Positions 1 to 64,000 of a DNA stretch of 64,000 nt are shown here, piece after piece. The DNA is from an uncultured Pseudodesulfovibrio sp. (GTDB taxonomy: Bacteria > Desulfobacterota > Desulfovibrionia > Desulfovibrionales > Desulfovibrionaceae): positions 134,001-198,000 of the forward strand of contig NZ_OY761823.1 in the NCBI RefSeq assembly GCF_963664965.1, read 5' to 3'. The position numbers were made by a program, and so were the translations under genes. Under the pieces are notes generated by a model that saw only the letters and a program-made list of their open reading frames with translations, had not been told where the DNA came from and did not search any database. Every line of letters starts with the position of its first letter. The first letter of the stretch is position 1.

Positions 1-621
1 ATAGTACAGCCAATATTTCCCATGCAGCGCCATCTTCTTCCGCTGCGGCGGGATGTCGGTCTGCGACGGGTCACGGGTCAACGCCCACAGCCCGCATCCG
101 ACGGCTGCCGCGCCGAGCAGTGCGAACATCTCGGTATACCCCATGGCCTTTGTCATGAAATATATGGCGGCCCCCACGAGGATGTTGGTCAGTGCCGTGA
201 CGCTACGCAGACGCCCCATGACCAGCGGAGCTTCGGAGTGGCTGAAATACTGGAGGGTCAGAGACTGGTTCATGGTCTCGAAATAGTGAAAACCGAAACT
301 CATGACGAGCGTGGTGAAAACCAGTCCGCCGGTGGACGGCATCAGCCCGGTCAGGGCCACACCCGCACCGAGAATGGCGACAGACAACGCTGCCAGCTTG
401 TGTTCCCTGATGATGAGAATTACATACAGGGCGAGCAGGGCGAGAAAACCGGGAATCTCACGCACGGACTGAACAATGCCGATGTCGAGACCGGACAGTC
501 CGCCCACGTCCACGGCGAAGTTATTGAGCAGGGTCCGCCATCCCTGAAATCCGATATGCGCCCCCACCATGAGGACGAGCAGGAAAACATACATCCTGCG
601 CTGTTTGTAGGCATCAGCCAT
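1..621 (-). CDS. MFS transporter, N-terminal part (runs off left edge)
   Basis: The minus strand is open from an ATG at 621 to the window edge, giving 207 codons without a stop. The product is very hydrophobic, with successive membrane segments separated by short basic loops, beginning MADAYKQRRMYVFLLVLM. Spacing and loop pattern resemble the first half of a major facilitator superfamily permease of the inner membrane. A GGGAG ribosome site lies a few bases before the ATG. The substrate cannot be told from this half. The gene is divergent from the DUF523 gene at 728, so the roughly 100 bp between them must hold both promoters. MFS membership is inferred from topology rather than from a diagnostic motif. 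Confidence 0.7.
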   Translation of the reverse strand, partial: MADAYKQRRMYVFLLVLMVGAHIGFQGWRTLLNNFAVDVGGLSGLDIGIVQSVREIPGFLALLALYVILIIREHKLAALSVAILGAGVALTGLMPSTGGLVFTTLVMSFGFHYFETMNQSLTLQYFSHSEAPLVMGRLRSVTALTNILVGAAIYFMTKAMGYTEMFALLGAAAVGCGLWALTRDPSQTDIPPQRKKMALHGKYWLYY

Positions 622-727
622 GTGTCAACTCCCTTTGAGAAGTCGGCACCATAGGGCTTTGACACGGAAAAAATCAAGGATAGAATCGGCCAAAACGGAC
701 ACAATACCGAAAAAGGAATATAATATC

Positions 728-1156
728 ATGCAAAACCAAATAGTTATCGTTAGCGCTTGTCTTGCAGGCATCCGCTGCCGTTACGACGGGAATAACAATA
801 CCAGCGAAGCCGTACTCGACCTCGTGCGAAAAGGGGACGCCATTCCCTTCTGTCCGGAAGTATTCGGCGGCCTGACAACACCCCGCCCCTGCTGCGAATT
901 GCAGAACGGACGCGTCATCGACACCGACGGCGTGGACCGGACGGACGCCTTCCTGCGCGGAGCCGAAGAAGGGTTGAAGCTCGCCAGACTCGCCGGATGC
1001 ACCGAGGCCGTGCTCAAGGCCAATTCCCCGTCCTGCGGTTGCGGCAGGGTCTATGACGGAACCTTCTCGGGCAACCGCATTCCCGGCAACGGTGTTTTCG
1101 CCGAACTGCTGCTCGCCAACGGTTTCACCATCCGCACCGAAGAGGACCTCGACTGA
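728..1156 (+). CDS. DUF523 domain protein
   Basis: This 142-residue cytoplasmic protein begins MQNQIVIVSACLAGIRCRYD. The N-terminal block with Cys11, Cys17 and a YDG motif, and the later NSPSCGCGRVYDG block, are the hallmarks of the DUF523 (YbbK-like) family, whose biochemical role is unknown. The conserved cysteines suggest a metal or cluster site, which is inference. The start at 728 is chosen because family similarity begins there and an AAGGA ribosome site precedes it. An in-frame upstream extension to 620 looks non-native. The next gene starts 3 bp after the stop, so the two are probably co-transcribed. Confidence 0.85.
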   Translation: MQNQIVIVSACLAGIRCRYDGNNNTSEAVLDLVRKGDAIPFCPEVFGGLTTPRPCCELQNGRVIDTDGVDRTDAFLRGAEEGLKLARLAGCTEAVLKANSPSCGCGRVYDGTFSGNRIPGNGVFAELLLANGFTIRTEEDLD

Positions 1157-1158
1157 CA

Positions 1159-1872
1159 ATGACCGACTATTCCGGCCTGCCCCTTGTCATAAAGGAAAAT
1201 GCCCGCGCCCGACGGGTGCTTGTCAAACTCGTCCCCGGACGGGGGCTTGAAGTCGTGGTGCCGCGAGGCTTCGACACCGGGCTGGTGCCCGATATTCTCG
1301 ATAAAAAACGGAAATGGATAGAGCGAACGCGGGACCGGATGCTGGCGGACGGAGCCGACCTTTCAGGCAAACCGCCGGAAGTGCCGGAAACCATCGAATT
1401 CACGGCCATGGACCGAACATACACGCTGCATTGCATCCATCGGGCGGGACGGATTTCCGTTACGGAAAACGCCACCCGGCTCATGGTCTCCGGTCCGGTG
1501 ACCGACCCGGCTGTCGTGATTGCCGCCCTGCAACACTTCACGGCCCGCAAGGCCCGCCAGTTCCTGCTTCCTCGCCTTGACTCCATGAGCCGGAATCTCG
1601 GCATGGAGTACTCCGCGCTCCGGGTCAGACGCCAGAAAACCCGCTGGGGCAGCTGTTCGGGCCGCGGCACCATCAGCCTGAATGCCAAGGCCCTGTTCCT
1701 GCCCGTCGAACTGGTCGATCATCTGCTGTTGCACGAGCTCTGCCACACGCACCACCTCAACCATTCCAAAAAATACTGGGAACTGGTGGCCCGCCACCAG
1801 CCGGATTTCGTTCGCCTTGAAGACGAACTGAAAAACGGAACCAGACATGTACCTGCCTGGTTCCGTTCGTAA
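1159..1872 (+). CDS. YgjP-like (DUF45) zinc metallopeptidase
   Basis: This 237-residue protein carries the gluzincin-type motif HELCH at residues 192-196 with a third ligand at His202, followed by the KKYW block typical of the YgjP/DUF45 (M48-like) family. Upstream, the block VRRQKTRWGSCS is the family's other signature. There is no signal peptide, so it should be cytoplasmic. The family is often found in restriction-modification loci or, as here, as a stand-alone housekeeping gene. Its substrate is unknown. It starts 3 bp after the DUF523 gene and converges on purE, about 40 bp away. Confidence 0.85.
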   Translation: MTDYSGLPLVIKENARARRVLVKLVPGRGLEVVVPRGFDTGLVPDILDKKRKWIERTRDRMLADGADLSGKPPEVPETIEFTAMDRTYTLHCIHRAGRISVTENATRLMVSGPVTDPAVVIAALQHFTARKARQFLLPRLDSMSRNLGMEYSALRVRRQKTRWGSCSGRGTISLNAKALFLPVELVDHLLLHELCHTHHLNHSKKYWELVARHQPDFVRLEDELKNGTRHVPAWFRS

Positions 1873-1913
1873 CTTCAAAAGGGTCGGTTCCCTTCAATGG
1901 AATCCTTGTGGGG

Positions 1914-2396
1914 CTACAGGCTCTGTGCCGCCTTTTCCACAGATTCCTTGAACCCTTCACGGGCCTCCCTGAGCTTTTCCGCGATGGATTCGTCGTGCAG
2001 GGCGAGGATCTGTGCGGCAAGCCACGCGGCGTTCTTGGCTCCGACCTTGTCGAGGGCAAGCGTGCCTACCGGGAATCCCGGAGGCATCTGCACCGTGGCC
2101 ATCATGGCGTCCATGCCGCCGAAGGCCGAGGCTGTCAGCGGCACGCCGAGCACGGGCTTGATGGTCTTGGCGGCAACAGCACCGGCGAGATGCGCGGCAA
2201 GACCTGCGGCACAGATGAACACCTGACAGCCGTCGGCCTCGAATTCGGACACGAGCCTTGCGGTGCGCTCCGGGGTGCGATGCGCGGATGAAACCGTGAA
2301 TACGTGATCCACGCCCAGCTCGGTGAGCAGATCGGCGCAGGGACGCATTTTGTCTTCGTCGGAAATGGAACCCATGAAAATGGCAACCTGTGGCAT
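1914..2396 (-). CDS. purE: 5-(carboxyamino)imidazole ribonucleotide mutase (PurE)
   Basis: This 160-residue protein acts in de novo purine synthesis, forming CAIR (4-carboxy-AIR) by class I mutase or class II carboxylase chemistry. The N terminus has the GSISD phosphate-binding loop and SSAHRTPE with the catalytic His39, and the middle has an alanine-rich helix and the LGVPL strand seen in PurE. The length fits the single-domain family. It lies downstream of purD on the same strand with an 81-bp gap, so a purD-purE operon is likely. No PurK was seen in the window. Sequence alone does not settle class I against class II. Confidence 0.9.
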
Positions 2397-2477
2397 TTTT
2401 CTCTCCTAAAATGTCGTTCAGTTGTCTCTACTTGAAACAAAGGAGGGAAACCGCTGCGGCCTCCCTCCATAATCACT

Positions 2478-3755
2478 TTATTTAAGGCGCTTCAAGCCCT
2501 TGTCCGCGATGTCTCGACGATAATAGCTCTTGTCGAAATGCACCTTGTCCACGGCCTCGTACGCTTTTTTCTGTGCAGCAGCGAGATCGTCCCCGAGAGC
2601 GGTGACGCACAATACGCGGCCGCCGGAGGTCACGGTCTTGCCGTTTTCCAGCTTTGTCCCGGCCTGAAAGACCTTGACCCCTTCCATGGCGTCGGCGTCG
2701 GCCAGTCCGGTTATCTCCATACCCTTGGGATAGGAACCGGGATACCCTTCAGCCGCAATGACCACACCGCAGGCAGTCTGGGGCGTGGACACGACATCCA
2801 GCTGATCCAGCTTGCCGTCGATGCAGGCAAACATGATTTCAAGCAGGTCGGTTTCAAGGCGCATGAGCAGCGGCTGGCATTCGGGATCGCCGAAACGCAC
2901 GTTGTACTCAAGCACGCTCGGGCCGTTCTCGGTATACATCAGGCCCGCATAGAGCACACCCTTGAACGGTTCGCCTTTGGCAGCAAGATGGCGCAGGATG
3001 GGCTTGATGCACAGCTCCGCGGTCTCGGCATATTTTTCCTTGGGCAGGATCGGGGCCGGTGAATAGGCTCCCATGCCGCCGGTGTTGGGTCCGGTGTCTC
3101 CCTCGTAGGCAGCCTTGTGATCCTGGCTGGACGGGAGCAGTGCGTAGTTGGTGCCGTCACAGAAAGCGAGAAAGGATGCCTCCTCTCCCTTGAGCGCTTC
3201 CTCGATGACAACACGCTCGCCTGCTGCGCCGAAGGAAAGCTTCACCATCATGTCTTCAAGAGCTTCGATGGCTTCCTCTTCGGTCTGGGCCACGACAACT
3301 CCCTTGCCCGCGGCGAGGCCGTCGGCCTTGACCACGATGGGAGCACCCTTTTCCTTCACAAAGGCGACTGCGGAATCGAATTCGTCAAAGACACGGAACG
3401 GTGCGGTAGGCACACCGGCATCAGCCATGACATTCTTGGAAAAGGCCTTGGAGCCTTCCAGATTGGCCGAATAGGCGTTGGGACCGAAGCAGGGAATCCC
3501 TTCCTGACGAAGGGCATTTTCCAGACCAAGGACAAGAGGCATCTCCGGACCGGCTACAACAAGATCAACGTCACGCTGCCTTGCAAGCGATACAAGCGCC
3601 GGGATGTCGTCATCCCTGACCTCGACGTTTTCGCCGATTTCGGCGGTTCCGCCGTTACCGGGCGCACACAGAATATGTTCAACCTTGGGATTTTGTGCGA
3701 GCTTCCAGCACAATGCGTGCTCGCGTCCGCCGCTTCCGACAACCAGTATCTTCAT
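2478..3755 (-). CDS. purD: Phosphoribosylamine-glycine ligase (PurD)
   Basis: This 425-residue ATP-grasp ligase converts phosphoribosylamine, glycine and ATP to GAR, the second step of purine synthesis. The N terminus MKILVVGSGGREHALCWKL is diagnostic, and PNTGGMGAYSPAP and EYNVRFGDPECQ further on are the canonical ATP-grasp blocks of PurD. The ATG at 3755 is preferred over a GTG at 3770 because a GAGGGG ribosome site sits between them and similarity starts at MKIL. purE follows on the same strand. The gene looks intact. Confidence 0.96.
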   Translation of the reverse strand: MKILVVGSGGREHALCWKLAQNPKVEHILCAPGNGGTAEIGENVEVRDDDIPALVSLARQRDVDLVVAGPEMPLVLGLENALRQEGIPCFGPNAYSANLEGSKAFSKNVMADAGVPTAPFRVFDEFDSAVAFVKEKGAPIVVKADGLAAGKGVVVAQTEEEAIEALEDMMVKLSFGAAGERVVIEEALKGEEASFLAFCDGTNYALLPSSQDHKAAYEGDTGPNTGGMGAYSPAPILPKEKYAETAELCIKPILRHLAAKGEPFKGVLYAGLMYTENGPSVLEYNVRFGDPECQPLLMRLETDLLEIMFACIDGKLDQLDVVSTPQTACGVVIAAEGYPGSYPKGMEITGLADADAMEGVKVFQAGTKLENGKTVTSGGRVLCVTALGDDLAAAQKKAYEAVDKVHFDKSYYRRDIADKGLKRLK

Positions 3756-3909
3756 GGACTGCCCCCTCACATGTTTTTTGGGATGCTCCGGGTGTAAGGA
3801 AAAACCGTTGAATTGGCAAGAACAGGATTACGGAGAAAGCCTTTTTTCAACAAAACAGCCCCGCTGCCCGTCGACCAAACAACGGAAACCGGCGAAACCG
3901 GAGACCGGC

Positions 3910-4356
3910 TCACTGCCCCACGAAAAACATTCGCGGTCCTGATTCAGTATTTCGAATATCCACGATGGCAGCCCAGCGGTTGATGGGGGCCTGGGGGACT
4001 TCAAGCGGTGGGCCAAGCTTCTCCCGCCGGATAGGGACCTCGGCACCGACGACCCCTCCCTTGATGAAAACAAGACTCCATTCCCCTTCCTTTGCCCTTG
4101 ACGCATAGGGAAAGCCGAACAGCGTACTTAGGTCAGGACACCCCTGACCGGGAACGATTACACACACGGTGTCCCAATCATAGTATTCGAGAAAGGCATC
4201 CAGAGAGAACGGCTGCCCGGGCTGAAAACGATCGGATTCAAGCGCTTTATGGAAACGATCTGCCACATAGGTGTCGGTATAGTCGATGGACAGCGCCGTG
4301 ACCAATGCGCCGGCCAGAACAATAAAGACAATGAGAGCACTCTTCGTCCGCGTCAT
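3910..4356 (-). CDS. Hypothetical membrane-anchored protein
   Basis: This 148-residue protein of unrecognised family has a short basic start (MTRTK), one hydrophobic segment of about 18 residues, and a soluble remainder predicted to lie outside the cytoplasm. The ATG at 4356 is preferred because AAGGAGGGG lies 5 bp upstream. A longer in-frame extension exists but starts in sequence that does not look coding. The body holds two cysteines in VCVIVPGQGCPDLS. It stands alone between purD and the divergent amtB promoter region. No function is assigned. Confidence 0.6.
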   Translation of the reverse strand: MTRTKSALIVFIVLAGALVTALSIDYTDTYVADRFHKALESDRFQPGQPFSLDAFLEYYDWDTVCVIVPGQGCPDLSTLFGFPYASRAKEGEWSLVFIKGGVVGAEVPIRREKLGPPLEVPQAPINRWAAIVDIRNTESGPRMFFVGQ

Positions 4357-4571
4357 GGCACCCCTCCTTTCATAGTAATGATATGGGGCAGAATAAAGGT
4401 AGCAATGTGCTGCCCTTCGGTCAAACACCGCACTTTTCCCCGCGCAGGCACCGCCCCTCGCTTCAATGGCTTTTTTGAACATTATTGTAATATTTTTTAT
4501 TTTTTTACCACTTTTGTAAACCGATTCAACCCGAGAATTGTAAAAAACTTAACAAAAATGCCTTTTTCTTT

Positions 4572-4587
4572 TGGCCCCAGTTTTGCA
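4572..4587 (+). promoter_or_regulatory. Sigma-54 (-24/-12) promoter of amtB
   Basis: TGGCCCCAGTTTTGCA matches the sigma-54 consensus, with GG and GC elements exactly 12 bp apart, TGGC at 4572 and TTGCA ending at 4587. The predicted start is near 4598, immediately before the GGAGG site and ATG of amtB. The preceding 130 bp are unusually AT-rich, as expected for enhancer binding and DNA bending. An NtrC-like activator is expected but was not seen in the window. Confidence 0.75.
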
Positions 4588-4610
4588 ATGGCGGCATTCG
4601 GAGGTTGAAA

Positions 4611-5813
4611 ATGAATTATACAGACAATGCTTTCATTCTTATCTGCGCGGCTCTGGTCATGTTCATGACGCCCGGGCTGGCGCTCTTTTACGGCGGGCTC
4701 GTCCGCTCCAAAAACGTTCTGGCGACCATCATGCAGTCGTTCATCATGCTCGGTCTGGTTTCCGTGCTCTGGGCGGTCTGCGGATATTCCCTGTCCTTCG
4801 GGACCGACATCGGCGGCCTCATCGGCGGCATGGACTTCATTTTTCTGAACGGCGTGGGCATGGATACCATCGGCTCACCTGCCGAGAACCTGCCGCACCT
4901 GACATTCATGATATTCCAGTGCATGTTCGCGGTCATCACCCCGGCCCTCATTTCAGGCGCTTTTGCCGAACGCATGAAGTTCGGCGGGTTCATGGTCTTT
5001 TCAGCCCTCTGGCTGATTCTGGTCTACACCCCCATGTGCCACTGGGTATGGGGAGGCGGCTGGATGGGCGAAATGGGCGCGCTCGATTTCGCGGGCGGGG
5101 CCGTTGTCCACATGAGTTCCGGAGCAGCGGCTCTGTGCTGCGCCATCCTTCTGGGCAAACGAAAAGGGCACGGCACAACCGCCTTCATCCCGCACAATCT
5201 GCCCATGACCATTCTCGGCGCGGGCATCCTGTGGTTCGGCTGGTTCGGATTCAACGCAGGCAGCGCGCTCGCCGCTGACGGCGCAGCCGCCAACGCCTTT
5301 GTCACCACCCACATGGCGACCGCAGCAGCAGCCCTTTCGTGGATCATCGCGGAATGGGTACACGGCGGCAAGGCCACCACTCTGGGCGCGGCATCCGGCG
5401 CGGTCGCAGGACTGGTCGCCATCACCCCGGCTGCCGGATTCGTCACTCCCATGCCCGCGATCATCATCGGACTCTGTGCAGGCGCGATCTGCTACGGCGG
5501 CATCATGCTCAAAAACAAATTCGGGTACGACGACGCACTCGACGTCGTGGGCATTCACGGCATCGGCGGCACGTTCGGCGCACTCGCCACCGGCGTTTTC
5601 GCCAGCATCGGGGCCGAAGGACTGATGTACGGCAATCCGTACCAGCTCTGGATTCAGTTTGTATCGGTCATCGCATCATGGGCCTTCTGCTTTGCCATGA
5701 CATTTGTCATATTCAAGGTGGTGGACGCCACCGTTGGCCTCAAGGCCACGGACGAGGAACAGGACAAGGGCATGGACATCGCCGAGCACAGCGAAACAGG
5801 ATACCAGTGGTAG
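4611..5813 (+). CDS. amtB: Ammonium transporter (Amt family)
   Basis: This 400-residue inner-membrane channel imports ammonium. The protein is almost wholly hydrophobic, with about 11 membrane segments, and begins MNYTDNAFILICAALVMFMT. Family blocks are clear: PGLALFYGGLVR near the N terminus, CHWVWGGGWMG with a pore-region His, WFGWFGFNAGSA, and VDVVGIHGIGGTFGA-like sequence containing a conserved pore His. The ATG at 4611 follows GGAGG. A sigma-54 promoter lies directly upstream and glnB follows 54 bp downstream, the classical amtB-glnB pair in which the PII protein gates the channel. Confidence 0.95.
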   Translation: MNYTDNAFILICAALVMFMTPGLALFYGGLVRSKNVLATIMQSFIMLGLVSVLWAVCGYSLSFGTDIGGLIGGMDFIFLNGVGMDTIGSPAENLPHLTFMIFQCMFAVITPALISGAFAERMKFGGFMVFSALWLILVYTPMCHWVWGGGWMGEMGALDFAGGAVVHMSSGAAALCCAILLGKRKGHGTTAFIPHNLPMTILGAGILWFGWFGFNAGSALAADGAAANAFVTTHMATAAAALSWIIAEWVHGGKATTLGAASGAVAGLVAITPAAGFVTPMPAIIIGLCAGAICYGGIMLKNKFGYDDALDVVGIHGIGGTFGALATGVFASIGAEGLMYGNPYQLWIQFVSVIASWAFCFAMTFVIFKVVDATVGLKATDEEQDKGMDIAEHSETGYQW

Positions 5814-5828
5814 CTGAATCGTTACTGA

Positions 5829-6206
<378 letters not shown>

Positions 6207-6322
6207 AATCGAACGAACGCCCCCGGCCGACCGGACCACCTCACCGGACGGCCCAGCCGAGCACCTCGCGAGTTGTGAGAGTCCCGCCACGGGTTCGGCC
6301 ACGACCTCACCAAGGTCGGATT

Positions 6323-6355
6323 GAGCGTCCGGGGTCCACCCTCCCCCGGACGCTC
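6323..6355. terminator. 12-bp hairpin between glnB and glnD
   Basis: A perfect 12-bp inverted repeat has GAGCGTCCGGGG at 6323-6334, its complement at 6344-6355 and a 9-nt loop. It is followed by CCCCCCTTCCC rather than a run of T. It is therefore not a classical Rho-independent terminator. It may protect the glnB mRNA 3' end or dampen read-through into glnD, which starts 36 bp later without a visible ribosome site. Confidence 0.5.
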
Positions 6356-6390
6356 CCCCCTTCCCAAAACATTCAACCCACTCGATCCGC

Positions 6391-8991
6391 ATGACACAGC
6401 CTGCACATCTCCCCGAATCTGCAAAACACCTCAAGGCCGCCAAGAATGCGCTCTGGGAACGCGCAAAAGCAGGAGCGGTGGGCGGGTTCGCTTGGGAATA
6501 TACCCATCTGGTCGACCGGTATTTCGAGGAACGCATCCTTGAAGCCGGTCCCCAGCCCTTTGCTTTTACACTTGCGGCAGTGGGCGGCTATGGCCGCGGC
6601 AGGCTCTGCCCCGGATCGGATATCGACATCCTCCTGATATGCAGGCGACGCATCCCCAAGGCAGCCGAAAAGTTCATCAGAGACCTGCTGTTTCCCCTCT
6701 GGGATCTGGGTTTCGACCTCGGACACGGGGTACGCACCGTTTCAGACTGCGTTTCACTGGCAGCAAAAGATTATCAGGTGCTTGCCTCGCTCCTCGACGC
6801 GCGACCGCTTGCGGGTGACGCCGAGGTCTTCCACTCCTTCCAAAACACATTCGAGAAGAAGGTGCTCCGAAAACAAGGAAAGGCATTCGCAGACAGCCTG
6901 CACGCACACAACAAAACACGCGCACGGCAGTACGGGGACGCCTCGGCCATGCTTGAACCGGAGCTGAAGAACGGACTTGGAGGATTGCGCGACGGTCAGC
7001 AGGTTTTCTGGCTCAACCGGCTCATGGAGACAACGAACACACCGCCTGTCTTTCTGCCCGAGGAGCTCGCCCGACTGCGCGAGGATCAGGCCTTTCTCAA
7101 CCGCGTCCGCACCGCGCTCCATCTTGCTGCCGGACGCAAGACCGACCGCCTGTTTTTCGACCTCCAGCCGCAGGCAGCCCGCCTCATGGGATTTGCCAAT
7201 CAAGGGGATTCACCAGAGAACACTGGGCGCAGCGTGGAATTTTTCCTTTCCCGCCTGCATCAGGCCATGACCCGCATCAAGGCCATGCGCGAAGCGCTGT
7301 TTCAGGAACGTTTCTTCCCGCCCCGGGCTCCGGCAGCCACCCCCGAAACACACAGCATTGCGGCATGCCCCGAAGGTCTGTTCTTCAAGGCGCACACAAA
7401 TGCCACACCGCAAGACGTCCTTGACGCCTTCCGGGAATCGGCACGCACCGACCTGCCCCTGACATGGAACGCCCGCCGAATCATCAGGGACAATCCCGGC
7501 AGGTTCGCATCCCGGCTCATTGATCGACCGGAAACCCTGACCGCCCTTGTGGAAATATTCCTCTCCGCCAATGCCGATACAGCCTGCGACGGATTGCTCG
7601 AAACCCGGATTCTCCCCGCGATTTTTCCGGAGTTCGGGGACGTGGAACACCTTATCCAGTTCAACGATTATCATGTACACCCCGTGGGACGGCATACCCT
7701 CGCAACCGTGACCCTGCTTTCATCGTTCCTGCGCGACACCGGACACTGGACCGAAAAAACGACCCGCCGCATATCTTCTCCGACGAATCTCGTTCTCGCG
7801 GGATTCTTCCACGATCTCGGCAAGGGGGAGCCAAACCACTCCCGCACAGGAGCTGAAATCGCCCGCGACGTCTTGAGCCGTTTCGGCATGAGCGAAACGG
7901 ACATCGATGAAATCGCCTTTCTCGTCAGGCACCACCTGCTCATTCCGAAGACAGCCACACGCCGCGACCTCTCAGATGAAAGCGTCATATCCGAACTGGC
8001 CGCCACAGCCGGTTCCCCCGAACGTCTCCACATGCTCTACCTGCTCTCCATCGCCGACTCCATGGCCACCGGCCCCCGGGCATGGAACGCATGGACCCGC
8101 TCACTTTTCGAAGAGACCTACCACAAGGCGATCAATCTTCTCGAACGCGGCTCCCTTTCCAAGCCCGACAGCGCGCAACGTCTTGTCTCGGCGCGAAACA
8201 GAGTCATTGAAGCGTGCCCGGACATGGATGCCGAACATGTGAAGTCCGCTCTGGAAGCAATGCCTCCACGGGCCTTTCTCGCACTCGATACAGAGACACT
8301 TGCAGGCCACATCAAAATAGCCAACACCCTTTGGCGGGAAATAGCGGAAGACCGCATCCGCAAACCATCGACCATCGGCGGCAAGAGCGTCTGTGTTCTG
8401 GAAGCCGAGTCCGGCAGGGTCAAAGGCACCTACCGCCTGACCATCGCCGCCCTTGACCGAACCGGCCTGTTCGCGACCATTGCCGGAGCCATATCGCTGC
8501 ACGGCATGAACATCCTGTCAGCCGAACTTTTCACTTGGAACGACGGAACCGCCATCGACGTCATCACCGTCAGCGCACCGCCCGAAAATCTCTTTGCCGA
8601 AGAAGTCTGGGCACGAGTCAAACGCTCCATCGGCTACGCCCTCACCGGCAAGCTCGACATCGCCGCCCGACTTGACCGGCAGCGGAAATCCCCGCTCGGG
8701 AAGTCCAGAACAGGGCCGAAACTCCGCCCCATGGTCACCATCGACAACCAAGGCAGCGATTTCTACACCATCATCGAAGTCGCAGCCACCGATCGAACCG
8801 GCTTTCTCTTTGACATGGCCGCAACACTTTCGGCCAACGGCATCTCCATTCATCTCGCAAAGATCACCACCATCAGTGGTCGCGCCGCCGACATCTTCCA
8901 CGTCCGTAGCGCGACCGGCCTGAAAATCATGGAAAAGGAACGCATCGCCCTTCTACGAGATGCGCTCCTTGAAGCAGCCGAAATATCATAA
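6391..8991 (+). CDS. glnD: PII uridylyltransferase / uridylyl-removing enzyme
   Basis: This 866-residue bifunctional sensor of glutamine modifies PII. The domains run in the expected order. A nucleotidyltransferase motif, GGYGRGRLCPGSDIDILL, spans about residues 65-82. A GlnD-specific linker domain follows. The HD hydrolase domain has FHDLGKGEPNH near residue 474 and RHHLL. Two C-terminal ACT domains (about 685-760 and 790-866) bind glutamine. Length matches the family. No convincing Shine-Dalgarno precedes the ATG at 6391. The gene ends the amtB-glnB-glnD cluster and converges on the Lon-related gene about 85 bp away. Confidence 0.95.
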   Translation: MTQPAHLPESAKHLKAAKNALWERAKAGAVGGFAWEYTHLVDRYFEERILEAGPQPFAFTLAAVGGYGRGRLCPGSDIDILLICRRRIPKAAEKFIRDLLFPLWDLGFDLGHGVRTVSDCVSLAAKDYQVLASLLDARPLAGDAEVFHSFQNTFEKKVLRKQGKAFADSLHAHNKTRARQYGDASAMLEPELKNGLGGLRDGQQVFWLNRLMETTNTPPVFLPEELARLREDQAFLNRVRTALHLAAGRKTDRLFFDLQPQAARLMGFANQGDSPENTGRSVEFFLSRLHQAMTRIKAMREALFQERFFPPRAPAATPETHSIAACPEGLFFKAHTNATPQDVLDAFRESARTDLPLTWNARRIIRDNPGRFASRLIDRPETLTALVEIFLSANADTACDGLLETRILPAIFPEFGDVEHLIQFNDYHVHPVGRHTLATVTLLSSFLRDTGHWTEKTTRRISSPTNLVLAGFFHDLGKGEPNHSRTGAEIARDVLSRFGMSETDIDEIAFLVRHHLLIPKTATRRDLSDESVISELAATAGSPERLHMLYLLSIADSMATGPRAWNAWTRSLFEETYHKAINLLERGSLSKPDSAQRLVSARNRVIEACPDMDAEHVKSALEAMPPRAFLALDTETLAGHIKIANTLWREIAEDRIRKPSTIGGKSVCVLEAESGRVKGTYRLTIAALDRTGLFATIAGAISLHGMNILSAELFTWNDGTAIDVITVSAPPENLFAEEVWARVKRSIGYALTGKLDIAARLDRQRKSPLGKSRTGPKLRPMVTIDNQGSDFYTIIEVAATDRTGFLFDMAATLSANGISIHLAKITTISGRAADIFHVRSATGLKIMEKERIALLRDALLEAAEIS

Positions 8992-9076
8992 AAAATGGCG
9001 CCCACCTCTCAGCAGACGCCGTTTCCATATTCATATTACGAGTCGAACCGTTAATCGGCAGAGACTTCTCCCACAG

Positions 9077-11491
9077 CTATTTCTTTCCGTCTCCCGGCAC
9101 GGCGATTTTCGCCAGTTCCGCAAGCCGCGAATCAACGGCATGGTACAGGGTCCCTGTCGGATACTTCCCGGATTTGGAGCGCGAACCGCAACGCATGCCT
9201 GTCAGAATGAACATGGCTTCCTCAATGGTCTTGACCGGGAAGATGTGGAACAGGCCGTCCTCGACCGCCTGAACGACTTCGTCCTTGAGCATGAGGTTGA
9301 CCACGTTGTCGGCGGGCAGAATGACGCCCTGTTTCCCTGTCAATTTACGACGACGGCAGACTTCGAAGAAGCCCTCGATTTTGCGATTCACGCCGCCCAC
9401 GGCCATGACGGCACCGGACTGGGAAACCGCGCCCGTAAAGGCGTAGGAAAGATTGATCGGCACACCGGAAAGCGCGGACAGGAGCGAAGCCAGCTCGGCC
9501 CCGGAAGCGGAGTCGCCTTCGATACCGGCGTATGACTGCTCGAAACAGAGGGAGCCGGTGAGCACGATGGGCTTGTCCTGTGCAAAGAGCCGGACAAGGT
9601 AGGACTTGATGATCATCATGCCCTTGGTATGAATGGGACCGCCGAGCTGCGCTTCCCGCTCAAGGTCGAGAATGCCGCCGTGCCCCACACCCACGGTGCA
9701 GGAAATCTGATGCGGCAGACCGAATTCGTAATCCCCGAACTGGGTGACGGACAGACCGTTGGCCCGTCCCTCGGCCTCGCCCGAGGTAGACACCTTGATG
9801 ACCTGACGGTCGTAATCGGTCATGAACTCCTCTTCATAGAGGTTGACCCGGTAATCCTTGGCAGCCACGGCTTCATTGAGTTCGTCAATGCCGACCTTGG
9901 TCTTCCCGACCATGCGCGCCATGGCCGAAGCCTCGATCATGCGTTCACGTACAAGCGGCGCATACAAGGAAAGACGTTTCTGGTCCTCGACAAGACGGGA
10001 GGCGAAATCCACCAGACCGGCAATGGCCTCGCGGGTGAACGGCAGGGTGTCGCATTCGCGGGCGATCTCGCCGATGACGTACATGTAGTTCCGGATATTG
10101 GCGGCAGTGCGCGTGGCCGCATACTGGAGATGCGCTTTCAGCTTGAAATACTTCTCGAAACGATCGTCGTTATGCAGCAGAATCTCGTAATGTTCATCCG
10201 AGCCGATGAGCACGACCTTGAGTTCGAGATCAATGGGATCAGGCTGGATGGTTCGGGCGCGGACCTGTTCCGGGTCCACGGGGTCCTCAATGCGGGACTG
10301 GCCTGAACGCAGGGCGCGGAGCAGACCTTCCCATGAATTGGGATTGCTGAGCAGGTCCTCGATGTTCAGGATGAGAAATCCACCGTTGGCCATATGGATG
10401 GCCCCGGCCTTGATGAGGGTGAAGTCGGTGTACAGGGCACCCATTTCAGCCTCGCGTTCAATGGAACCCAGCAGATTGAAGGCCGTGGGATGGTCTTCGA
10501 CAATCACCGGCGCGCCCTTGGCCTTGCCGTTGTCCACGAAAAGGTTGACCTCGAAACGGGTGAAGAAATCCTCTCCTCCGGGCATGCCTTCGGGCATGAG
10601 CCCGGCCAATGAGGTATCCTTGGGCATGAACTGGTCCACGTTCTCGACGACTTCAGTGGTCAGATCGTCGAAGTACTCGGAAAGCCCCTTGATGGCCTTG
10701 AATTTATCCCGAACCACTGCAAAGCAGTCGGCCATGACGGCCTTCGCTGTCTCCTGATGCAGGACGTTTTCGGACTCACGCATGTCCATTTCATTCTGGT
10801 TGATCTGACGCAGAATGGAGCTGACACCGGCAAGCAGTTCCTCGCCCTTGGCCTTGAGCTTCTTGCGCTGGGCCGGCTTGATCTTGTCGAAATCCTTGTC
10901 CGAAACAATCTCGCCATCCACAATGGGAGAAAGGGTCAACACGCCGTCATCATCAAGACTGAGGCTGAAATTCTCCTTCTCAGCGGTCGCGTCCATCCGG
11001 CTGAACAATTCCTCACGCTTGGAATTGTGCTTCTTTACCAGCCGTTCATGTTTCTTCTGAAAGGCGTCCTTTTCAAAACGGGCCGGGATTTCCTGCCGAA
11101 TATGCGTCATGGCCTTGTGCTGGGCCAGCTTGAACTTCCGGCCCATGCCTGCGGGCATGGAAAGGGAAATGGGCCTGTCATGGTCCTCAAAATTATAAAG
11201 GAACACCCAATCGCAAGGCGCATCCCTGCGCGCGGCGGCCGGTTCGAGAAAACTCTTTGCAAAATAGGTGCGGCCCATGTTCGGTTCACCCGAAACATAG
11301 ACGTTATGCTCGTTGCCCTTGATTTCAAGGGCCAGGGAAAGCGCCTGAATGGCCCGAGGCTGAAACTTCGGATAGACGTTGCGATCCGGAATCTCGGTAC
11401 TGTCGGCAAACGGGACCTTGGCGGGGTCCAGCGCGGCCCGCAGCTTGGAAGGCTTGAGTCCTTTGGGCATGGAAGTGGTCGTTTTTTTCAT
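9077..11491 (-). CDS. Lon-related ATP-dependent protease (AAA_32 / S16)
   Basis: This 804-residue cytoplasmic protein combines an AAA_32-type ATPase with a C-terminal Lon (S16) protease domain. The dyad is Ser661 in EGDSASGAE and Lys704 in GGVNRKIEG, 43 residues apart as in Lon. A long charged coiled-coil region occupies about residues 190-290. The Walker A region reads GEPNMGRTYF, with Arg where most P-loops have Lys; I recall the same substitution in relatives but could not check it. It lacks the N-terminal substrate-binding domain of classical Lon. The ATG at 11491 is chosen over a TTG one codon upstream. It lies just downstream of the flagellar operon, separated by about 137 bp. Confidence 0.9.
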   Translation of the reverse strand: MKKTTTSMPKGLKPSKLRAALDPAKVPFADSTEIPDRNVYPKFQPRAIQALSLALEIKGNEHNVYVSGEPNMGRTYFAKSFLEPAAARRDAPCDWVFLYNFEDHDRPISLSMPAGMGRKFKLAQHKAMTHIRQEIPARFEKDAFQKKHERLVKKHNSKREELFSRMDATAEKENFSLSLDDDGVLTLSPIVDGEIVSDKDFDKIKPAQRKKLKAKGEELLAGVSSILRQINQNEMDMRESENVLHQETAKAVMADCFAVVRDKFKAIKGLSEYFDDLTTEVVENVDQFMPKDTSLAGLMPEGMPGGEDFFTRFEVNLFVDNGKAKGAPVIVEDHPTAFNLLGSIEREAEMGALYTDFTLIKAGAIHMANGGFLILNIEDLLSNPNSWEGLLRALRSGQSRIEDPVDPEQVRARTIQPDPIDLELKVVLIGSDEHYEILLHNDDRFEKYFKLKAHLQYAATRTAANIRNYMYVIGEIARECDTLPFTREAIAGLVDFASRLVEDQKRLSLYAPLVRERMIEASAMARMVGKTKVGIDELNEAVAAKDYRVNLYEEEFMTDYDRQVIKVSTSGEAEGRANGLSVTQFGDYEFGLPHQISCTVGVGHGGILDLEREAQLGGPIHTKGMMIIKSYLVRLFAQDKPIVLTGSLCFEQSYAGIEGDSASGAELASLLSALSGVPINLSYAFTGAVSQSGAVMAVGGVNRKIEGFFEVCRRRKLTGKQGVILPADNVVNLMLKDEVVQAVEDGLFHIFPVKTIEEAMFILTGMRCGSRSKSGKYPTGTLYHAVDSRLAELAKIAVPGDGKK

Positions 11492-11628
11492 CAAGTGTTC
11501 ACCTGTGTCAGGCGGTTGAAGGAGACGGCAAACTCACCGTAAACGAAAGATACGGTTTTTCACCACGGATGTCACCATCCATTGTGAGGGGAACATATGC
11601 ATGCCCCTGAGACAAGCCTTGGGAGATT

Positions 11629-11898
11629 TTATCGTATATAGTTGGGAAGATTGAGAAAAAGATTTGTCGTATACGACATCATCTTGTCCATTATCCATGG
11701 AAATGCAATGAGCAGGGCAAGAAAGATGGCCACGATCTTCGGAACCATGGTCAAGGTCATTTCCTGAATCTGGGTGGCGGCCTGCAACACGGAAATGAAA
11801 ATACCCACGACCATGCCGATGCCGAGCATGGGCAACGAAATAATGAGCGTCATCTCAATGGCCTGTCTGGCGAAGCCGACAACAAACTCAGGAGTCAC
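11629..11898 (-). CDS. fliQ: Flagellar export protein FliQ
   Basis: This 89-residue inner-membrane subunit of the flagellar type III export gate has two hydrophobic segments. Its sequence, MTPEFVVGFARQAIEMTLI then SVLQAATQIQEMTL, is typical FliQ, including the VLQAATQIQE block. It is the last gene of the minus-strand flagellar operon, 85 bp after fliP. FliR, FlhB and FlhA, which normally complete the gate, are not in the window. A Lon-related protease gene follows. Confidence 0.93.
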   Translation of the reverse strand: MTPEFVVGFARQAIEMTLIISLPMLGIGMVVGIFISVLQAATQIQEMTLTMVPKIVAIFLALLIAFPWIMDKMMSYTTNLFLNLPNYIR

Positions 11899-11983
11899 AG
11901 GGCATTACCTTTTTCAATACTCGGTTACAGGTTGACGCCCTCACCCGGACGCACGTCTCCCCGGGCAACACATGGGCGCAGGG

Positions 11984-12754
11984 TCACTGGAACGTATTCA
12001 CCAAAGAACCGACAAGCAGATTCCATCCGTCAATCAGGATAAACAGCAAAATCTTGAACGGCAATGATATCATGACTGGCGGCAGCATCATCATGCCCAT
12101 GGCGAGCAGGATCGAAGCAACGACCATGTCAAGAATAAGGAACGGGATATAAATGAGAAAACCGATGGTAAAACCGGTTTTGAGTTCCGAAATGGTATAA
12201 GCGGCCACCAGCATGAGGGTGTTGACCTCTTCCTTGTTCTTAGGCCGATCCTCTTTGGTGATGGAATAGAAAATCGAGAGATCCTTTTCACGCGTGTGCT
12301 TGAACATGAACTTGCGAATAGGCTTCTGCGCCCGGTCAAGCATCTCGTCAAAACGGATTTCCTCAGCCATGTACGGCTGGAATGCGGTGTCGTTGATGGC
12401 CTTGCCCACCGGGTACATGATGACCAACGTCATGAAAATGGCCAGCCCCGCAAGAATCTGGTTGGGCGGCATCTGCTGTGTTCCCATGGCCTGCCGCAAA
12501 AAATGAAAAACAATGATGATGCGGGTAAACGAGGTCATGGTCAGCATGATGGCCGGGGCCATGCTGAGCACGGTCATGAGGAACAGGATTTCAAGCAGAG
12601 TCGAGACTTCCCCCGGCTCCGCCTGTCCGGCGGCAAGCTCCATGGAAAGCTTGGGGATGGTCGGTCCCTGAGCAAAGGCCAGTACGGGCAAGGCAATCGC
12701 GGCAAGCAGGACGACCCAGAAGATCGCCTGTATGCGAAACGTCCTACCCTTCAT
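11984..12754 (-). CDS. fliP: Flagellar export protein FliP
   Basis: This 256-residue inner-membrane protein forms the core of the flagellar export gate. An N-terminal signal peptide (hydrophobic run to VLAFAQG) is followed by the FliP blocks TSFTRIIIVFHFLRQAMGTQ and PPNQILAGLAIFMT, and the C-terminal pair of membrane segments including GFLIYIPFLILDMVVASIL. The start at 12754 follows an AAGAGGAG ribosome site and overlaps the end of fliO by 11 bp, which implies translational coupling. A longer in-frame extension to 12850 lies inside fliO and is rejected. Confidence 0.95.
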   Translation of the reverse strand: MKGRTFRIQAIFWVVLLAAIALPVLAFAQGPTIPKLSMELAAGQAEPGEVSTLLEILFLMTVLSMAPAIMLTMTSFTRIIIVFHFLRQAMGTQQMPPNQILAGLAIFMTLVIMYPVGKAINDTAFQPYMAEEIRFDEMLDRAQKPIRKFMFKHTREKDLSIFYSITKEDRPKNKEEVNTLMLVAAYTISELKTGFTIGFLIYIPFLILDMVVASILLAMGMMMLPPVMISLPFKILLFILIDGWNLLVGSLVNTFQ

Positions 12755-13130
12755 CGCCAGTACTCCTCTTGAGAAACGATGCAAAATTCTTCTTTTCAGC
12801 AGGTTCGGCAATACTTTCGTCCGCATCGCCCTTGTCCAGCAGTGTGACATGTTCTGCCGTCACACCAAGCAGCAGATCCTTTCCCTGATGACGCACAACC
12901 ACAACGCTCTGATGCTGCCCGAGCATGAGCCGCCCCATGAGTTGCGGTGCGCCCTGTCCTCCCTGAATACCCATCCCCTGCACGCCGAGCCGACGCAGCA
13001 GGTAATAGGCCAGAAAAATGACGCCGAGCAGCAGGCTGAGATAGCCCAGTGTCGTGAAAATGGTGGTACCCGTGTCCACCATAGGGAGCGCCATGGCCCC
13101 CGTTGCATTGGCTGCGACAGTGCTATCCAA
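12744..13130 (-). CDS. fliO: Flagellar assembly protein FliO
   Basis: This 128-residue single-pass membrane protein aids FliP assembly. It has a short outer segment, one membrane helix (about 27-47) and a small cytoplasmic domain with GRLMLGQHQSVVVV and LLLGVTAEHVTLL, the typical FliO pattern. The frame opens with TTG at 13130, overlapping the end of fliN by 8 bp. An ATG at 13094 is an alternative start. It sits between fliN and fliP, the conserved fliN-O-P-Q order. FliO is poorly conserved, so context carries much of the call. Confidence 0.85.
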   Translation of the reverse strand: MDSTVAANATGAMALPMVDTGTTIFTTLGYLSLLLGVIFLAYYLLRRLGVQGMGIQGGQGAPQLMGRLMLGQHQSVVVVRHQGKDLLLGVTAEHVTLLDKGDADESIAEPAEKKNFASFLKRSTGDEG

Positions 13131-13713
13131 GCTGTTTCACTCGCTCAATGGGGCTGATGATATCCGTCAGGCGGATACCGAATTTTTCGTTGATGACAAC
13201 CGCTTCGCCGCGTGCGACGAGCTTGCCGTTGACGTAAATTTCCAAAGGTTCACCCGCAAGCTTGTTCAGCTCGACAACCGATCCCTGACCGAGTTGCAGC
13301 AGCTCGTTGATAAGCAGCTTGGTGCGGCCCAGTTCGGCAGAGACCTCAAGCGGGATATCCAGAATGAAGTCCAGATCGCGCTTGCCGGAAGCGCTTCCGG
13401 CCTTGGCGTCCGCCCCCATGTCCTTGAAGTCATAATCATGGGTCTGGGTCGAAAGGAACGCCTGTTCCTTCTCGTGCTTGACTTCGTCCTGCTCGGTTTC
13501 GGCAAGGGCGGCGGCCCACTCGTCGGCAAGGGCTTCGTCGTCACCGCCGACATCGGCACTTCCGGCCTCGGACGGATCGGTCACGTTCTCAAGTCCTCCA
13601 AGCGGATCATCGGCATCGAGTCCGGCTGCGGCATCGCCAGCATCACCGGCGTCGTCACCGTCCAGCAGGGCGTCAGCCCATTCCTGTGCAAGTTTGTCTT
13701 GATCGTCGGCCAT
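13123..13713 (-). CDS. fliN: Flagellar switch protein FliN
   Basis: The C-terminal 80 residues are a SpoA (surface presentation) domain: DIPLEVSAELGRTKLLINEL, then GSVVELNKLAGEPLEIYVNG and ARGEAVVINEKFGIRLTDI, diagnostic of FliN in the rotor C-ring. The protein is about 196 residues, longer than the roughly 137-residue enteric form, because of an acidic, Asp- and Ala-rich N-terminal half (DDAGDAGDAAAGLDADD). ATG 13713 is preferred over 13719 because GAGGTG is correctly spaced only for the former. It lies between fliL and fliO. Confidence 0.93.
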   Translation of the reverse strand: MADDQDKLAQEWADALLDGDDAGDAGDAAAGLDADDPLGGLENVTDPSEAGSADVGGDDEALADEWAAALAETEQDEVKHEKEQAFLSTQTHDYDFKDMGADAKAGSASGKRDLDFILDIPLEVSAELGRTKLLINELLQLGQGSVVELNKLAGEPLEIYVNGKLVARGEAVVINEKFGIRLTDIISPIERVKQLG

Positions 13714-13806
13714 TTTCATTCACCTCGTGAAAACGTTTTCCAGACAGCACTGTCAAAAAAACAGACAGTCCGCATCTCTCTGCGGCAGCAAGTTGCAAAA
13801 TGTGTG

Positions 13807-14301
13807 CTACTGAATAACCATTTCCGTAATGTATACACGTAAGATACTGCCTTTACCGACAATCTGATTCAGTCGGTCGACCACTTCCTGCTTGAGTTCC
13901 ACCTTGGCCTTCATAGTGGAAAGGGAATCATAGGTCTTGCTTGAAAGCAGCAGAAGCAGGGTATCCTTGATCTTTGCCTCGTATTTGGCCAATGCGGCCT
14001 GCGCTTCGGGATCACGGACCTCGACCTCAAGGCCGAGTTTCAGGTAGCGCCTTCCCAACGGGTCAGCCAGATTGACAAGGAACACGGGCAGCGGGACCAG
14101 CGTACCCTCCAGAGACTCCAGAGGCGCTTGCTCGCCCTCGGCAGCCACTTCCTCGGTCGCGGCGTCTTCGGCAGGTGCGGCGAAAAACATGGTGTATCCG
14201 AAATAACCGCCCACGCCGAGCGCGATCAGCACCACAAGGATGATGATCCACTTGAGCATTCCACCCTTTTTCTCTTCCTGGAGTACATCTTCGTCAGCCA
14301 T
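13807..14301 (-). CDS. fliL: Flagellar basal body protein FliL
   Basis: This 164-residue protein has a short cytoplasmic tail, one membrane helix (about residues 15-37) and a periplasmic domain with LVPLPVFLVNLADP and RYLKLGLEVEV, typical of FliL, which surrounds and supports the stator. An Ala/Glu-rich linker (about 40-60) follows the helix. The ATG at 14301 is preferred over an upstream GTG, with AAAGGTG before it. It is flanked by the motB paralogue and fliN. Confidence 0.93.
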   Translation of the reverse strand: MADEDVLQEEKKGGMLKWIIILVVLIALGVGGYFGYTMFFAAPAEDAATEEVAAEGEQAPLESLEGTLVPLPVFLVNLADPLGRRYLKLGLEVEVRDPEAQAALAKYEAKIKDTLLLLLSSKTYDSLSTMKAKVELKQEVVDRLNQIVGKGSILRVYITEMVIQ

Positions 14302-14467
14302 TTCGGGCACCTTTCTCTTCCGGTTGTATTATCAGACCTGACGCAGCCCTCCTCGAAGAGCGCTCTTCCAAAGCCTGCATTCTTTCCATAGCCCGATTTC
14401 ACGGGCTTTTCCAGACAAAGTTTAGACTCACCCCGCCGCATGGACCGCAGCAACGGGCATGTCTCCG

Positions 14468-15190
14468 CTAATACCCGCCGATGGGACGGGCAGTCTTCAG
14501 CAAAATTTCCACACGGCGGTTCATGGCCGAATCCGCAGGCCTGCCGTAATCGTCACGCACCGGAAACGCCCCGCCATACGCAGACAGGGAAAACCGGCTG
14601 TCAGGCATTCCGGCCTTGACCAGAAACGACAGCACGGCAAGCGCCCGGTCTCCGGACAGGACAAACGGATCGATCGCCCCTTCCACGCCGGAGGTATATC
14701 CGGCGATATTCACCGGAGCCCCGGTATGGGTCATCATGGGAATGATCCGGTCGAGCACGAACTCGCCACGCGGACTGAGTGCGGACTGCCCCGGCTCGAA
14801 CAGCAGCTTGTCGGTGAAGACCAGAGCCACGCCGTCGGGCTTGGCAAGGATTTCGAGATTCTTGTCCAGCTCCGACTTGTCCAGTTCCTCGGGCAGGACG
14901 TCATCCGGGAACAACAGGTCCTTGATGCGCTGTTTCTTGTCCAGCACCTGCCACGGCTTGGCCATGAGATCGACGACAAGCCGTTCCTTGGCCGTAACCC
15001 GGCCCGAGCCGCGCTTGTCGAGCAGGCCGAGATCGGCGGTATGCAAGGTCACACGGGTCAGGATGGCGTTGTCCATGGACGACATGGTCAGGAGCAGCAC
15101 GAAGAACGTGAGCAAAAGCGTCACCAGATCAGAAAAAGTGACGAGCCAGAGCGCAAGCGGCGGGCAGGTTACTTTTTTCTTTTTCGCCAT
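14468..15190 (-). CDS. MotB-like stator protein (second paralogue)
   Basis: This 240-residue OmpA/MotB-family protein has one membrane helix containing the proton- or sodium-binding Asp (VTFSDLVTLLLTFFVLL) and a C-terminal peptidoglycan-binding domain ending NRRVEILL. The usual GHTD position reads GYTSG, so the wall-binding loop diverges. It starts 2 bp after the other motB gene, so the pair is translationally linked, and fliL follows about 166 bp on. Two MotB types beside a single MotA suggest alternative or mixed stators. Confidence 0.88.
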   Translation of the reverse strand: MAKKKKVTCPPLALWLVTFSDLVTLLLTFFVLLLTMSSMDNAILTRVTLHTADLGLLDKRGSGRVTAKERLVVDLMAKPWQVLDKKQRIKDLLFPDDVLPEELDKSELDKNLEILAKPDGVALVFTDKLLFEPGQSALSPRGEFVLDRIIPMMTHTGAPVNIAGYTSGVEGAIDPFVLSGDRALAVLSFLVKAGMPDSRFSLSAYGGAFPVRDDYGRPADSAMNRRVEILLKTARPIGGY

Positions 15191-15192
15191 GG

Positions 15193-16014
15193 CTACTCCA
15201 GCCCCTCGGGCGGGCGCACGTCGAATTCGAATCCGTCCACACTGATGCTGTCGTCCTGCGTCCGAATCGACGGAGACAGCGCCCGGACTTCCTCGCCCGC
15301 TTCAAGGCTCCGCTTATCGAGCACGATGTCGACACGCCGGTTCTTTGCCCTGTTTTCGGCGTTGTTCTGCGGGTAGTAGGGACGGTATTTGCCGAACGCC
15401 TCGATCCTGAGCATGTCCGGGGCCATGCCGCGTTCAAGCAGGAAGCGGTACACGGCCAGCGTTCTGTTGAGCGAGAGCTTCCACGACAGATCAGGAATCA
15501 TCGTGTCGTCTCCCGGCTCGTAATTCAGGCCGAGTTCATCGCGAAGCTCCGAAGTGTGTCCGGCCAGAAGCAACGGATACTGAACCTGCGACAGGATCGG
15601 CATGAACTCGTCGAGAAGCGCCCGTCCGGCATCGGACAGGACCACGCCGTCCGGTTCGAACAGCAGGCTCGAATTGATGGAAAGAATCTGAACAAAACGA
15701 TTGGAGCGGAAATTGATGTCCTGATCCACGTTTTCCCATTTGAGTTCCTTGAGCGGCTCAAGGTCGCCGCTGTCGATGGGACCGGGTTCAACCGTACGGC
15801 GCGTGTCCTTTTTGGAAAAGACCTCGTAACTGGCGTCCTGCCAGCCGAACGTACCGATGATGGAACCGAGCGCGACCAGTTTGCGGCGTGCGTCGATCTG
15901 GGACATGGACACGAGCAACACAAAAAACGTGAGCATCAACGTCATGACGTCGGAGAACGTGATCATCCACGGAGGCATCTCTTCGCAGATGAGTTTTTTC
16001 TCTTTTTTCGCCAT
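15193..16014 (-). CDS. motB: Stator protein MotB
   Basis: This 273-residue protein begins MAKKEKKLICEEMPPWMITF. The membrane helix carries the ion-binding Asp in FSDVMTLMLTFFVLL, and the OmpA-like domain has AGHTSELRDELG and ends NRRVDIVL. It anchors MotA to peptidoglycan and forms the ion channel of the flagellar motor. It lies 30 bp downstream of motA and directly before the second MotB-like gene. The ion (proton or sodium) cannot be decided by sight. Confidence 0.92.
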   Translation of the reverse strand: MAKKEKKLICEEMPPWMITFSDVMTLMLTFFVLLVSMSQIDARRKLVALGSIIGTFGWQDASYEVFSKKDTRRTVEPGPIDSGDLEPLKELKWENVDQDINFRSNRFVQILSINSSLLFEPDGVVLSDAGRALLDEFMPILSQVQYPLLLAGHTSELRDELGLNYEPGDDTMIPDLSWKLSLNRTLAVYRFLLERGMAPDMLRIEAFGKYRPYYPQNNAENRAKNRRVDIVLDKRSLEAGEEVRALSPSIRTQDDSISVDGFEFDVRPPEGLE

Positions 16015-16044
16015 GACGTACTCCCGATGTGAGGAGACTGGAAA

Positions 16045-16806
16045 TTAATCCGAAACGACCCGGTCCTTGGGAGGCAGGTAGCTGTTCAGCTTTTCCTCGA
16101 TGATGCGCGGGTTCTCGCCCTTGGAGATGGCAAGGATGCCTTCCATTATCATCTCGCGGAGCAGGACTTCCTCCTTGCTGCGCGCCTTGAGCTTGCCCGA
16201 CATGGGGTTGAACACGAGGTTGGCGAGAATCGCACCGTACAGCGTGGTCAGCAGCGCGACAGCCATGGCAGGACCGATGGTAGACGGGTCAGACATGGTC
16301 TGGAGCATCTGCACCAGACCGATAACCGTACCGATCATTCCCATGGCCGGGGCAAGGGTGCCGAGCACGGCCACCACGTCCGCGCCGGTGGCATGCCGCT
16401 CTGCCAGATAGGAGACTTCGGTTTCCAGAATCTCCTGAATGGTCTGCGGCTCAAGGCCGTCGACCGTGAGCTGCAACCCTTTACGCATGTATTCGTCGTC
16501 GATCTCCTTGATGAGCGGCTCCAACGACAGGATGCCCTCGCGACGGGCGCGGTTGGCGTAATCCTTGAATCGCTCGATGACGTCCTGCGGAGACTCGAGA
16601 CTGGAAAAGAAGGTGTTCTTGATAACCCCAATGACACCGATGACGTATCCCATGGGATAGTTGACCAGTGCCGCGCCGAGGGTTCCACCCATGACAATGA
16701 GGAAGGAAGGGACGGAAACAAAGATAATCAGGCTTGAGCCGGTCAAAATGGCCGACACAACCAAGCCGAAAGAGAGCACAATCCCTATTACTGTTCCGAG
16801 ATCCAT
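16045..16806 (-). CDS. motA: Stator protein MotA
   Basis: This 253-residue protein has four membrane segments. It starts MDLGTVIGIVLSFGLVVSAI, has the cytoplasmic domain between helices 2 and 3, and the late blocks MGMIGTVIGLVQML and AVALLTTLYGAILANLVF typical of MotA/PomA. Its start style (MDLGT..G) resembles the PomA branch. It lies 24 bp downstream of yggS and upstream of two motB genes. Transcription probably starts at the sigma-28 site before yggS. Confidence 0.93.
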   Translation of the reverse strand: MDLGTVIGIVLSFGLVVSAILTGSSLIIFVSVPSFLIVMGGTLGAALVNYPMGYVIGVIGVIKNTFFSSLESPQDVIERFKDYANRARREGILSLEPLIKEIDDEYMRKGLQLTVDGLEPQTIQEILETEVSYLAERHATGADVVAVLGTLAPAMGMIGTVIGLVQMLQTMSDPSTIGPAMAVALLTTLYGAILANLVFNPMSGKLKARSKEEVLLREMIMEGILAISKGENPRIIEEKLNSYLPPKDRVVSD

Positions 16807-16830
16807 ACCAATCCTTTGCCTTTGCTCGTA

Positions 16831-17535
16831 TTATCTTGGCGGTCGCTGCCCGAAAATCCGGGTACCGATCCGAACCAGTGTCGCGCCCTCTTCCACGGCC
16901 GGGACAAAATCCCCGGTCATGCCCATGGACAGATGAGGCAGCGGTTTACCCAATTGTTTTTCCAACGCTTCCCGCAATTCCCGCAACCGGGCAAAAACAG
17001 GGCGCGCGCCCTCGGGATCGTTGAAAAACGGCGGCATCGTCATCAAACCGACGAGCCGGACCCCTTCCATTTCCATGACGGATTCCGCCAATTCAGGAAG
17101 GTTTTCTACCGAAATTCCGGACTTTTGCACCTCTTCAGCGATGTTCACCTGAAGAAGAATATCCTGAACCACTCCGAGGCTTGAAGCCTTTTTATGCAAT
17201 GCCTGAGCCAGTTTACGTGAATCCACGCTGTGCACCAGCTCGAAATTCCCGGCCACGAACTTCGCCTTGTTGGACTGAAGCCCCCCGATGAAATGCCATT
17301 TCACATCGAGATCGGCCAACTCTTCCTGCTTGGCCATGGACTCCTGCACGTAGTTTTCACCGAAATCCACCTGCCCCCAACCGGCCAGTTCACGAATGGC
17401 CGATGCCGGATGCAGCTTGGAAACCGCCACAAGGGTGACGTCTTCCGCTTTTCTTCCCGCCCTCAGGGCCGCATCAGCCAGATCTTCCCTGACCCGTGCC
17501 GCGCGGTCTGCCAGTTCACTTGTTTTATTGCTCAT
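16831..17535 (-). CDS. YggS-family PLP-binding protein
   Basis: This 234-residue cytoplasmic PLP homeostasis protein is an alanine-racemase-fold barrel. Motifs are VTLVAVSKLHP with the PLP-binding lysine near the start, FGENYVQE, WHFIGGLQSNK, and LSMGMTGDF near the C terminus. ATG 17535 is used; a TTG lies three codons upstream. It is the first gene of a run ending at fliQ and has a sigma-28-type promoter upstream, so a housekeeping PLP protein appears to be carried on a motility transcript. Confidence 0.93.
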   Translation of the reverse strand: MSNKTSELADRAARVREDLADAALRAGRKAEDVTLVAVSKLHPASAIRELAGWGQVDFGENYVQESMAKQEELADLDVKWHFIGGLQSNKAKFVAGNFELVHSVDSRKLAQALHKKASSLGVVQDILLQVNIAEEVQKSGISVENLPELAESVMEMEGVRLVGLMTMPPFFNDPEGARPVFARLRELREALEKQLGKPLPHLSMGMTGDFVPAVEEGATLVRIGTRIFGQRPPR

Positions 17536-17573
17536 AATTCTCAATGAAACGAGGCCTTAGGGCTCTTCTACCC

Positions 17574-17600
17574 TTATCGACCCGTTTTTTATTTAGTTTA
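17574..17600 (-). promoter_or_regulatory. Sigma-28 (FliA) promoter of yggS-mot-fli operon
   Basis: On the minus strand TAAA (17600-17597) is followed by exactly 15 nt and GTCGATAA (17581-17574). The class-3 flagellar consensus is TAAA-N15-GCCGATAA, so only one base differs. The predicted start lies about 30 nt before the yggS ATG. The downstream genes yggS-motA-motB-motB'-fliL fit a FliA-type regulon. Confidence 0.75.
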
Positions 17601-17807
17601 ATGAATTAATAAATTTTTCTTTGTCTCCGACCTCATGTATATGCTTATACCATGAGTTCATTCCTTGTAACTACCTGAATTTTTGCCAGAAGTGGAGAAC
17701 ACCAAAAAATGGTAATTTTTTCAAATCATTAAGTCTAGAAATTATCTATATTGCCGCCACAGGGGACTGGACGGTGACTTGACGGGCCAAGCCCGATACG
17801 AAAAGAG

Positions 17808-17835
17808 TAAAGTCAACAAAAGAGTTGAACGATAA
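17808..17835 (+). promoter_or_regulatory. Possible sigma-28 promoter of glycosyltransferase
   Basis: TAAAG at 17808 is followed by AACGATAA ending at 17835, a 6 of 8 match to GCCGATAA with a 16-nt rather than 15-nt gap. It lies about 48 bp upstream of the glycosyltransferase ATG. The match is weaker than that of the divergent site. Confidence 0.4.
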
Positions 17836-17882
17836 CAGGTGAAAGAAAAGCGAACCGGCAGAACAGCAAAGGATGTCTCCGC

Positions 17883-19526
17883 ATGAATGAAAATTATTTC
17901 TCCATCAGCCAGCTCGGCATGAGCGCGCAGCTCAAGGAATTGTCGCTTGACGAAATGGTTGAATACGTCCGCAACCACATTCACAGCTTTCTTTTTGACG
18001 AACCTGTCTGCCTTTGCTTCATAGAGCGGTTTGCCAACGATCCTGAAGTCAACAAAGAGAAAAGATACAGGGACACCCTGCTCTACCTGCTGGACAAGGC
18101 GCTGCAACTCCGCCCCTTCCGACCGGGCCTGCTCAAGGCGGTGGCACAGTTGACCGGCAATCCGCAGGTGCAGCAGCGTCTTGATTTCGTGGAAAAACAC
18201 AACCGCGAGCAGGAAATCTTCGACCAGATTTCCGCTCTGGACCTCAATCAGGACGCCGAAGACGCCAAGACGTTTATCACACAGCTCATTCAGGGCTGCA
18301 CGGACCACATCGCAGCAGCCCAGTATGCCTTGAACGTGGACAGGCATCTCGGCATCGCACGCGGGGAATGGCAGGATTCCTTTACCTGCCCGCCCGCCCT
18401 TCGCAGGGACTGGGAAATCCATCTTTTCAACCACCACGCCGCCCTGTGCGACTACGAACGGGCCATGGAACTCTGGCAGGGGCTCCGCAGTGACCTTCTC
18501 CGTGAGACCTCCCTCAATCTGGCTGCCGAAATGTTCGTCGCTGCCGGTGACACGACACAGGCAATGGACCTGTACAAGGCCTCGCTGCAACAGGACCCCA
18601 GACAGACCCCGGTCCGCCTCCGGCTTCGTGAGCTGGAAAATCCGTTCATCCCGGACACCAGCCTGCCCGACACATGCAGCGTCGATATCTGCCTCTATTC
18701 ATGGAACAAAGGGGAAATTTTCGGACAGACGCTGAAGAGCCTGAGTGAATCGGATATCGGCAAGGCGCGCATCCACATCCTGCTCAACGGCTGCACGGAC
18801 AACAGCCGGGAGATCGTCGAAAACGCCCTTCCGCTGTTCCCGGACAACGAAGTCATCGTTCACGACCTGCATGTGAACATCGGGGCACCCGCAGCCCGCA
18901 ACTGGCTGCTGCGCCTCCCGGAAGTGCGGGAATCGAAATACGTCGCCTTTCTCGACGACGACGTCACGGTCCAGAAGGACTGGCTGGCCCGTTTTCTGAC
19001 CATCGCGGAAAGCGACGACCAGATCGGCGTGGTGGGCTGCAAGATTCTGCATCCCGGCGAACCGGCCCAGATTCAGCACCTGTTCCGCTATGTCGCCATC
19101 GCCGGTCACGGCCTGCTCAAGATGTCCATCCACACCCCGCTGGAAACCTACGACAACCACGTCTACGACTTCACCCGCGAGACACGCAGCGTAATGGGGT
19201 GCCTGCACCTGATCCGCAACGAAGCCGCCCAAAAGATTCCCGCAGGATTCGATATCCGCTTTTCACCGTCACAGGTGGACGATATCGACCACGACCTCGC
19301 CATATGCCTTGAGGGATACAAGGTCATGTACTGCGGAACCGTGACCTGCATCCACCACCAGTTGAGCGGAATCAATTTCAAGGAGCAGAAGAGCACTACC
19401 GCCAGCACGGGAAGCATCATGGGCAACGATATCAAATTCTACTTCAAGCACGCCGATCACCTGGAAAGGCTCCGGGAATTCGATAATCTGAGCCTTGATA
19501 TCGGCGTCGAACCGCCCGTGATATAA
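17883..19526 (+). CDS. Family 2 glycosyltransferase with TPR-like N terminus
   Basis: This 547-residue cytoplasmic protein has a helical, repeat-like N-terminal half (about 1-255, TPR-like, with ALQLRPFRPGLLKAVAQL and AGDTTQAMDLYKASLQQDP). A GT-A domain follows, beginning VDICLYSWNKGEIFG, with LLNGCTDNSREIVE and the metal-binding FLDDDVTV near residue 358. The acceptor is unknown. Position beside the motor operon and a sigma-28-like site suggest flagellin or another motility protein as target, which is inference. It stands alone before topA. Confidence 0.85.
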   Translation: MNENYFSISQLGMSAQLKELSLDEMVEYVRNHIHSFLFDEPVCLCFIERFANDPEVNKEKRYRDTLLYLLDKALQLRPFRPGLLKAVAQLTGNPQVQQRLDFVEKHNREQEIFDQISALDLNQDAEDAKTFITQLIQGCTDHIAAAQYALNVDRHLGIARGEWQDSFTCPPALRRDWEIHLFNHHAALCDYERAMELWQGLRSDLLRETSLNLAAEMFVAAGDTTQAMDLYKASLQQDPRQTPVRLRLRELENPFIPDTSLPDTCSVDICLYSWNKGEIFGQTLKSLSESDIGKARIHILLNGCTDNSREIVENALPLFPDNEVIVHDLHVNIGAPAARNWLLRLPEVRESKYVAFLDDDVTVQKDWLARFLTIAESDDQIGVVGCKILHPGEPAQIQHLFRYVAIAGHGLLKMSIHTPLETYDNHVYDFTRETRSVMGCLHLIRNEAAQKIPAGFDIRFSPSQVDDIDHDLAICLEGYKVMYCGTVTCIHHQLSGINFKEQKSTTASTGSIMGNDIKFYFKHADHLERLREFDNLSLDIGVEPPVI

Positions 19527-19587
19527 CCATGTGAGGGCCTATTTTTCACAAAAAAAGCATTTTTACCCATTATCTATATATAGAGGG

Positions 19588-19617
19588 TTGACGACCCCCC
19601 TGATAAACGTGCATAGA
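19588..19617 (+). promoter_or_regulatory. Possible sigma-70 promoter of topA
   Basis: TTGACG at 19588-19593 and CATAGA at 19612-19617 are 18 bp apart, about 70 bp before the topA ATG. A palindromic TCTATATATAGA lies just upstream. The -10 match is weak. Confidence 0.3.
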
Positions 19618-19689
19618 CCCCCCTCACAAACCAACCCGAACGCCGCATGGGTTGCTTTTATCCCGAAAAAGCGGCTATGAGACCGGACT

Positions 19690-22107
<2,418 letters not shown>

Positions 22108-22130
22108 AACGCACACAGACTGACGTATCA

Positions 22131-22164
22131 GGCCGGGACACTCATTGTGTCCCGGCCTTTTTTT
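22131..22164 (+). terminator. Rho-independent terminator of topA
   Basis: A perfect 11-bp stem (GGCCGGGACAC at 22131-22141 with its complement at 22147-22157) has a 5-nt loop and is followed by seven T residues. Confidence 0.95.
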
Positions 22165-22265
22165 CGACTCATCCAGTCGCCGCATATCTTTGACGACAAA
22201 AAACCCCGCTCCCAAAACAGAACGAGGCTCTCTCACTTGTGGCAGCCCATGCCGCGAAACCGTTC

Positions 22266-23039
22266 TTATCGGCTCGCCGCGTTTTCAACCCGGCTGATAT
22301 ATTCCTTTTTGATCTGTTCAAACATGCCGCCTTCGACCAGTTCACGCATGACAGTGTTGAATTCCGCGAGTCGAGAAGCATAAGGAGAACGCTTCGACAG
22401 GACCATGCAGACGTCCTGCTCTTCCTGAAAAACATACTGGGCCTTGGTGATACTCCCGGTCAGTCCGCTTTGTGCGAGTCGGTAATCCCCCGCAGCCTCG
22501 GTGGTGATAAAAGCGTCAATGCGTCCGGCAAGCAGCATCTTGATATTCAATTTAAAGCTCTTCACGCTTGATTTATCGATATTTTCATCCGTGTCGAAAC
22601 GGGGAAAATACTTTCCGCCCAGTTGAGTACCTATTCTCAGGGAATACATATCCTCATACTCGGTAATCAAATTCTCGTTTCCCTTGAGCACATACAAGGC
22701 CTTGTTTGTCTTTGTCTTGTAGGGAGGCATCAGAAAATGAGCAAACGCCTCACGCTCTGGCCGATGCAGCACGCCGACCATCAGGTCAACACTGCCGTGC
22801 TCCAGCATCTTGAGTCCGCGCTTGAAGGGAAGATGAACAAATTCGACATCAAGATGCATTCGCTCTGCCACAAGATGGAGAAAGTCGATGTCGATACCGC
22901 CGACATTTCCATTTTCATCAAGCGTTTTCCACGGGGGAAGTGTGTTGAAGGATACACGAAGGACTCCATCCGCAGCCTGAACAGGCGAAGGCAGGAGAAA
23001 GAGAACGAAAAGTGATAAGTAAAAAAGTAATGTTCGCAT
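22266..23039 (-). CDS. Periplasmic solute-binding protein, family 3 (orphan)
   Basis: This 257-residue protein has a signal peptide (hydrophobic stretch ending PVQAADG) and a type II periplasmic binding fold. It starts LRVSFNTLPPWKTLDENG, with VGGIDIDFLHLVAERM and a C-terminal EGGMFEQIKKEYISR, matching the SBP_bac_3 family that binds amino acids or similar small solutes. No permease or ATPase lies nearby. Such orphans may be sensors or share a remote transporter. Ligand unknown. Confidence 0.82.
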   Translation of the reverse strand: MRTLLFYLSLFVLFLLPSPVQAADGVLRVSFNTLPPWKTLDENGNVGGIDIDFLHLVAERMHLDVEFVHLPFKRGLKMLEHGSVDLMVGVLHRPEREAFAHFLMPPYKTKTNKALYVLKGNENLITEYEDMYSLRIGTQLGGKYFPRFDTDENIDKSSVKSFKLNIKMLLAGRIDAFITTEAAGDYRLAQSGLTGSITKAQYVFQEEQDVCMVLSKRSPYASRLAEFNTVMRELVEGGMFEQIKKEYISRVENAASR

Positions 23040-23203
23040 CTAAGTAAAATAGCCATATACAAAACACGTTACACTGGCAACAGGAGCACCATCCCACCCC
23101 AGTAAGACTGGCCTTGGCCACACAACAGGAAAAAGTCCGAATCAAAAAAGACTGCATATTGGAACCGACAAGGGCCTGAACCAAGGGAATCATTTTATGC
23201 ATG

Positions 23204-23243
23204 CTGTAACCCAATTGTAACACCCGGGCCATTTTGCCGTAAC
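23204..23243 (+). promoter_or_regulatory. Pho-box-like repeats upstream of pstB
   Basis: CTGTAAC at 23204, TTGTAAC at 23215 and CCGTAAC at 23237 are spaced by 11 and 22 bp, the 11-bp phasing of PhoB half-sites. The slot between (GGGCCAT at 23226) is a poor copy. The array lies about 75-115 bp before the pstB ATG. The same motif occurs before the PhoB-type gene at 46741. Confidence 0.6.
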
Positions 23244-23317
23244 TGCCCGGACGTAGACAACGGGAGTCGCCCGCCACGTTGCGGAGCAATCATATTTCCA
23301 TCGGGAGAATTTTCAGC

Positions 23318-24079
23318 ATGAAAAATCCTATCAAAGTGGCGTCCGCCAACCTTGATTTCCATTACGGGGATTTCAAGGCGCTGGAGGACATCAGCATAGA
23401 TTTCGAACTCAACCGCGTTACGGCCCTCATCGGCCCTTCCGGTTGCGGCAAATCCACCTACCTGCGTTGCATCAACCGCATGAACGACCTCATTCCCGGC
23501 ACGCGTGTGGATGGAGAAATGACGCTGGACGGCGAAGACATCTACGCTCCGGGCATAGACGTGGTCTCGTTGCGCCGCCGCATAGGCATGGTCTTCCAGA
23601 AGCCGAACCCGTTTCCCAAGACCCTTTTCGAAAACGTGGCATACGGCCTGCGCGTCAACGGGATAAACGACAAGCAGTTCCTTGAACAACGCGTCGAGGA
23701 AAGCCTCAGGGGGGCGGCTCTGTGGGATGAAGTCAAGGACCGGCTGCACACTTCGGCACTCGGCCTGTCCGGCGGCCAGCAGCAGCGCCTGTGCATCGCC
23801 CGCGCACTCGCCATCGAACCGGAAGTCCTGCTCATGGACGAACCGGCCTCGGCTCTGGACCCCATCGCCACACAGAAAATCGAAGACCTCATCCACGAAC
23901 TCAAAAAGGACTTCACCATCATCATCGTCACCCACTCCATGCAGCAGGCCGCCCGCGTCTCGGACCGCACCGCATTCTTCTACATGGGCAAGCTCATCGA
24001 AGTTGACGACACCAAGTCCATGTTCACCAAGCCGAGCAACAAACAGACAGAAGACTACATCACCGGACGTTTCGGTTGA
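23318..24079 (+). CDS. pstB: Phosphate ABC transporter ATPase PstB
   Basis: This 253-residue ATPase energises high-affinity phosphate uptake. Walker A is [12 protein letters not shown], the signature is [16 protein letters not shown], Walker B is [13 protein letters not shown], and [19 protein letters not shown] is the PstB switch region. ATG 23318 is used because GGGAG precedes it and similarity starts at MKNPIK; an upstream in-frame start is rejected. pstS, pstC and pstA are not adjacent. phoU follows 79 bp on, so this is a split pst locus. Confidence 0.95.
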
Positions 24080-24158
24080 TTAATCGCAATATTCCGGGAA
24101 AGAATAAGCAGAAAACCACAAATTTCGGCAACAGCCAAAGCCGGTTCCGGAGGAGTAC

Positions 24159-24824
24159 ATGGAGCAGAGAGCACACTTTTCAAACAAACTGGACGACCTG
24201 AAGGTCAGGGTCCTACGCATGGCCGCACTGTCCGAAACAGCGGTTCATAAAGCCGTCAAGGCCTTCCTTGAAAACGATGCGGACCTCGCCGAAGAAGTCA
24301 TCATGGGCGACTCCGCCATCAACGAACTTGAGGACGACCTGGACAAATTCAGCCTTGAACTGCTCGCGCTTGATCAGCCCATGGCCATTGACCTGCGGAC
24401 CATCGTCGGCGGGCAGCGCATCACCGTGAATCTGGAACGTCTCGGAGACGAAGCCGTGAACCTCGCGCACCGAGCCATGTTCCTGAGCACCCGCCCGCCC
24501 CTGCCGCATAATCCCAAGATGGAAAAACTGGCGCAGACCGCAAAGGCCATGCTGTCCGACGCCCTGAAGTCCTATGTGGACGAAGACGTGGCCCTTGCCT
24601 TTCAGGTCTGCCGCATGGACGACAAGGCCGATGATCTCAACATCTCCATCCTGCGTCAGTTCGTCAGTGAAATGGTCACGGAATCCCGCATCGTGGAACG
24701 CGGCGTACACGCCATCATCGGCGCACGCCATCTGGAACGCATCGCGGACCTTGCCACCAATGTCGCCGAATCCGTGGCGTTCATCGTCGAAGGCACGAAC
24801 ATGAAACACAGCTGCAAGGAATAA
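24159..24824 (+). CDS. phoU: Phosphate signalling protein PhoU
   Basis: This 221-residue all-helical protein has two PhoU repeats, each with the E-x-x-x-D metal-binding helices (INELEDDLDKFSLELLALDQP in the first, MDDKADDLNISILRQF in the second) and the RITVNLERLGDEAVNLA and GARHLERIADLATNVAE blocks. It restrains the Pho two-component system and PstB when phosphate is plentiful. GGAGGAG precedes the ATG. It is co-transcribed with pstB. Confidence 0.95.
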   Translation: MEQRAHFSNKLDDLKVRVLRMAALSETAVHKAVKAFLENDADLAEEVIMGDSAINELEDDLDKFSLELLALDQPMAIDLRTIVGGQRITVNLERLGDEAVNLAHRAMFLSTRPPLPHNPKMEKLAQTAKAMLSDALKSYVDEDVALAFQVCRMDDKADDLNISILRQFVSEMVTESRIVERGVHAIIGARHLERIADLATNVAESVAFIVEGTNMKHSCKE

Positions 24825-24849
24825 CACGGCAGAACCATCTGCGACCTTT

Positions 24850-24877
24850 GCAACCGGGGATATTTTTCTCCGGTTGC
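24850..24877 (+). terminator. Hairpin after phoU
   Basis: GCAACCGG at 24850-24857 pairs with CCGGTTGC at 24870-24877, and three further pairs (one G-T) extend the stem inward to a T-rich loop. Only a weak T tract (TTCATTT) follows. Confidence 0.55.
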
Positions 24878-25054
24878 TTCATTTGAAACCCGCAACATCC
24901 AAGAACTGATAAAAACATTGAAATCAGGCGAAATTCGTTGGGAGAAAAGAGTTTACAGAGGAACGTTTTTCCGTTAGAAGCATGATTCTTCTTATTGTAG
25001 GAGGCAAGGCTTGACAGCCATAACCAGCCAAAATGGCAGGCCTTCTTTAAAAGG

Positions 25055-25167
25055 AGCGTAAAGATAGCGGAACCGGTCCACCGGACCGACCGCGCAGAAA
25101 GAGGCTCGACGGCCTCGGAACGAATCCCTCTATCTGCGCCGGTACCCTTATCTTTAACATATACGCT
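25055..25167 (+). ncRNA. Structured 5' leader of rpsA
   Basis: A multi-branched RNA can be drawn. The closing helix is TAAAGATA (25059-25066) with TATCTTTA (25149-25156), extended by AGCG (25055-25058) with CGCT (25164-25167). Hairpin 1 is 25067-25093, with CGGTCC-ACC-GGACCG at its core. Hairpin 2 is GCGCAGA (25092-25098) with TCTGCGC (25133-25139), plus AGAGG with CCTCT. GAGGC at 25101 could instead pair with GCCTC at 25112, giving an alternative fold. The leader ends about 38 nt before the rpsA start. It is possibly the site where S1 controls its own synthesis. Confidence 0.5.
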
Positions 25168-25205
25168 AAAAATACTTTGTCCGAGGTCCGTTGTGGAGGT
25201 AACCC

Positions 25206-27041
25206 ATGGAAAAAACTAATGATGTCGTCGAATCCCCCGACATGGAAATGAATTTTGCCGATGCTCTTGATGAGTATCTGAATTCCGATTTCGGGGATCT
25301 GGACGAGGGCACCATCGTTGCTGGTGAAGTCGTCAAGGTCGACAAGGACTATGTCCTCGTTGATGTGAATTTCAAGTCCGAAGGACAGATTCCCATCATG
25401 GAATTCACCGAGGCTGACGGCACTGTCGCAGTCAAGGTCGGTGAGAAGGTCGATGTTTTCGTCGCCCGCAAGAACGAAGCCGAAGGCACCATCTACTTGT
25501 CCCGTGACAAGGCCAAGCGGATGCAGCTTTTTGATAAACTGGAAGAAGTGCAGGAAAAAGACGGCGAAGTCGTCGGCCGCATCATCCGCCGCATCAAGGG
25601 CGGTTACACCGTCGATCTCGGCGGCGTGGAAGCATTCCTGCCCGGTTCCCACGTTGATCTGCGCCCGGTCCCCGACATGGACGCTCTGGTCAACCAGGAA
25701 TTCGACTTCAAGATTCTCAAGATCAACCGCCGCCGCAGCAACGTCATCGTTTCCCGCCGCGTACTTCTCGAAGAGATGCGTAGCGAACAGCGCGACAAGC
25801 TGCTCGGCACCCTCGAAGACGGCCAGGTCGTCACCGGTAAGGTCAAGAACATCACCGAATACGGCGTGTTCATCGATCTCGGCGGCCTCGACGGTCTCCT
25901 CCACATCACCGACATGTCCTGGAAGCGCATCAAGCATCCCAAGGAAATGGTCCAGCTCGGCGACGATCTGGAACTGAAGATCCTCTCCTTCGACCGCGAA
26001 GCACAGAAGGTCTCCCTTGGTCTCAAGCAGCTCGTCCCCGATCCGTGGGAGAACATCGCTGAGAAGTACCCCCAGGATTCCAAGTTCACCGGTACCATCA
26101 CCAATCTCGCCGACTACGGCGCATTCGTGGAACTGGAAAACGGCGTCGAAGGTCTGGTTCACATCTCCGAGATGTCCTGGACCCGCAAGCTCCGTCATCC
26201 TTCCCAGATGGTGAAGGTCGGCGAAGAAGTCGAAGTCATCGTGCTCGGCGTCGATCCCGACAAGAAGCGCATCTCCCTCGGCATGAAGCAGATCTCCCCG
26301 AACCCGTGGGATGTCGTGGCCGAGAAGTACCCCGAGGGCACCGTCCTCGAAGGCGCTATCAAGAACATCACCGAATTCGGCGTGTTCATCGGCATCGAGG
26401 AAGGCATCGACGGCCTCATCCACGTTTCCGACATCTCCTGGACCAAGAAAATCCGTCATCCTTCGGAAGTCTACAAGTCCGGCGACGCCGTTCAGGCCAA
26501 GGTCCTCACCGTGGACAAGGAAAACGAGAAGTTCACCCTCGGCGTGAAGCAGCTCACCGAAGACCCGTGGACCCAGGTCCCGGCCAAGTACCCCGTGGGT
26601 CAGCTGATCAACGGTACCGTCACCAACATCACTGACTTCGGTCTGTTTGTTGAGGTCGAGGAAGGCATCGAAGGTCTGGTTCACGTTTCCGAGATCAGCC
26701 GCAAGAAGATCAAGTCCCCCTCCGAGATGTTCAAGGAAGGCGACACCATCGAAGCCAAGGTCATCCACGTCTCCGCTGATGAACGCCGTCTCGGCCTGTC
26801 CATCAAGCAGACCAAGGAAGAGCCTGCACGCGGTGGCGGCAAGTCCAAGAGCTTCGGCGGCGGTGCTGCCGGCGAGTCCACAGGTTCCACCCTTGGTGAC
26901 CTGCTCCGCGAAAAGCTCGAAGAAGCTGCCGGTGACGCTCTCGACAACCCTGTCGAAGAAGTCGTTGAAACCGAAGCTCCCGCAGAAGCCCCGGTCGAAG
27001 AGGCCGCAGCTCCCGTCGAGGAGTCCGAAGAAACCAAGTAG
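25206..27041 (+). CDS. rpsA: 30S ribosomal protein S1
   Basis: This 611-residue RNA-binding protein delivers mRNA to the 30S subunit. Six tandem S1 (OB-fold) domains of about 70-85 residues are visible, recurring as G.V..I..YG.F[IV]...G..GL[VL]H[IV]..[MI]SW. The last four are the most alike, for example GKVKNITEYGVFIDLGGLDG and GTITNLADYGAFVELENGVE. The C-terminal tail is a low-complexity acidic stretch rich in Glu, Ala and Pro. GGAGGT precedes the ATG. sppA follows 9 bp later, so the two share a transcript. Confidence 0.97.
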   Translation: MEKTNDVVESPDMEMNFADALDEYLNSDFGDLDEGTIVAGEVVKVDKDYVLVDVNFKSEGQIPIMEFTEADGTVAVKVGEKVDVFVARKNEAEGTIYLSRDKAKRMQLFDKLEEVQEKDGEVVGRIIRRIKGGYTVDLGGVEAFLPGSHVDLRPVPDMDALVNQEFDFKILKINRRRSNVIVSRRVLLEEMRSEQRDKLLGTLEDGQVVTGKVKNITEYGVFIDLGGLDGLLHITDMSWKRIKHPKEMVQLGDDLELKILSFDREAQKVSLGLKQLVPDPWENIAEKYPQDSKFTGTITNLADYGAFVELENGVEGLVHISEMSWTRKLRHPSQMVKVGEEVEVIVLGVDPDKKRISLGMKQISPNPWDVVAEKYPEGTVLEGAIKNITEFGVFIGIEEGIDGLIHVSDISWTKKIRHPSEVYKSGDAVQAKVLTVDKENEKFTLGVKQLTEDPWTQVPAKYPVGQLINGTVTNITDFGLFVEVEEGIEGLVHVSEISRKKIKSPSEMFKEGDTIEAKVIHVSADERRLGLSIKQTKEEPARGGGKSKSFGGGAAGESTGSTLGDLLREKLEEAAGDALDNPVEEVVETEAPAEAPVEEAAAPVEESEETK

Positions 27042-27050
27042 AGAATCATT

Positions 27051-27950
27051 ATGTTGGAAGAAACACGCACACGTTTCTCCCAGCGCCACCCCCTCATTTT
27101 CGGGGTGATGATGATAATTACGGCCATAGTCCTCATTTTGGGGGCTATGGCCTTTTTCCGTTCCATGGGCTGGATGGAAGGCAACTTCTCTCTGGGACGC
27201 GACAAGCTCGGCGTGGTGCACATCGAAGGCACCATCATGGATTCCACCGACGTGGTCGGCTGGATACGGACCCTGCGTGACGACGACTCCGTTTCGGGCG
27301 TGCTGCTGCGCGTCAACTCTCCGGGCGGCGCAATCGCCCCGTCACAGGAGATATATCAGGCCGTCACCGACCTCGCGAGCCGCAAGCCGGTTGTCGCCTC
27401 CTACTCCACGGTCGCAGCCAGCGGCGGCTACTATGCGTCGGCTCCGGCCAACGTCATCGTGGCCAATCCCGGCTCCATCACCGCTTCCATCGGTGTGATG
27501 GCCGAATTCGTCACCGTAGGCGAGGCGCTTCGGAAACTCGGCATCAAGCCCGAAATTCTCACCACCGGAAAATACAAGGCCGCTGGCACGCCCATGCGCG
27601 ACCTCACCACGGCACAGCGTGACCAGATTCTCGGCATGATGCTGGACCTGCACGCCCAGTTCGTGGACGACGTCGCCGCGGCACGCAACATGAAGCGCAG
27701 CAGAGTGGAAGCCATTGCCGACGGACGCGCCGTCACGGGCCGTCAGGCTCTCGCGCTCGGCCTCGTCGACATGCTGGGCAGTGAAGAGCAGGCTTTCGAC
27801 AAGCTCAAGGAACTCTGCGAAATCGAAGGCAGGGCCTCACTCATCGAAGGACCGGTCGTGGAACAAACCCTGATTCAGGAAATCATGGGTTCCCTCAAAA
27901 TCGACTTCACTTCCGCAGTCAACGAAGGATGGACCTTTTCGTTCAAGTAG
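27051..27950 (+). CDS. sppA: Signal peptide peptidase SppA (S49, short form)
   Basis: This 299-residue membrane-anchored serine protease degrades cleaved signal peptides. One N-terminal membrane helix (about 18-40) is followed by the S49 fold: LLRVNSPGGAIAPSQEIY, the nucleophile in AASGGYYASAPAN, and the general-base lysine in TTGKYKAAGTPMRDLT. It is the short 36-kDa type rather than the tandem 67-kDa form. It lies 9 bp after rpsA and ends before a large palindrome. A second S49 protein is at 56831. Confidence 0.93.
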   Translation: MLEETRTRFSQRHPLIFGVMMIITAIVLILGAMAFFRSMGWMEGNFSLGRDKLGVVHIEGTIMDSTDVVGWIRTLRDDDSVSGVLLRVNSPGGAIAPSQEIYQAVTDLASRKPVVASYSTVAASGGYYASAPANVIVANPGSITASIGVMAEFVTVGEALRKLGIKPEILTTGKYKAAGTPMRDLTTAQRDQILGMMLDLHAQFVDDVAAARNMKRSRVEAIADGRAVTGRQALALGLVDMLGSEEQAFDKLKELCEIEGRASLIEGPVVEQTLIQEIMGSLKIDFTSAVNEGWTFSFK

Positions 27951-27982
27951 CAGGTGGCGATCCGCTCATTCCTTTTGCAATA

Positions 27983-28036
27983 TTTCAACAAGACAGGCCC
28001 TGGAAGTTTGAACTTCCAGGGCCTGTCTTGTTGAAA
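27983..28036. terminator. 26-bp perfect palindrome between convergent genes
   Basis: A perfect inverted repeat with arms 27983-28008 and 28011-28036 and only 2 nt between them ends in AAA/TTT. It sits between the 3' ends of sppA (plus) and the HD-GYP gene (minus) and probably serves as a bidirectional terminator, although no long U tract follows. Confidence 0.75.
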
Positions 28037-28061
28037 ATTCTCTGAATTCAGAAAGAACCGA

Positions 28062-29072
28062 CTAGGCCAGTTCCGCCTTTGAAAGAACTGCGATAAGCCG
28101 TTTGAGCATCTCGGCATTGAATGCGCCCCGGCGGGACTTGATCCGCGTAAGCGCTTCGAACGGAGTGAGCTTCTTTTTGCCCTTACCGCCCCGTGTGAGG
28201 TTGTCGTATTCATTGCACAGGGAAAGGACCTTGGCATAGCTGGGCAGCAGGTCGCCCGAAGCGCCGGACGGATAGCCGCTGCCGTCTTCCAGTTCGTGAT
28301 GGAACAGAATGCATTGCAGCGTTTCCTGCGGCAGGGGCAGGGAGGAGCACAGCCCGACTCCCAGTGCCGGATGCGATCTCGCCATGTCCTGCTCTATCTG
28401 CGTCAGGCCGTCCCAACGGCGGGTAAACAGAGCTTCGGGTAGCTCCAGCTTGCCGATATCATGCAGCATGGCCCCCATGCCCACGGCGACGAGCAGGTCG
28501 GCATCGTCTTTCACGAAAGTATTGAGCACGCTGACGGTGAGCACCATGACGCCGATACCGTGGCGGAACAGTTCGTTGCCCTCGGAGATGAACCGGGACA
28601 ATTCCTTGAGCGCATCATCACGCGCCAGAAATTTCAGGCTGTGGGAAATGAGGGAGCGGATCTTCCCGAACCGCCGCTTGTCCATGGATTTTGGCAGGCT
28701 CCTGTCAAACGACTCCTTGGCAAGCGAAACCGTGGCGTCGTTCCATGCACGGGCGCGTTCACGGACAGGAATGGCCTCGTCACCGAGCACCTCTTCCAGA
28801 TGGTCCTGCACGTAGACGGCATACTGGGGGTAATCCTCTGCCTTGACGTACAGGTGCTCCACATCAAGCTCGCCAAGGCGCTCCTTGTGCGCGTCGGTGA
28901 ACAGTTCGCCTTTTTCCGCGTACAACACATAGCCTTCGCCCTGTTTCAGAAACAGGGAAAAACCGCCCACACGGGACGGGATGACCATGTAGGGCGACAC
29001 CTTGAACAGGCGCGCTCTCTTTTTCTGCTTTGCATTCGGCCCGCCGTTATCAGCGGAGGCGGTGGAACCCAT
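28062..29072 (-). CDS. HD-GYP domain protein (probable c-di-GMP phosphodiesterase)
   Basis: This protein of about 336 residues has an N-terminal PilZ/DUF3391-like region (YMVIPSRVGGFSLFLKQGEG) and a C-terminal HD-GYP domain. The HD-GYP signatures are MLHDIGKLELPEAL, with the HD pair and the lysine, then HHELEDGSGYPSG, the GYP motif. Such enzymes hydrolyse cyclic di-GMP in the cytoplasm. ATG 29072 is preferred over TTG 29087 because AAGGGAG lies between them. It is monocistronic and divergent from uvrA. Confidence 0.85.
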   Translation of the reverse strand: MGSTASADNGGPNAKQKKRARLFKVSPYMVIPSRVGGFSLFLKQGEGYVLYAEKGELFTDAHKERLGELDVEHLYVKAEDYPQYAVYVQDHLEEVLGDEAIPVRERARAWNDATVSLAKESFDRSLPKSMDKRRFGKIRSLISHSLKFLARDDALKELSRFISEGNELFRHGIGVMVLTVSVLNTFVKDDADLLVAVGMGAMLHDIGKLELPEALFTRRWDGLTQIEQDMARSHPALGVGLCSSLPLPQETLQCILFHHELEDGSGYPSGASGDLLPSYAKVLSLCNEYDNLTRGGKGKKKLTPFEALTRIKSRRGAFNAEMLKRLIAVLSKAELA

Positions 29073-29183
29073 GACTACTCCCTTCAAACCGTATTATGAA
29101 TCCACAGGCGCTCTCGACACCAATGACGCCCGGGACAGTGAAACTTTATTACTCCTTTAACATACTTTCAGGACTCGCGGTTG

Positions 29184-29206
29184 TAAATCGTATTCATAAC
29201 GATTTA
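29184..29206. promoter_or_regulatory. 23-bp palindromic operator candidate
   Basis: TAAATCGT (29184-29191) and ACGATTTA (29199-29206) are perfect inverted repeats separated by 7 bp, in the AT-rich 283-bp gap between the divergent HD-GYP gene and uvrA. The size fits a dimeric regulator. The regulator is unknown. Confidence 0.4.
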
Positions 29207-29355
29207 TCGGTTTTTTTCAGGGCACCAATAGATGCCCACTCTGAAAACATGCCTGTTGCACTTTTTCTTCACGCAGCCATTAGCCAAAAAGCACAATTTT
29301 TCCATAGTAGACATTCCGGGCTTGCCTTCCATCTAGGAATGTTTATCCTCCCCCA

Positions 29356-32118
29356 ATGACTACATCCGCAGACAGGAAATCCATCCATATCGAAGGTGCC
29401 CGACACCATAATCTCAAGGACCTGACACTCGACATCCCGCGCGACGAACTCGTTGTCGTGTGCGGCCCGTCCGGGTCCGGAAAATCAACCCTTGCCTTTG
29501 ACATCGTCTATGCAGAAGGCCAGCGCAGATACGTGGAATCCCTTTCCGCCTACGCCCGCCAGTTCCTGCCGCAGATGGACAAACCGGATGTCGACAAGGT
29601 CGAGGGACTGTCCCCGGCCATTTCGCTGGAGCAGCAGACCGCCACGCGCAACCCGCGCTCCACGGTCGGCACCGTCACCGAAGTCTACGATTTCCTGCGC
29701 GTCTTTTTCGCCCGCCTCGGCAAGTTCTACTGCCCGAAATGCGGCAAGCCCATCGAGGCCCAGACCACGGACCAGATCGTCGAGACCATCCTCGCCATGG
29801 AAAACGGCACCAAGTTCATGCTGCTCGCCCCGCTGGTGGAACACCAGAAAGGCACGCACAAGGACCTGTTCGACAAGCTCCGGAAAGAGGGCTTCGTCCG
29901 CGTCCGCATCGGCGGCAGCATGTATACGCTCGACGATGTGCCGGAACTCGAAAAGAACAAGAAGCACACCATTGATCTCGTGGTGGACCGCCTTGTCATC
30001 AAGGACGGCATCAAGAAACGTCTGGCCGATTCCGTGGAACTCGCGCTGGAACGCGGCGACGAACGCATGATCGTATCCGTAGTGGGCGGGGACAACCCCG
30101 GCGACACCTTCATGTCCACCCTGTCCACCTGTCCATCCTGCAAGATTTCCATGCCGCGGCTCACCCCGCAGCTCTTTTCCTTCAACTCGCCGCAGGGTGC
30201 CTGCCCCACCTGCAACGGCATCGGTAGCGTCGAATATTTCGAGCCGGACCTCATTTCACCCAACAAGGGACTCTCGCTCAACGACGGCGGCGTGATCCCG
30301 TGGAAGTCCGCGTACCGGCAGGAGCAGTACGGTCCCAAGCTCAAGAAGCTCGCCAAGGCCCACGGCTTCACTCTGGACACGCCGCTCGGGGAATTCTCCG
30401 AGGAGGCATGGTCCGCGCTGTTCTACGGCAGCCCGGAAACCGGCTGGCCCGGTGTGGTGCCCATCCTCGAATACGGGCAGCAGCAGTCCGGCGTCTGGGA
30501 TCACTGGACCGCCCGTTTCCAGCAGTCCCGCCCCTGTCCCGACTGTGAAGGCGCACGCCTGCGCCCCGAAGCCCTTGCCGTGCGCGTGGCTGACAAAAAC
30601 ATGTTCCAGTTCTCGTCCATGTCCATCCAGCGCGCGCTGGAATGGCTCAAAAATCTGGAATTCTCCGGTCACGAGACCCTTATCTCCGAGCCGCTGCTCA
30701 AGGAACTGACGCACCGCCTCGGCTTCATGGTCAACGTGGGCCTCGACTATCTTTCCATGGGACGCAACATGGGCACCCTGTCCGGTGGCGAGGCCCAGCG
30801 CATCCGGCTTGCCTCGCAGCTCGGCTCCGGTCTTGTCGGCGTCACCTACGTGCTGGACGAGCCGTCCATCGGGCTGCACCCCCGCGACAACCAGCGATTG
30901 ATCGACACCCTCCGGTCACTCCAGAAGCGCGGCAACACCGTCCTTGTGGTCGAACACGACGAACCCACCATCCGCGAGGCCGACCATGTCATCGAAATCG
31001 GCCCGAGTTCCGGCTGGCTCGGTGGTGAAATCGTGTTTCAGGGACCGGTCAAGGAACTCGTCAAAGCGGATTCCCTCACCGGAAAATACCTGCGCGGCGA
31101 CATGTTCATCGCCCCGCCCGAAACCCGGCGCAAGCCCAAGGACTCCATCGTCATCAAGGGAGTGGAGACCAACAACCTCAAGAATCTCGACGTGGAGATT
31201 CCCCTCGGCGTCATGACCTGCGTCACCGGTGTGTCCGGCTCCGGCAAGAGTTCGCTCGTCATGGATTCGCTCTACAAGCACATCCAGCTCTACAACGGCA
31301 ACAAGGCAAACAATCCCGGCAAGATCGCGGGAATCAACGGCCTCGACAAGATCGAAAAGGTCATCTCCATCGACCAGACGCCCATCGGCCGCACTCCCCG
31401 ATCCAACCCGGCGACCTATACGAAAATCTTCGATGAAATCCGCAAGATATTTGCCGGATCAAAGGAAGCCCGCACCCGAGGCTACCAGCCCGGACGTTTT
31501 TCCTTCAACGTCAAGGGGGGCCGCTGCGAAGCGTGCAAGGGAGACGGACAGATCCGGGTCGAGATGCACTTCCTGCCCGATGTGTACGTCACCTGCGAAA
31601 CCTGCAAGGGCAAGCGCTACAACGCCCAGACCCTTGAGGTCGAATACCGGGGCAAGAACATCGCGGACGTCCTCGCCATGACCGTGCGGCAGGCCCGCGA
31701 ATTCTTTGCCAACCATCCGCCGCTCATGCGCCGCCTCGACGTGCTCGCGCAGGTCGGTCTGGAATATCTCCAGCTCGGCCAGCCCGCCACGACCCTTTCG
31801 GGCGGCGAAGCGCAGCGCATCAAGATATCCCGCGAACTCGGCAAACGGAACCTGCCCGGAGCGCTCTACATCCTTGACGAACCGACCACGGGCCTGCACA
31901 TGCACGAAGTCGGCAAGCTCATCCGGGTGCTCCACGCCCTTGTGGACAAAGGCGCGACCGTCATCGTCATCGAGCACAACACCGACGTCATCATGGCCTC
32001 GGACCACGTCATCGACCTCGGCCCCGGCGGAGGAGAACACGGCGGCCAGATCGTGGCCTCCGGCACTCCCGAACAGATCATCGCCAACCCGGATTCGGTC
32101 ACCGGGAAGTTCCTGTAA
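29356..32118 (+). CDS. uvrA: Excinuclease ABC subunit A
   Basis: This 920-residue DNA damage sensor of nucleotide excision repair has two ABC ATPase halves. The first Walker A is [16 protein letters not shown] and the second [16 protein letters not shown]. Each half has an LSGGEAQRI signature and a zinc module ([12 protein letters not shown] with CPTCNGIG, and [12 protein letters not shown] with CETCKGKRY). The UvrA block [20 protein letters not shown] is intact. No SOS box was recognised upstream. It is monocistronic. Confidence 0.97.
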
Positions 32119-32129
32119 GGAAAACTCCG

Positions 32130-32171
32130 GAACATCTCGGAACCCGGTCTCTTCCGGGTTCCGGAATGTTC
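32130..32171 (+). terminator. Hairpin downstream of uvrA
   Basis: A long hairpin with a perfect GGAACCCGG / CCGGGTTCC upper stem (loop TCTCTT at 32148-32153) and a lower stem with a 2-nt internal mismatch lies 12 bp after the uvrA stop. No T tract follows, so efficiency is uncertain. Confidence 0.55.
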
Positions 32172-32370
32172 TGTTGACCTGCCCCCGCCCCTTCCCGCCA
32201 TTCACCTTCATACCCATGCAGGCGAACAGGTTCTGCCGCGAACCATTTCATTATGTCGCCGTAAATGGTAAGGGGAAGCTGTGTTCGCGCACAATCTTCG
32301 CAAGGCACGCCGGATCATTCGGAAAATCATTTTCACGAGTTCACAGGCCCAGACCACCGGAGGCATTCAT

Positions 32371-33611
32371 ATGTACTACCACGAATACGAGACAGAACCT
32401 CGCGAGAAACGGCTGAAACGCAAAGTGGAAATCCGTCAGGGAAGTCCTGCTGGAGGCCGAAAGGACATCAGGGGAATTTCAGGCGCGGCTCAAGAAAGCT
32501 GGGAGCCTGTGCGCGGGATTTCAAGAACTTTGAGGATTACGGAAAAATCCCCCCGCTGAGAAAACAGGACATCATCAAATGGCAGAGTGAACACGGACTG
32601 GGCTGGTTCCTGAACTGTGAGCCGGGGCAGCTTGGGCGTATTTACCAGTCACCGGGACCGATCTTCGACCCGGAAGGCCGCGAACCGGATTACTGGGCGT
32701 GGTCGGAAGGCTTCTTCGCTGCGGGATTCAGACCGGGCGATCTGGCGCAGATGACGTTTTCCTATCACATGACACCGGCGGGACTGATGCTGGAGGAGCC
32801 GCTGCGGGACATCGGATGCGGCGTGATTCCGGCTGGTCCCGGCAACACGGACAAACAGATCGAATTTCTGACACAGCTTCCGGTCACGGCATTCGTGGGC
32901 ATGACAAGCTACCTGAAAGTAATCGGCCAAAAGGCCATGGCCGCCGGTCTTGATCTCAAAAAGGACTTCCATCTGGAAAAGGCATACGTGGCTGCCGAGC
33001 CGCTGACCGAAAATCTCAGGCAGGAAGTGGAAACCATGTTCGGGATCACGATCCGGCAGGGCTACGGCACGGCGGATGTGGGCTGCATCGCCTACGAGTG
33101 CATGGCCCTGAGCGGCATGCACCTGTCCAACTTCCGTCACGTGGAAATCTGTGACCCCAAGACGGGCGAACCGCTGCCCGACGGCGAAACCGGCGAAGTG
33201 GTGGTCACACCGTTTTTCCAAGATTATCCGCTGATCCGGCTGGCGACCGGCGATCTGTCGTCCATTGACGACAGCGAGTGCGAATGCGGACGGACAGCCC
33301 GGAAACTGACCGGCTGGAAAGGCCGCGCCGATGACACGGCCAAGGTCAAGGGACAGTTTGTCTACCCGGCCCAGGCCGCTTCCGTTTTCAAGGAATATCC
33401 GGATGTTGCGAATTGGCAGATTCGAGTGAACAATCAGGGTGGACGAGACAGCCTCATCGTGCTAGTTGAGACTGGAATGGAGTTCGACGAGAAGAAATTC
33501 ATCGTCGATTTTCAGAACACCATGAAATTGAAACCCGTCGTCGAGGTCGTTGAACCGGGCACAGTACCGGATGACGCCGCAAAACTCGTCGATGAGAGGA
33601 CTTTCGATTAA
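32371..33611 (+). pseudogene. Phenylacetate-CoA-ligase-like gene with two frameshifts
   Basis: This is an AMP-forming acyl-CoA ligase related to PaaK. From about 32505 one frame reads through to 33611 with family blocks including DFKNFEDYGKIPPL, YHMTPAGLMLEEPL, RQGYGTADVGCIAYEC and RLATGDLSSI. The N terminus is split over three frames. Frame 1 (from ATG 32371, MYYHEYETEPREKRLKRK) runs to about 32441. Frame 2 (VLLEAERTSGEFQARLKKAG) runs to about 32502. Frame 3 carries the rest. Removing one G from GGG near 32440 and one from GGG near 32502 restores a continuous protein (RQEVLLEAE, KKAGACARD). It is either a real pseudogene or two homopolymer sequence errors. Confidence 0.8.
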
Positions 33612-34084
33612 ACCCGGGCGACCGGGGTTGCGGTCCTAATCGAATGGGCCGAGGCACATGCGCCTCGGCCCTTTTCGTTTTCCGCGTCATGCGCTTCGCG
33701 CTTCCGCAGGAAAGGAACCGCCCATGTTTCGGCAAGCCATTTTCTGGCCTCTTCCTTGTCGGCAAAAATCCTGACCCTGTCCACGGAATCGAAGATATGC
33801 AGGAACAGAGGGTTGTTCATGTCGGAACTGACGATGGCTTTCTTGTGTTTGAACTCGACGCCTGCGGTTTCCTGAATCTCCCTGACGACACGCGCAAACC
33901 CGTCAATGCCTATATGCAGATGGCACTTCGTCTCATCCACCAGAAGCTTGGACAGGCCTGCCTGCGCCAGTCCCCCATACATGTTCCTTACGTAATGCAG
34001 CACCTCATCGAGGGAACAGAGTGAGCCTTCCACCACAATGTGAAGATAGTCATCCTCGATTTCAGATCGATAGTTTATCGACAT
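33608..34084 (-). CDS. Hypothetical protein, STAS-like fold suspected
   Basis: This 158-residue cytoplasmic protein begins MSINYRSEIEDDYLHIVVEG. The alternation of short strands and helices, SKLLVDETKCHL and HKKAIVSSDMNN, is reminiscent of small STAS/SpoIIAA-like proteins, but no diagnostic motif was recognised. AGGTG precedes the ATG at 34084. The last 25 or so residues are encoded across the terminator hairpin of the converging ligase gene, so the C terminus may be an extension after loss of a stop. It lies upstream of nothing obvious and 14 bp downstream of the UspA gene, so they are likely co-transcribed. Confidence 0.65.
   Translation of the reverse strand: MSINYRSEIEDDYLHIVVEGSLCSLDEVLHYVRNMYGGLAQAGLSKLLVDETKCHLHIGIDGFARVVREIQETAGVEFKHKKAIVSSDMNNPLFLHIFDSVDRVRIFADKEEARKWLAETWAVPFLRKREAHDAENEKGRGACASAHSIRTATPVARV
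33646..33675 (+). terminator. Terminator of the ligase gene
   Basis: A 10-bp perfect stem, GGGCCGAGGC (33646-33655) with GCCTCGGCCC (33662-33671), has a 6-nt loop and is followed by TTTT. It lies inside the 3' coding end of the converging minus-strand gene. Confidence 0.8.
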
Positions 34085-34098
34085 GTCTGCACCTCAAA

Positions 34099-34566
34099 TC
34101 AGGACTCAAGCGGATTGATCAGATGGACCGGCACCGGGGAATTCTTGACGATCCTGTCGGTCACACTGCCCAGCCCCGACGGTGTGCCGCCCCGCTTTTC
34201 CAGCCCAAGGCCATGGGTGGACATGACGATCAAGTCGGCCTTCTCCTTGCCAACATGTTCCAAAATGGCTTCGACCGGGTCGCCCTGCGCGAGACGAATC
34301 CTGATCTCGGGGCAGCTTTTCAATTCGTTCTCGCACAGCTTGTTCAGTGCAGCACGGGCATGTTCCACTGCCCAGTCGCGGAAATCATTCAGCATCGCCG
34401 TACCAGGGTATTTGCCGTAGGCCGGAAAATACGAACACAGATCAACGGACGCATACAGCACGACGACCTGGGCGCCGTACTTCTCAGACAGCGAAACCAC
34501 CTGAGAGATCGCCTTTTTCGAGTGACTGGACAAATCCGTAGGCCACAGAATCGTCTTGATGGACAT
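34099..34566 (-). CDS. Universal stress protein (UspA family)
   Basis: This 155-residue protein has the Usp fold: start IKTILWPTDLSSHSKKAISQ, and the ATP-binding loop STHGLGLEKRGG followed by GLGSVTDRIVKNSPVPVHLI, a G-x2-G-x9-G-(S/T)-like pattern. ATG 34566 is preferred because GGGAGGAG precedes it; a 12-residue upstream extension is rejected. It is followed on the same strand by the STAS-like gene. Confidence 0.88.
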   Translation of the reverse strand: MSIKTILWPTDLSSHSKKAISQVVSLSEKYGAQVVVLYASVDLCSYFPAYGKYPGTAMLNDFRDWAVEHARAALNKLCENELKSCPEIRIRLAQGDPVEAILEHVGKEKADLIVMSTHGLGLEKRGGTPSGLGSVTDRIVKNSPVPVHLINPLES

Positions 34567-34796
34567 GAAGCTCCTCCCGCTGGTTCTGGAAACATGCAGC
34601 ATGAAAACACGACGTCCGACAGACAGAGTTTTACCTAAGCATGTTACCGTTTTTCTTTATCAATCGATTGCGTAAACACACTTGCCCGCCGTATCCGGAA
34701 TATCCGGACAATCACACGATAGCGCCTTTTGACCGAGAGGGATTTTATAAATATCACCATCTGGATTCATTCCGTGAACTTATGTACGGGATTGGC

Positions 34797-35606
34797 ATGA
34801 GACTATTCCCCTGTTCCCCGCTCCTTCTAGTCGCGGCCCTGCTTTCGGGGCTGTTTTCGCTGCTGTTCGCCCCCGTGGAAGCGGAAGCAGGGAACCCGGA
34901 ACTGATCCTGCCGTATGACGAAGCCTGCCCGTTCTTCTGTTTTGACACTCCGGGCACTCCCGGCATCGCGGTCGAAATCCTGCGCGAAGTCTTCGGCAAA
35001 AACGGAATAGCCATTCGGCCCATTGAAGTCCCATTTGCACGGGCCGAGCTGCTCTGGGCCGAGCCGAACATTCTGGCTGTCGGCGACACAGAAAAACTGG
35101 AAGGGTGCCTCCGCTCCGGGGAAACCATCGGAGGAGAAGCGCTCGCCTTTTTCATGAACAATCACTCAAAATGGCAATACGACGGAACGTCATCGCTGCT
35201 GTCCCAAAAACTCGGCTATGTCGCGGGCGTTCAATACACGCCTGAAATTGATTCCTACATTGAACGCCACAAGAATTCCCCGCTTTTGGTCGGAGTCGCC
35301 GGGGAACACGCCGAACAGAAATTATTCAAGCTCCTACGAATGAGCCGGATCGACGTATTCATCACGTCCTACACCATGGGAATGCTCCTGATGCAGGAAC
35401 TGAATATTGAAAATGTCAGGGCGGAACGCGTTCCTGATTCCGAGATTTTCTTTTACGTGGCCTTTTGCGGCGATACGGAAGACAAGGAAAGGCTGCTTGC
35501 CGATTTCGACTCGGAAATGCGAAAATTCTGGGCTTCCGACAAACTGTTGCAACTGGAAGCGAAGTACGGCCTGCCACACGCCAAACGGCCAGACACAACA
35601 CAATAG
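34797..35606 (+). CDS. Periplasmic solute-binding-like protein (orphan)
   Basis: This protein of about 269 residues has a clear signal peptide (LLLVAALLSGLFSLLFAPVEAEAG) and a divergent family 3 solute-binding fold (LILPYDEACPFFCFDTPGTP, GIAVEILREVFGKNGI, FWASDKLLQLEAKYGL). Three cysteines occur early in the mature protein, in CPFFC and later GCLR. The start is uncertain: ATG 34797 and 34782 both give a signal peptide and neither has a good ribosome site. No transporter genes are nearby. Confidence 0.7.
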   Translation: MRLFPCSPLLLVAALLSGLFSLLFAPVEAEAGNPELILPYDEACPFFCFDTPGTPGIAVEILREVFGKNGIAIRPIEVPFARAELLWAEPNILAVGDTEKLEGCLRSGETIGGEALAFFMNNHSKWQYDGTSSLLSQKLGYVAGVQYTPEIDSYIERHKNSPLLVGVAGEHAEQKLFKLLRMSRIDVFITSYTMGMLLMQELNIENVRAERVPDSEIFFYVAFCGDTEDKERLLADFDSEMRKFWASDKLLQLEAKYGLPHAKRPDTTQ

Positions 35607-35676
35607 AAAATCAGGCTCAGGTTCATTTTCTCTAGTTTGCCTGCATTTTTGCGGGACTCCGGAAACTCTTCTACCC

Positions 35677-36834
35677 TCATGAACTCATGCGGCGAAGCGC
35701 AAACCGCACACACACCGGCCCGACAATTTCAAAAAAAACCGTGGCGGAAACGACAATCGTGACGATTGAATCAAGCCCAGCGAAACGATGGGAAGCGACA
35801 AGGGCCATTCCCAATGAGACTCCAGCCTGAGGCATCAAGGCCAACCCCATCCAGTTTTCCATCCGAATTCCCGCACCTGCCATTCTGCCGCCGATCTTGG
35901 CTCCGAAAAAACGCCCCAGAATTCGTAAAGCCATGTAAGCCAGAATAACGAAACCCGCGTCAAAAAGGTGCTCCATGTGAATGGATGCTCCGGCAAAGAT
36001 GAAAAACAACACGACAAAGGGCCACTCAATGCGCTCGATAGCTCGAAACGGACGGGTATGGTGTCTGGCAAGATTGGCAACCACGATGCCCATGGTCATG
36101 GATGCCAGCAGGTGTGAGACGTTCAGCCAGAGCGCGACTCCGCCGCACAGCAGGACCATGCCGACAGCTTCGGTCAGGGTCGGTTCTCCGGGACGGATGC
36201 GGCCAGTGAGAAAACTCATTGGCAGGCCGAGGGCGACACCGACGAACAAGGCCCCGCCGATATCCCAAAGAGCGGTGAGGACAATGCCTGCCCCGCCACC
36301 GCCAACCGAGGACTGCACAAACACGAGCAGAATACTGAAAATGATGAGTCCCCACGCATCATCAATTGCGACAATACGCAGCAGGATTCTGGAAGGCAGG
36401 TTCCTGATGTTCATCTCATGGACGACATCCATCGTGGCTGTTGGATCGGTTGAAGAAGCGATCCCGCCACACAGAAGGGACAACGGCAGCGGCACGCCGA
36501 TCATCCACAGACCCGCGCCCACCAGCAGTGTCGTCACGACGACCACGCTTATGGAAATCAGGAACACGCTTTTACCGGACTCCCTGAGTTCCGTAAAAGT
36601 CAAGGAACTTCCGAGCAGGAAACCCACCATGACCAGAATCATGTCGGTTACATATGGAAACCAGACGGAAGTGATATCAGGAAGAATGTCGAACCCCGAC
36701 GGGCCGGCCAGAAAACCGAGCAGGATGAGCGCCGACACTCTCGGCAGAAACGTATGTCGGCCGATGAAGTCAGTGGCGAGGCCTGCAAGAAACAGCAGCC
36801 CCAGCGTAATGAGCATTGAAGCCGGTGAAAACAT
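35677..36834 (-). CDS. Cation:proton antiporter (CPA family)
   Basis: This 385-residue inner-membrane protein has about 11-12 hydrophobic segments. LILLGFLAGPSGFDILP, GGIASSTDPTATMDVVHE and RILLRIVAIDDAWGLIIFS match Na+/H+ or K+/H+ exchangers, with the acidic DD pair of the ion-binding helix in AIDDAWG. No C-terminal TrkA regulatory domain is present. It stands alone between two convergent neighbours. The exchanged ion is not known. Confidence 0.88.
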   Translation of the reverse strand: MFSPASMLITLGLLFLAGLATDFIGRHTFLPRVSALILLGFLAGPSGFDILPDITSVWFPYVTDMILVMVGFLLGSSLTFTELRESGKSVFLISISVVVVTTLLVGAGLWMIGVPLPLSLLCGGIASSTDPTATMDVVHEMNIRNLPSRILLRIVAIDDAWGLIIFSILLVFVQSSVGGGGAGIVLTALWDIGGALFVGVALGLPMSFLTGRIRPGEPTLTEAVGMVLLCGGVALWLNVSHLLASMTMGIVVANLARHHTRPFRAIERIEWPFVVLFFIFAGASIHMEHLFDAGFVILAYMALRILGRFFGAKIGGRMAGAGIRMENWMGLALMPQAGVSLGMALVASHRFAGLDSIVTIVVSATVFFEIVGPVCVRFALRRMSS

Positions 36835-36954
36835 ACTACCGCCTGTGTGTGCCGCCTTCTCTCTTTATACCTTATCAAACTCTTGAAGGGCCATGTCAAT
36901 CAAGCGGCACGGATAATAACAGACAGCACCGCCCGCCAGCCCAGAGGACGAATG

Positions 36955-36986
36955 AAAAAAGGGAGCTCCGCATGGAACTCCCTTTT
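36955..36986. terminator. Bidirectional terminator
   Basis: A 9-bp stem, GGGAGCTCC (36961-36969) with GGAACTCCC (36974-36982), has one G-T pair and a GCAT loop. It is flanked by six A on the left and four T on the right. It ends the minus-strand HesB-like gene at 37040. Confidence 0.85.
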
Positions 36987-37039
36987 GTATTCAGCTGAAC
37001 CGGAACATCCGGTCAGACGGCAATCTCACTCGCGTCTGT

Positions 37040-37372
37040 CTAGCAGCCGCAGCCGCCGGAGGAACAACCGCCGGAAGAGCAGCCGCAACCGCCGCCCATG
37101 CCGGGGATTTCCTTTTCGCTTTCAAGAGAAAAGCCGTACTCTGTCATATCGATGGTCACCACGCCGGTGGCCTCAGCCAGTTCTTCGTGGATGAGAAAGG
37201 TGAAATCGCCCTTCTCAACACTTTTGTCGCCGTCACGGGCTTCATCAAGCGCCAGGGACAGGCGCGGGCCGGAACACCCGCCATCAGCCAGATGAATCCG
37301 GATGGGCTGGGTTTCCTTGTCTGCGAAATATGAAGTCAGTTCCTGCTGTGCGGATTCTGTTACGTTAATCAT
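37040..37372 (-). CDS. HesB/IscA-like protein, cysteine form
   Basis: This 110-residue protein is related to A-type iron-sulfur carriers. It has the conserved Cys in LADGGCSGPRLSLALDE and a Gly/Cys-rich tail (GGGCGCSSGGCSSGGCGC) in place of the usual CGCGxSF end. It aligns along its length with the adjacent selenocysteine protein: same start (TEAAQEQL versus TESAQQEL), same TYYGF versus TEYGF, same tail style. A redox, cluster or selenium-related role is possible. It lies about 120 bp downstream of its paralogue, each with its own terminator. Confidence 0.85.
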   Translation of the reverse strand: MINVTESAQQELTSYFADKETQPIRIHLADGGCSGPRLSLALDEARDGDKSVEKGDFTFLIHEELAEATGVVTIDMTEYGFSLESEKEIPGMGGGCGCSSGGCSSGGCGC

Positions 37373-37440
37373 GATTACTCCTGAGTGTTAATGTTCTACA
37401 AACTATAAGTAGTAATTATTACCTGTCTAGCCCCAGTTGC

Positions 37441-37473
37441 AAAAAAAGGCGGCACCCCGTGTGGAGTGCCGCC
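37441..37473 (-). terminator. Terminator of HesB-like selenoprotein gene
   Basis: On the minus strand an 11-bp stem of GGCGGCACTCC and GGGGTGCCGCC (one G-T pair) with a 4-nt loop (37473-37448) is followed by seven T residues (37447-37441). It lies 24 bp after the stop. Confidence 0.93.
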
Positions 37474-37496
37474 TATCGTGTTCGGTATATGGCTGA

Positions 37497-37823
37497 TTAG
37501 CAGGAGCAGGAACCGCTGCTGCAAGAGCCGCCGTCGCAGCCGCCGCCACCGCCGCCGACCGGATTTTCCGATTCGACAACGAAACCGTAGTAGGTCATAT
37601 CGATCTTGATCTTGCCGGTCTGAGCCTGCAATTCTTTTTCGATCAGGAAGGTGAAACCACCTGCCTCGCACACTTCGTCTTTATCATTAGGCTCATCCAG
37701 AGCCAGGGTCAGGCGCGGGCCTGCTCATCCGCCCGCAGCGAGATACACCCGGACAGGGGATGCTTCCTTGTCCTGGAAGTAGCCTTTGAGCTGCTCCTGG
37801 GCAGCTTCAGTAACTTCAAACAT
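37497..37823 (-). CDS. HesB-like selenoprotein (UGA decoded as Sec33)
   Basis: Reading from ATG 37823, behind TAGGAGG, gives MFEVTEAAQEQLKGYFQDKE, then an in-frame TGA at codon 33 (37727-37725), then 75 further codons to TAA at 37497. The flanks read LAAGG-U-AGPRLTLALDEP, and the paralogue at 37040 has Cys at exactly this place (LADGGCSGPRLSLALDE). The frame after TGA stays fully coding, ending in a Gly/Cys-rich tail with GGSCSSGSCSC. HesB-like proteins are a known bacterial selenoprotein family. A bacterial SECIS-like hairpin follows the TGA. Total 108 residues including Sec. SelA, SelB and SelC genes are not in the window. Confidence 0.92.
37690..37727 (-). promoter_or_regulatory. Bacterial SECIS element candidate
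   Basis: On the minus strand, 25 nt after the TGA (37727-37725), GGCTC (37704-37700) pairs with GAGCC (37694-37690) around the loop TGGAT. The loop position (within the 16-37 nt window) and a G among its first two loop bases fit the bacterial SECIS consensus. A second small hairpin, CAGGC-CCGC-GCCTG, lies nearer the TGA. Confidence 0.75.
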
Positions 37824-37987
37824 GAGATTGCCTCCTATTTATGGTCGGGAAAGGAACAGGTAAGATCAAAGTACCCCTTTGTCAAACTGAAATTGACAGT
37901 TTCCCGCCCATCGATATTGACCGCCCTTGGGGGATGGGATAATTCGAGACATTGTACTTTAGCCCAAAGCGCATGCGAGGCATAAAA

Positions 37988-38527
37988 ATGGAAGAATGCG
38001 GCACCATATTATCAGATAAGGAAATGAGCAGAACGCTTGAGCGGCTCGCCTTTGAAATATACGAACGGCACGGCGACAACGAAAATCTCGCCATCATCGG
38101 CATCCAGCGCAGAGGCGCGGATCTGGCCGAAAGAATCAAGAAGTTGCTCGATGACCGTCTGGGACGCAAAGTTCCGCTGGGAAAGCTCGACATCAACCTG
38201 TACCGCGACGACTGGACCACCAATCTCGAACTCGCGCCCACCATCAACTGTTCCGAAATAGGCTTTGACATCGAAGGCGCGTCCATCGTCCTTGTTGACG
38301 ATGTGCTTTACTCGGGCCGCACCATCCGTGCCGCTCTCGAGGCCATCCTCGACTACGGACGACCCAAAAAAGTCGAGCTCATGGTTCTTGTTGACCGGGG
38401 TCACCGCGAACTGCCCATTCAGGCCGACTATGTGGGCAAACGGGTGGAGACCCACGGAGAAGAACACGTCAACGTGCTCGTCACCGAACGCGATGACGAA
38501 GACCGCGTCTGCCTTGTCAGGAGCTAG
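37988..38527 (+). CDS. pyrR: PyrR (pyrimidine regulator / uracil phosphoribosyltransferase)
   Basis: This 179-residue type I phosphoribosyltransferase has the PRPP loop ASIVLVDDVLYSGRTIRAAL and the PyrR blocks IQRRGADLAERI and LDINLYRDD. In Bacillus PyrR binds pyr mRNA to cause attenuation and also has weak uracil phosphoribosyltransferase activity; regulation of pyr genes here is inference. ATG 37988 is chosen because GCGAGG precedes it. The shikimate-kinase-like gene follows 6 bp later. Confidence 0.92.
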   Translation: MEECGTILSDKEMSRTLERLAFEIYERHGDNENLAIIGIQRRGADLAERIKKLLDDRLGRKVPLGKLDINLYRDDWTTNLELAPTINCSEIGFDIEGASIVLVDDVLYSGRTIRAALEAILDYGRPKKVELMVLVDRGHRELPIQADYVGKRVETHGEEHVNVLVTERDDEDRVCLVRS

Positions 38528-38533
38528 CTTCTC

Positions 38534-39070
38534 ATGACGTTCAAGCCGTTGGAGCGGGACCCTGTCCCGCAACCCTGCATCACGCTCGTCGGCATGGCCG
38601 CAGCGGGCAAGTCCACGCTCGGTTCGCTGCTTGCCCAGCGCCTCCAGTGGGGGCAGCTTGATACTGACCGCCACATGGAAGCCTATTACGGCATGCCGCT
38701 TCAGGCGATCATGGACACGTTCGGTCTTGAAGAGTTTCTGAAAATCGAAGGGTACCTCGTCAGCGAACTCGGCCTGACCCGCACGGTCATTTCAACCGGC
38801 GGCAGCGTCATCTACAGCAAGCCTGCCATGGACCAGCTCAAGCAGCTCGGCCCGGTTATTCTGCTCGACATCGACGAAGCCACGTTTCTTGAACGCGTCG
38901 GAGACGGAGAAAACCGGGGCCTTGCCATCGCTCCCGGCAAGACCATGAGCGACCTTTACAACGAACGGCAGCCGCTGTACCGTGCCGCCGCCGACTTTAC
39001 GGTCCGCACAGACAGGTGCACTCCTGACGAATGCGTTGACTTAATTCTCGAACACATTGATCTGCCATGA
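38534..39070 (+). CDS. Shikimate-kinase-like P-loop kinase
   Basis: This 178-residue NMP-kinase-fold protein has a Walker A GMAAAGKSTLG, the acidic LDTDRHMEAYYG (matching shikimate-binding Asp34), an STGGSVIY block where AroK has GGG, and ERQPLYRAAADFTV with the late Arg. The position of AroK Arg58 (FRDRE) reads FLKIE, so a key shikimate contact is lost. It may be a diverged AroK or a kinase for another small alcohol. It overlaps the next gene by 4 bp (ATGA), so pyrR, this gene and the YkgJ-type gene form one operon. Confidence 0.75.
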   Translation: MTFKPLERDPVPQPCITLVGMAAAGKSTLGSLLAQRLQWGQLDTDRHMEAYYGMPLQAIMDTFGLEEFLKIEGYLVSELGLTRTVISTGGSVIYSKPAMDQLKQLGPVILLDIDEATFLERVGDGENRGLAIAPGKTMSDLYNERQPLYRAAADFTVRTDRCTPDECVDLILEHIDLP

Positions 39071-39684
39071 AAAAACTGACTCCCAAGGCCGCTTTTCGCA
39101 AGCTGGCCGCCATATATGACAAGATGGTCGCCCAGTACGGCGAAGCCGCCGATGCCATCGGCATGACTTGCGACGGCTGCCACGACAACTGCTGCCTGAG
39201 CTTTTTCCAGCACCACACCTACATAGAGTGGGCCTACATGTGGGAAGGATTGAATCAGCTCCCTGCCGACCGTCTCGAAGAAATCAAGGCCAAGGCGCAG
39301 GCATATGTGGAAGAAGGACAGGCTGCCCTGGCTCGCGGCGAACGACCGCACATCATGTGTCCGCTCAACCTCGAAGACCAGAAACAGGGCATCTGCGGTC
39401 TGTACAAGCATCGCCTGATGATCTGCCGCATGCACGGCGTGCCCAATGTGCTCGTCCGCCCCGACGGACAGCAGGTGCAGTTCCCGGGCTGCTATCGTTG
39501 TCAGGAACTGACCGAAAAGGTCGAGGCCGACGGCCGCATCGTGCCGGTGGTGAACCGGACCTCCCTCTACAAGGACCTCGTCATGGTCGAGATGCAGTTC
39601 GTGGGCAAGAACCTGCGGCAGCTCCCCAAGGTGGATCACACCATTGCCGAGATGATTGTGTTGGGGCCGCCGAAATTGAAATAG
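39067..39684 (+). CDS. YkgJ-type cysteine-cluster protein
   Basis: This 205-residue protein has the CxxC-type cluster DGCHDNCCLSFF near residue 37, and later cysteines in MCPLNLEDQKQGICGLYKH, MICRMHG and FPGCYRCQELTE. This spacing is typical of the zinc/iron-chelating (UPF0153, YkgJ) family, whose function is not known. It overlaps the shikimate-kinase-like gene by 4 bp. A strong terminator follows 30 bp after its stop. Confidence 0.85.
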   Translation: MKKLTPKAAFRKLAAIYDKMVAQYGEAADAIGMTCDGCHDNCCLSFFQHHTYIEWAYMWEGLNQLPADRLEEIKAKAQAYVEEGQAALARGERPHIMCPLNLEDQKQGICGLYKHRLMICRMHGVPNVLVRPDGQQVQFPGCYRCQELTEKVEADGRIVPVVNRTSLYKDLVMVEMQFVGKNLRQLPKVDHTIAEMIVLGPPKLK

Positions 39685-39713
39685 TTTTTTTGAAAGAAGA
39701 AGAGAAAAGGAAG

Positions 39714-39741
39714 GGCCACCCGAAGACGGGTGGCCTTTTTT
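39714..39741 (+). terminator. Terminator of pyrR operon
   Basis: A 9-bp perfect stem, GGCCACCCG with CGGGTGGCC, has a 4-nt AAGA loop and is followed by six T residues. Confidence 0.95.
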
Positions 39742-39889
39742 CGTGAGACGAAAGGCGAAAAGGCAGAAAGCCTGTCGCTCTCGCTCCTTCCATGCCCTCC
39801 CGGCGGGGTCCTTTCTTTTTCCAAAGCAGAAAAGAAAGAACGAAAGAAACTGCTTTTGTTCCTAGCTTCACCGCCTTGTATCTTCGGAG

Positions 39890-40233
39890 CCAAGAATCTG
39901 ATCAAACCAGGCCGCTCCCGAATCCAGTCGCCGGGGACGGCTCCGGGATTCGTTAGAGCCGCGGCTTCCGGTTTGTCAGCTTCTAGGTTCCGAAGCTAAG
40001 GGCTGGTGCCGGTCTTCGTGCGGAAATAAGAATGGAAGGCAAGCAGGGAAACAAAAGACGGGTTTTCGTTGCCGTACTTGCCTTTCGCTCCCTTAACAAC
40101 CGAAGTGCCCCAATGAGCCAATCAGACCTCACTGGTCCTAGAAGCTGACCAAACAATGGCTGCGGCTTTTTCGAATCACGGAGCCGCTTCGGCGACTTGA
40201 TTCGGGAGCAGCTTGTTTGGATCAGATTCTTGG
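39890..40233. repeat. Long imperfect inverted repeat (two ~97-bp arms)
   Basis: The arm at 39890-39987 and the arm at 40137-40233 are inverted copies. Both outer ends read CCAAGAATCTGATC and both inner ends read TCAGCTTCTAGG when oriented alike. By eye roughly three quarters of positions match, with small indels. Each arm also contains its own palindromic core around GAATC...GATTCG. About 150 bp lie between. No transposase is present. A MITE-like or REP-doublet origin is likely. Confidence 0.75.
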
Positions 40234-40279
40234 ACCGGTGAGAGTCCGGCGAGTAAATTAAGGTAAAGCCGAGCTTTTT

Positions 40280-40313
40280 GGTACTTTTTGGGGCGGCCCA
40301 GCCAAAAAGTACC
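40280..40313. repeat. Perfect 12-bp inverted repeat
   Basis: GGTACTTTTTGG (40280-40291) and CCAAAAAGTACC (40302-40313) are separated by the 10-nt GC-rich sequence GGCGGCCCAG. It could be a terminator-like hairpin or part of the surrounding repeat cluster. Confidence 0.6.
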
Positions 40314-40361
40314 GCCGTCCGCGCAGGACATGAAAGGAGCGTCAGCGACTGGATTTCTGTC

Positions 40362-40396
40362 TTTTGCCTTTTGCCTTTTGCCTTTTGCCTTTTGTC
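40362..40396. repeat. Heptanucleotide tandem repeat (TTTTGCC)
   Basis: There are four perfect TTTTGCC units from 40362 to 40389 and a fifth with one change (TTTTGTC) to 40396. It lies about 140 bp upstream of the LytTR gene, outside any gene I accept. Confidence 0.8.
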
Positions 40397-40536
40397 TTTC
40401 ATGCCTTTAACGCCATGAAGTCACGCCCCCTCTCTCCCTTTTATTCCAAAAACTTGCACACCTCCCCCATTGACTGATAGGACTTCAGACAGAGAAAAGG
40501 AAAACCTGTTACCGATCCAAAGGCGCACTCACACTC

Positions 40537-41412
40537 ATGCCCAAGCTGAAAACCCTGCTCATCCACAAGGACCCCGAAATTCGTGCAGCCCTGCGCGACG
40601 TCCTTGAAGAAGTACCGTTCATTCAGGTGCTGGGCGAGGCCGTAACTGCTTTCGAGGCCATGGAACTGCTGGAGTCCATCCCGTACGGCGTGTTCTTCCT
40701 CGGTGTCGACCTGCCGGGTGATGCGAGCGGCATCGAGATGGCCCAGATGCTTGCCGGACGCAAACACAAACCCGCATTGGTGTTTATCTCCGATTCCGAG
40801 ACTCAGGCGTATGCCGCGTTCGAACTCGGGGCCACGGACTACCTGCTCTGGCCGCCCGCACCGGGCCGCATGGCGCGCACCGTTGACCGGCTTCAGGCGT
40901 TCAAGTCCCGTTTCCGGGAAGTTCCCACACCGACCAGCTACGAAAACGAAGCGGTCGACATTCCCGAAACCAACGGAGACGAGCAGACCGTTCAGCTTCC
41001 CCTGCCCGAAGAAGAGCAGGACTCCTTCCTCGCCGCACTCAAGGCCGCATGGGACCAGACCGCCAACCGCAGGCCGGAGATCGACAAGCTCGCCGTGACG
41101 CAGGATGGCCGCACCATCCTCATTCCGTATGACCAGATCATTTTCGTGGAAGCGTTCGAGGATTATTCCTACGTCCACACGGCCAACCAGAAATTTCTGT
41201 CGTCCTACCGCCTCAAGAACCTTGAGGACCGGCTCGGACCACATCGTTTTTTCCGCGTGCACCGCAAGTATCTCGTGAACCTCGACATGGTTACCGAGAT
41301 CGCGAGCATGCCCGGTTCCAACTTCATGTTGCGTACCGCTGGCCGCACGCGCATCGAACTGCCCATCAGTCGGCGCAGAATCGCGGAATTGAAGAAGGTG
41401 ATAGGCCTGTAA
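40537..41412 (+). CDS. LytTR-family response regulator with degenerate receiver
   Basis: This 291-residue protein has a receiver-like N-terminal domain (about 1-120), a linker with acidic patches (about 125-180) and a C-terminal LytTR DNA-binding domain: IIFVEAFEDYSYVHTANQKF and RFFRVHRKYLVNLDMVTEI. In the receiver, Asp58 occupies the phosphorylation site (GVDLPG), but the conserved lysine position reads Trp105 (DYLLWPP) and the N-terminal acidic pair is reduced to one Asp. Phosphorylation is therefore doubtful. It lies 109 bp upstream of acs on the same strand and may control it. No histidine kinase is adjacent. Confidence 0.88.
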   Translation: MPKLKTLLIHKDPEIRAALRDVLEEVPFIQVLGEAVTAFEAMELLESIPYGVFFLGVDLPGDASGIEMAQMLAGRKHKPALVFISDSETQAYAAFELGATDYLLWPPAPGRMARTVDRLQAFKSRFREVPTPTSYENEAVDIPETNGDEQTVQLPLPEEEQDSFLAALKAAWDQTANRRPEIDKLAVTQDGRTILIPYDQIIFVEAFEDYSYVHTANQKFLSSYRLKNLEDRLGPHRFFRVHRKYLVNLDMVTEIASMPGSNFMLRTAGRTRIELPISRRRIAELKKVIGL

Positions 41413-41521
41413 CCGTTCGCCTTGGCGCATCTACCGCTGACCGAATAAGGCGGGTGTTGCGTCATGAATTTGATAAGAAATAGACTCGCTGCAAAGGGTC
41501 TTCGCAGTGAGGAGGATGAAT

Positions 41522-43438
41522 ATGGACCAGTCAGGAGCATTGGACAGCTTACTTCAGGAAGAGCGGGTATTCCGCCCTCTCCCGCAGTTGGTCATTGAGG
41601 CCAATGTCAATCCGCAGGAGCTTGAAGCCGCGCGGAAATTCGCACGCATGGACTCCGTCGGCTACTGGGAAGAAGCCGCGGACGAACTCGACTGGTTCAA
41701 GAAATGGGATCAGGTCTTCGACGACAAGGACGCCCCCTTTTACAAGTGGTTTGCCGGGGCACGGTGCAACATCGTGTACAACGCCCTTGACCGCCACATC
41801 GAAACCGCCAACAAGAACAAACTCGCGCTCATTTGGGAAGGCGAACCCGGCGATTCCCGCAAATACACCTATTTCGAGCTCTACCGCGAAGTGAACCGCT
41901 TTGCCAACGTGCTCCGCTCCCTCGGCATACGCAAAGGCGACCGCATCGTCATCTACATGCCGCAGTTGCCGGAAACCGTGATCGCCATGCTCGCCGCCGC
42001 AAAAATCGGGGCCATCCATTCCGTGGTCTTTGCCGGATTTTCCGCCAAGGCGCTCCGCCAGCGCATCAACGACGCACAGGCCAAGCTGCTCATCACCGCC
42101 GACGGTTTCTACCGCAACGGGCAGATCATCAACCTCAAGGACACTGCCGACGAAGCGCTCGTCGGGGCCTGCGCCGACTGCGTGGAATCCATGGTCGTGG
42201 TGCGCCGCTGCAACCTCAGCGTCGACATGATGGACGGACGTGATTTCCATTACGAAGACCTCATCCGGCAGGAGCGCAACGAAGCGCCCACCGAAGTCAT
42301 GGACGCGGACGATCCGCTGTTCCTACTCTACACCTCCGGCACCACGGGCAAACCCAAGGGAATCATCCATTCCCACGGCGGCTACATGGTGGGCGTACAC
42401 CGCACTCTCACCACGGTCTTTGACATCAAGCCTACTGATATTTTCTGGTGCACGGCCGACGCGGGCTGGGTCACCGGCCACAGCGCGGGCGTGTACGGCC
42501 CCCTCATGGCGGGCACGACCTCGGTCATGTACGAAGGACACCCCAACTACCCGCAGGCTGACCGTCTCTGGGCCGTTGTCGCCAAATACGGCGTGACCAT
42601 CTTCTACACCGCGCCGACCATGATCCGCATGCTCATGCGGTTCGGCACCCAGTATCCCAAGCAGCACGATCTCTCCAGCCTGCGCCTGCTCGGCTCGGTG
42701 GGCGAACCCATTTCACCCGAAGCGTGGATATGGCTCTACAAGAACATCGGCCGGTCCGAATGCCCCGTGCTCGATACATGGTGGCAGACCGAAACCGGCA
42801 TGTTCATGATCTCGCCGCTGCCCATCTCGCTGCTCAAGCCCGGTTCCGTGACCAAACCGCTTCCCGGCGTCGAGGCAGACGTCGTGGACAAAGAAGGCAA
42901 CCCCGTACCCGCAGGCAAAGGCGGTCTGCTCATCGTCACCAAACCATGGCCGTCCATGATGACCGGCCTCTGGAACGATGACGACCAGTACAAGGAATAC
43001 TGGGAAAAAATCCCCGGTGCCTATTACGCGGGCGACGTCGCCAAAAAGGACGAGGACGGCTACATCTGGATTCAGGGCCGTGCCGACGACGTCATCAACA
43101 TCGCGGGCCACCGCATCGGTTCAGCCGAAGTCGAAGCCGCCTTCGGCATGCATCGCGCCGTGTCCGAATGCGCCGTCATCGGCGTGCCCGACAAGATCAA
43201 GGGCGAAGCCGCCAAGGCCTTCATCCTGCTCAATCACGGCTTCGAAGCCGACGACGAACTCATCAAGGATCTCAAAAAGACCATCCGAAACGAACTCGGC
43301 CCCGTTGCCGTCATCAAGTCCATAGAATTCCGCGACAAACTGCCCAAGACCCGCTCCGGGAAAATAGTCCGCCGCGTGCTCAAGGCCGAAGAACTCGGCC
43401 ACGAAATCGGCGACCTGACCGGCGTGGAAGAAGAGTAG
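41522..43438 (+). CDS. acs: Acetyl-CoA synthetase (AMP-forming)
   Basis: This 638-residue enzyme makes acetyl-CoA from acetate, ATP and CoA through acetyl-AMP. Motifs are LLYTSGTTGKPKGIIHSHGG (P-loop), WCTADAGWVTGHSAGVYGPL, VLDTWWQTETGMFM, and the C-terminal PKTRSGKIVRRVLK with the catalytic lysine that is acetylated in relatives. ATG 41522 is preferred over 41516 because GGAGG abuts the latter. Upstream lies a LytTR regulator, downstream a repeat hairpin. In sulfate reducers it would reclaim acetate or serve assimilation; direction in vivo is not known. Confidence 0.96.
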   Translation: MDQSGALDSLLQEERVFRPLPQLVIEANVNPQELEAARKFARMDSVGYWEEAADELDWFKKWDQVFDDKDAPFYKWFAGARCNIVYNALDRHIETANKNKLALIWEGEPGDSRKYTYFELYREVNRFANVLRSLGIRKGDRIVIYMPQLPETVIAMLAAAKIGAIHSVVFAGFSAKALRQRINDAQAKLLITADGFYRNGQIINLKDTADEALVGACADCVESMVVVRRCNLSVDMMDGRDFHYEDLIRQERNEAPTEVMDADDPLFLLYTSGTTGKPKGIIHSHGGYMVGVHRTLTTVFDIKPTDIFWCTADAGWVTGHSAGVYGPLMAGTTSVMYEGHPNYPQADRLWAVVAKYGVTIFYTAPTMIRMLMRFGTQYPKQHDLSSLRLLGSVGEPISPEAWIWLYKNIGRSECPVLDTWWQTETGMFMISPLPISLLKPGSVTKPLPGVEADVVDKEGNPVPAGKGGLLIVTKPWPSMMTGLWNDDDQYKEYWEKIPGAYYAGDVAKKDEDGYIWIQGRADDVINIAGHRIGSAEVEAAFGMHRAVSECAVIGVPDKIKGEAAKAFILLNHGFEADDELIKDLKKTIRNELGPVAVIKSIEFRDKLPKTRSGKIVRRVLKAEELGHEIGDLTGVEEE

Positions 43439-43447
43439 ATTTTCTTT

Positions 43448-43530
43448 TCGCCTCCGGCGGCCAGAGGAAGGGGGGAAGGGAGCACCCCCCTTAAAAGGGG
43501 GGTGCTCCCTTCCCCCCTTCCTCTGGACTC
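43448..43530 (+). repeat. GCCTCCGGCGGCC repeat copy 1, with 32-bp perfect palindrome
   Basis: GCCTCCGGCGGCC at 43450-43462 leads into a perfect palindrome with arms 43461-43492 and 43495-43526 and a 2-nt centre. The arms are purine-rich on one side (G-run, AAGGG, then GCAC). GGACTCC follows. It lies 11 bp after the acs stop and probably also ends that transcript. Confidence 0.8.
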
Positions 43531-43736
43531 CATCCCCCCATCCCTCTCCCCGTATTTTTTTGTATGCGCTAAGCGCGCGTGGGGTAGGAAAATGGAAGTC
43601 TGTGCTTCTTGATGTTGTCGCATACGTTGAAGCCAAGCCGCAAAAAGAAAAACAAACCACGTTTTATCAACGTACGACACGCCGCAAAAACGCTTCTGCA
43701 AGCTATTCCCACAAGGTTCACGCGGCGTGGGCACTG

Positions 43737-43803
43737 TTCCAAGAAAATCGCGTCGGCCAGTTTTTTTCGTCATGTCAAACTGACCGACGCGATTTTCTTG
43801 GAA
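43737..43803. repeat. Large hairpin (27-bp arms, one mismatch)
   Basis: TTCCAAGAAAATCGCGTCGG (43737-43756) is the exact complement of 43784-43803. After one mismatch the pairing continues with CAGTTT and AAACTG to a 13-nt loop. The same peptide-like string appears on both strands, as expected for a palindrome rather than a gene. Confidence 0.85.
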
Positions 43804-43849
43804 CGCCAGCTTCCCGGCCCCACACACCCCCCCCTCAACCAACGCACCC

Positions 43850-43925
43850 GCCGAAGGCGCACCAAAAAGCTTTGGAGATTCCTAAGAACCTTTCTCGAAA
43901 GGTTCTTAGGCCGCCGGAGGCATTC
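43850..43925 (-). repeat. GCCTCCGGCGGCC repeat copy 2
   Basis: In minus orientation, ATGCCTCCGGCGGCC leads into a perfect 14-bp hairpin (43881-43894 with 43897-43910, 2-nt loop), then AATCTCCAAAGCTTTTTGG and TGCGCCTTCGGCG. It faces copy 1. Confidence 0.8.
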
Positions 43926-44031
43926 TTCCTCCCCCTCCCCGCTTATTGACTTTCTCGCGTTTTGGGATTTGTATTCCATTTTACGTCTGCGCGGCAGACG
44001 CCACACTGAATATAAACTGATAGGACACATC

Positions 44032-45195
44032 ATGCCTGTTCGTTCAAAAGATAATTTTCTGGTTTTCGGTTCGCCTCGCATTGAGCAGGCGGAGATCGAC
44101 GAGGTGGTCGCATCCATGGAGACCGGCTGGCTCGGTACGGGTCCGAAGGTCGCTCGCTTCGAGAAAGACTTTTCCGCATATGTGGGCAACGGATTCGCAG
44201 CTGCGTGCAACTCCTGCACTGCGGCGCTTCACCTGAGCCTCGTGGGTCTTGGATTGAAACCGGGGGACGAGGTCATCACCACGCCCCTGACGTTCTGCGC
44301 GTCGATCAATGCGATCATCCACGCCGGATGCACGCCGGTTCTGGCGGATGTTGACCCGGTAACGATGAACATCGACCCGGATTGCATCCGGGAAAAGATC
44401 ACTGACCGGACACGCGCCATCCTACCGGTCCATTTTGCGGGACGCTCCTGCGACATGGACGCGATCATGCAGATTGCAAAGGAACATGACCTCAAGGTGG
44501 TGGAAGACTGCGCCCATGCCATCGAGACGACGTACAAGGGACAGCACGCCGGCACATTTGGCGACTTCGGCTGTTTCTCGTTCTATGTGACCAAGAACGT
44601 CTGTACCGGCGAGGGCGGGCTGGTCATGGCCCGGAACGAAGAGGACATCCAGCACATCAAGGTGCTCGGCCTGCACGGTATGTCCGCCGATGCATGGAAA
44701 CGGTTCTCGGATGACGGGTACAAACACTATCAGGTCGTTGAGGCGGGGTTCAAATACAACATGATGGACATTCAGGCCGCCATCGGCATCCATCAGCTTG
44801 CCCGCGTGGAAGAATATTTCGTGCGCCGCTGCGAGATCTGGGACATGTATCAGGAGGCCTTCAAGGACCTGCCTGTCGGGACTCCCGCACCGGAAGAAGC
44901 CGAAACCCGGCACGCACGGCACTTGTATACCATTCTCATCGACCCGGAAAAATGCGGTGTCGAGCGCGATGATTTCCTTGTCCGCATGACAAGGGAAAAT
45001 ATCGGTGTGGGCGTTCATTACCTGAGCATTCCCGAACATCCGTACTACCGCGAACGGTTCGGGTGGAGTCTTGAAGACACACCGCACGCCGTGCGCCTCG
45101 GCCGCCAGACCATCAGCCTGCCGCTTTCCGCCAAGCTGACGGACGATGACGTGGCCGATGTCATAAAAGCCGTAAACATCTGCCTTGGAGGGTAG
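44032..45195 (+). CDS. DegT/DnrJ/EryC1/StrS-type aminotransferase
   Basis: This 387-residue PLP enzyme is typical of nucleotide-sugar transamination for LPS, capsule or glycan synthesis. Blocks are ETGWLGTGPKVARFEKDFS, CNSCTAALHLSLVGLGLKPG, VVEDCAHAIETTYKG, and the PLP-lysine in FYVTKNVCTGEGG, followed by KYNMMDIQAAIG. ATG 44032 is chosen (AGGA upstream, similarity begins at FLVFGSPRIEQAEIDEV); an open in-frame extension upstream is repeat DNA. The DUF3089 gene follows 3 bp later. The sugar substrate is unknown. It could serve the glycosyltransferase at 17883, which is speculation. Confidence 0.9.
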   Translation: MPVRSKDNFLVFGSPRIEQAEIDEVVASMETGWLGTGPKVARFEKDFSAYVGNGFAAACNSCTAALHLSLVGLGLKPGDEVITTPLTFCASINAIIHAGCTPVLADVDPVTMNIDPDCIREKITDRTRAILPVHFAGRSCDMDAIMQIAKEHDLKVVEDCAHAIETTYKGQHAGTFGDFGCFSFYVTKNVCTGEGGLVMARNEEDIQHIKVLGLHGMSADAWKRFSDDGYKHYQVVEAGFKYNMMDIQAAIGIHQLARVEEYFVRRCEIWDMYQEAFKDLPVGTPAPEEAETRHARHLYTILIDPEKCGVERDDFLVRMTRENIGVGVHYLSIPEHPYYRERFGWSLEDTPHAVRLGRQTISLPLSAKLTDDDVADVIKAVNICLGG

Positions 45196-45198
45196 TCC

Positions 45199-46203
45199 AT
45201 GCTTCGTCGTCTGACCGGTCTTTCGTCACTTGTCGTTCTTCTGTTTCTGATTTGTGGCGTCGCCTGCGCCGGAAGCCTGCCCGTGTTTGACGCGGCAACG
45301 GTTCCTGACACACCGGATTATGCAGACGACACCGCATGGCTGACACGTCCGGCCAATCCGGGTGAACACCTGGTGGACGTCTTCTGGGTTTACCCCACCG
45401 TGCTGCATGACGCGGAACACTGGCTCATGGATACAGCCAGTCCGGAGATGAAAAAGAGCGCACAGCCGACACTTGTACGACAGGCAGGCGTATTTGACCA
45501 AGTCGCGAACATCTACGCGCCCATGTACCGCCAGATGAACATGGCCGCCCTGTCCCTGTCGAAATCCGAACAGGACAGGCTGATCGCGTACGGGATGCAG
45601 GATGTCTGGAACGCCCTGCAATACTACCTGAAACACGACAACAACGGGCGCCCCTTCATCCTCGCGGGTCACAGCCAGGGGTCCAATATTCTGGTCAACC
45701 TGATGGTAAAACACTGGGGCAGCATCGGTGCGGAATCGAGGCTTGTAGCCGGGTACACCATCGGCTGGTCCATCACCAGAGACGATCTGGCGAAAAACCG
45801 CGACCTGCGAATCTGCACTTCCGCTGAGCAGACTGGCTGTTTCGTGACATACAACACCGTGGCCGCAGGACGGCAGAAAGTCGCGCCTACGCTTTTGAAA
45901 AACTCGGTAGCGGTCAATCCGCTCAACTGGCGCACGGACGGCGAATTCGCCCCGGCGTCGATGAACATGGGAGCAAAATTCTTCATGGATGACGGCTCGG
46001 TGAAGGACGTGGACCATTTCACTTCCGCGCAGGTGGTGGATGGCGGTGTCGTGGTACAGCCCAAGGACCCCGCGCTGGTTGCCGTGCCCGCTGCCGTCTT
46101 CCCCGAGGGGGTCTACCACCAGTTCGACTACTCCCTTTTCTGGAACAACCTCCGGCAAAATTCCGCCCGACGCATCGAAGTCTTTCTTGCCGGTCAGAAC
46201 TAG
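45199..46203 (+). CDS. DUF3089 alpha/beta-hydrolase-like exported protein
   Basis: This 334-residue protein has a signal peptide (LVVLLFLICGVACAGS, possibly lipoprotein-like at Cys) and an alpha/beta hydrolase fold. The nucleophile elbow is in FILAGHSQGSNILVNLM. VDVFWVYPTVLHDAEHW near the start and NVWNALQYYL-like blocks match DUF3089. Substrate unknown; an esterase or lipase role is possible. It follows the DegT gene by 3 bp and ends at a terminator. Confidence 0.82.
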   Translation: MLRRLTGLSSLVVLLFLICGVACAGSLPVFDAATVPDTPDYADDTAWLTRPANPGEHLVDVFWVYPTVLHDAEHWLMDTASPEMKKSAQPTLVRQAGVFDQVANIYAPMYRQMNMAALSLSKSEQDRLIAYGMQDVWNALQYYLKHDNNGRPFILAGHSQGSNILVNLMVKHWGSIGAESRLVAGYTIGWSITRDDLAKNRDLRICTSAEQTGCFVTYNTVAAGRQKVAPTLLKNSVAVNPLNWRTDGEFAPASMNMGAKFFMDDGSVKDVDHFTSAQVVDGGVVVQPKDPALVAVPAAVFPEGVYHQFDYSLFWNNLRQNSARRIEVFLAGQN

Positions 46204-46229
46204 ACCGTTTCTCTCTTCCACCAAAAGAC

Positions 46230-46263
46230 AAACGCCCGACTGAACCGTTCAGTCGGGCGTTTT
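46230..46263 (+). terminator. Terminator of DUF3089 gene
   Basis: ACGCCCGACTGAA (46232-46244) pairs with TTCAGTCGGGCGT (46248-46260), extended by two A-T pairs, with a 3-nt loop and a short T run. Confidence 0.92.
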
Positions 46264-46293
46264 GCCTCAAATGGAAATGAGATCGAACAACGA

Positions 46294-46509
46294 CTAACAG
46301 TCGTGAAAATCCTTGTTGATGTAGAAACAGAGATCAAAGAGGTTGTGGACCATCTCGTCCACCAGTTCCTCGGAATCAGCGCTGGCCGCTTCGACACTCA
46401 TGGTCTTGTTCACTATCTTGGAAAACAGCATGCCGATGAGCTGATCGTCGTACATTGTCCAGTATTTGCTGCCAGAAGGAAATTTTTTGTCAAAGCCGTG
46501 ATAATACAT
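46294..46509 (-). CDS. Small hypothetical protein (71 aa)
   Basis: This 71-residue protein begins MYYHGFDKKFPSGSKYWTMY and is rich in aromatic residues at the start, with an acidic helix (VEAASADSEELVDEMVHNLF) and two C-terminal cysteines. ATG 46509 is preceded by GGGAG at good spacing. No family is recognised. It converges on the DUF3089 terminator and is divergent from the PhoB-type gene. Confidence 0.5.
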   Translation of the reverse strand: MYYHGFDKKFPSGSKYWTMYDDQLIGMLFSKIVNKTMSVEAASADSEELVDEMVHNLFDLCFYINKDFHDC

Positions 46510-46811
46510 GTATCGATCTCCCGTCCCGTATCCGGTGGTTTTCTTGCTGTTACATGTTCTATCGGCCCGTCCGCCAATCCGCTTAAGGGGCAAATTCGAC
46601 AAATTTACATCCAGAAAATCAAATAGTTGCCAAAAGGCCGCCACGCCTTATCCTTCGGCGGTTTTCTCCTGCCGCTCCCCCTGTTCCGAAGGGCTTCCCA
46701 TAAGGGCCGGATACGGTTTTGACTTGATAAAGCTACCTGTTTGTAACATGTTTTTAACAATTACCGGGCTATAGCAGGCCGTAACAATTCATCCCACCAA
46801 GGAGAGATACC
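46510..46811. other. Divergent region upstream of PhoB-type gene
   Basis: This 302-bp gap holds Pho-box-like repeats near its right end (46741). The left two thirds hold nothing recognised. Confidence 0.6.
46741..46775 (+). promoter_or_regulatory. Pho-box-like repeats and -10 of the PhoB-type gene
   Basis: TTGTAAC at 46741 and TTTTAAC at 46752 are phased by 11 bp, and TATAGC at 46770-46775 sits 11 bp after the box in the usual -10 place of Pho promoters. A CCGTAAC also occurs at 46779 but is out of phase. The motif matches the one before pstB, suggesting autoregulation. Confidence 0.55.
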
Positions 46812-47507
46812 GTGTCTGCCAAAAAGATTCTGGTCGTCGAAGATCACAGGGACACCCGAGAGCTGCTCAAGTACAACCTTGCCGCCGCCGGTTTTGACGT
46901 TGCCGCTGCCGAGGACGGCCAATCCGGTCTCAAGCTCGCCAGCGGATTTCGGCCCGATATCATCCTGCTCGATCTCATGATGCCCGGAATGGACGGCCTT
47001 GAGGTCTGCCGCCAGTTGAAAGGAGACGGGGCCCTTGCCCGCATCCCGGTCATCATGCTCACTGCCAAGGGTGAGGAAATCGACAAGATCGTCGGCCTTG
47101 AACTCGGCGCAGACGACTACGTGGTCAAACCGTTCTCGCCCCGTGAACTCGTGCTTCGCATCAAGGCAGTGCTTCGCCGATCCGGCGCACCCGAACCCGA
47201 TGCCCCCAAGGCATGGGAGCGGCAGGGACTCAAGATAGATTTCGAGGCACATCAAATCTCCATCGACGGCGACGAAGTCCCCCTGACCGCAACCGAATTC
47301 AAGCTCCTGACCGTGCTCATCTCCGGCACAGGGAAAGTCCAGACCCGGGACAACCTTCTCGATACGGTATGGGACACCCATTTCGAAGGGTACTCGCGCA
47401 CGGTCGACACCCATGTCCGCCGACTGCGCCAGAAACTCGGCCCCTATGCCGACTGGATCGAAACCGTCCGGGGAGTCGGGTACCGATTCAAGGCCCCAAA
47501 TGCCTGA
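46812..47507 (+). CDS. PhoB/OmpR-type response regulator
   Basis: This 231-residue protein has an intact receiver domain (VVEDHRD acidic pocket, phospho-Asp in LLDLMMPGMDG, Lys in DDYVVKPF) and a winged-helix Trans_reg_C domain (PLTATEFKLLTVLI, RTVDTHVRRLRQKLG, VRGVGYRFKA). It starts with GTG behind AAGGAGA. Sequence and the Pho-box-like repeats upstream suggest PhoB. The partner kinase is not adjacent, and a terminator follows directly. Confidence 0.88.
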   Translation: MSAKKILVVEDHRDTRELLKYNLAAAGFDVAAAEDGQSGLKLASGFRPDIILLDLMMPGMDGLEVCRQLKGDGALARIPVIMLTAKGEEIDKIVGLELGADDYVVKPFSPRELVLRIKAVLRRSGAPEPDAPKAWERQGLKIDFEAHQISIDGDEVPLTATEFKLLTVLISGTGKVQTRDNLLDTVWDTHFEGYSRTVDTHVRRLRQKLGPYADWIETVRGVGYRFKAPNA

Positions 47508-47516
47508 ACATAATTA

Positions 47517-47555
47517 AACGGCCCGTGTCAGTACGATCTGACACGGGCCGTTTTT
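47517..47555 (+). terminator. Terminator of PhoB-type gene
   Basis: CGGCCCGTGTCAG (47519-47531) pairs with its complement at 47538-47550 over a 6-nt loop and is followed by five T residues. Confidence 0.95.
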
Positions 47556-47583
47556 CTTGCACTACTGACAGTCGAGACCGCCA

Positions 47584-48384
47584 CTATCCGAGCCAGCGTT
47601 TGCGGCGGCGATAATGTTTGACGTCCCGGTAACTTCGCTTGTCCCCGCTCTGGCCCATGCCGAGATAAAACTCCTGCACGTCCGGGTTGTTGAGCAGGTC
47701 CTCGGCTGATCCTTCCATGACCACACGGCCATTTTCCATGATGTAGGCCTGCCGTGCCACGGAAAGCGCGGCCCGGGCGTTCTGTTCCACGAGCAGGACG
47801 GTGACGCCTTCCACGGAATTGATCTTCTTGATGATATCGAAAATCTCCTCCACAAGCAGCGGAGCAAGGCCGAGTGACGGCTCGTCAAGCAGCAGCAGTT
47901 CGGGCTTGGCCATGATGGCGCGGCCAATGGCGCACATCTGCTGTTCCCCGCCGGACATGTAGCCCGCAAGCTGTTTGCGGCGTTCACGCAAACGCGGGAA
48001 ATATTCGTACACCTTGTCCATGGACTCGGAAATTTCGGAACGCGGACGGGTGAACGCACCGCATTTCAGATTCTCCTCAACAGTCAAATCCTCGAATATA
48101 CGCCGCCCTTCCATGACCTGAAAGATACCGCGACGCACGATCTTTTCCGGGATGATGCCCTGAATCGGCTCATCCTGATAGATGACCGCACCGTCCGTGA
48201 CCTTGCCGTCCTCGGTTTCGAGCAGCCCGGAAATGGCCTTCAGGGTCGTGGATTTCCCGGCCCCGTTGGCACCGAGCAGCGCGGTGATCTCCCCCCGCGG
48301 ACACGCCAATGACAGCCCCTTCAAGACAAGGACCACGTCATTGTAAACAACTTCCAGATTTTCAACTTTCAAAATATCGGTCAA
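47584..48384 (-). CDS. livF: Branched-chain amino acid type ABC ATPase LivF
   Basis: This 266-residue ATPase has Walker A GANGAGKSTTLKAI, signature MSGGEQQMCAIGRAIM, Walker B LLLLDEPSLGLAP and the H-loop-type VLLVEQNAR. It is longer than typical LivF because of a basic C-terminal tail ending SYRDVKHYRRRKRWLG. It is the last gene of the minus-strand liv operon and is separated from livK by about 240 bp holding two repeat hairpins. Confidence 0.9.
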   Translation of the reverse strand: MTDILKVENLEVVYNDVVLVLKGLSLACPRGEITALLGANGAGKSTTLKAISGLLETEDGKVTDGAVIYQDEPIQGIIPEKIVRRGIFQVMEGRRIFEDLTVEENLKCGAFTRPRSEISESMDKVYEYFPRLRERRKQLAGYMSGGEQQMCAIGRAIMAKPELLLLDEPSLGLAPLLVEEIFDIIKKINSVEGVTVLLVEQNARAALSVARQAYIMENGRVVMEGSAEDLLNNPDVQEFYLGMGQSGDKRSYRDVKHYRRRKRWLG

Positions 48385-48388
48385 AGGA

Positions 48389-48473
48389 ATGCCTCCGGCG
48401 GCCCTTTCAGGGGGACCAGAGAACCCTTCGTGAAGGGTTCTCTGGACTCTCCCAAGCTTTTTGGTGCGCTTCG
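48389..48473 (+). repeat. GCCTCCGGCGGCC repeat copy 3
   Basis: ATGCCTCCGGCGGCC is followed by a perfect 14-bp hairpin (48416-48429 with 48432-48445, loop GT), then GGACTCTCCCAAGCTTTTTG and GTGCGCTTCG. It lies just upstream of livF, inside the liv operon. Confidence 0.82.
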
Positions 48474-48523
48474 CGGGTTTGTGCGAACGCGCAAGTTACG
48501 AACTTCTTCAATAAAACCTGCTT

Positions 48524-48582
48524 TCGCCGAAGGCGAGATGGGGAGTCCAGAGGGTTTCACCCTCTGGCCGCCGGAGGCGAAA
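48524..48582 (-). repeat. GCCTCCGGCGGCC repeat copy 4
   Basis: In minus orientation, TTCGCCTCCGGCGGCC leads into a 9-bp perfect hairpin (48547-48555 with 48559-48567) and GGACTCCCCATCTCGCCTTC. It faces copy 3, with about 50 bp between, and lies 43 bp after livK. Confidence 0.8.
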
Positions 48583-48625
48583 TCACCCGACATCGCGCCG
48601 ACAGGCGCATCAAGTCCTGCTCTCC

Positions 48626-49840
48626 CTAATGCCCCAACCAATCGGCGCGGCGGTCGAGGATCTCTTCCTTGACGAAGGTCAGCTTGCCGTCCTTGATGGT
48701 GTAAATGAACACGGCCATGTTGGGGCGGTGGTCATCCGGGAAGTAGGAGATAAGCGGTGCGAGTCCCATGGGATCGAAATCACGCAGCGTCTCCAGCGAC
48801 GTCTTGATGGTCTCGCCCGTGATCGGGCCGTTTGCCTGAGCGCGTTTCATGCCCTCTGCCATGACGAGCACGGACACGAAACCGCGCATGTAATGGGTCA
48901 TCTGCGGCTTGCCGCCGGTGATCTGCTCGATGGCCTTCATGCCCGGTACGTCCGCACCGTACACAGCGGCGGCCTGATTCGAGTAGGAGCCGTTGGCATC
49001 GTCACCCGCAAGCTTGACGAGATTTTCGTCAGTGCCCCAGATGTTGGTGAAGAACACGGTGTTCAAACCGATATTCTTGGCGGATTTGAGGATGACCGAG
49101 GTGGATGGAGTCGTGCCGCCGATCCAGCAGAAATCAGGCGCGGCATCCTTGAGCGGCAGGAGTTCTGTGGTGGCATCGATGGCCTTGAGCGAAACATTGG
49201 CCTCACCAACGATTTCATAACCGAGTTCCTTTGCGTAGGCCTTGCCGCCCTTGATGGGAGCGAGGCCGTACGGATGGTCGGGATAGATGAAAGCGACCTT
49301 GGGAGCGCGTTCTTCCTTCCAGTTGGAATGGAAATACTTGAGCGCGGCCCGCAACTGGGTTGAGTAATCAGCCGCAATGAAGAAGTTGTACGGTGCCTTC
49401 TTCGGGTCGGTCAGGTGTGCGGAATAAGACGCGGAAAAATTGGGCACCTTGTCCTTTGCCACGTTGCGGATCAGCGCCTCTGTCACGGCAGAGCCGTAGC
49501 CTTGAACGCAGACCACCTTGTCGGTGTTGACCATCTTCTTGTACAGGGAAAGCCCCTGCTGGACGTTGTAGGCGGTGTCCTGAAGGTCAAAGATGATATC
49601 ACGCCCGTTGATGCCGCCCGACTGGTTGACGTACTTCACGCCGTCCACGAGCCCCTGTGAATACGGTACGCCCACGGATGATGTCGGACCGGAAAGATCG
49701 ATCAGTCCACCGACCCTGATGGGACCGGTTTCCTGTTTGGAAGTTTCAGCCGGTTTCTTGTCCTCGCCTCCGCAGCCGAAGAGCATCATTCCGGCCAACA
49801 GCACGATGCTCACTGCGGTTATGATTCTACCTACCCTCAT
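48626..49840 (-). CDS. livK: Branched-chain-type ABC substrate-binding lipoprotein (LivK-like)
   Basis: This 404-residue protein has a lipoprotein signal (LLAGMMLFGCGGED, lipidated Cys after the hydrophobic run) and a type I periplasmic binding fold: RVGGLIDLSGPTSSVGVPYS and DGVKYVNQSGGINGRDIIFD. ATG 49840 follows AGGAG; a long upstream in-frame extension lies in livM and is rejected. It captures the substrate for LivHM. The ligand may be a branched or aromatic amino acid, or another carboxylate, given the CoA ligase in the operon. Confidence 0.9.
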   Translation of the reverse strand: MRVGRIITAVSIVLLAGMMLFGCGGEDKKPAETSKQETGPIRVGGLIDLSGPTSSVGVPYSQGLVDGVKYVNQSGGINGRDIIFDLQDTAYNVQQGLSLYKKMVNTDKVVCVQGYGSAVTEALIRNVAKDKVPNFSASYSAHLTDPKKAPYNFFIAADYSTQLRAALKYFHSNWKEERAPKVAFIYPDHPYGLAPIKGGKAYAKELGYEIVGEANVSLKAIDATTELLPLKDAAPDFCWIGGTTPSTSVILKSAKNIGLNTVFFTNIWGTDENLVKLAGDDANGSYSNQAAAVYGADVPGMKAIEQITGGKPQMTHYMRGFVSVLVMAEGMKRAQANGPITGETIKTSLETLRDFDPMGLAPLISYFPDDHRPNMAVFIYTIKDGKLTFVKEEILDRRADWLGH

Positions 49841-49926
49841 GTCGTCTCCTGAAAGGGTTGAGGTTGCCACGCCGGACACCGTGTCGGGCGTTGGTTGTAT
49901 TGTAACCCGCATGACGCGGGGAATTT

Positions 49927-50973
49927 CTAGTGCGCGAACGGATAGAGTTTCCAGTACGCCTTGATAAGCCGCCAGCGATGCGCCAATCCTTCCGGCTCGA
50001 AGATCAGGAAAAGGATGAGCACCAGCCCGAACACGCCCTCGCGCAATGCCACGATGTGCTGCGCGATATCCGGGAAGTAATTGCCCACGCCGTTGGCGAC
50101 GGCGTTGAGCACTTCGGGCAGGATCACGATGAACACCGCGCCGAAGACCGAACCGATGACACTTCCCAGTCCTCCTATGATTATCATGGCGAGATAGGAA
50201 ATGGACAGCCCGATGTTGAACTGTTCCGCAGAAATATACCCAGTGTAATGCGCCCACAACCCGCCTGCCACTCCGGCGAGGAATGAACTCAGACCAAAGG
50301 CGGCCAGTTTGTAGCGAAAGAGATTCACCCCCACGATCTCGGCAGAGAGGTAAAAATCGCGGATGGAGACAAAGGCCCTGCCGTACTTGGTACGCATCAG
50401 GTTCGAGACCATAAGCAGTGAGGCGGCAGCGAAAAAGAGCAGCAGGTAAAACATGCGCGCTTCGGTGTCGAAGGAGAATCCGAATATCTGCGGAGGATCG
50501 AGCAGCAGCCCGTTGGACCCGCCCGTGAGCGCACCGCCGTGCAGGAACACGTATTCAAGCACGAGCTGCGCCGCGAGGGTGGCAATGGCGAGATAGATGC
50601 CCTTGAGCCGAAGCGAGGGCACACCGAAGACCATGCCGACCATGGCCGTAATGAGGCCCGCCGTCAGGATGGCGAGCGGAAACGGCACGCCGTGCAGGGT
50701 GCATTGTCCCGCGGCATAGGCCCCCACGCCGATGAACGCGCCGTGGCCCAGTGATATCTGGCCGCAGATGCCGGTCAGCAGGTTGAGCGAGACAGCGCCG
50801 ATGACCGAGATGAAGATAAGGTTCATGATAGAGGTCAGATGGACGTTGAGCACGGCCGGAGCCGCAAGCAGCACGAGAACGAACAGGCCGACCATGAGCT
50901 TCTGGAAGCCGGACTGGAATATCTGGGCTTCGCCTTGATATGATGTGAAGAAAAGACCGCATTTGCCCTGCAT
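49927..50973 (-). CDS. livM: Branched-chain-type ABC permease LivM
   Basis: This 348-residue inner-membrane permease has 9-10 hydrophobic segments. SLNLLTGICGQISLGHGAFIGVGAY and SYLAMIIIGGLGSVIGSVFGAV are the LivM signatures, and SLRLKGIYLAIATLAAQL is typical. It starts 3 bp after livH (behind GAGAGGG) and is followed by livK 86 bp on. Confidence 0.93.
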   Translation of the reverse strand: MQGKCGLFFTSYQGEAQIFQSGFQKLMVGLFVLVLLAAPAVLNVHLTSIMNLIFISVIGAVSLNLLTGICGQISLGHGAFIGVGAYAAGQCTLHGVPFPLAILTAGLITAMVGMVFGVPSLRLKGIYLAIATLAAQLVLEYVFLHGGALTGGSNGLLLDPPQIFGFSFDTEARMFYLLLFFAAASLLMVSNLMRTKYGRAFVSIRDFYLSAEIVGVNLFRYKLAAFGLSSFLAGVAGGLWAHYTGYISAEQFNIGLSISYLAMIIIGGLGSVIGSVFGAVFIVILPEVLNAVANGVGNYFPDIAQHIVALREGVFGLVLILFLIFEPEGLAHRWRLIKAYWKLYPFAH

Positions 50974-50975
50974 GG

Positions 50976-51863
50976 CTATACCCTCTCGATCTCTTTGGTC
51001 CCGAAGAGACCGTAGGGTTTGATCATCAGGATGATGACAAGGATGATGAACGCCGCCACCTCGCGGAATCCGCCCAGACCGAGCAGTTGCCGTGCCGCGC
51101 CGTCACACACGTTTTCAAGCACCCCGATGATCAGGCCGCCCAGCGCCGCGCCGAGGAGCGAATCCAGCCCGCCGAGAATGACCGCCGGAAAGACCTTGAG
51201 GCCGAGGTGCCCGAGCTGCGAATTGATGCCGTTGATATTGCCGAGAATGACCCCGCCCACAGCGGATACGATGCAGGCGATGCACCAACTCATGGCAAAG
51301 ATGTTCTTGATGCCGATGCCCATGGACTGGGCGGCCTGCTGGTCGAACGCCGTGGCGCGCATGGCGACCCCGGTCCGCGAGTATTTGAAAAACACGGAAA
51401 AGATGGCGAACAGCACCGCCGACAGGATGAAGGCCGCGATATATACCGGGGCCACGGGCAGTCCGGCGATGACGATGGGATCAGACGGCAACACCGATGG
51501 ATACACCTTGATCTGGGTTCCCCAGAATAGTTGCACCAGCGACTTGAGCACCGAACTCATTCCCACGGTAACCATGATGACCGAGATGTGCTCCTCCCCG
51601 ATCAAAGGCCGCAGCACCATGCGCTCAATGGCAAGGCCGAGCAGGATGGAAAAGCCGAGGGTGATGAAGAATGCCCAGATGAACGGGATGTTGAACTGCA
51701 CTGTCAGTGCGAAGCAGACATACGCCCCGACCATGACCAGCTCGCCCTGCGCGAAGTTCACGACCTTGGTGGCCTTGTAGATGATGACGAAACCGAGGGC
51801 GACCAGTGAATAGATGCCGCCCACGACCAGTCCGTTGACGATGAGTTGCAGATAATATTCCAC
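50976..51863 (-). CDS. livH: Branched-chain-type ABC permease LivH
   Basis: This 295-residue permease has about eight hydrophobic segments: QLIVNGLVVGGIYSLVALGF, VVNFAQGELVMVGAYVCF, and the EAA-like SAVGGVILGNINGINSQLG-type region with VFPAVILGGLDSLLGAALGGL. The start is GTG at 51863. Its GGAGG site lies inside the last codons of the acyl-CoA synthetase gene, whose stop overlaps the spacer, so translation is coupled. Confidence 0.92.
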   Translation of the reverse strand: MEYYLQLIVNGLVVGGIYSLVALGFVIIYKATKVVNFAQGELVMVGAYVCFALTVQFNIPFIWAFFITLGFSILLGLAIERMVLRPLIGEEHISVIMVTVGMSSVLKSLVQLFWGTQIKVYPSVLPSDPIVIAGLPVAPVYIAAFILSAVLFAIFSVFFKYSRTGVAMRATAFDQQAAQSMGIGIKNIFAMSWCIACIVSAVGGVILGNINGINSQLGHLGLKVFPAVILGGLDSLLGAALGGLIIGVLENVCDGAARQLLGLGGFREVAAFIILVIILMIKPYGLFGTKEIERV

Positions 51864-53777
51864 TTACGCCTCCATGTCCTCGATGCGGATATCGCCGCAC
51901 ATCTCGCGGACGCGACCATCCTGATAGGTAATTTCGGTTTCCAGATTCAGCACGCACTGGTCGGTGTACAGCGCCTCGATGAGACTGCCGTACCGCTCAT
52001 TGACCGTCTTGCGCCGCACCTTGCGCGTGCGGGTCAACTCGCCGTCGTCAGGGTCGAGTTCCTTGTACAGCAGGCAGAAACGCCGGATGCGCGTTTCAGG
52101 CGGCAGGGATTCATTGGTCTTGGCGACTTCGCTTTTCACGAGCGCATAGACTTCGTCCTTGGCAGCAAGATCCTGATAGGTGGTGTAGGTAATCATCTGC
52201 GTCTCGGCCCAGTGGCCCACGATGGCCATGTCGATGCAGAGGATGGCGGCAACGTAGTCGCGCCCGCCGCCCAGTACTACGGATTCACGCAGGAACGGCG
52301 AAAACTTGACCTTGTTTTCAAGGAACTGCGGCGAGAACTGTGTGCCGTCGTTGAGGTGCATGACGTCCTTCAGACGGTCGATGACCACGAGCCGCCCGTT
52401 GTCGTCGAAATACCCGGCGTCGCCGGACAGGAGCCAGCCGTCTTCGTCCACGGTCTCCCGCGTGGCCTCCTCGTTCTTGTAGTAACCGAGAAAGACCGCC
52501 GGACTGCGGGAAATGATCTCACCCTCTTCCGTAATCTTCACTTCGGTCTCTGGGATGGGCGCGCCCACGGAGGTGAAGTCGACCTCGCCTTCCTTGTGGA
52601 TGCAGGAAATGCCCGCGATCTCGGTCTGCCCGTAAATCTGTTTCAGCCGGACGCCGAGGGCGTGGAAAAAACGGAAGATATCCGGCCCGAGCGCGGCACC
52701 GCCCGTGGTGGCAGAACGCATGCGCGAAAAACCGAGTCGGTCACGCAGGGCGCGGAACAGCCCCTGATCGGCAATGAAATACTTGAATCTGAGCCATGCG
52801 GAAGGAGTCTCCCCGGCAAAGACAGTGTCCACGTATTCGTACCCGATGGGCAGGAACAGGTTGTACAGGAATCTCTTCAACGGCGAGGTCTCCATGATGT
52901 CGCCCTGCACCTTGGCGGCGATGGACTCGTACACGCGCGGCGGGGAAAAGATGAAGTGCGGCCCGATCTCGCGGGAATCAGCGGACGCGGTGTCCGGGGT
53001 TTCCGGAAAATTGACGCAGAAACCGAACAGCAGGGCCGAGGCCACGGCCATCATCTGCTCGCCCATCCATGCCAGCGGCAGGAAGGAGACGAATTCGTCA
53101 GTGGCGCTCTTGGGGTCATACTTGCCGAGATTATGGGCCATGGACAGCAGGTTGGCGTGCGACAGCATGGCGAGCTTGGGACGGCCCGTGGTGCCGGAGG
53201 TGGTGGCGATCAGCGCAGGGTTGTCCGGGTCCAGTTCCCGCGTCCATGATGCATACTGTTCGACCGGCTCGGACTGATTTTCACGTCCCAGACGGCGGAC
53301 GGCCTGAAAATCGACAAGGCCCTCGACCTCGGCTTCGTAAGCCGCCAGTCCCTTGGGTTCGTGGTAGATGATATTTGCGAGATGCGGGAGGTTGTCCCGG
53401 ATGGAGAGCACCTTATCCACCTGCTCCTGATCTTCGGCAACGACCAGTTTGCAATCGGTGAGTGCAAAAATGTATTCGATCTCTTCGGCGGGGGAATCCT
53501 GATACAGCCCCAAAGCCATACCGCCGAACGCCTGAATGGCGAGTTCCGCCCATATCCACTCGGGCCGGTTGTCCCCGATAAGAATGACGATGTCGCCGGC
53601 GCCGAGGCCGAGAGCCTTCAGTCCGCAGGCGAATTCCGCAGTAACTTTGAGGTTCTCCCGCCATGTGACGGCCTGCCACACCCCCCACTCCTTTTCGCGG
53701 AGCGCGGTCTTTTCCGGGCGTTCTTCAGCCTGCCTGAGAAGCAGTCGTGGCAGCGTGGTCTCGTACGGTCTGGGCAT
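51864..53777 (-). CDS. AMP-forming acyl-CoA synthetase in liv operon
   Basis: This 637-residue ANL-family enzyme is of the long-chain fatty-acyl-CoA synthetase type. Motifs are TTSGTTGRPKLAMLSHANLL, KQIYGQTEIAGISCIHKEG, and the hinge GDAGYFDDNGRLVVIDRLKD. It is embedded between livG and livH, ending where livH begins. Known relatives in such operons activate an imported acid to its CoA thioester. Here the acid may be a branched, aromatic or fatty acid; the substrate pocket cannot be read by eye. Confidence 0.9.
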   Translation of the reverse strand: MPRPYETTLPRLLLRQAEERPEKTALREKEWGVWQAVTWRENLKVTAEFACGLKALGLGAGDIVILIGDNRPEWIWAELAIQAFGGMALGLYQDSPAEEIEYIFALTDCKLVVAEDQEQVDKVLSIRDNLPHLANIIYHEPKGLAAYEAEVEGLVDFQAVRRLGRENQSEPVEQYASWTRELDPDNPALIATTSGTTGRPKLAMLSHANLLSMAHNLGKYDPKSATDEFVSFLPLAWMGEQMMAVASALLFGFCVNFPETPDTASADSREIGPHFIFSPPRVYESIAAKVQGDIMETSPLKRFLYNLFLPIGYEYVDTVFAGETPSAWLRFKYFIADQGLFRALRDRLGFSRMRSATTGGAALGPDIFRFFHALGVRLKQIYGQTEIAGISCIHKEGEVDFTSVGAPIPETEVKITEEGEIISRSPAVFLGYYKNEEATRETVDEDGWLLSGDAGYFDDNGRLVVIDRLKDVMHLNDGTQFSPQFLENKVKFSPFLRESVVLGGGRDYVAAILCIDMAIVGHWAETQMITYTTYQDLAAKDEVYALVKSEVAKTNESLPPETRIRRFCLLYKELDPDDGELTRTRKVRRKTVNERYGSLIEALYTDQCVLNLETEITYQDGRVREMCGDIRIEDMEA

Positions 53778-53834
53778 GTATTTCTCTTCCTTTTTCGTGA
53801 TTGTCTCGTCCCTTGTCGGGACGGGGCGTCACCT

Positions 53835-53954
53835 GTCAGCTCAAAAGGGTTCGAATGCGAGGCGCGAATAATCAGCAAGGCCGAAGCGTACTTCCCGTAC
53901 GCGAGGGTTTGATGATTACGAAGCAACGAAGCAGACGGGCCCTTTTCAGCTGAC
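53835..53954. repeat. Inverted repeat between livG and acyl-CoA synthetase gene
   Basis: GTCAGCTCAAAAGGG (53835-53849) is complementary, with one mismatch, to 53940-53954. Inside lies GCGTAC-TTCCC-GTACGC and GC-rich sequence, giving a cruciform-like structure over nearly the entire 179-bp gap. It lies inside the operon and might modulate read-through. Confidence 0.65.
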
Positions 53955-53956
53955 TG

Positions 53957-54754
53957 CTATCTCCCGGTGAATGTCGCTTCTTCGGTTCCTAGGTAGGCGG
54001 CGATGACATTCTTGTCCGCCTGCACCTCGTCCGGCGTGCCTTCCGCTAGCTTGCTCCCGAAGTCGAGGACAATCACCTTGTCGGAAATATCCATGACCAC
54101 ACCCATGTCATGCTCGACCAATAGGACAGTCACGCCCCATTCCTCAGCAATGTCGAGAATATACCTAGCCATGTCCTCGGTTTCTTCGAGGTTCATTCCG
54201 GCCATGGGTTCGTCGAGAAGAATCAGCTTTGGCTCGGCGGCAAGAGCGCGTCCGAGTTCCACCCGTTTCTGCACACCGTAGGGAAGGCGTCCCGCGTGCT
54301 GGTGCCGATAGGGAGATAGGTTGAGAAAATCGATGACGTCTTCCACGCGGCGGCGGTGACGTTTTTCATGATTCACGGCGCGTCCCCAGTAGAAGACCGA
54401 GGCGAGCAGGCCGTAATTCATCTGGCTGTGCCGACCGACCATCAGGTTGTCGAGCACGGACAGCCCCTTGAACAGGGCGATGTTCTGAAAAGTGCGCGAC
54501 AGCCCCAATTCCGTACGCTTGTGCGCGGGAAGAGACAGCAGGCATTCGCCGTCAAGGGCGATGCGGCACGGGCCGGAGGCACCCCCGTCGGGGATGTAAC
54601 GACCGCTGATACAGTTGAGCATGGAGGTTTTCCCCGCACCGTTGGGACCGATGAGGGACGCGATGGTCCCCTGTTCCACGGTGAAGGAAACCCCCATCAG
54701 GGCGGCAATGCCCTTGAAAGTGAGGGTTACGTCAGTGACGTCAAGATAAGCCAT
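53957..54754 (-). CDS. livG: Branched-chain-type ABC ATPase LivG
   Basis: This 265-residue ATPase has Walker A GPNGAGKTSMLNCI, LPYGVQKRVELGRAL in the signature position, Walker B LILLDEPMAGMNLEE and VLLVEHDMGVVMDISD. The late IAAYLGTEEA end is typical of LivG. It is the second gene of the liv operon, after the CBS-ACT gene (116 bp gap), and is followed by the acyl-CoA synthetase. Confidence 0.92.
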   Translation of the reverse strand: MAYLDVTDVTLTFKGIAALMGVSFTVEQGTIASLIGPNGAGKTSMLNCISGRYIPDGGASGPCRIALDGECLLSLPAHKRTELGLSRTFQNIALFKGLSVLDNLMVGRHSQMNYGLLASVFYWGRAVNHEKRHRRRVEDVIDFLNLSPYRHQHAGRLPYGVQKRVELGRALAAEPKLILLDEPMAGMNLEETEDMARYILDIAEEWGVTVLLVEHDMGVVMDISDKVIVLDFGSKLAEGTPDEVQADKNVIAAYLGTEEATFTGR

Positions 54755-54870
54755 AATCCTGCAATTATGGTTTGGAGCGTCCCACAGGGGGCGCGGACGT
54801 CATGCTTACCGGGCGGCGAATACCGTCTAACTCCGCCCCGCGTCACATAGTCGCGATCTTTGGAAGGCTC

Positions 54871-55527
54871 CTAGGCCCACTCTCCCTTGAAATCAGCGGG
54901 AGCGACCAATTTGTAGCCCCGGTCCGTGAGGGCGGCCTCAACGGCGGACGGGTCTTCGGTATCTATTCGGACGACCACGACGCGGCGTCCGTTGAAAAAG
55001 AAAGTACCGGTGGAGATGATGGACATCTTCATGTTGGCTATGACACCGGCGACTTCGTAGAGTACGCCCGAGCGATCCTCGACCTCGATGGTCAGGCGGC
55101 TGCCGCCTTCGCGGTAGCCCATTTCCTCGGACAGAACGTCAAGCATGACGTTACGGTTGATATATCCGATGAGTTCCCCGTTATCATCCACCACGGCCAG
55201 TCCGGCCAGATTCATCTCGTACATCATGTCCGCTGCGCCCTCGATTTCGGTCTCCGGGGTCACGGTCTTGATGTCGGTGCGGTAGATCTTTTCAACGGTG
55301 AGCTTGCTCATCAGGTAGTTGATTTCATGCTTTTCCAAAGAGGTCATGATGCTGGGCAAGGCAGCGGAAATGTCTTCCTTACGCACGTAGCCGACCAGCT
55401 TGCCGTTCTCGTCAACCACCAAGAGCATCCAGAGCTTGCTGTCCTCCAGCTGTTTCTGGGCGTCCTTGACCAGGGTGTCAGGGGTGACCTTGACGAAATC
55501 ACGAAGCATTTTAAGACCGACGTACAT
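54871..55527 (-). CDS. CBS-domain pair plus ACT domain protein
   Basis: This 218-residue cytoplasmic protein has two N-terminal CBS domains (MLLVVDENGKLVGYVRKED and LAVVDDNGELIGYINRN) and a C-terminal ACT-type domain (SRLTIEVEDRSGVLYEVAGVIANM). The architecture resembles AcuB. CBS pairs sense adenine nucleotides and ACT domains sense amino acids, so it could tune uptake or activation to energy or amino acid level. AAGGAGG precedes the ATG. It is first in the liv operon. Confidence 0.85.
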   Translation of the reverse strand: MYVGLKMLRDFVKVTPDTLVKDAQKQLEDSKLWMLLVVDENGKLVGYVRKEDISAALPSIMTSLEKHEINYLMSKLTVEKIYRTDIKTVTPETEIEGAADMMYEMNLAGLAVVDDNGELIGYINRNVMLDVLSEEMGYREGGSRLTIEVEDRSGVLYEVAGVIANMKMSIISTGTFFFNGRRVVVVRIDTEDPSAVEAALTDRGYKLVAPADFKGEWA

Positions 55528-55738
55528 GTGTTCCTCCTTGGGCGACCGACCTGAATCTTGGTGTGGGGTCGGGCATTATCGTCCGAGACGAATACACAGT
55601 TTACGCACATCTGGCAATACACCGCAACTCGGGGGAACCCTTGCAGGCCACCCTCAAGGTGCAGATAATTATCCGACGAAAGGAAGGAAAGGCGGCTTCA
55701 TACTAGCGCAACAACCTGAAACCGAATGGAATTCGGTA

Positions 55739-56725
55739 TTATGCGGCGCTCAGGAACATTCCGTAAATCCGCTTGAGCATGAACAGGGGCATTTCGCTGT
55801 CCCAGTGGCCCGTGGACTTCGCCCATGCCCATACGAGCAGCAACACGGCCACCGCCCCGAGTCCGACAGCCAGCCACGGGATGCGCTTCCGGCCATATGC
55901 GGTAAACGACAGGCAGCCGTCCACGGGACAGGCACCCACGCATTCCGCACAGCCGATGCACTCGGGCGTACGCACCAGCGTCTTCTCATGCACCCGGATG
56001 CCGGACGGACATTGCTTCGTACATTTGCCGCAATCAATGCAGGCATCCGCGTCACGCCTGACATTCGTCGGTCCGAACCACGCGAGCAGTCCGAGCAGCG
56101 CGCCATACGGACAGAGATACCGGCACCAGAAGTTGCGGATCACAATGCTCAGCAAGGCGAGTACGCCAATAATCATCATGGACAAGGCGGACGGGCTGGT
56201 GAAAAACGCCAGCATCTTGGCGTCCGAGACCATATTGTACGGGCCGGTAATGAACGCTTCCAGCGATCGCGCATCCATGGAAAAGACCGCATAGCAGAAA
56301 CCGCCGAGCAGCAGATATTTGACACCCGTCAGCGGATAATCGATCCACTTGTTCGGAATCACGGCGAGCTGCATCTTCCGCCCGATCCGCTCAAGGATGC
56401 CGGAGATGAAACCGACCGGACAGACATACCCGCAAAACCCTTTTCGAAACAGGAACGCCATGAGCATGACGGCGATGAAAATAGACAGCCCCGCAGGATG
56501 CACCGAATCCCACTGCCCGGTCGTCAGCAACTGGCGAAAGCCGAGCAGCGCGCTGATGGGCAGGAAGCCCTCCACCGCACCGGGCTTGGCAACCATCGAG
56601 TCGGATTGACCGAGAGCCCATGCGATGAACGCCGCAAAGCGGAAGCCGACGTAGATGCAGAACAGGGTGAAGACCGTCTGGACGGCAAAACGAAACCGGG
56701 CGGGAGTGAGGCGTTGTTTCATCAT
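55739..56725 (-). CDS. NapH-like 4Fe-4S membrane protein
   Basis: This 328-residue inner-membrane protein has about five hydrophobic segments, two CxxxCP motifs (CGYVCPVGF and CRYLCPYGALLG) and a pair of [4Fe-4S] motifs (CIDCGKCTKQCP and CIGCAECVGACP) on the cytoplasmic side. This is the NapH/CcoG/YccM-type architecture, passing electrons between quinone and soluble partners. No partner redox genes are adjacent. Start is one of two tandem ATGs without a clear ribosome site. Confidence 0.85.
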   Translation of the reverse strand: MMKQRLTPARFRFAVQTVFTLFCIYVGFRFAAFIAWALGQSDSMVAKPGAVEGFLPISALLGFRQLLTTGQWDSVHPAGLSIFIAVMLMAFLFRKGFCGYVCPVGFISGILERIGRKMQLAVIPNKWIDYPLTGVKYLLLGGFCYAVFSMDARSLEAFITGPYNMVSDAKMLAFFTSPSALSMMIIGVLALLSIVIRNFWCRYLCPYGALLGLLAWFGPTNVRRDADACIDCGKCTKQCPSGIRVHEKTLVRTPECIGCAECVGACPVDGCLSFTAYGRKRIPWLAVGLGAVAVLLLVWAWAKSTGHWDSEMPLFMLKRIYGMFLSAA

Positions 56726-56830
56726 GGCGCAGGCCTACTCCAAGCCGGAACACACGGCAACAACTTGCATCAATTTGCACAAGTCCGCAGGCGCTGAGGG
56801 AAGCATTCCCCGATGCGAAGGTCCTGCCTC

Positions 56831-57808
56831 CTACCGCGTCACTCCCTGCGGCCAGACGTAATAGAAACCGGCCTTGGGCGGCATGACAACCGAGGCGTCG
56901 ATGCCGAGCAGGTTGAACCGGGCCGGGTCCGTGGCGGTCATGGTGTTGTAGGGATTGTCGTTGGGATACGTGTCTCGCCGATAGGCCACGACCTTGGAAT
57001 CCACAGGCAGGCCGGAGAGTTCCCGGGCCTTGGCAAAGGCGTCCTGAATGTAACCGATCTGGTCGATCAGCCCCACGCCCTTGGCTTGGGACGCGGTGAA
57101 AACACGGGCGGTCTGCACGGTCGCCATGTTCGAAGGACTGATCTGGCGGTGCTTGGCGACAAGGGAGTGAAAACGGGCTGCGTAATCGTCGATGATGGAC
57201 TGGAAAAGTGCGGTTTCTTCCGCTGTTGTCGGGCGGAACGGCGACCCCATGTCCTTGTCCACGCCGGACTTGGACACCTCGACATCCACACCGATCTTGT
57301 CGAACAATCCGTGCAGCTTGGGACGCATGAAGATGACCCCCACGGAACCGGTCACCGTGGTGGGATGTGCCAAAATCCAGTCGGCAGGCAGGGAGGCGTA
57401 GTATCCGCCGGACGCGGCCACATCGAACATGGCGGCCACGACCTTCTTGCCGGAGCGCTCCTTGAAGCCCAGAATCTCATGATAGATGATGTCGGACGCC
57501 GTGGTCGTTCCGCCCGGGGAATTGACCGCGACAACCACGGCCTTCACTTCCTCGTCCTGCTCGGCGAGACGCAGGGCGCTGGTCAGTTCCTGCACCTGAC
57601 TCGGCGCAGGCCGCAATATGCCCTGACTCGGCTGGTCCACAAGGAACCCGCTCAGGTAGATGAGCGCCAGCTTGCCGTCGCCCTCTCCTTCGACAACGAA
57701 CTCCTTGAGCGGCTCGGTCGTGGGGGCAGCGAAAATCTTGAGCTTCGGCGCACAGCCGGGGAGCAGCAGGACCGCGAACAGCAGCAGGGCAAACAAGCGC
57801 ATCTTCAT
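56831..57808 (-). CDS. S49 peptidase, SppA-like lipoprotein
   Basis: This 325-residue protein has a lipoprotein signal (LLLFAVLLLPGCAPK, Cys19) and an S49 fold: VVVAVNSPGGTTTASDIIYHE, nucleophile in VAASGGYYASLPAD, and the candidate base Lys in SKSGVDKDMGSPF. Unlike the SppA at 27051 it is lipid-anchored, so it works on the periplasmic face. It lies 38 bp downstream of cobS, so it may be in the same transcript, and is followed by the NapH-like gene. Confidence 0.85.
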   Translation of the reverse strand: MKMRLFALLLFAVLLLPGCAPKLKIFAAPTTEPLKEFVVEGEGDGKLALIYLSGFLVDQPSQGILRPAPSQVQELTSALRLAEQDEEVKAVVVAVNSPGGTTTASDIIYHEILGFKERSGKKVVAAMFDVAASGGYYASLPADWILAHPTTVTGSVGVIFMRPKLHGLFDKIGVDVEVSKSGVDKDMGSPFRPTTAEETALFQSIIDDYAARFHSLVAKHRQISPSNMATVQTARVFTASQAKGVGLIDQIGYIQDAFAKARELSGLPVDSKVVAYRRDTYPNDNPYNTMTATDPARFNLLGIDASVVMPPKAGFYYVWPQGVTR

Positions 57809-57846
57809 GATGATCTCCGTGGGTTAATCTGAATTCAGGCAGACTA

Positions 57847-58584
57847 TCACAGGAAAAGAACAAATCCCAGTCCGGCGGCGAGTTCGCCCAAAAGGGTCGC
57901 ACAGCCAAGAAAATCTCCGTTGACCCCACCGACATGGGTAGCGAGTTTGTGAAGCGGAATAATGGCGATTCCGGCGATCAGCATGCCGCAGACAGTGGTC
58001 AGCGGTCCGGCCAGAATCAGGCCGATCAGGAAGGTGAACGCGGTGGACCAGAGTGCCACCGGCAGGGTCGCGCCGTCAATGTAGAGCTTGCCCAGGCCGG
58101 GACGGGCCAGATGGCGCACGGTATACCCGAGCCAAACCGAAACACCACGCCCGACCACGAACACCCACAGGATCGCACCGAAGGCCCCGACAACGGCCAT
58201 CTCATGGAACAGCAGCACCTGCCCGACGATCATCATGACAAGCCCCATGGAACCGAAGGCACCGGTATGGCTGTCCTTGACCACCTCCCAGAACCGTTCG
58301 GGCACGGCATGGGTGGTGACGCCGTCACAAATATCGGCCAGTCCGTCGAAATGCAGGCCCCGTGTCAGGTAGATATTGGCCGCCACCATGAGCCACGCCT
58401 GAATCCACGGGGCCGAGCCGAACAGGCCCAGATAGAACGGCAGCACCACGACCGCGCCGAGCACCGCCCCCACCGGGGCCATGTACGCCATGCAGCGATT
58501 CATTTCCTCTTCCGGGATGACACGGGCCGGAGCGAGACGGGTAAGAAAACCGAGGGTGTCGACAAAGCGGCGGATAATGGACAT
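57847..58584 (-). CDS. cobS: Adenosylcobinamide-GDP ribazoletransferase (CobS)
   Basis: This 245-residue inner-membrane enzyme joins adenosyl-GDP-cobinamide and alpha-ribazole in cobalamin assembly. Hallmarks are RGLHFDGLADICDGVTT, KDSHTGAFGSMGLVMMI and the hydrophobic remainder. It follows the SAM hydrolase gene without a gap and shares the window with the CobD-CobQ fusion. Confidence 0.93.
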   Translation of the reverse strand: MSIIRRFVDTLGFLTRLAPARVIPEEEMNRCMAYMAPVGAVLGAVVVLPFYLGLFGSAPWIQAWLMVAANIYLTRGLHFDGLADICDGVTTHAVPERFWEVVKDSHTGAFGSMGLVMMIVGQVLLFHEMAVVGAFGAILWVFVVGRGVSVWLGYTVRHLARPGLGKLYIDGATLPVALWSTAFTFLIGLILAGPLTTVCGMLIAGIAIIPLHKLATHVGGVNGDFLGCATLLGELAAGLGFVLFL

Positions 58585-59403
58585 CTATGTCTCCCAGACA
58601 AGTGAAACGGCATCCCCCATGGAGAGTCCGAACTGTTTGGCGGCCGAACCCTGATTGACCGCGATTTCGTAAAATCCCTGACTGCCTTCGAGCAGACCGG
58701 CCATGCCTTCGTCCAAGTCGCCGTATGTAGCGACGCAAGAGATTGCAACGCCAGCCGGGACGATTCTCAGACTACCTACTCCGCCGAGACTTTCGGCTTC
58801 GATGCTGAGCACACAATTGCCGAAACGGTCGATATGCAACACATGGCACTGTGCCGAGCCGGGACCGGTCTCCGGCTGACTCCACGACTCGCAGACCAAA
58901 TCGTCCGGGGATATTTCCGGGCCGATCTCCTCCGGCCTGCCGCCCAGCGCGAACCATGCGGCAAGCGGCGCGAACACGTCACGCCCGTGGAATGTCGAGG
59001 ACACGTTCTTGGGCGCATCCAGAGCCGCAGTGACGTCGAACACACGGACCTCGGCAGTCTGCACCCTTTTCAGGGCAAGGCAGAGCAGCCCGTTGTCCGG
59101 CGCGATGAGCAGCCGTTCCCCGACTTGCGCGCACACGATCTTCCGGCTGGTGCCCACGCCCGGGTCCACAACCGCGAGAAAAACCGCGTCCCGTGAAAAA
59201 TGCTCATATGATGATGCCAGAAAAAATCCCGCCTGAGCCACGCTGAACGGCGCGACATCGTGCGAAATGTCCACGACAGGACACGCCGGGGCCTTTTTCG
59301 CGAGCACGCCCTTCATCTGGCCGACGTACGGGTCCGCCAGACCGAAGTCCGTGAGCAGCGCGATGGTGCGCGGCGGTTCTTCCTGCCGTTTGCGTGTGAA
59401 CAT
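58585..59403 (-). CDS. SAM hydroxide adenosyltransferase (DUF62)
   Basis: This 272-residue protein is of the SAM-dependent halogenase/hydrolase family that splits S-adenosylmethionine to adenosine and methionine using water. Blocks are IALLTDFGLADPYVGQMKGV, VVDPGVGTSRKI, LIAPDNGLLCLAL and DRFGNCVLSIE. The hydrolase form is expected because chlorinase-specific loops are not apparent. It is contiguous with cobS (downstream) and the YitT gene (upstream); such genes often accompany cobalamin or cobalt genes. Confidence 0.9.
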   Translation of the reverse strand: MFTRKRQEEPPRTIALLTDFGLADPYVGQMKGVLAKKAPACPVVDISHDVAPFSVAQAGFFLASSYEHFSRDAVFLAVVDPGVGTSRKIVCAQVGERLLIAPDNGLLCLALKRVQTAEVRVFDVTAALDAPKNVSSTFHGRDVFAPLAAWFALGGRPEEIGPEISPDDLVCESWSQPETGPGSAQCHVLHIDRFGNCVLSIEAESLGGVGSLRIVPAGVAISCVATYGDLDEGMAGLLEGSQGFYEIAVNQGSAAKQFGLSMGDAVSLVWET

Positions 59404-60282
59404 CTAATATGTCTTCCTTGAGGAAAAGCCCTGTCCCAGTACGTGGAAGCCGGACCCCATGATGAAAAAGGCATCCGGGTCGATGGTGTAGACCAGCTCT
59501 TCCAGCCGCTTGAGCTGCATGGATGAAATCATGGTCAGCACGACCTCCTTGGGATCGCCGGACCAGCCGCCCGTTCCCTTGAGCATGGTCACGCCCCGGT
59601 CGAGCTTGTCGAGAATGCCGCGACGGATATCATCGGAATGGTCGGACACCACGATGACCATCTTTCGCTCGCTGCCCATGCCCATGACATATTCAATGGC
59701 AACGGCAATGACAAAGGTCATGGCAATGGAATACAGCACCACGTTGGTATCGAGAAAGGCGAAGCCGCCCACAAAGCCGATGAGGTTGAACCAGAACTCG
59801 AACGCGCCCATGGACATGTTGAGTTTTTCCTTGCAGATGACCGCAAGGATATCGGAACCGCCGGTGGAACCGAGGGACCGCAGCGCCACTCCCACACCCG
59901 CGCCCATGATGCCGCCGCCGGTCAGCACGGCGAGCCAGATGTCCTCAATGGGCATGGTATAGGGGATCAGGTCGATGAAAACACTCACCGCGACCATGCC
60001 GTACAGGGAATAGAAAAAGAAACGGCGGCTGACAAAGACCCAGCCCAGCACGAACACCGGCAGGTTGAGCAGCAGATACCACTGACCGGCACTCAGTCCG
60101 CCGAAGGCGTAGTAGAACAGCAGGCCGATACCGGACATGCCGCCGGTCAGCAGACCATGCGGCACGGCCACGGCCTTGACTGAAAAGGCGATCAGAAACG
60201 ACCCGAACGTCAGCAGCATCAGGTTCCACGGCACGCCGAAGGTCAGGGTTCGCAGTCGCAGTTTGGTTTCTTCAGAAAACAT
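59404..60282 (-). CDS. YitT family membrane protein
   Basis: This 292-residue protein has five or six hydrophobic segments (DUF161; AVPHGLLTGGMSGIGLLFYY, GSTGGSDILAVICKEKLN) and a C-terminal cytoplasmic DUF2179 domain (RKMVIVVSDHSDDIRRGILD, GVTMLKGTGGWSGDPKEVVL). Function is unknown; transport is suspected. ATG 60282 is preferred over a GTG four codons upstream. It is the first gene of a contiguous set with the SAM hydrolase and cobS. Confidence 0.88.
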   Translation of the reverse strand: MFSEETKLRLRTLTFGVPWNLMLLTFGSFLIAFSVKAVAVPHGLLTGGMSGIGLLFYYAFGGLSAGQWYLLLNLPVFVLGWVFVSRRFFFYSLYGMVAVSVFIDLIPYTMPIEDIWLAVLTGGGIMGAGVGVALRSLGSTGGSDILAVICKEKLNMSMGAFEFWFNLIGFVGGFAFLDTNVVLYSIAMTFVIAVAIEYVMGMGSERKMVIVVSDHSDDIRRGILDKLDRGVTMLKGTGGWSGDPKEVVLTMISSMQLKRLEELVYTIDPDAFFIMGSGFHVLGQGFSSRKTY

Positions 60283-60473
60283 GGCACTCTCCACCGATAT
60301 GTCTAGCTGTTTTTATTCATTGTGGGAACCCGAAATCCATTCGGACACGCAAAGGACACACCGCCCTTGCGCGTAAACGGGAATGAAGGTAAATCGGGCG
60401 TTCCGTTCCGAATTCAAAATAATGGCGGAAAACGGACGGACTCATACATCATCAAAGCCAGAGAGGCATATAC

Positions 60474-60962
60474 ATGAAGCTCACCGATATCAAGCCACTT
60501 GAATACTGGGTCGCATTGCAGGAAGAACTGCACACGCGTTTCGGCCTGAACGCCGACGTCATGGACCACGAGGGAAAACGGCTTTCCGGCAACACATGGG
60601 GCAACGACCTCTGCCGTGCCATCCGCGAAGACGCCAAGGGATTCGGCGCGATCTGCGCCCCCGCAGGACAGGCCTTCACCCAAATGATGCAGCAGGGGAA
60701 ACCCTTTGCCGAGGAATGTGACGGCGGCATGATGCGAATCAGCGTGCCGGTGCTCAAGGACGGCGAGCTGCTCGGCGCGGTGGGCGGTTGCGGCCTGGTC
60801 GCGGAAGACGGCGAAGTGGATGAATTCTCCATCGACATGATGTCCGGTCTCGACGCGGAGCGCATTGCAGAAATGGCTCCCAAAGTCCATGTGGCAAACG
60901 AAGAAAAAGTCAAGGAAATCATGGTATTCATTCAAGGGAAAATAGACGAAGCGCTTTCCTAG
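60474..60962 (+). CDS. Stand-alone PocR-type sensory domain protein
   Basis: This 162-residue protein consists wholly of a domain resembling PocR (PAS-related): YWVALQEELHTRFGLNADVM, a DLCRAIREDAKG block, ECDGGMMRISVPVLKDGELL and GAVGGCGLV. Cysteines in DLCR, GAICAP and EECDGG may bind a ligand or metal. No output domain is attached, so it may signal through a partner. A hairpin follows the stop. Confidence 0.75.
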   Translation: MKLTDIKPLEYWVALQEELHTRFGLNADVMDHEGKRLSGNTWGNDLCRAIREDAKGFGAICAPAGQAFTQMMQQGKPFAEECDGGMMRISVPVLKDGELLGAVGGCGLVAEDGEVDEFSIDMMSGLDAERIAEMAPKVHVANEEKVKEIMVFIQGKIDEALS

Positions 60963-60969
60963 ACAAAAA

Positions 60970-60999
60970 GGCAACGGCATGAACTATCATGCCGTTGCC
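60970..60999. terminator. 13-bp hairpin after PocR gene
   Basis: GGCAACGGCATGA (60970-60982) pairs perfectly with 60987-60999 over a 4-nt loop. Its T tract (five T) is on the minus-strand side; on the plus strand ATAAAAC follows. It may terminate antisense transcription or end the PocR mRNA weakly. Confidence 0.6.
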
Positions 61000-61029
61000 A
61001 TAAAACTCCCGTGAGTATATTGTCGGGGT

Positions 61030-61815
61030 ATGAAATACCTTTTCCCACTCCTGCTGACCCTGATGCTCGGATTTTCCTCCGCCTTTGCAGGGGAAAACAT
61101 CACCGTCACGCTCTACGGCGACGACAGCTATCCTCCATACAGTTTTCTCAACAAGGGCAAGATTGAGGGCATCTACCCCCACATAATGCAGCAGGTTGCA
61201 GAGCGCATTGAGGGGTACGACATAAAGATCACCCTCCTGCCATGGAAACGCGCGCTCAGACTGGCAAAAAAAGGACAGGTATTCGCGGTATTCCCGCCCT
61301 ATTACCTTCCGGACAGACGTCCGTATTTTTCCGAATACTCGGTTCCGATACTACCGGAAGAAACCATTGCATACTGTGCAAAGAGCGTTCTGCTCCCCCC
61401 GCGTCCCCGCTGGCCCGAAGACTATTACGGCCTGACCGTCGGCAACAACCTCGGCTTTGATTTCTATGGCGAAAAAGTGGATCGGGCCATGCATGCAGGC
61501 AAAATCAAACTGGAGAACACTCCGGGCACCAAGAACAATATTCTCAAGCTGCTGGCCGGACGCATAGACTGCTACATCAACGACCGCATTTCCATCCTCT
61601 GGAATATCCGGCAAATGAAGCAACAGGGAAAATGGCCCTATGACCGGGAGCTTGCCGAGGGGACCGTCCTTGACCGGGAATACGGTTACCTCGCCTTTTC
61701 GGAAAGCTACAAAGCGCCGTACCGCGAAGACTTCATCCGCAAGTTCAACACCATCATCCTGCAAATGCAGTCATCCGGAGAGATCGACCGCATCGCGCAG
61801 GGATTCATCCAATAG
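61030..61815 (+). CDS. Periplasmic solute-binding protein, family 3 (orphan)
   Basis: This 261-residue protein has a short signal peptide (LLLTLMLGFSSAFAG) and SBP_bac_3-like sequence: ITVTLYGDDSYPPYSFLNKG, then IYPHIMQQVAERIEGYDIKI and a C-terminal SSGEIDRIAQGFIQ. It begins 67 bp after the PocR gene and has no transport partners nearby. Polar amino acid or similar ligand is a guess. Confidence 0.82.
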   Translation: MKYLFPLLLTLMLGFSSAFAGENITVTLYGDDSYPPYSFLNKGKIEGIYPHIMQQVAERIEGYDIKITLLPWKRALRLAKKGQVFAVFPPYYLPDRRPYFSEYSVPILPEETIAYCAKSVLLPPRPRWPEDYYGLTVGNNLGFDFYGEKVDRAMHAGKIKLENTPGTKNNILKLLAGRIDCYINDRISILWNIRQMKQQGKWPYDRELAEGTVLDREYGYLAFSESYKAPYREDFIRKFNTIILQMQSSGEIDRIAQGFIQ

Positions 61816-61841
61816 CGAACCCGTTCACTTCGCAATCCGCC

Positions 61842-64000
61842 CTACCCGCCGAGCTTGTAGAACAGGCTTGCCTGCGTGCAGCAACCGCTGAACCCGAGCG
61901 CCTTGTAGACCTTGTCCATGCACACGGCCTCACGCACCACGCCCGCCAGATGATCGAGCGCATCTTCGAGGTCGAACCGGACCTGCACCTGCTCCAGAGG
62001 CGACAGCCCCTTTTCCATGCGAAGTTCGTCAATGAACCAGCGGCGGAACTCGTCGCTGTCGAACAGGCCGTGAAGATACGTCCCCCAGACCCGTCCGTCG
62101 GCGCGGGTGTAACCGAGCGGGTTTCCTTCGTTGTCACGCACGGCCACACGCAGGTCCTCGGCCAGCGGCTTGGTCTGCCCGTGATGAATTTCATAACCGT
62201 GCACGCGGTGGCCGGACTGGGAATGCTGGCCCCATGTCCGCACAAGCGTCTTTTCCGGCGCGAGCGTCGTCTGCACCGGCAGCAGGCCGAAACCGTCCAC
62301 ACGGGTCGTCTCTGACTCCAGTCCGTACGGGTCGTCCACGAGTTCGCCCATCATCTGGAAACCGCCGCATATTCCCACTATGCGGGTGCGATGCCCGTTG
62401 TTGGCAAGCTCTCGAATGGCAGCGGCCATCCCCTGCCCGCGCAGGGCCTTCATGTCCGGCACCGTGGACTTGGAGCCGGGAATGATGACCGCGTCCGGCG
62501 TGCCGAGATCATGGGCGTCCGTGACCACACGCACACGCACATCCGGCTCGGCGAAAAGCGGGTCGATGTCGTTGAAATTCGAAATGCGCGGCAGGTCGAT
62601 CACCGCGATATCAACGCACTCCTCTTCCGGAAACTTGTCCCCTTCGGGCCGGAACCCTTCCTTGAACGAGACCGAGTCTTCCTCGGGCAAACCAAGGGAA
62701 TGGATGTACGGGATGGTTCCCATGACTGGCTTGCCCGTATGCTCGAACATCTGCCCGAACGCGGGATCAAGCAGGCTGGCGTCGCCCCGAAACCGGTTGA
62801 TGAGGAAGCCTTCCACATGATTGCGCTCGGCAGGCGTCAACAGGTTCATGGTGCCGACCATGGAGGCGAACACGCCGCCCCGGTCGATGTCCCCGGCAAG
62901 CAGCACGCGGGCCTTGGCGTACTGTGCCATGGCCATGTTCACGATATCATGGTGCTTGAGATTCACTTCCGCAGGACTGCCCGCGCCTTCGAGGACCATG
63001 ATGTCATACTCGTTGGCAAGGGAATCGTAGGCGGTCTTCACGGCCTCCCACGCACGCGGCTTGTAGCGGACATACTCGGTCACGCTCATGTTGCCCACGG
63101 GCTGGCCCATGACGATCACCTGCGAACCGACGTCGGATCCCGGCTTGAGCAGGACCGGATTCATGCGTACGTCCGGCTTGAGGCGGCACGCCATGGCCTG
63201 CGTCACCTGCGCGCGTCCCATTTCGCCGCCCTGATCGGTGACAAACGAATTGAGCGACATGTTCTGCGCCTTGAACGGGGCCACGCGATACCCGTCCTGC
63301 AAAAAGATTCGACAAAAAGCCGCGGCCAGCACGGATTTTCCCGCATTGGAACTGGTCCCTTGTAACATGAGCGCGGGCGTGCGTTTCTTCCGGCGCACAA
63401 CAGGGGCCTTGGCGGTTCCGCTGACGGCTTCCATGGCGCTGATGAGGCGCTCGTTGTCGGCCTCGTTACGCACGGCCACCCGGAACCAGTTGTTGTCCAG
63501 CCCCTCATAGTTGCCGCACAGCCGAATGGCGATGTGATGCTCGGTCAGCAGCCGTTCCATGAGCGGGACCGCGTCCTGCCCTATCCGCTCCACCCGGCAC
63601 AGCAGGTAGTTCGCCTCACCGGGCATGACCTTGATCCCCGGCACCTGCCTGAGGCCCGATGCGAGATTTTCCCGCAGCAGGGATGTCTGCTCACGGGTCT
63701 TTTTCGCATACGCACGGTCACGCAGGCACCGCGCCCCCACCTTCTGGGCCAGCGTGTTCACCGACCACGCGGGCATGGACTGCTTCATACGCAGGATGAC
63801 GTCCGGGTCGGCAAATGCCAATCCCAGCCGGATGCCGGGAATGGCGAAAAACTTGGTCATGGACAGCACGGTGATGACGTTGGACGGCCTCTCCCTGATG
63901 AGCCGGTCCCGGTCCGCAGGCAGAAATTCGGCAAAGGATTCGTCCACCACGAACCGCGACTGCGGGAACATGGACGCCACCTCGCGCAGGTCAGCGGCGG
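61842..64000 (-). CDS. CobD-CobQ fusion (threonine-phosphate decarboxylase / cobyric acid synthase), partial at its 5' end
   Basis: The frame runs from TAG at 61842 open to the right edge, at least 719 residues. The N-terminal part is a class I PLP aminotransferase-fold domain of the CobD (L-threonine-O-3-phosphate decarboxylase) type, with the PLP lysine in [19 protein letters not shown] and a late NWFRVAVRN. From about 63410 a CobQ domain follows: [19 protein letters not shown] (P-loop), [25 protein letters not shown], and a glutaminase with [14 protein letters not shown]. It would supply aminopropanol phosphate and amidate the corrin. The true start is outside the window. Confidence 0.9.

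Follow-up and report, generated by a model that had tools for sequence, protein, structure and literature searches.

A HesB-like gene whose frame is interrupted by one TGA, followed on the same strand by a cysteine-containing paralogue, lies on the minus strand of the window analysed here, a stretch of 64,000 nucleotides from an uncultured Pseudodesulfovibrio sp., a sulfate-reducing bacterium (contig NZ_OY761823.1, positions 134,001 to 198,000 of the forward strand). Coordinates are given in Table 1. The initial annotation had proposed a HesB-like selenoprotein with a single in-frame TGA at codon 33, a ribosome-binding site before the start, a SECIS-like hairpin 25 nt past the TGA and a terminator after the gene, and had left the strand unstated; this reading is supported, and each element was located on the minus strand. 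Reading of the interval on the plus strand yielded no family-like protein and was rejected. The claims of an adjacent paralogue with cysteine at the position of the TGA and of homology to the end of the frame were also borne out, the latter by a match to positions 1–99 of the 101 in the curated profile NF038090. With the standard code the frame does stop at codon 33; the predicted loss of the gene by standard calling need not follow, as a curated model exists.

Table 1. Features of the Sec gene and of its Cys paralogue, in window coordinates.
Feature	Position	Strand	Remarks
HesB-like selenoprotein gene	37497..37823	minus	ATG at 37823, TAA ending at 37497; 108 codons + stop; Sec33
In-frame TGA, Sec codon 33	37725..37727	minus	frame reading; same column in 81/81 TGA-bearing genes
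SECIS apical stem-loop GGCUC-UGGAU-GAGCC, codons 40–45	37690..37704	minus	UGA-to-loop spacing 25 nt
C-terminal tail, Gly/Ser/Cys-rich, residues 90–108	37500..37556	minus	pLDDT <50 from residue 92
Ribosome-binding site AGGAGG	37831..37836	minus	7 nt before ATG
Likely −35 box TTGACA of Sec gene	37880..37885	minus	conserved TTTGACAA element
Intrinsic terminator of Sec gene	37447..37474	minus	12 pairs + T run; between Sec gene and paralogue
Cys33 paralogue, 110 aa, same family	37040..37372	minus	downstream of Sec gene, same strand; Cys33 = TGT
Promoter-like site TAGACA-16-TATAGT before Cys paralogue	37402..37429	minus	consensus match only

The AGGAGG of the Sec gene was recognized by eye in 10/10 same-genus upstream regions, and TTTGACAA was present upstream of the Sec gene in all ten aligned same-genus regions, window included. 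A promoter consensus scan returned 3 promoter-like sites with 0.7 expected, and did not pick up the likely −35 box of the Sec gene. An inverted repeat, TGTCA-N9-TGACA, over this box was taken as chance; among the 133 members scanned (see below) it was found only at the Sec gene of the window. The Cys paralogue is 57% identical to the Sec protein over 91 residues, and the promoter-like site before it suggests that it may be transcribed separately.

The Sec protein scored 117.9 bits and the Cys paralogue 106.7 bits against NF038090 (IscA_HesB_Se; cut-off 85), and the Sec protein is a member of this family, with no difference seen. Both proteins passed Pfam PF01521 when searched singly (34.2 bits for the Sec protein, cut-off 26.3). 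The genome-wide search with PF01521 gave no match at E 0.001, and NF038090 and TIGR00049 were therefore used for the genome searches. HesB-like selenoproteins have been known as a kind since 2006–2007, and the gene at 37497–37823 belongs to a described family, as the initial annotation had held: they were listed in 2006, including Desulfovibrio vulgaris (PMC1794560, Table 3), and DVU_1382 of D. vulgaris was given in 2007 as a HesB family gene with in-frame TGA (PMC1914089), both articles being cited from excerpts. DVU_1382, from a related bacterium, is likened to the Sec gene by description only, the two descriptions being the same; the excerpt is silent on any tandem Cys twin. For an archaeal HesB-like relative, selenoprotein status was shown by mutagenesis and 75Se labelling, its function being described as not clear in the excerpted text of PMC11097638. 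The Sec protein shares UxGP at Sec with the HesB-like protein of TIGR01911 (HesB_rel_seleno; motif from the excerpt of PMC13188914) and matches that profile weakly, at 37.9 bits, below the family cut-off of 66.35.

The nearest named relatives by Sec protein were from Pseudodesulfovibrio and other Desulfovibrionaceae, own-genome records possibly being omitted. A phage origin was rejected, with no match among 50,697 phage records; in viral contigs, searched for close relatives only, 8 stretches fitted a pattern and 0 encoded a relative.

Conservation around the TGA and the SECIS hairpin

NF038090 was searched against 149 genomes of the same family and gave a match in at least 139; among the matches listed, one-TGA and TGA-free rows stood side by side in many genomes. 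From 80 stretches around TGA-bearing matches, together with the window, 133 members were obtained, 81 with TGA and 52 without; the stretches were picked for having a TGA, and the 81 is not a frequency. Of the TGA-bearing genes, 62 (window included) belonged to the family and 19 to other families within the phylum. In all of them the TGA occupied one alignment column, at the Cys of a conserved GGC-GP motif, with G31 in 78 and G32, G35 and P36 in 81/81. TGA-free members carried at this column Cys (44), Ser (3) or Gln, Ile, Glu, Asp and Ala (1 each). In four relatives (L086, L089, L095, L110) a second TGA, past the Cys-rich tail, seems to serve the gene as its true stop; both TGA meanings would there sit in one gene.

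Among ten same-genus Sec genes, dN/dS (ratio of means) was 0.145 for codons 2–32 and 0.145 for codons 34–90, from 39 and 44 usable pairs of 45, respectively (42 of 45 in a third comparison). The values being equal, the protein after the TGA is therefore under the same selection as the protein before it.

The hairpin has a 5-nt loop with G at loop position 2 and a 5-bp stem, and its energy is −7.6 kcal/mol as a 15-mer and −8.8 as a 17-mer with one flanking base per side. The genome, of 3.87 Mb, contains the core 15-mer, GGCTCTGGAYGAGCC, only once, at the Sec gene. Published bacterial rules, as given in the excerpt of PMC13188914, are a loop of 3–9 nt, a stem of 4–16 bp, G in the first two loop positions, a distance of 16–37 nt from the UGA and an energy of at most −7.5 kcal/mol; the hairpin falls within all of these limits. 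They are the published constraints of bSECISearch, for which the initial annotation had called, and were applied by hand. The hairpin lies inside the coding frame, whereas archaeal SECIS elements are mostly in the 3′ UTR (PMC13188914, excerpt). Another hairpin, CAGGC-CCGC-GCCUG, predicted immediately past the TGA, was missing from the family consensus structure and was discarded.

Codon usage within the hairpin was compared between the 62 family Sec copies and family Cys copies, the latter limited to the 38 scoring >110. Sec copies had GCT at codon 41 in 61, CTG at codon 42 in 62 and GAG at codon 44 in 61, corresponding to identical-codon fractions of 0.97–1.00, as against 0.43, 0.36 and 0.50 at codons 41, 42 and 44 of the Cys copies. 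Codon 43, in the loop, was not frozen (0.68 in Sec copies vs 0.77 in Cys copies). When six pairs were scored over the 81 sequences (80 distinct), 95.2% of cells were paired; the outermost pair was unpaired in 23 of 80, and without it every cell pairs. Slid controls gave 17–52%. Two pairs were changed on both sides (4 cells vs 0.1 expected by shuffling), one from C-G to U-A in three sequences of a single clade (f13), the other from U-A to C-G in a single species; pair types were no higher than in shuffles (5 vs 5.1). The covariation thus appears real but thin, with few independent changes. By folding energy alone, four Sec-gene stretches gave z of −0.25, −1.12, −1.49 and −2.26, within or near the shuffle range, and it is the cross-species comparison, not folding energy, that places the hairpin beyond chance. 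Codon freeze and covariation together mark it as a SECIS conserved by selection, and the frozen codons offer a simple signature for finding the HesB-like Sec gene.

From these comparisons the UGA at codon 33 is very probably read as selenocysteine, the gene being a genuine IscA/HesB-type bacterial selenoprotein gene. Hairpins of this kind are established as recruiting SelB; the one at codons 40–45 would recruit SelB with Sec-tRNA, and the ribosome would insert Sec at the UGA. Were the TGA a true stop, the locus would be a decayed copy of the paralogue or would encode a 32-residue peptide only, as the end of the frame in the standard code and the Cys copy next door would allow; this is highly improbable, given purifying selection as strong after the TGA as before it, its single column in 81 genes, the freezing of SECIS codons in TGA copies only and the stops in the matches listed, which were none or one TGA, with no TAA or TAG. 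The paralogue has TGT at the site, and a TGA arising from a Cys codon by sequencing or assembly error, a doubt that the initial annotation had raised in naming TGT or TGC as refuting, might be supposed; the chance of this is negligible, as the TGA recurs in nine further genomes of the genus and, counting the window, stands in one column in 81 genes.

Decoding machinery and Sec/Cys pairs

The four genes for selenocysteine decoding that the initial annotation had proposed to look for were all present in the genome, each over its curated cut-off by profile search: selA (536.1 bits), selB (392 bits), selC (tRNA-Sec, 80.7 bits, gathering score 47) and selD (320.6 bits). The selD gene is itself interrupted by one in-frame TGA, which falls in AAGUAAK; the excerpted table of PMC13188914 gives UxxK as the motif of selenophosphate synthetase selenoproteins.

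Co-occurrence was counted in 61 genomes of the family, each at least 97% complete, with a Sec or Cys copy defined as a match of at least 80 bits; the 17 weakest rows (at most 50.8 bits), some of them with a TGA (those in G001, G024, G026, G041, G065, G069 and G073), were left out. A TGA copy was present in 55/61 genomes, a TGA-free copy in 51/61 and both in 46/61. selB was over its cut-off in 58/61, including 55/55 genomes with a TGA copy. The three selB-less genomes (G006, G099, G035) had TGA-free members only, and G001, G026 and G042 had selB without a TGA copy of 80 bits. The chance of all 3 selB-less genomes falling among the 6 without a TGA copy is 20 in 35,990, assuming independent genomes, which these genomes are not. 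In one genome, G016, the family is represented by two distinct Sec copies (L101, L123).

In 41/55 genomes with a TGA copy, a TGA-free member was located on the same strand less than 1 kb away. Any TGA-free row entered the adjacency count, which gave 44 adjacent pairs, the TGA-free copy lying downstream of the Sec gene in 32 of them and upstream of it in 12, with gaps of 85–636 nt between matches. A report of a tandem Sec/Cys HesB pair was not found in the literature searched, a limited collection. Since 12/44 partners lie upstream and 8/52 TGA-free members are without the Cys, not every partner is a simple backup. Among TGA-free neighbours of a Sec gene, the key Cys is replaced by Ser in L099, L100 and L102 (G038, G085, G066) and by Asp, Ala or Glu in L092, L096 and L113; these copies, clustered with a Sec gene, would be degenerate or repurposed.

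A maximum-likelihood tree was calculated for 123 of the 133 members. Many Sec and Cys copies clustered within a genus or a handful of related genera, the supported branches forced at least 10 Sec/Cys label changes, and the Sec copies formed one group in 0/200 bootstrap trees; the tree has 92 columns, 42 of its 120 inner branches are open and the bootstrap had not settled. In the genus of the window, nine Cys copies from eight genomes formed one group (support 100/100), as did 9/10 Sec copies (92/92), with the tenth genome, G148, apart, and the pair in this genus looks older than the sampled species. The grouping by genus would mean either that Cys twins arose many times or that gene conversion kept the pairs alike. 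In L076 the Cys copy still has a SECIS-like hairpin, with 1 mismatch to the core and 5 of 5 pairs. Such hairpins in some Cys copies are consistent with these having descended from a Sec copy or exchanged sequence with one.

Predicted structure and possible function

The structure of the Sec protein was predicted with a mean pLDDT of 81.6 (64 sequences). The best solved matches to the model were IscA with [2Fe-2S] (1x0g), IscA (1r94, 1s98) and SufA (2d2a), with TM-scores (query) of 0.55–0.69 to IscA/SufA chains and E of 2e-6 to 2e-4, and the predicted fold is accordingly of the IscA type. The part after residue 85 contained at least 3 Cys in 80/81 Sec copies; pLDDT is <50 from residue 92 onwards. 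The Sec protein shares a Pfam family (PF01521) and, in the model, the fold with the A-type carriers IscA, SufA and ErpA; it differs from them in having Sec for the conserved Cys and a Gly/Cys-rich tail, and it scores far below their equivalog cut-offs, at 18.7 bits for IscA (150.6), 22.9 for SufA (136.2) and 22.8 for ErpA (117). We take Sec33 to correspond to Cys35 of E. coli IscA, a cysteine that binds the cluster, and the Cys-rich tail to be unlike IscA.

The Sec gene and the Cys paralogue gave the only matches to TIGR00049 at E <0.05 in the genome, neither over the cut-off, and a genome search with the IscA model TIGR02011 found nothing; the two are the only HesB/IscA-type proteins detected in the genome by these searches. 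A-type carriers are absent from many Deltaproteobacteria according to the excerpted text of a phylogenomic paper (PMC2682760). Both proteins are therefore proposed to take the part of A-type carriers here, the one with selenium and the other free of it. For the Sec protein the preferred reading is an Fe-S carrier of the A type in which a selenolate serves as ligand: its likeliest task would be carriage of an Fe-S cluster or iron, for which Sec33 and the tail cysteines may act jointly as ligands; we put the chances of this role at about even. It rests on the fold and on distant similarity, because both proteins fall below the cut-offs for IscA, SufA, ErpA and TIGR00049. The Cys33 paralogue, past the terminator and with its own promoter-like site, might supply a selenium-independent version of the same activity, which we consider a little short of an even prospect.

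Neighbouring genes were compared in 20 genomes, with rough counts, the ORF caller having also picked antisense frames. A recurrent neighbour lay upstream in opposite orientation (7/20, in one cluster), which from its appearance we take to be a PyrR-type phosphoribosyltransferase, and another recurrent gene, presumably AMP-ligase-like, lay downstream or nearby (7/20). No operon partner pointing to a pathway was seen in the 20 neighbourhoods.

Selenocysteine might instead be inserted into a protein that is not a carrier, namely a redox enzyme or else a binder of metals or metalloids, acting through its nucleophilic Sec together with the Cys-rich tail. According to a review, homologues of thiol oxidoreductases are numerous among prokaryotic selenoproteins, some of which are tied to heavy-metal resistance (PMC13188914, excerpt), and disruption of a HesB-like selenoprotein in Methanococcus maripaludis left nitrogen fixation unimpaired (PMC11097638, excerpt). 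The scores under the IscA, SufA and ErpA cut-offs point the same way, as does the Cys-rich tail, which is unlike IscA; the predicted fold, however, is IscA-like, and the Sec motif is UxGP, not UxxC, CxxU or TxxU. We regard such a role as a real but doubtful candidate. For the pair, the Cys paralogue could have a function of its own and not serve as a backup, the genus-specific pairs having come from gene conversion and not from repeated duplication. The grouping of many pairs by genus with the forced label changes would agree with this, as would the hairpin of the L076 Cys copy, such as would persist after recent conversion or after a recent switch from Sec to Cys; conversion and repeated duplication nevertheless fit the tree alike, with its few columns and many open branches, and we think this account rather unlikely. 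The fullest form of the carrier proposal, in which Sec33 would be a natural selenolate ligand to an Fe-S cluster or iron in an A-type carrier and the repeatedly built tandem Cys twin would be used in its place according to selenium supply, is speculative and on present evidence improbable; if true, one locus would hold the same cluster carrier in a selenium-loaded and a selenium-free version. What HesB-like selenoproteins do is still described as unclear (PMC11097638, excerpt), and with the Sec/Cys tandem pair the contribution of selenium to an IscA-type fold could be tested cleanly in one organism.

Other repeats were noted in the window. An intergenic repeat of about 700 bases (39687–40410) is partly palindromic, 39890–40233 matching its own reverse complement at 69%, and stretches 72–85% alike lie beside selD elsewhere in the genome (L018 2486–3606). 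Internal direct repeats of about 66–72% identity, perhaps duplicated domains, occur at 25831–26765 and 21406–21736, and near-perfect palindromes, 96–97% self-complementary, at 43461–43526 (66 bases) and 27983–28036 (54 bases).
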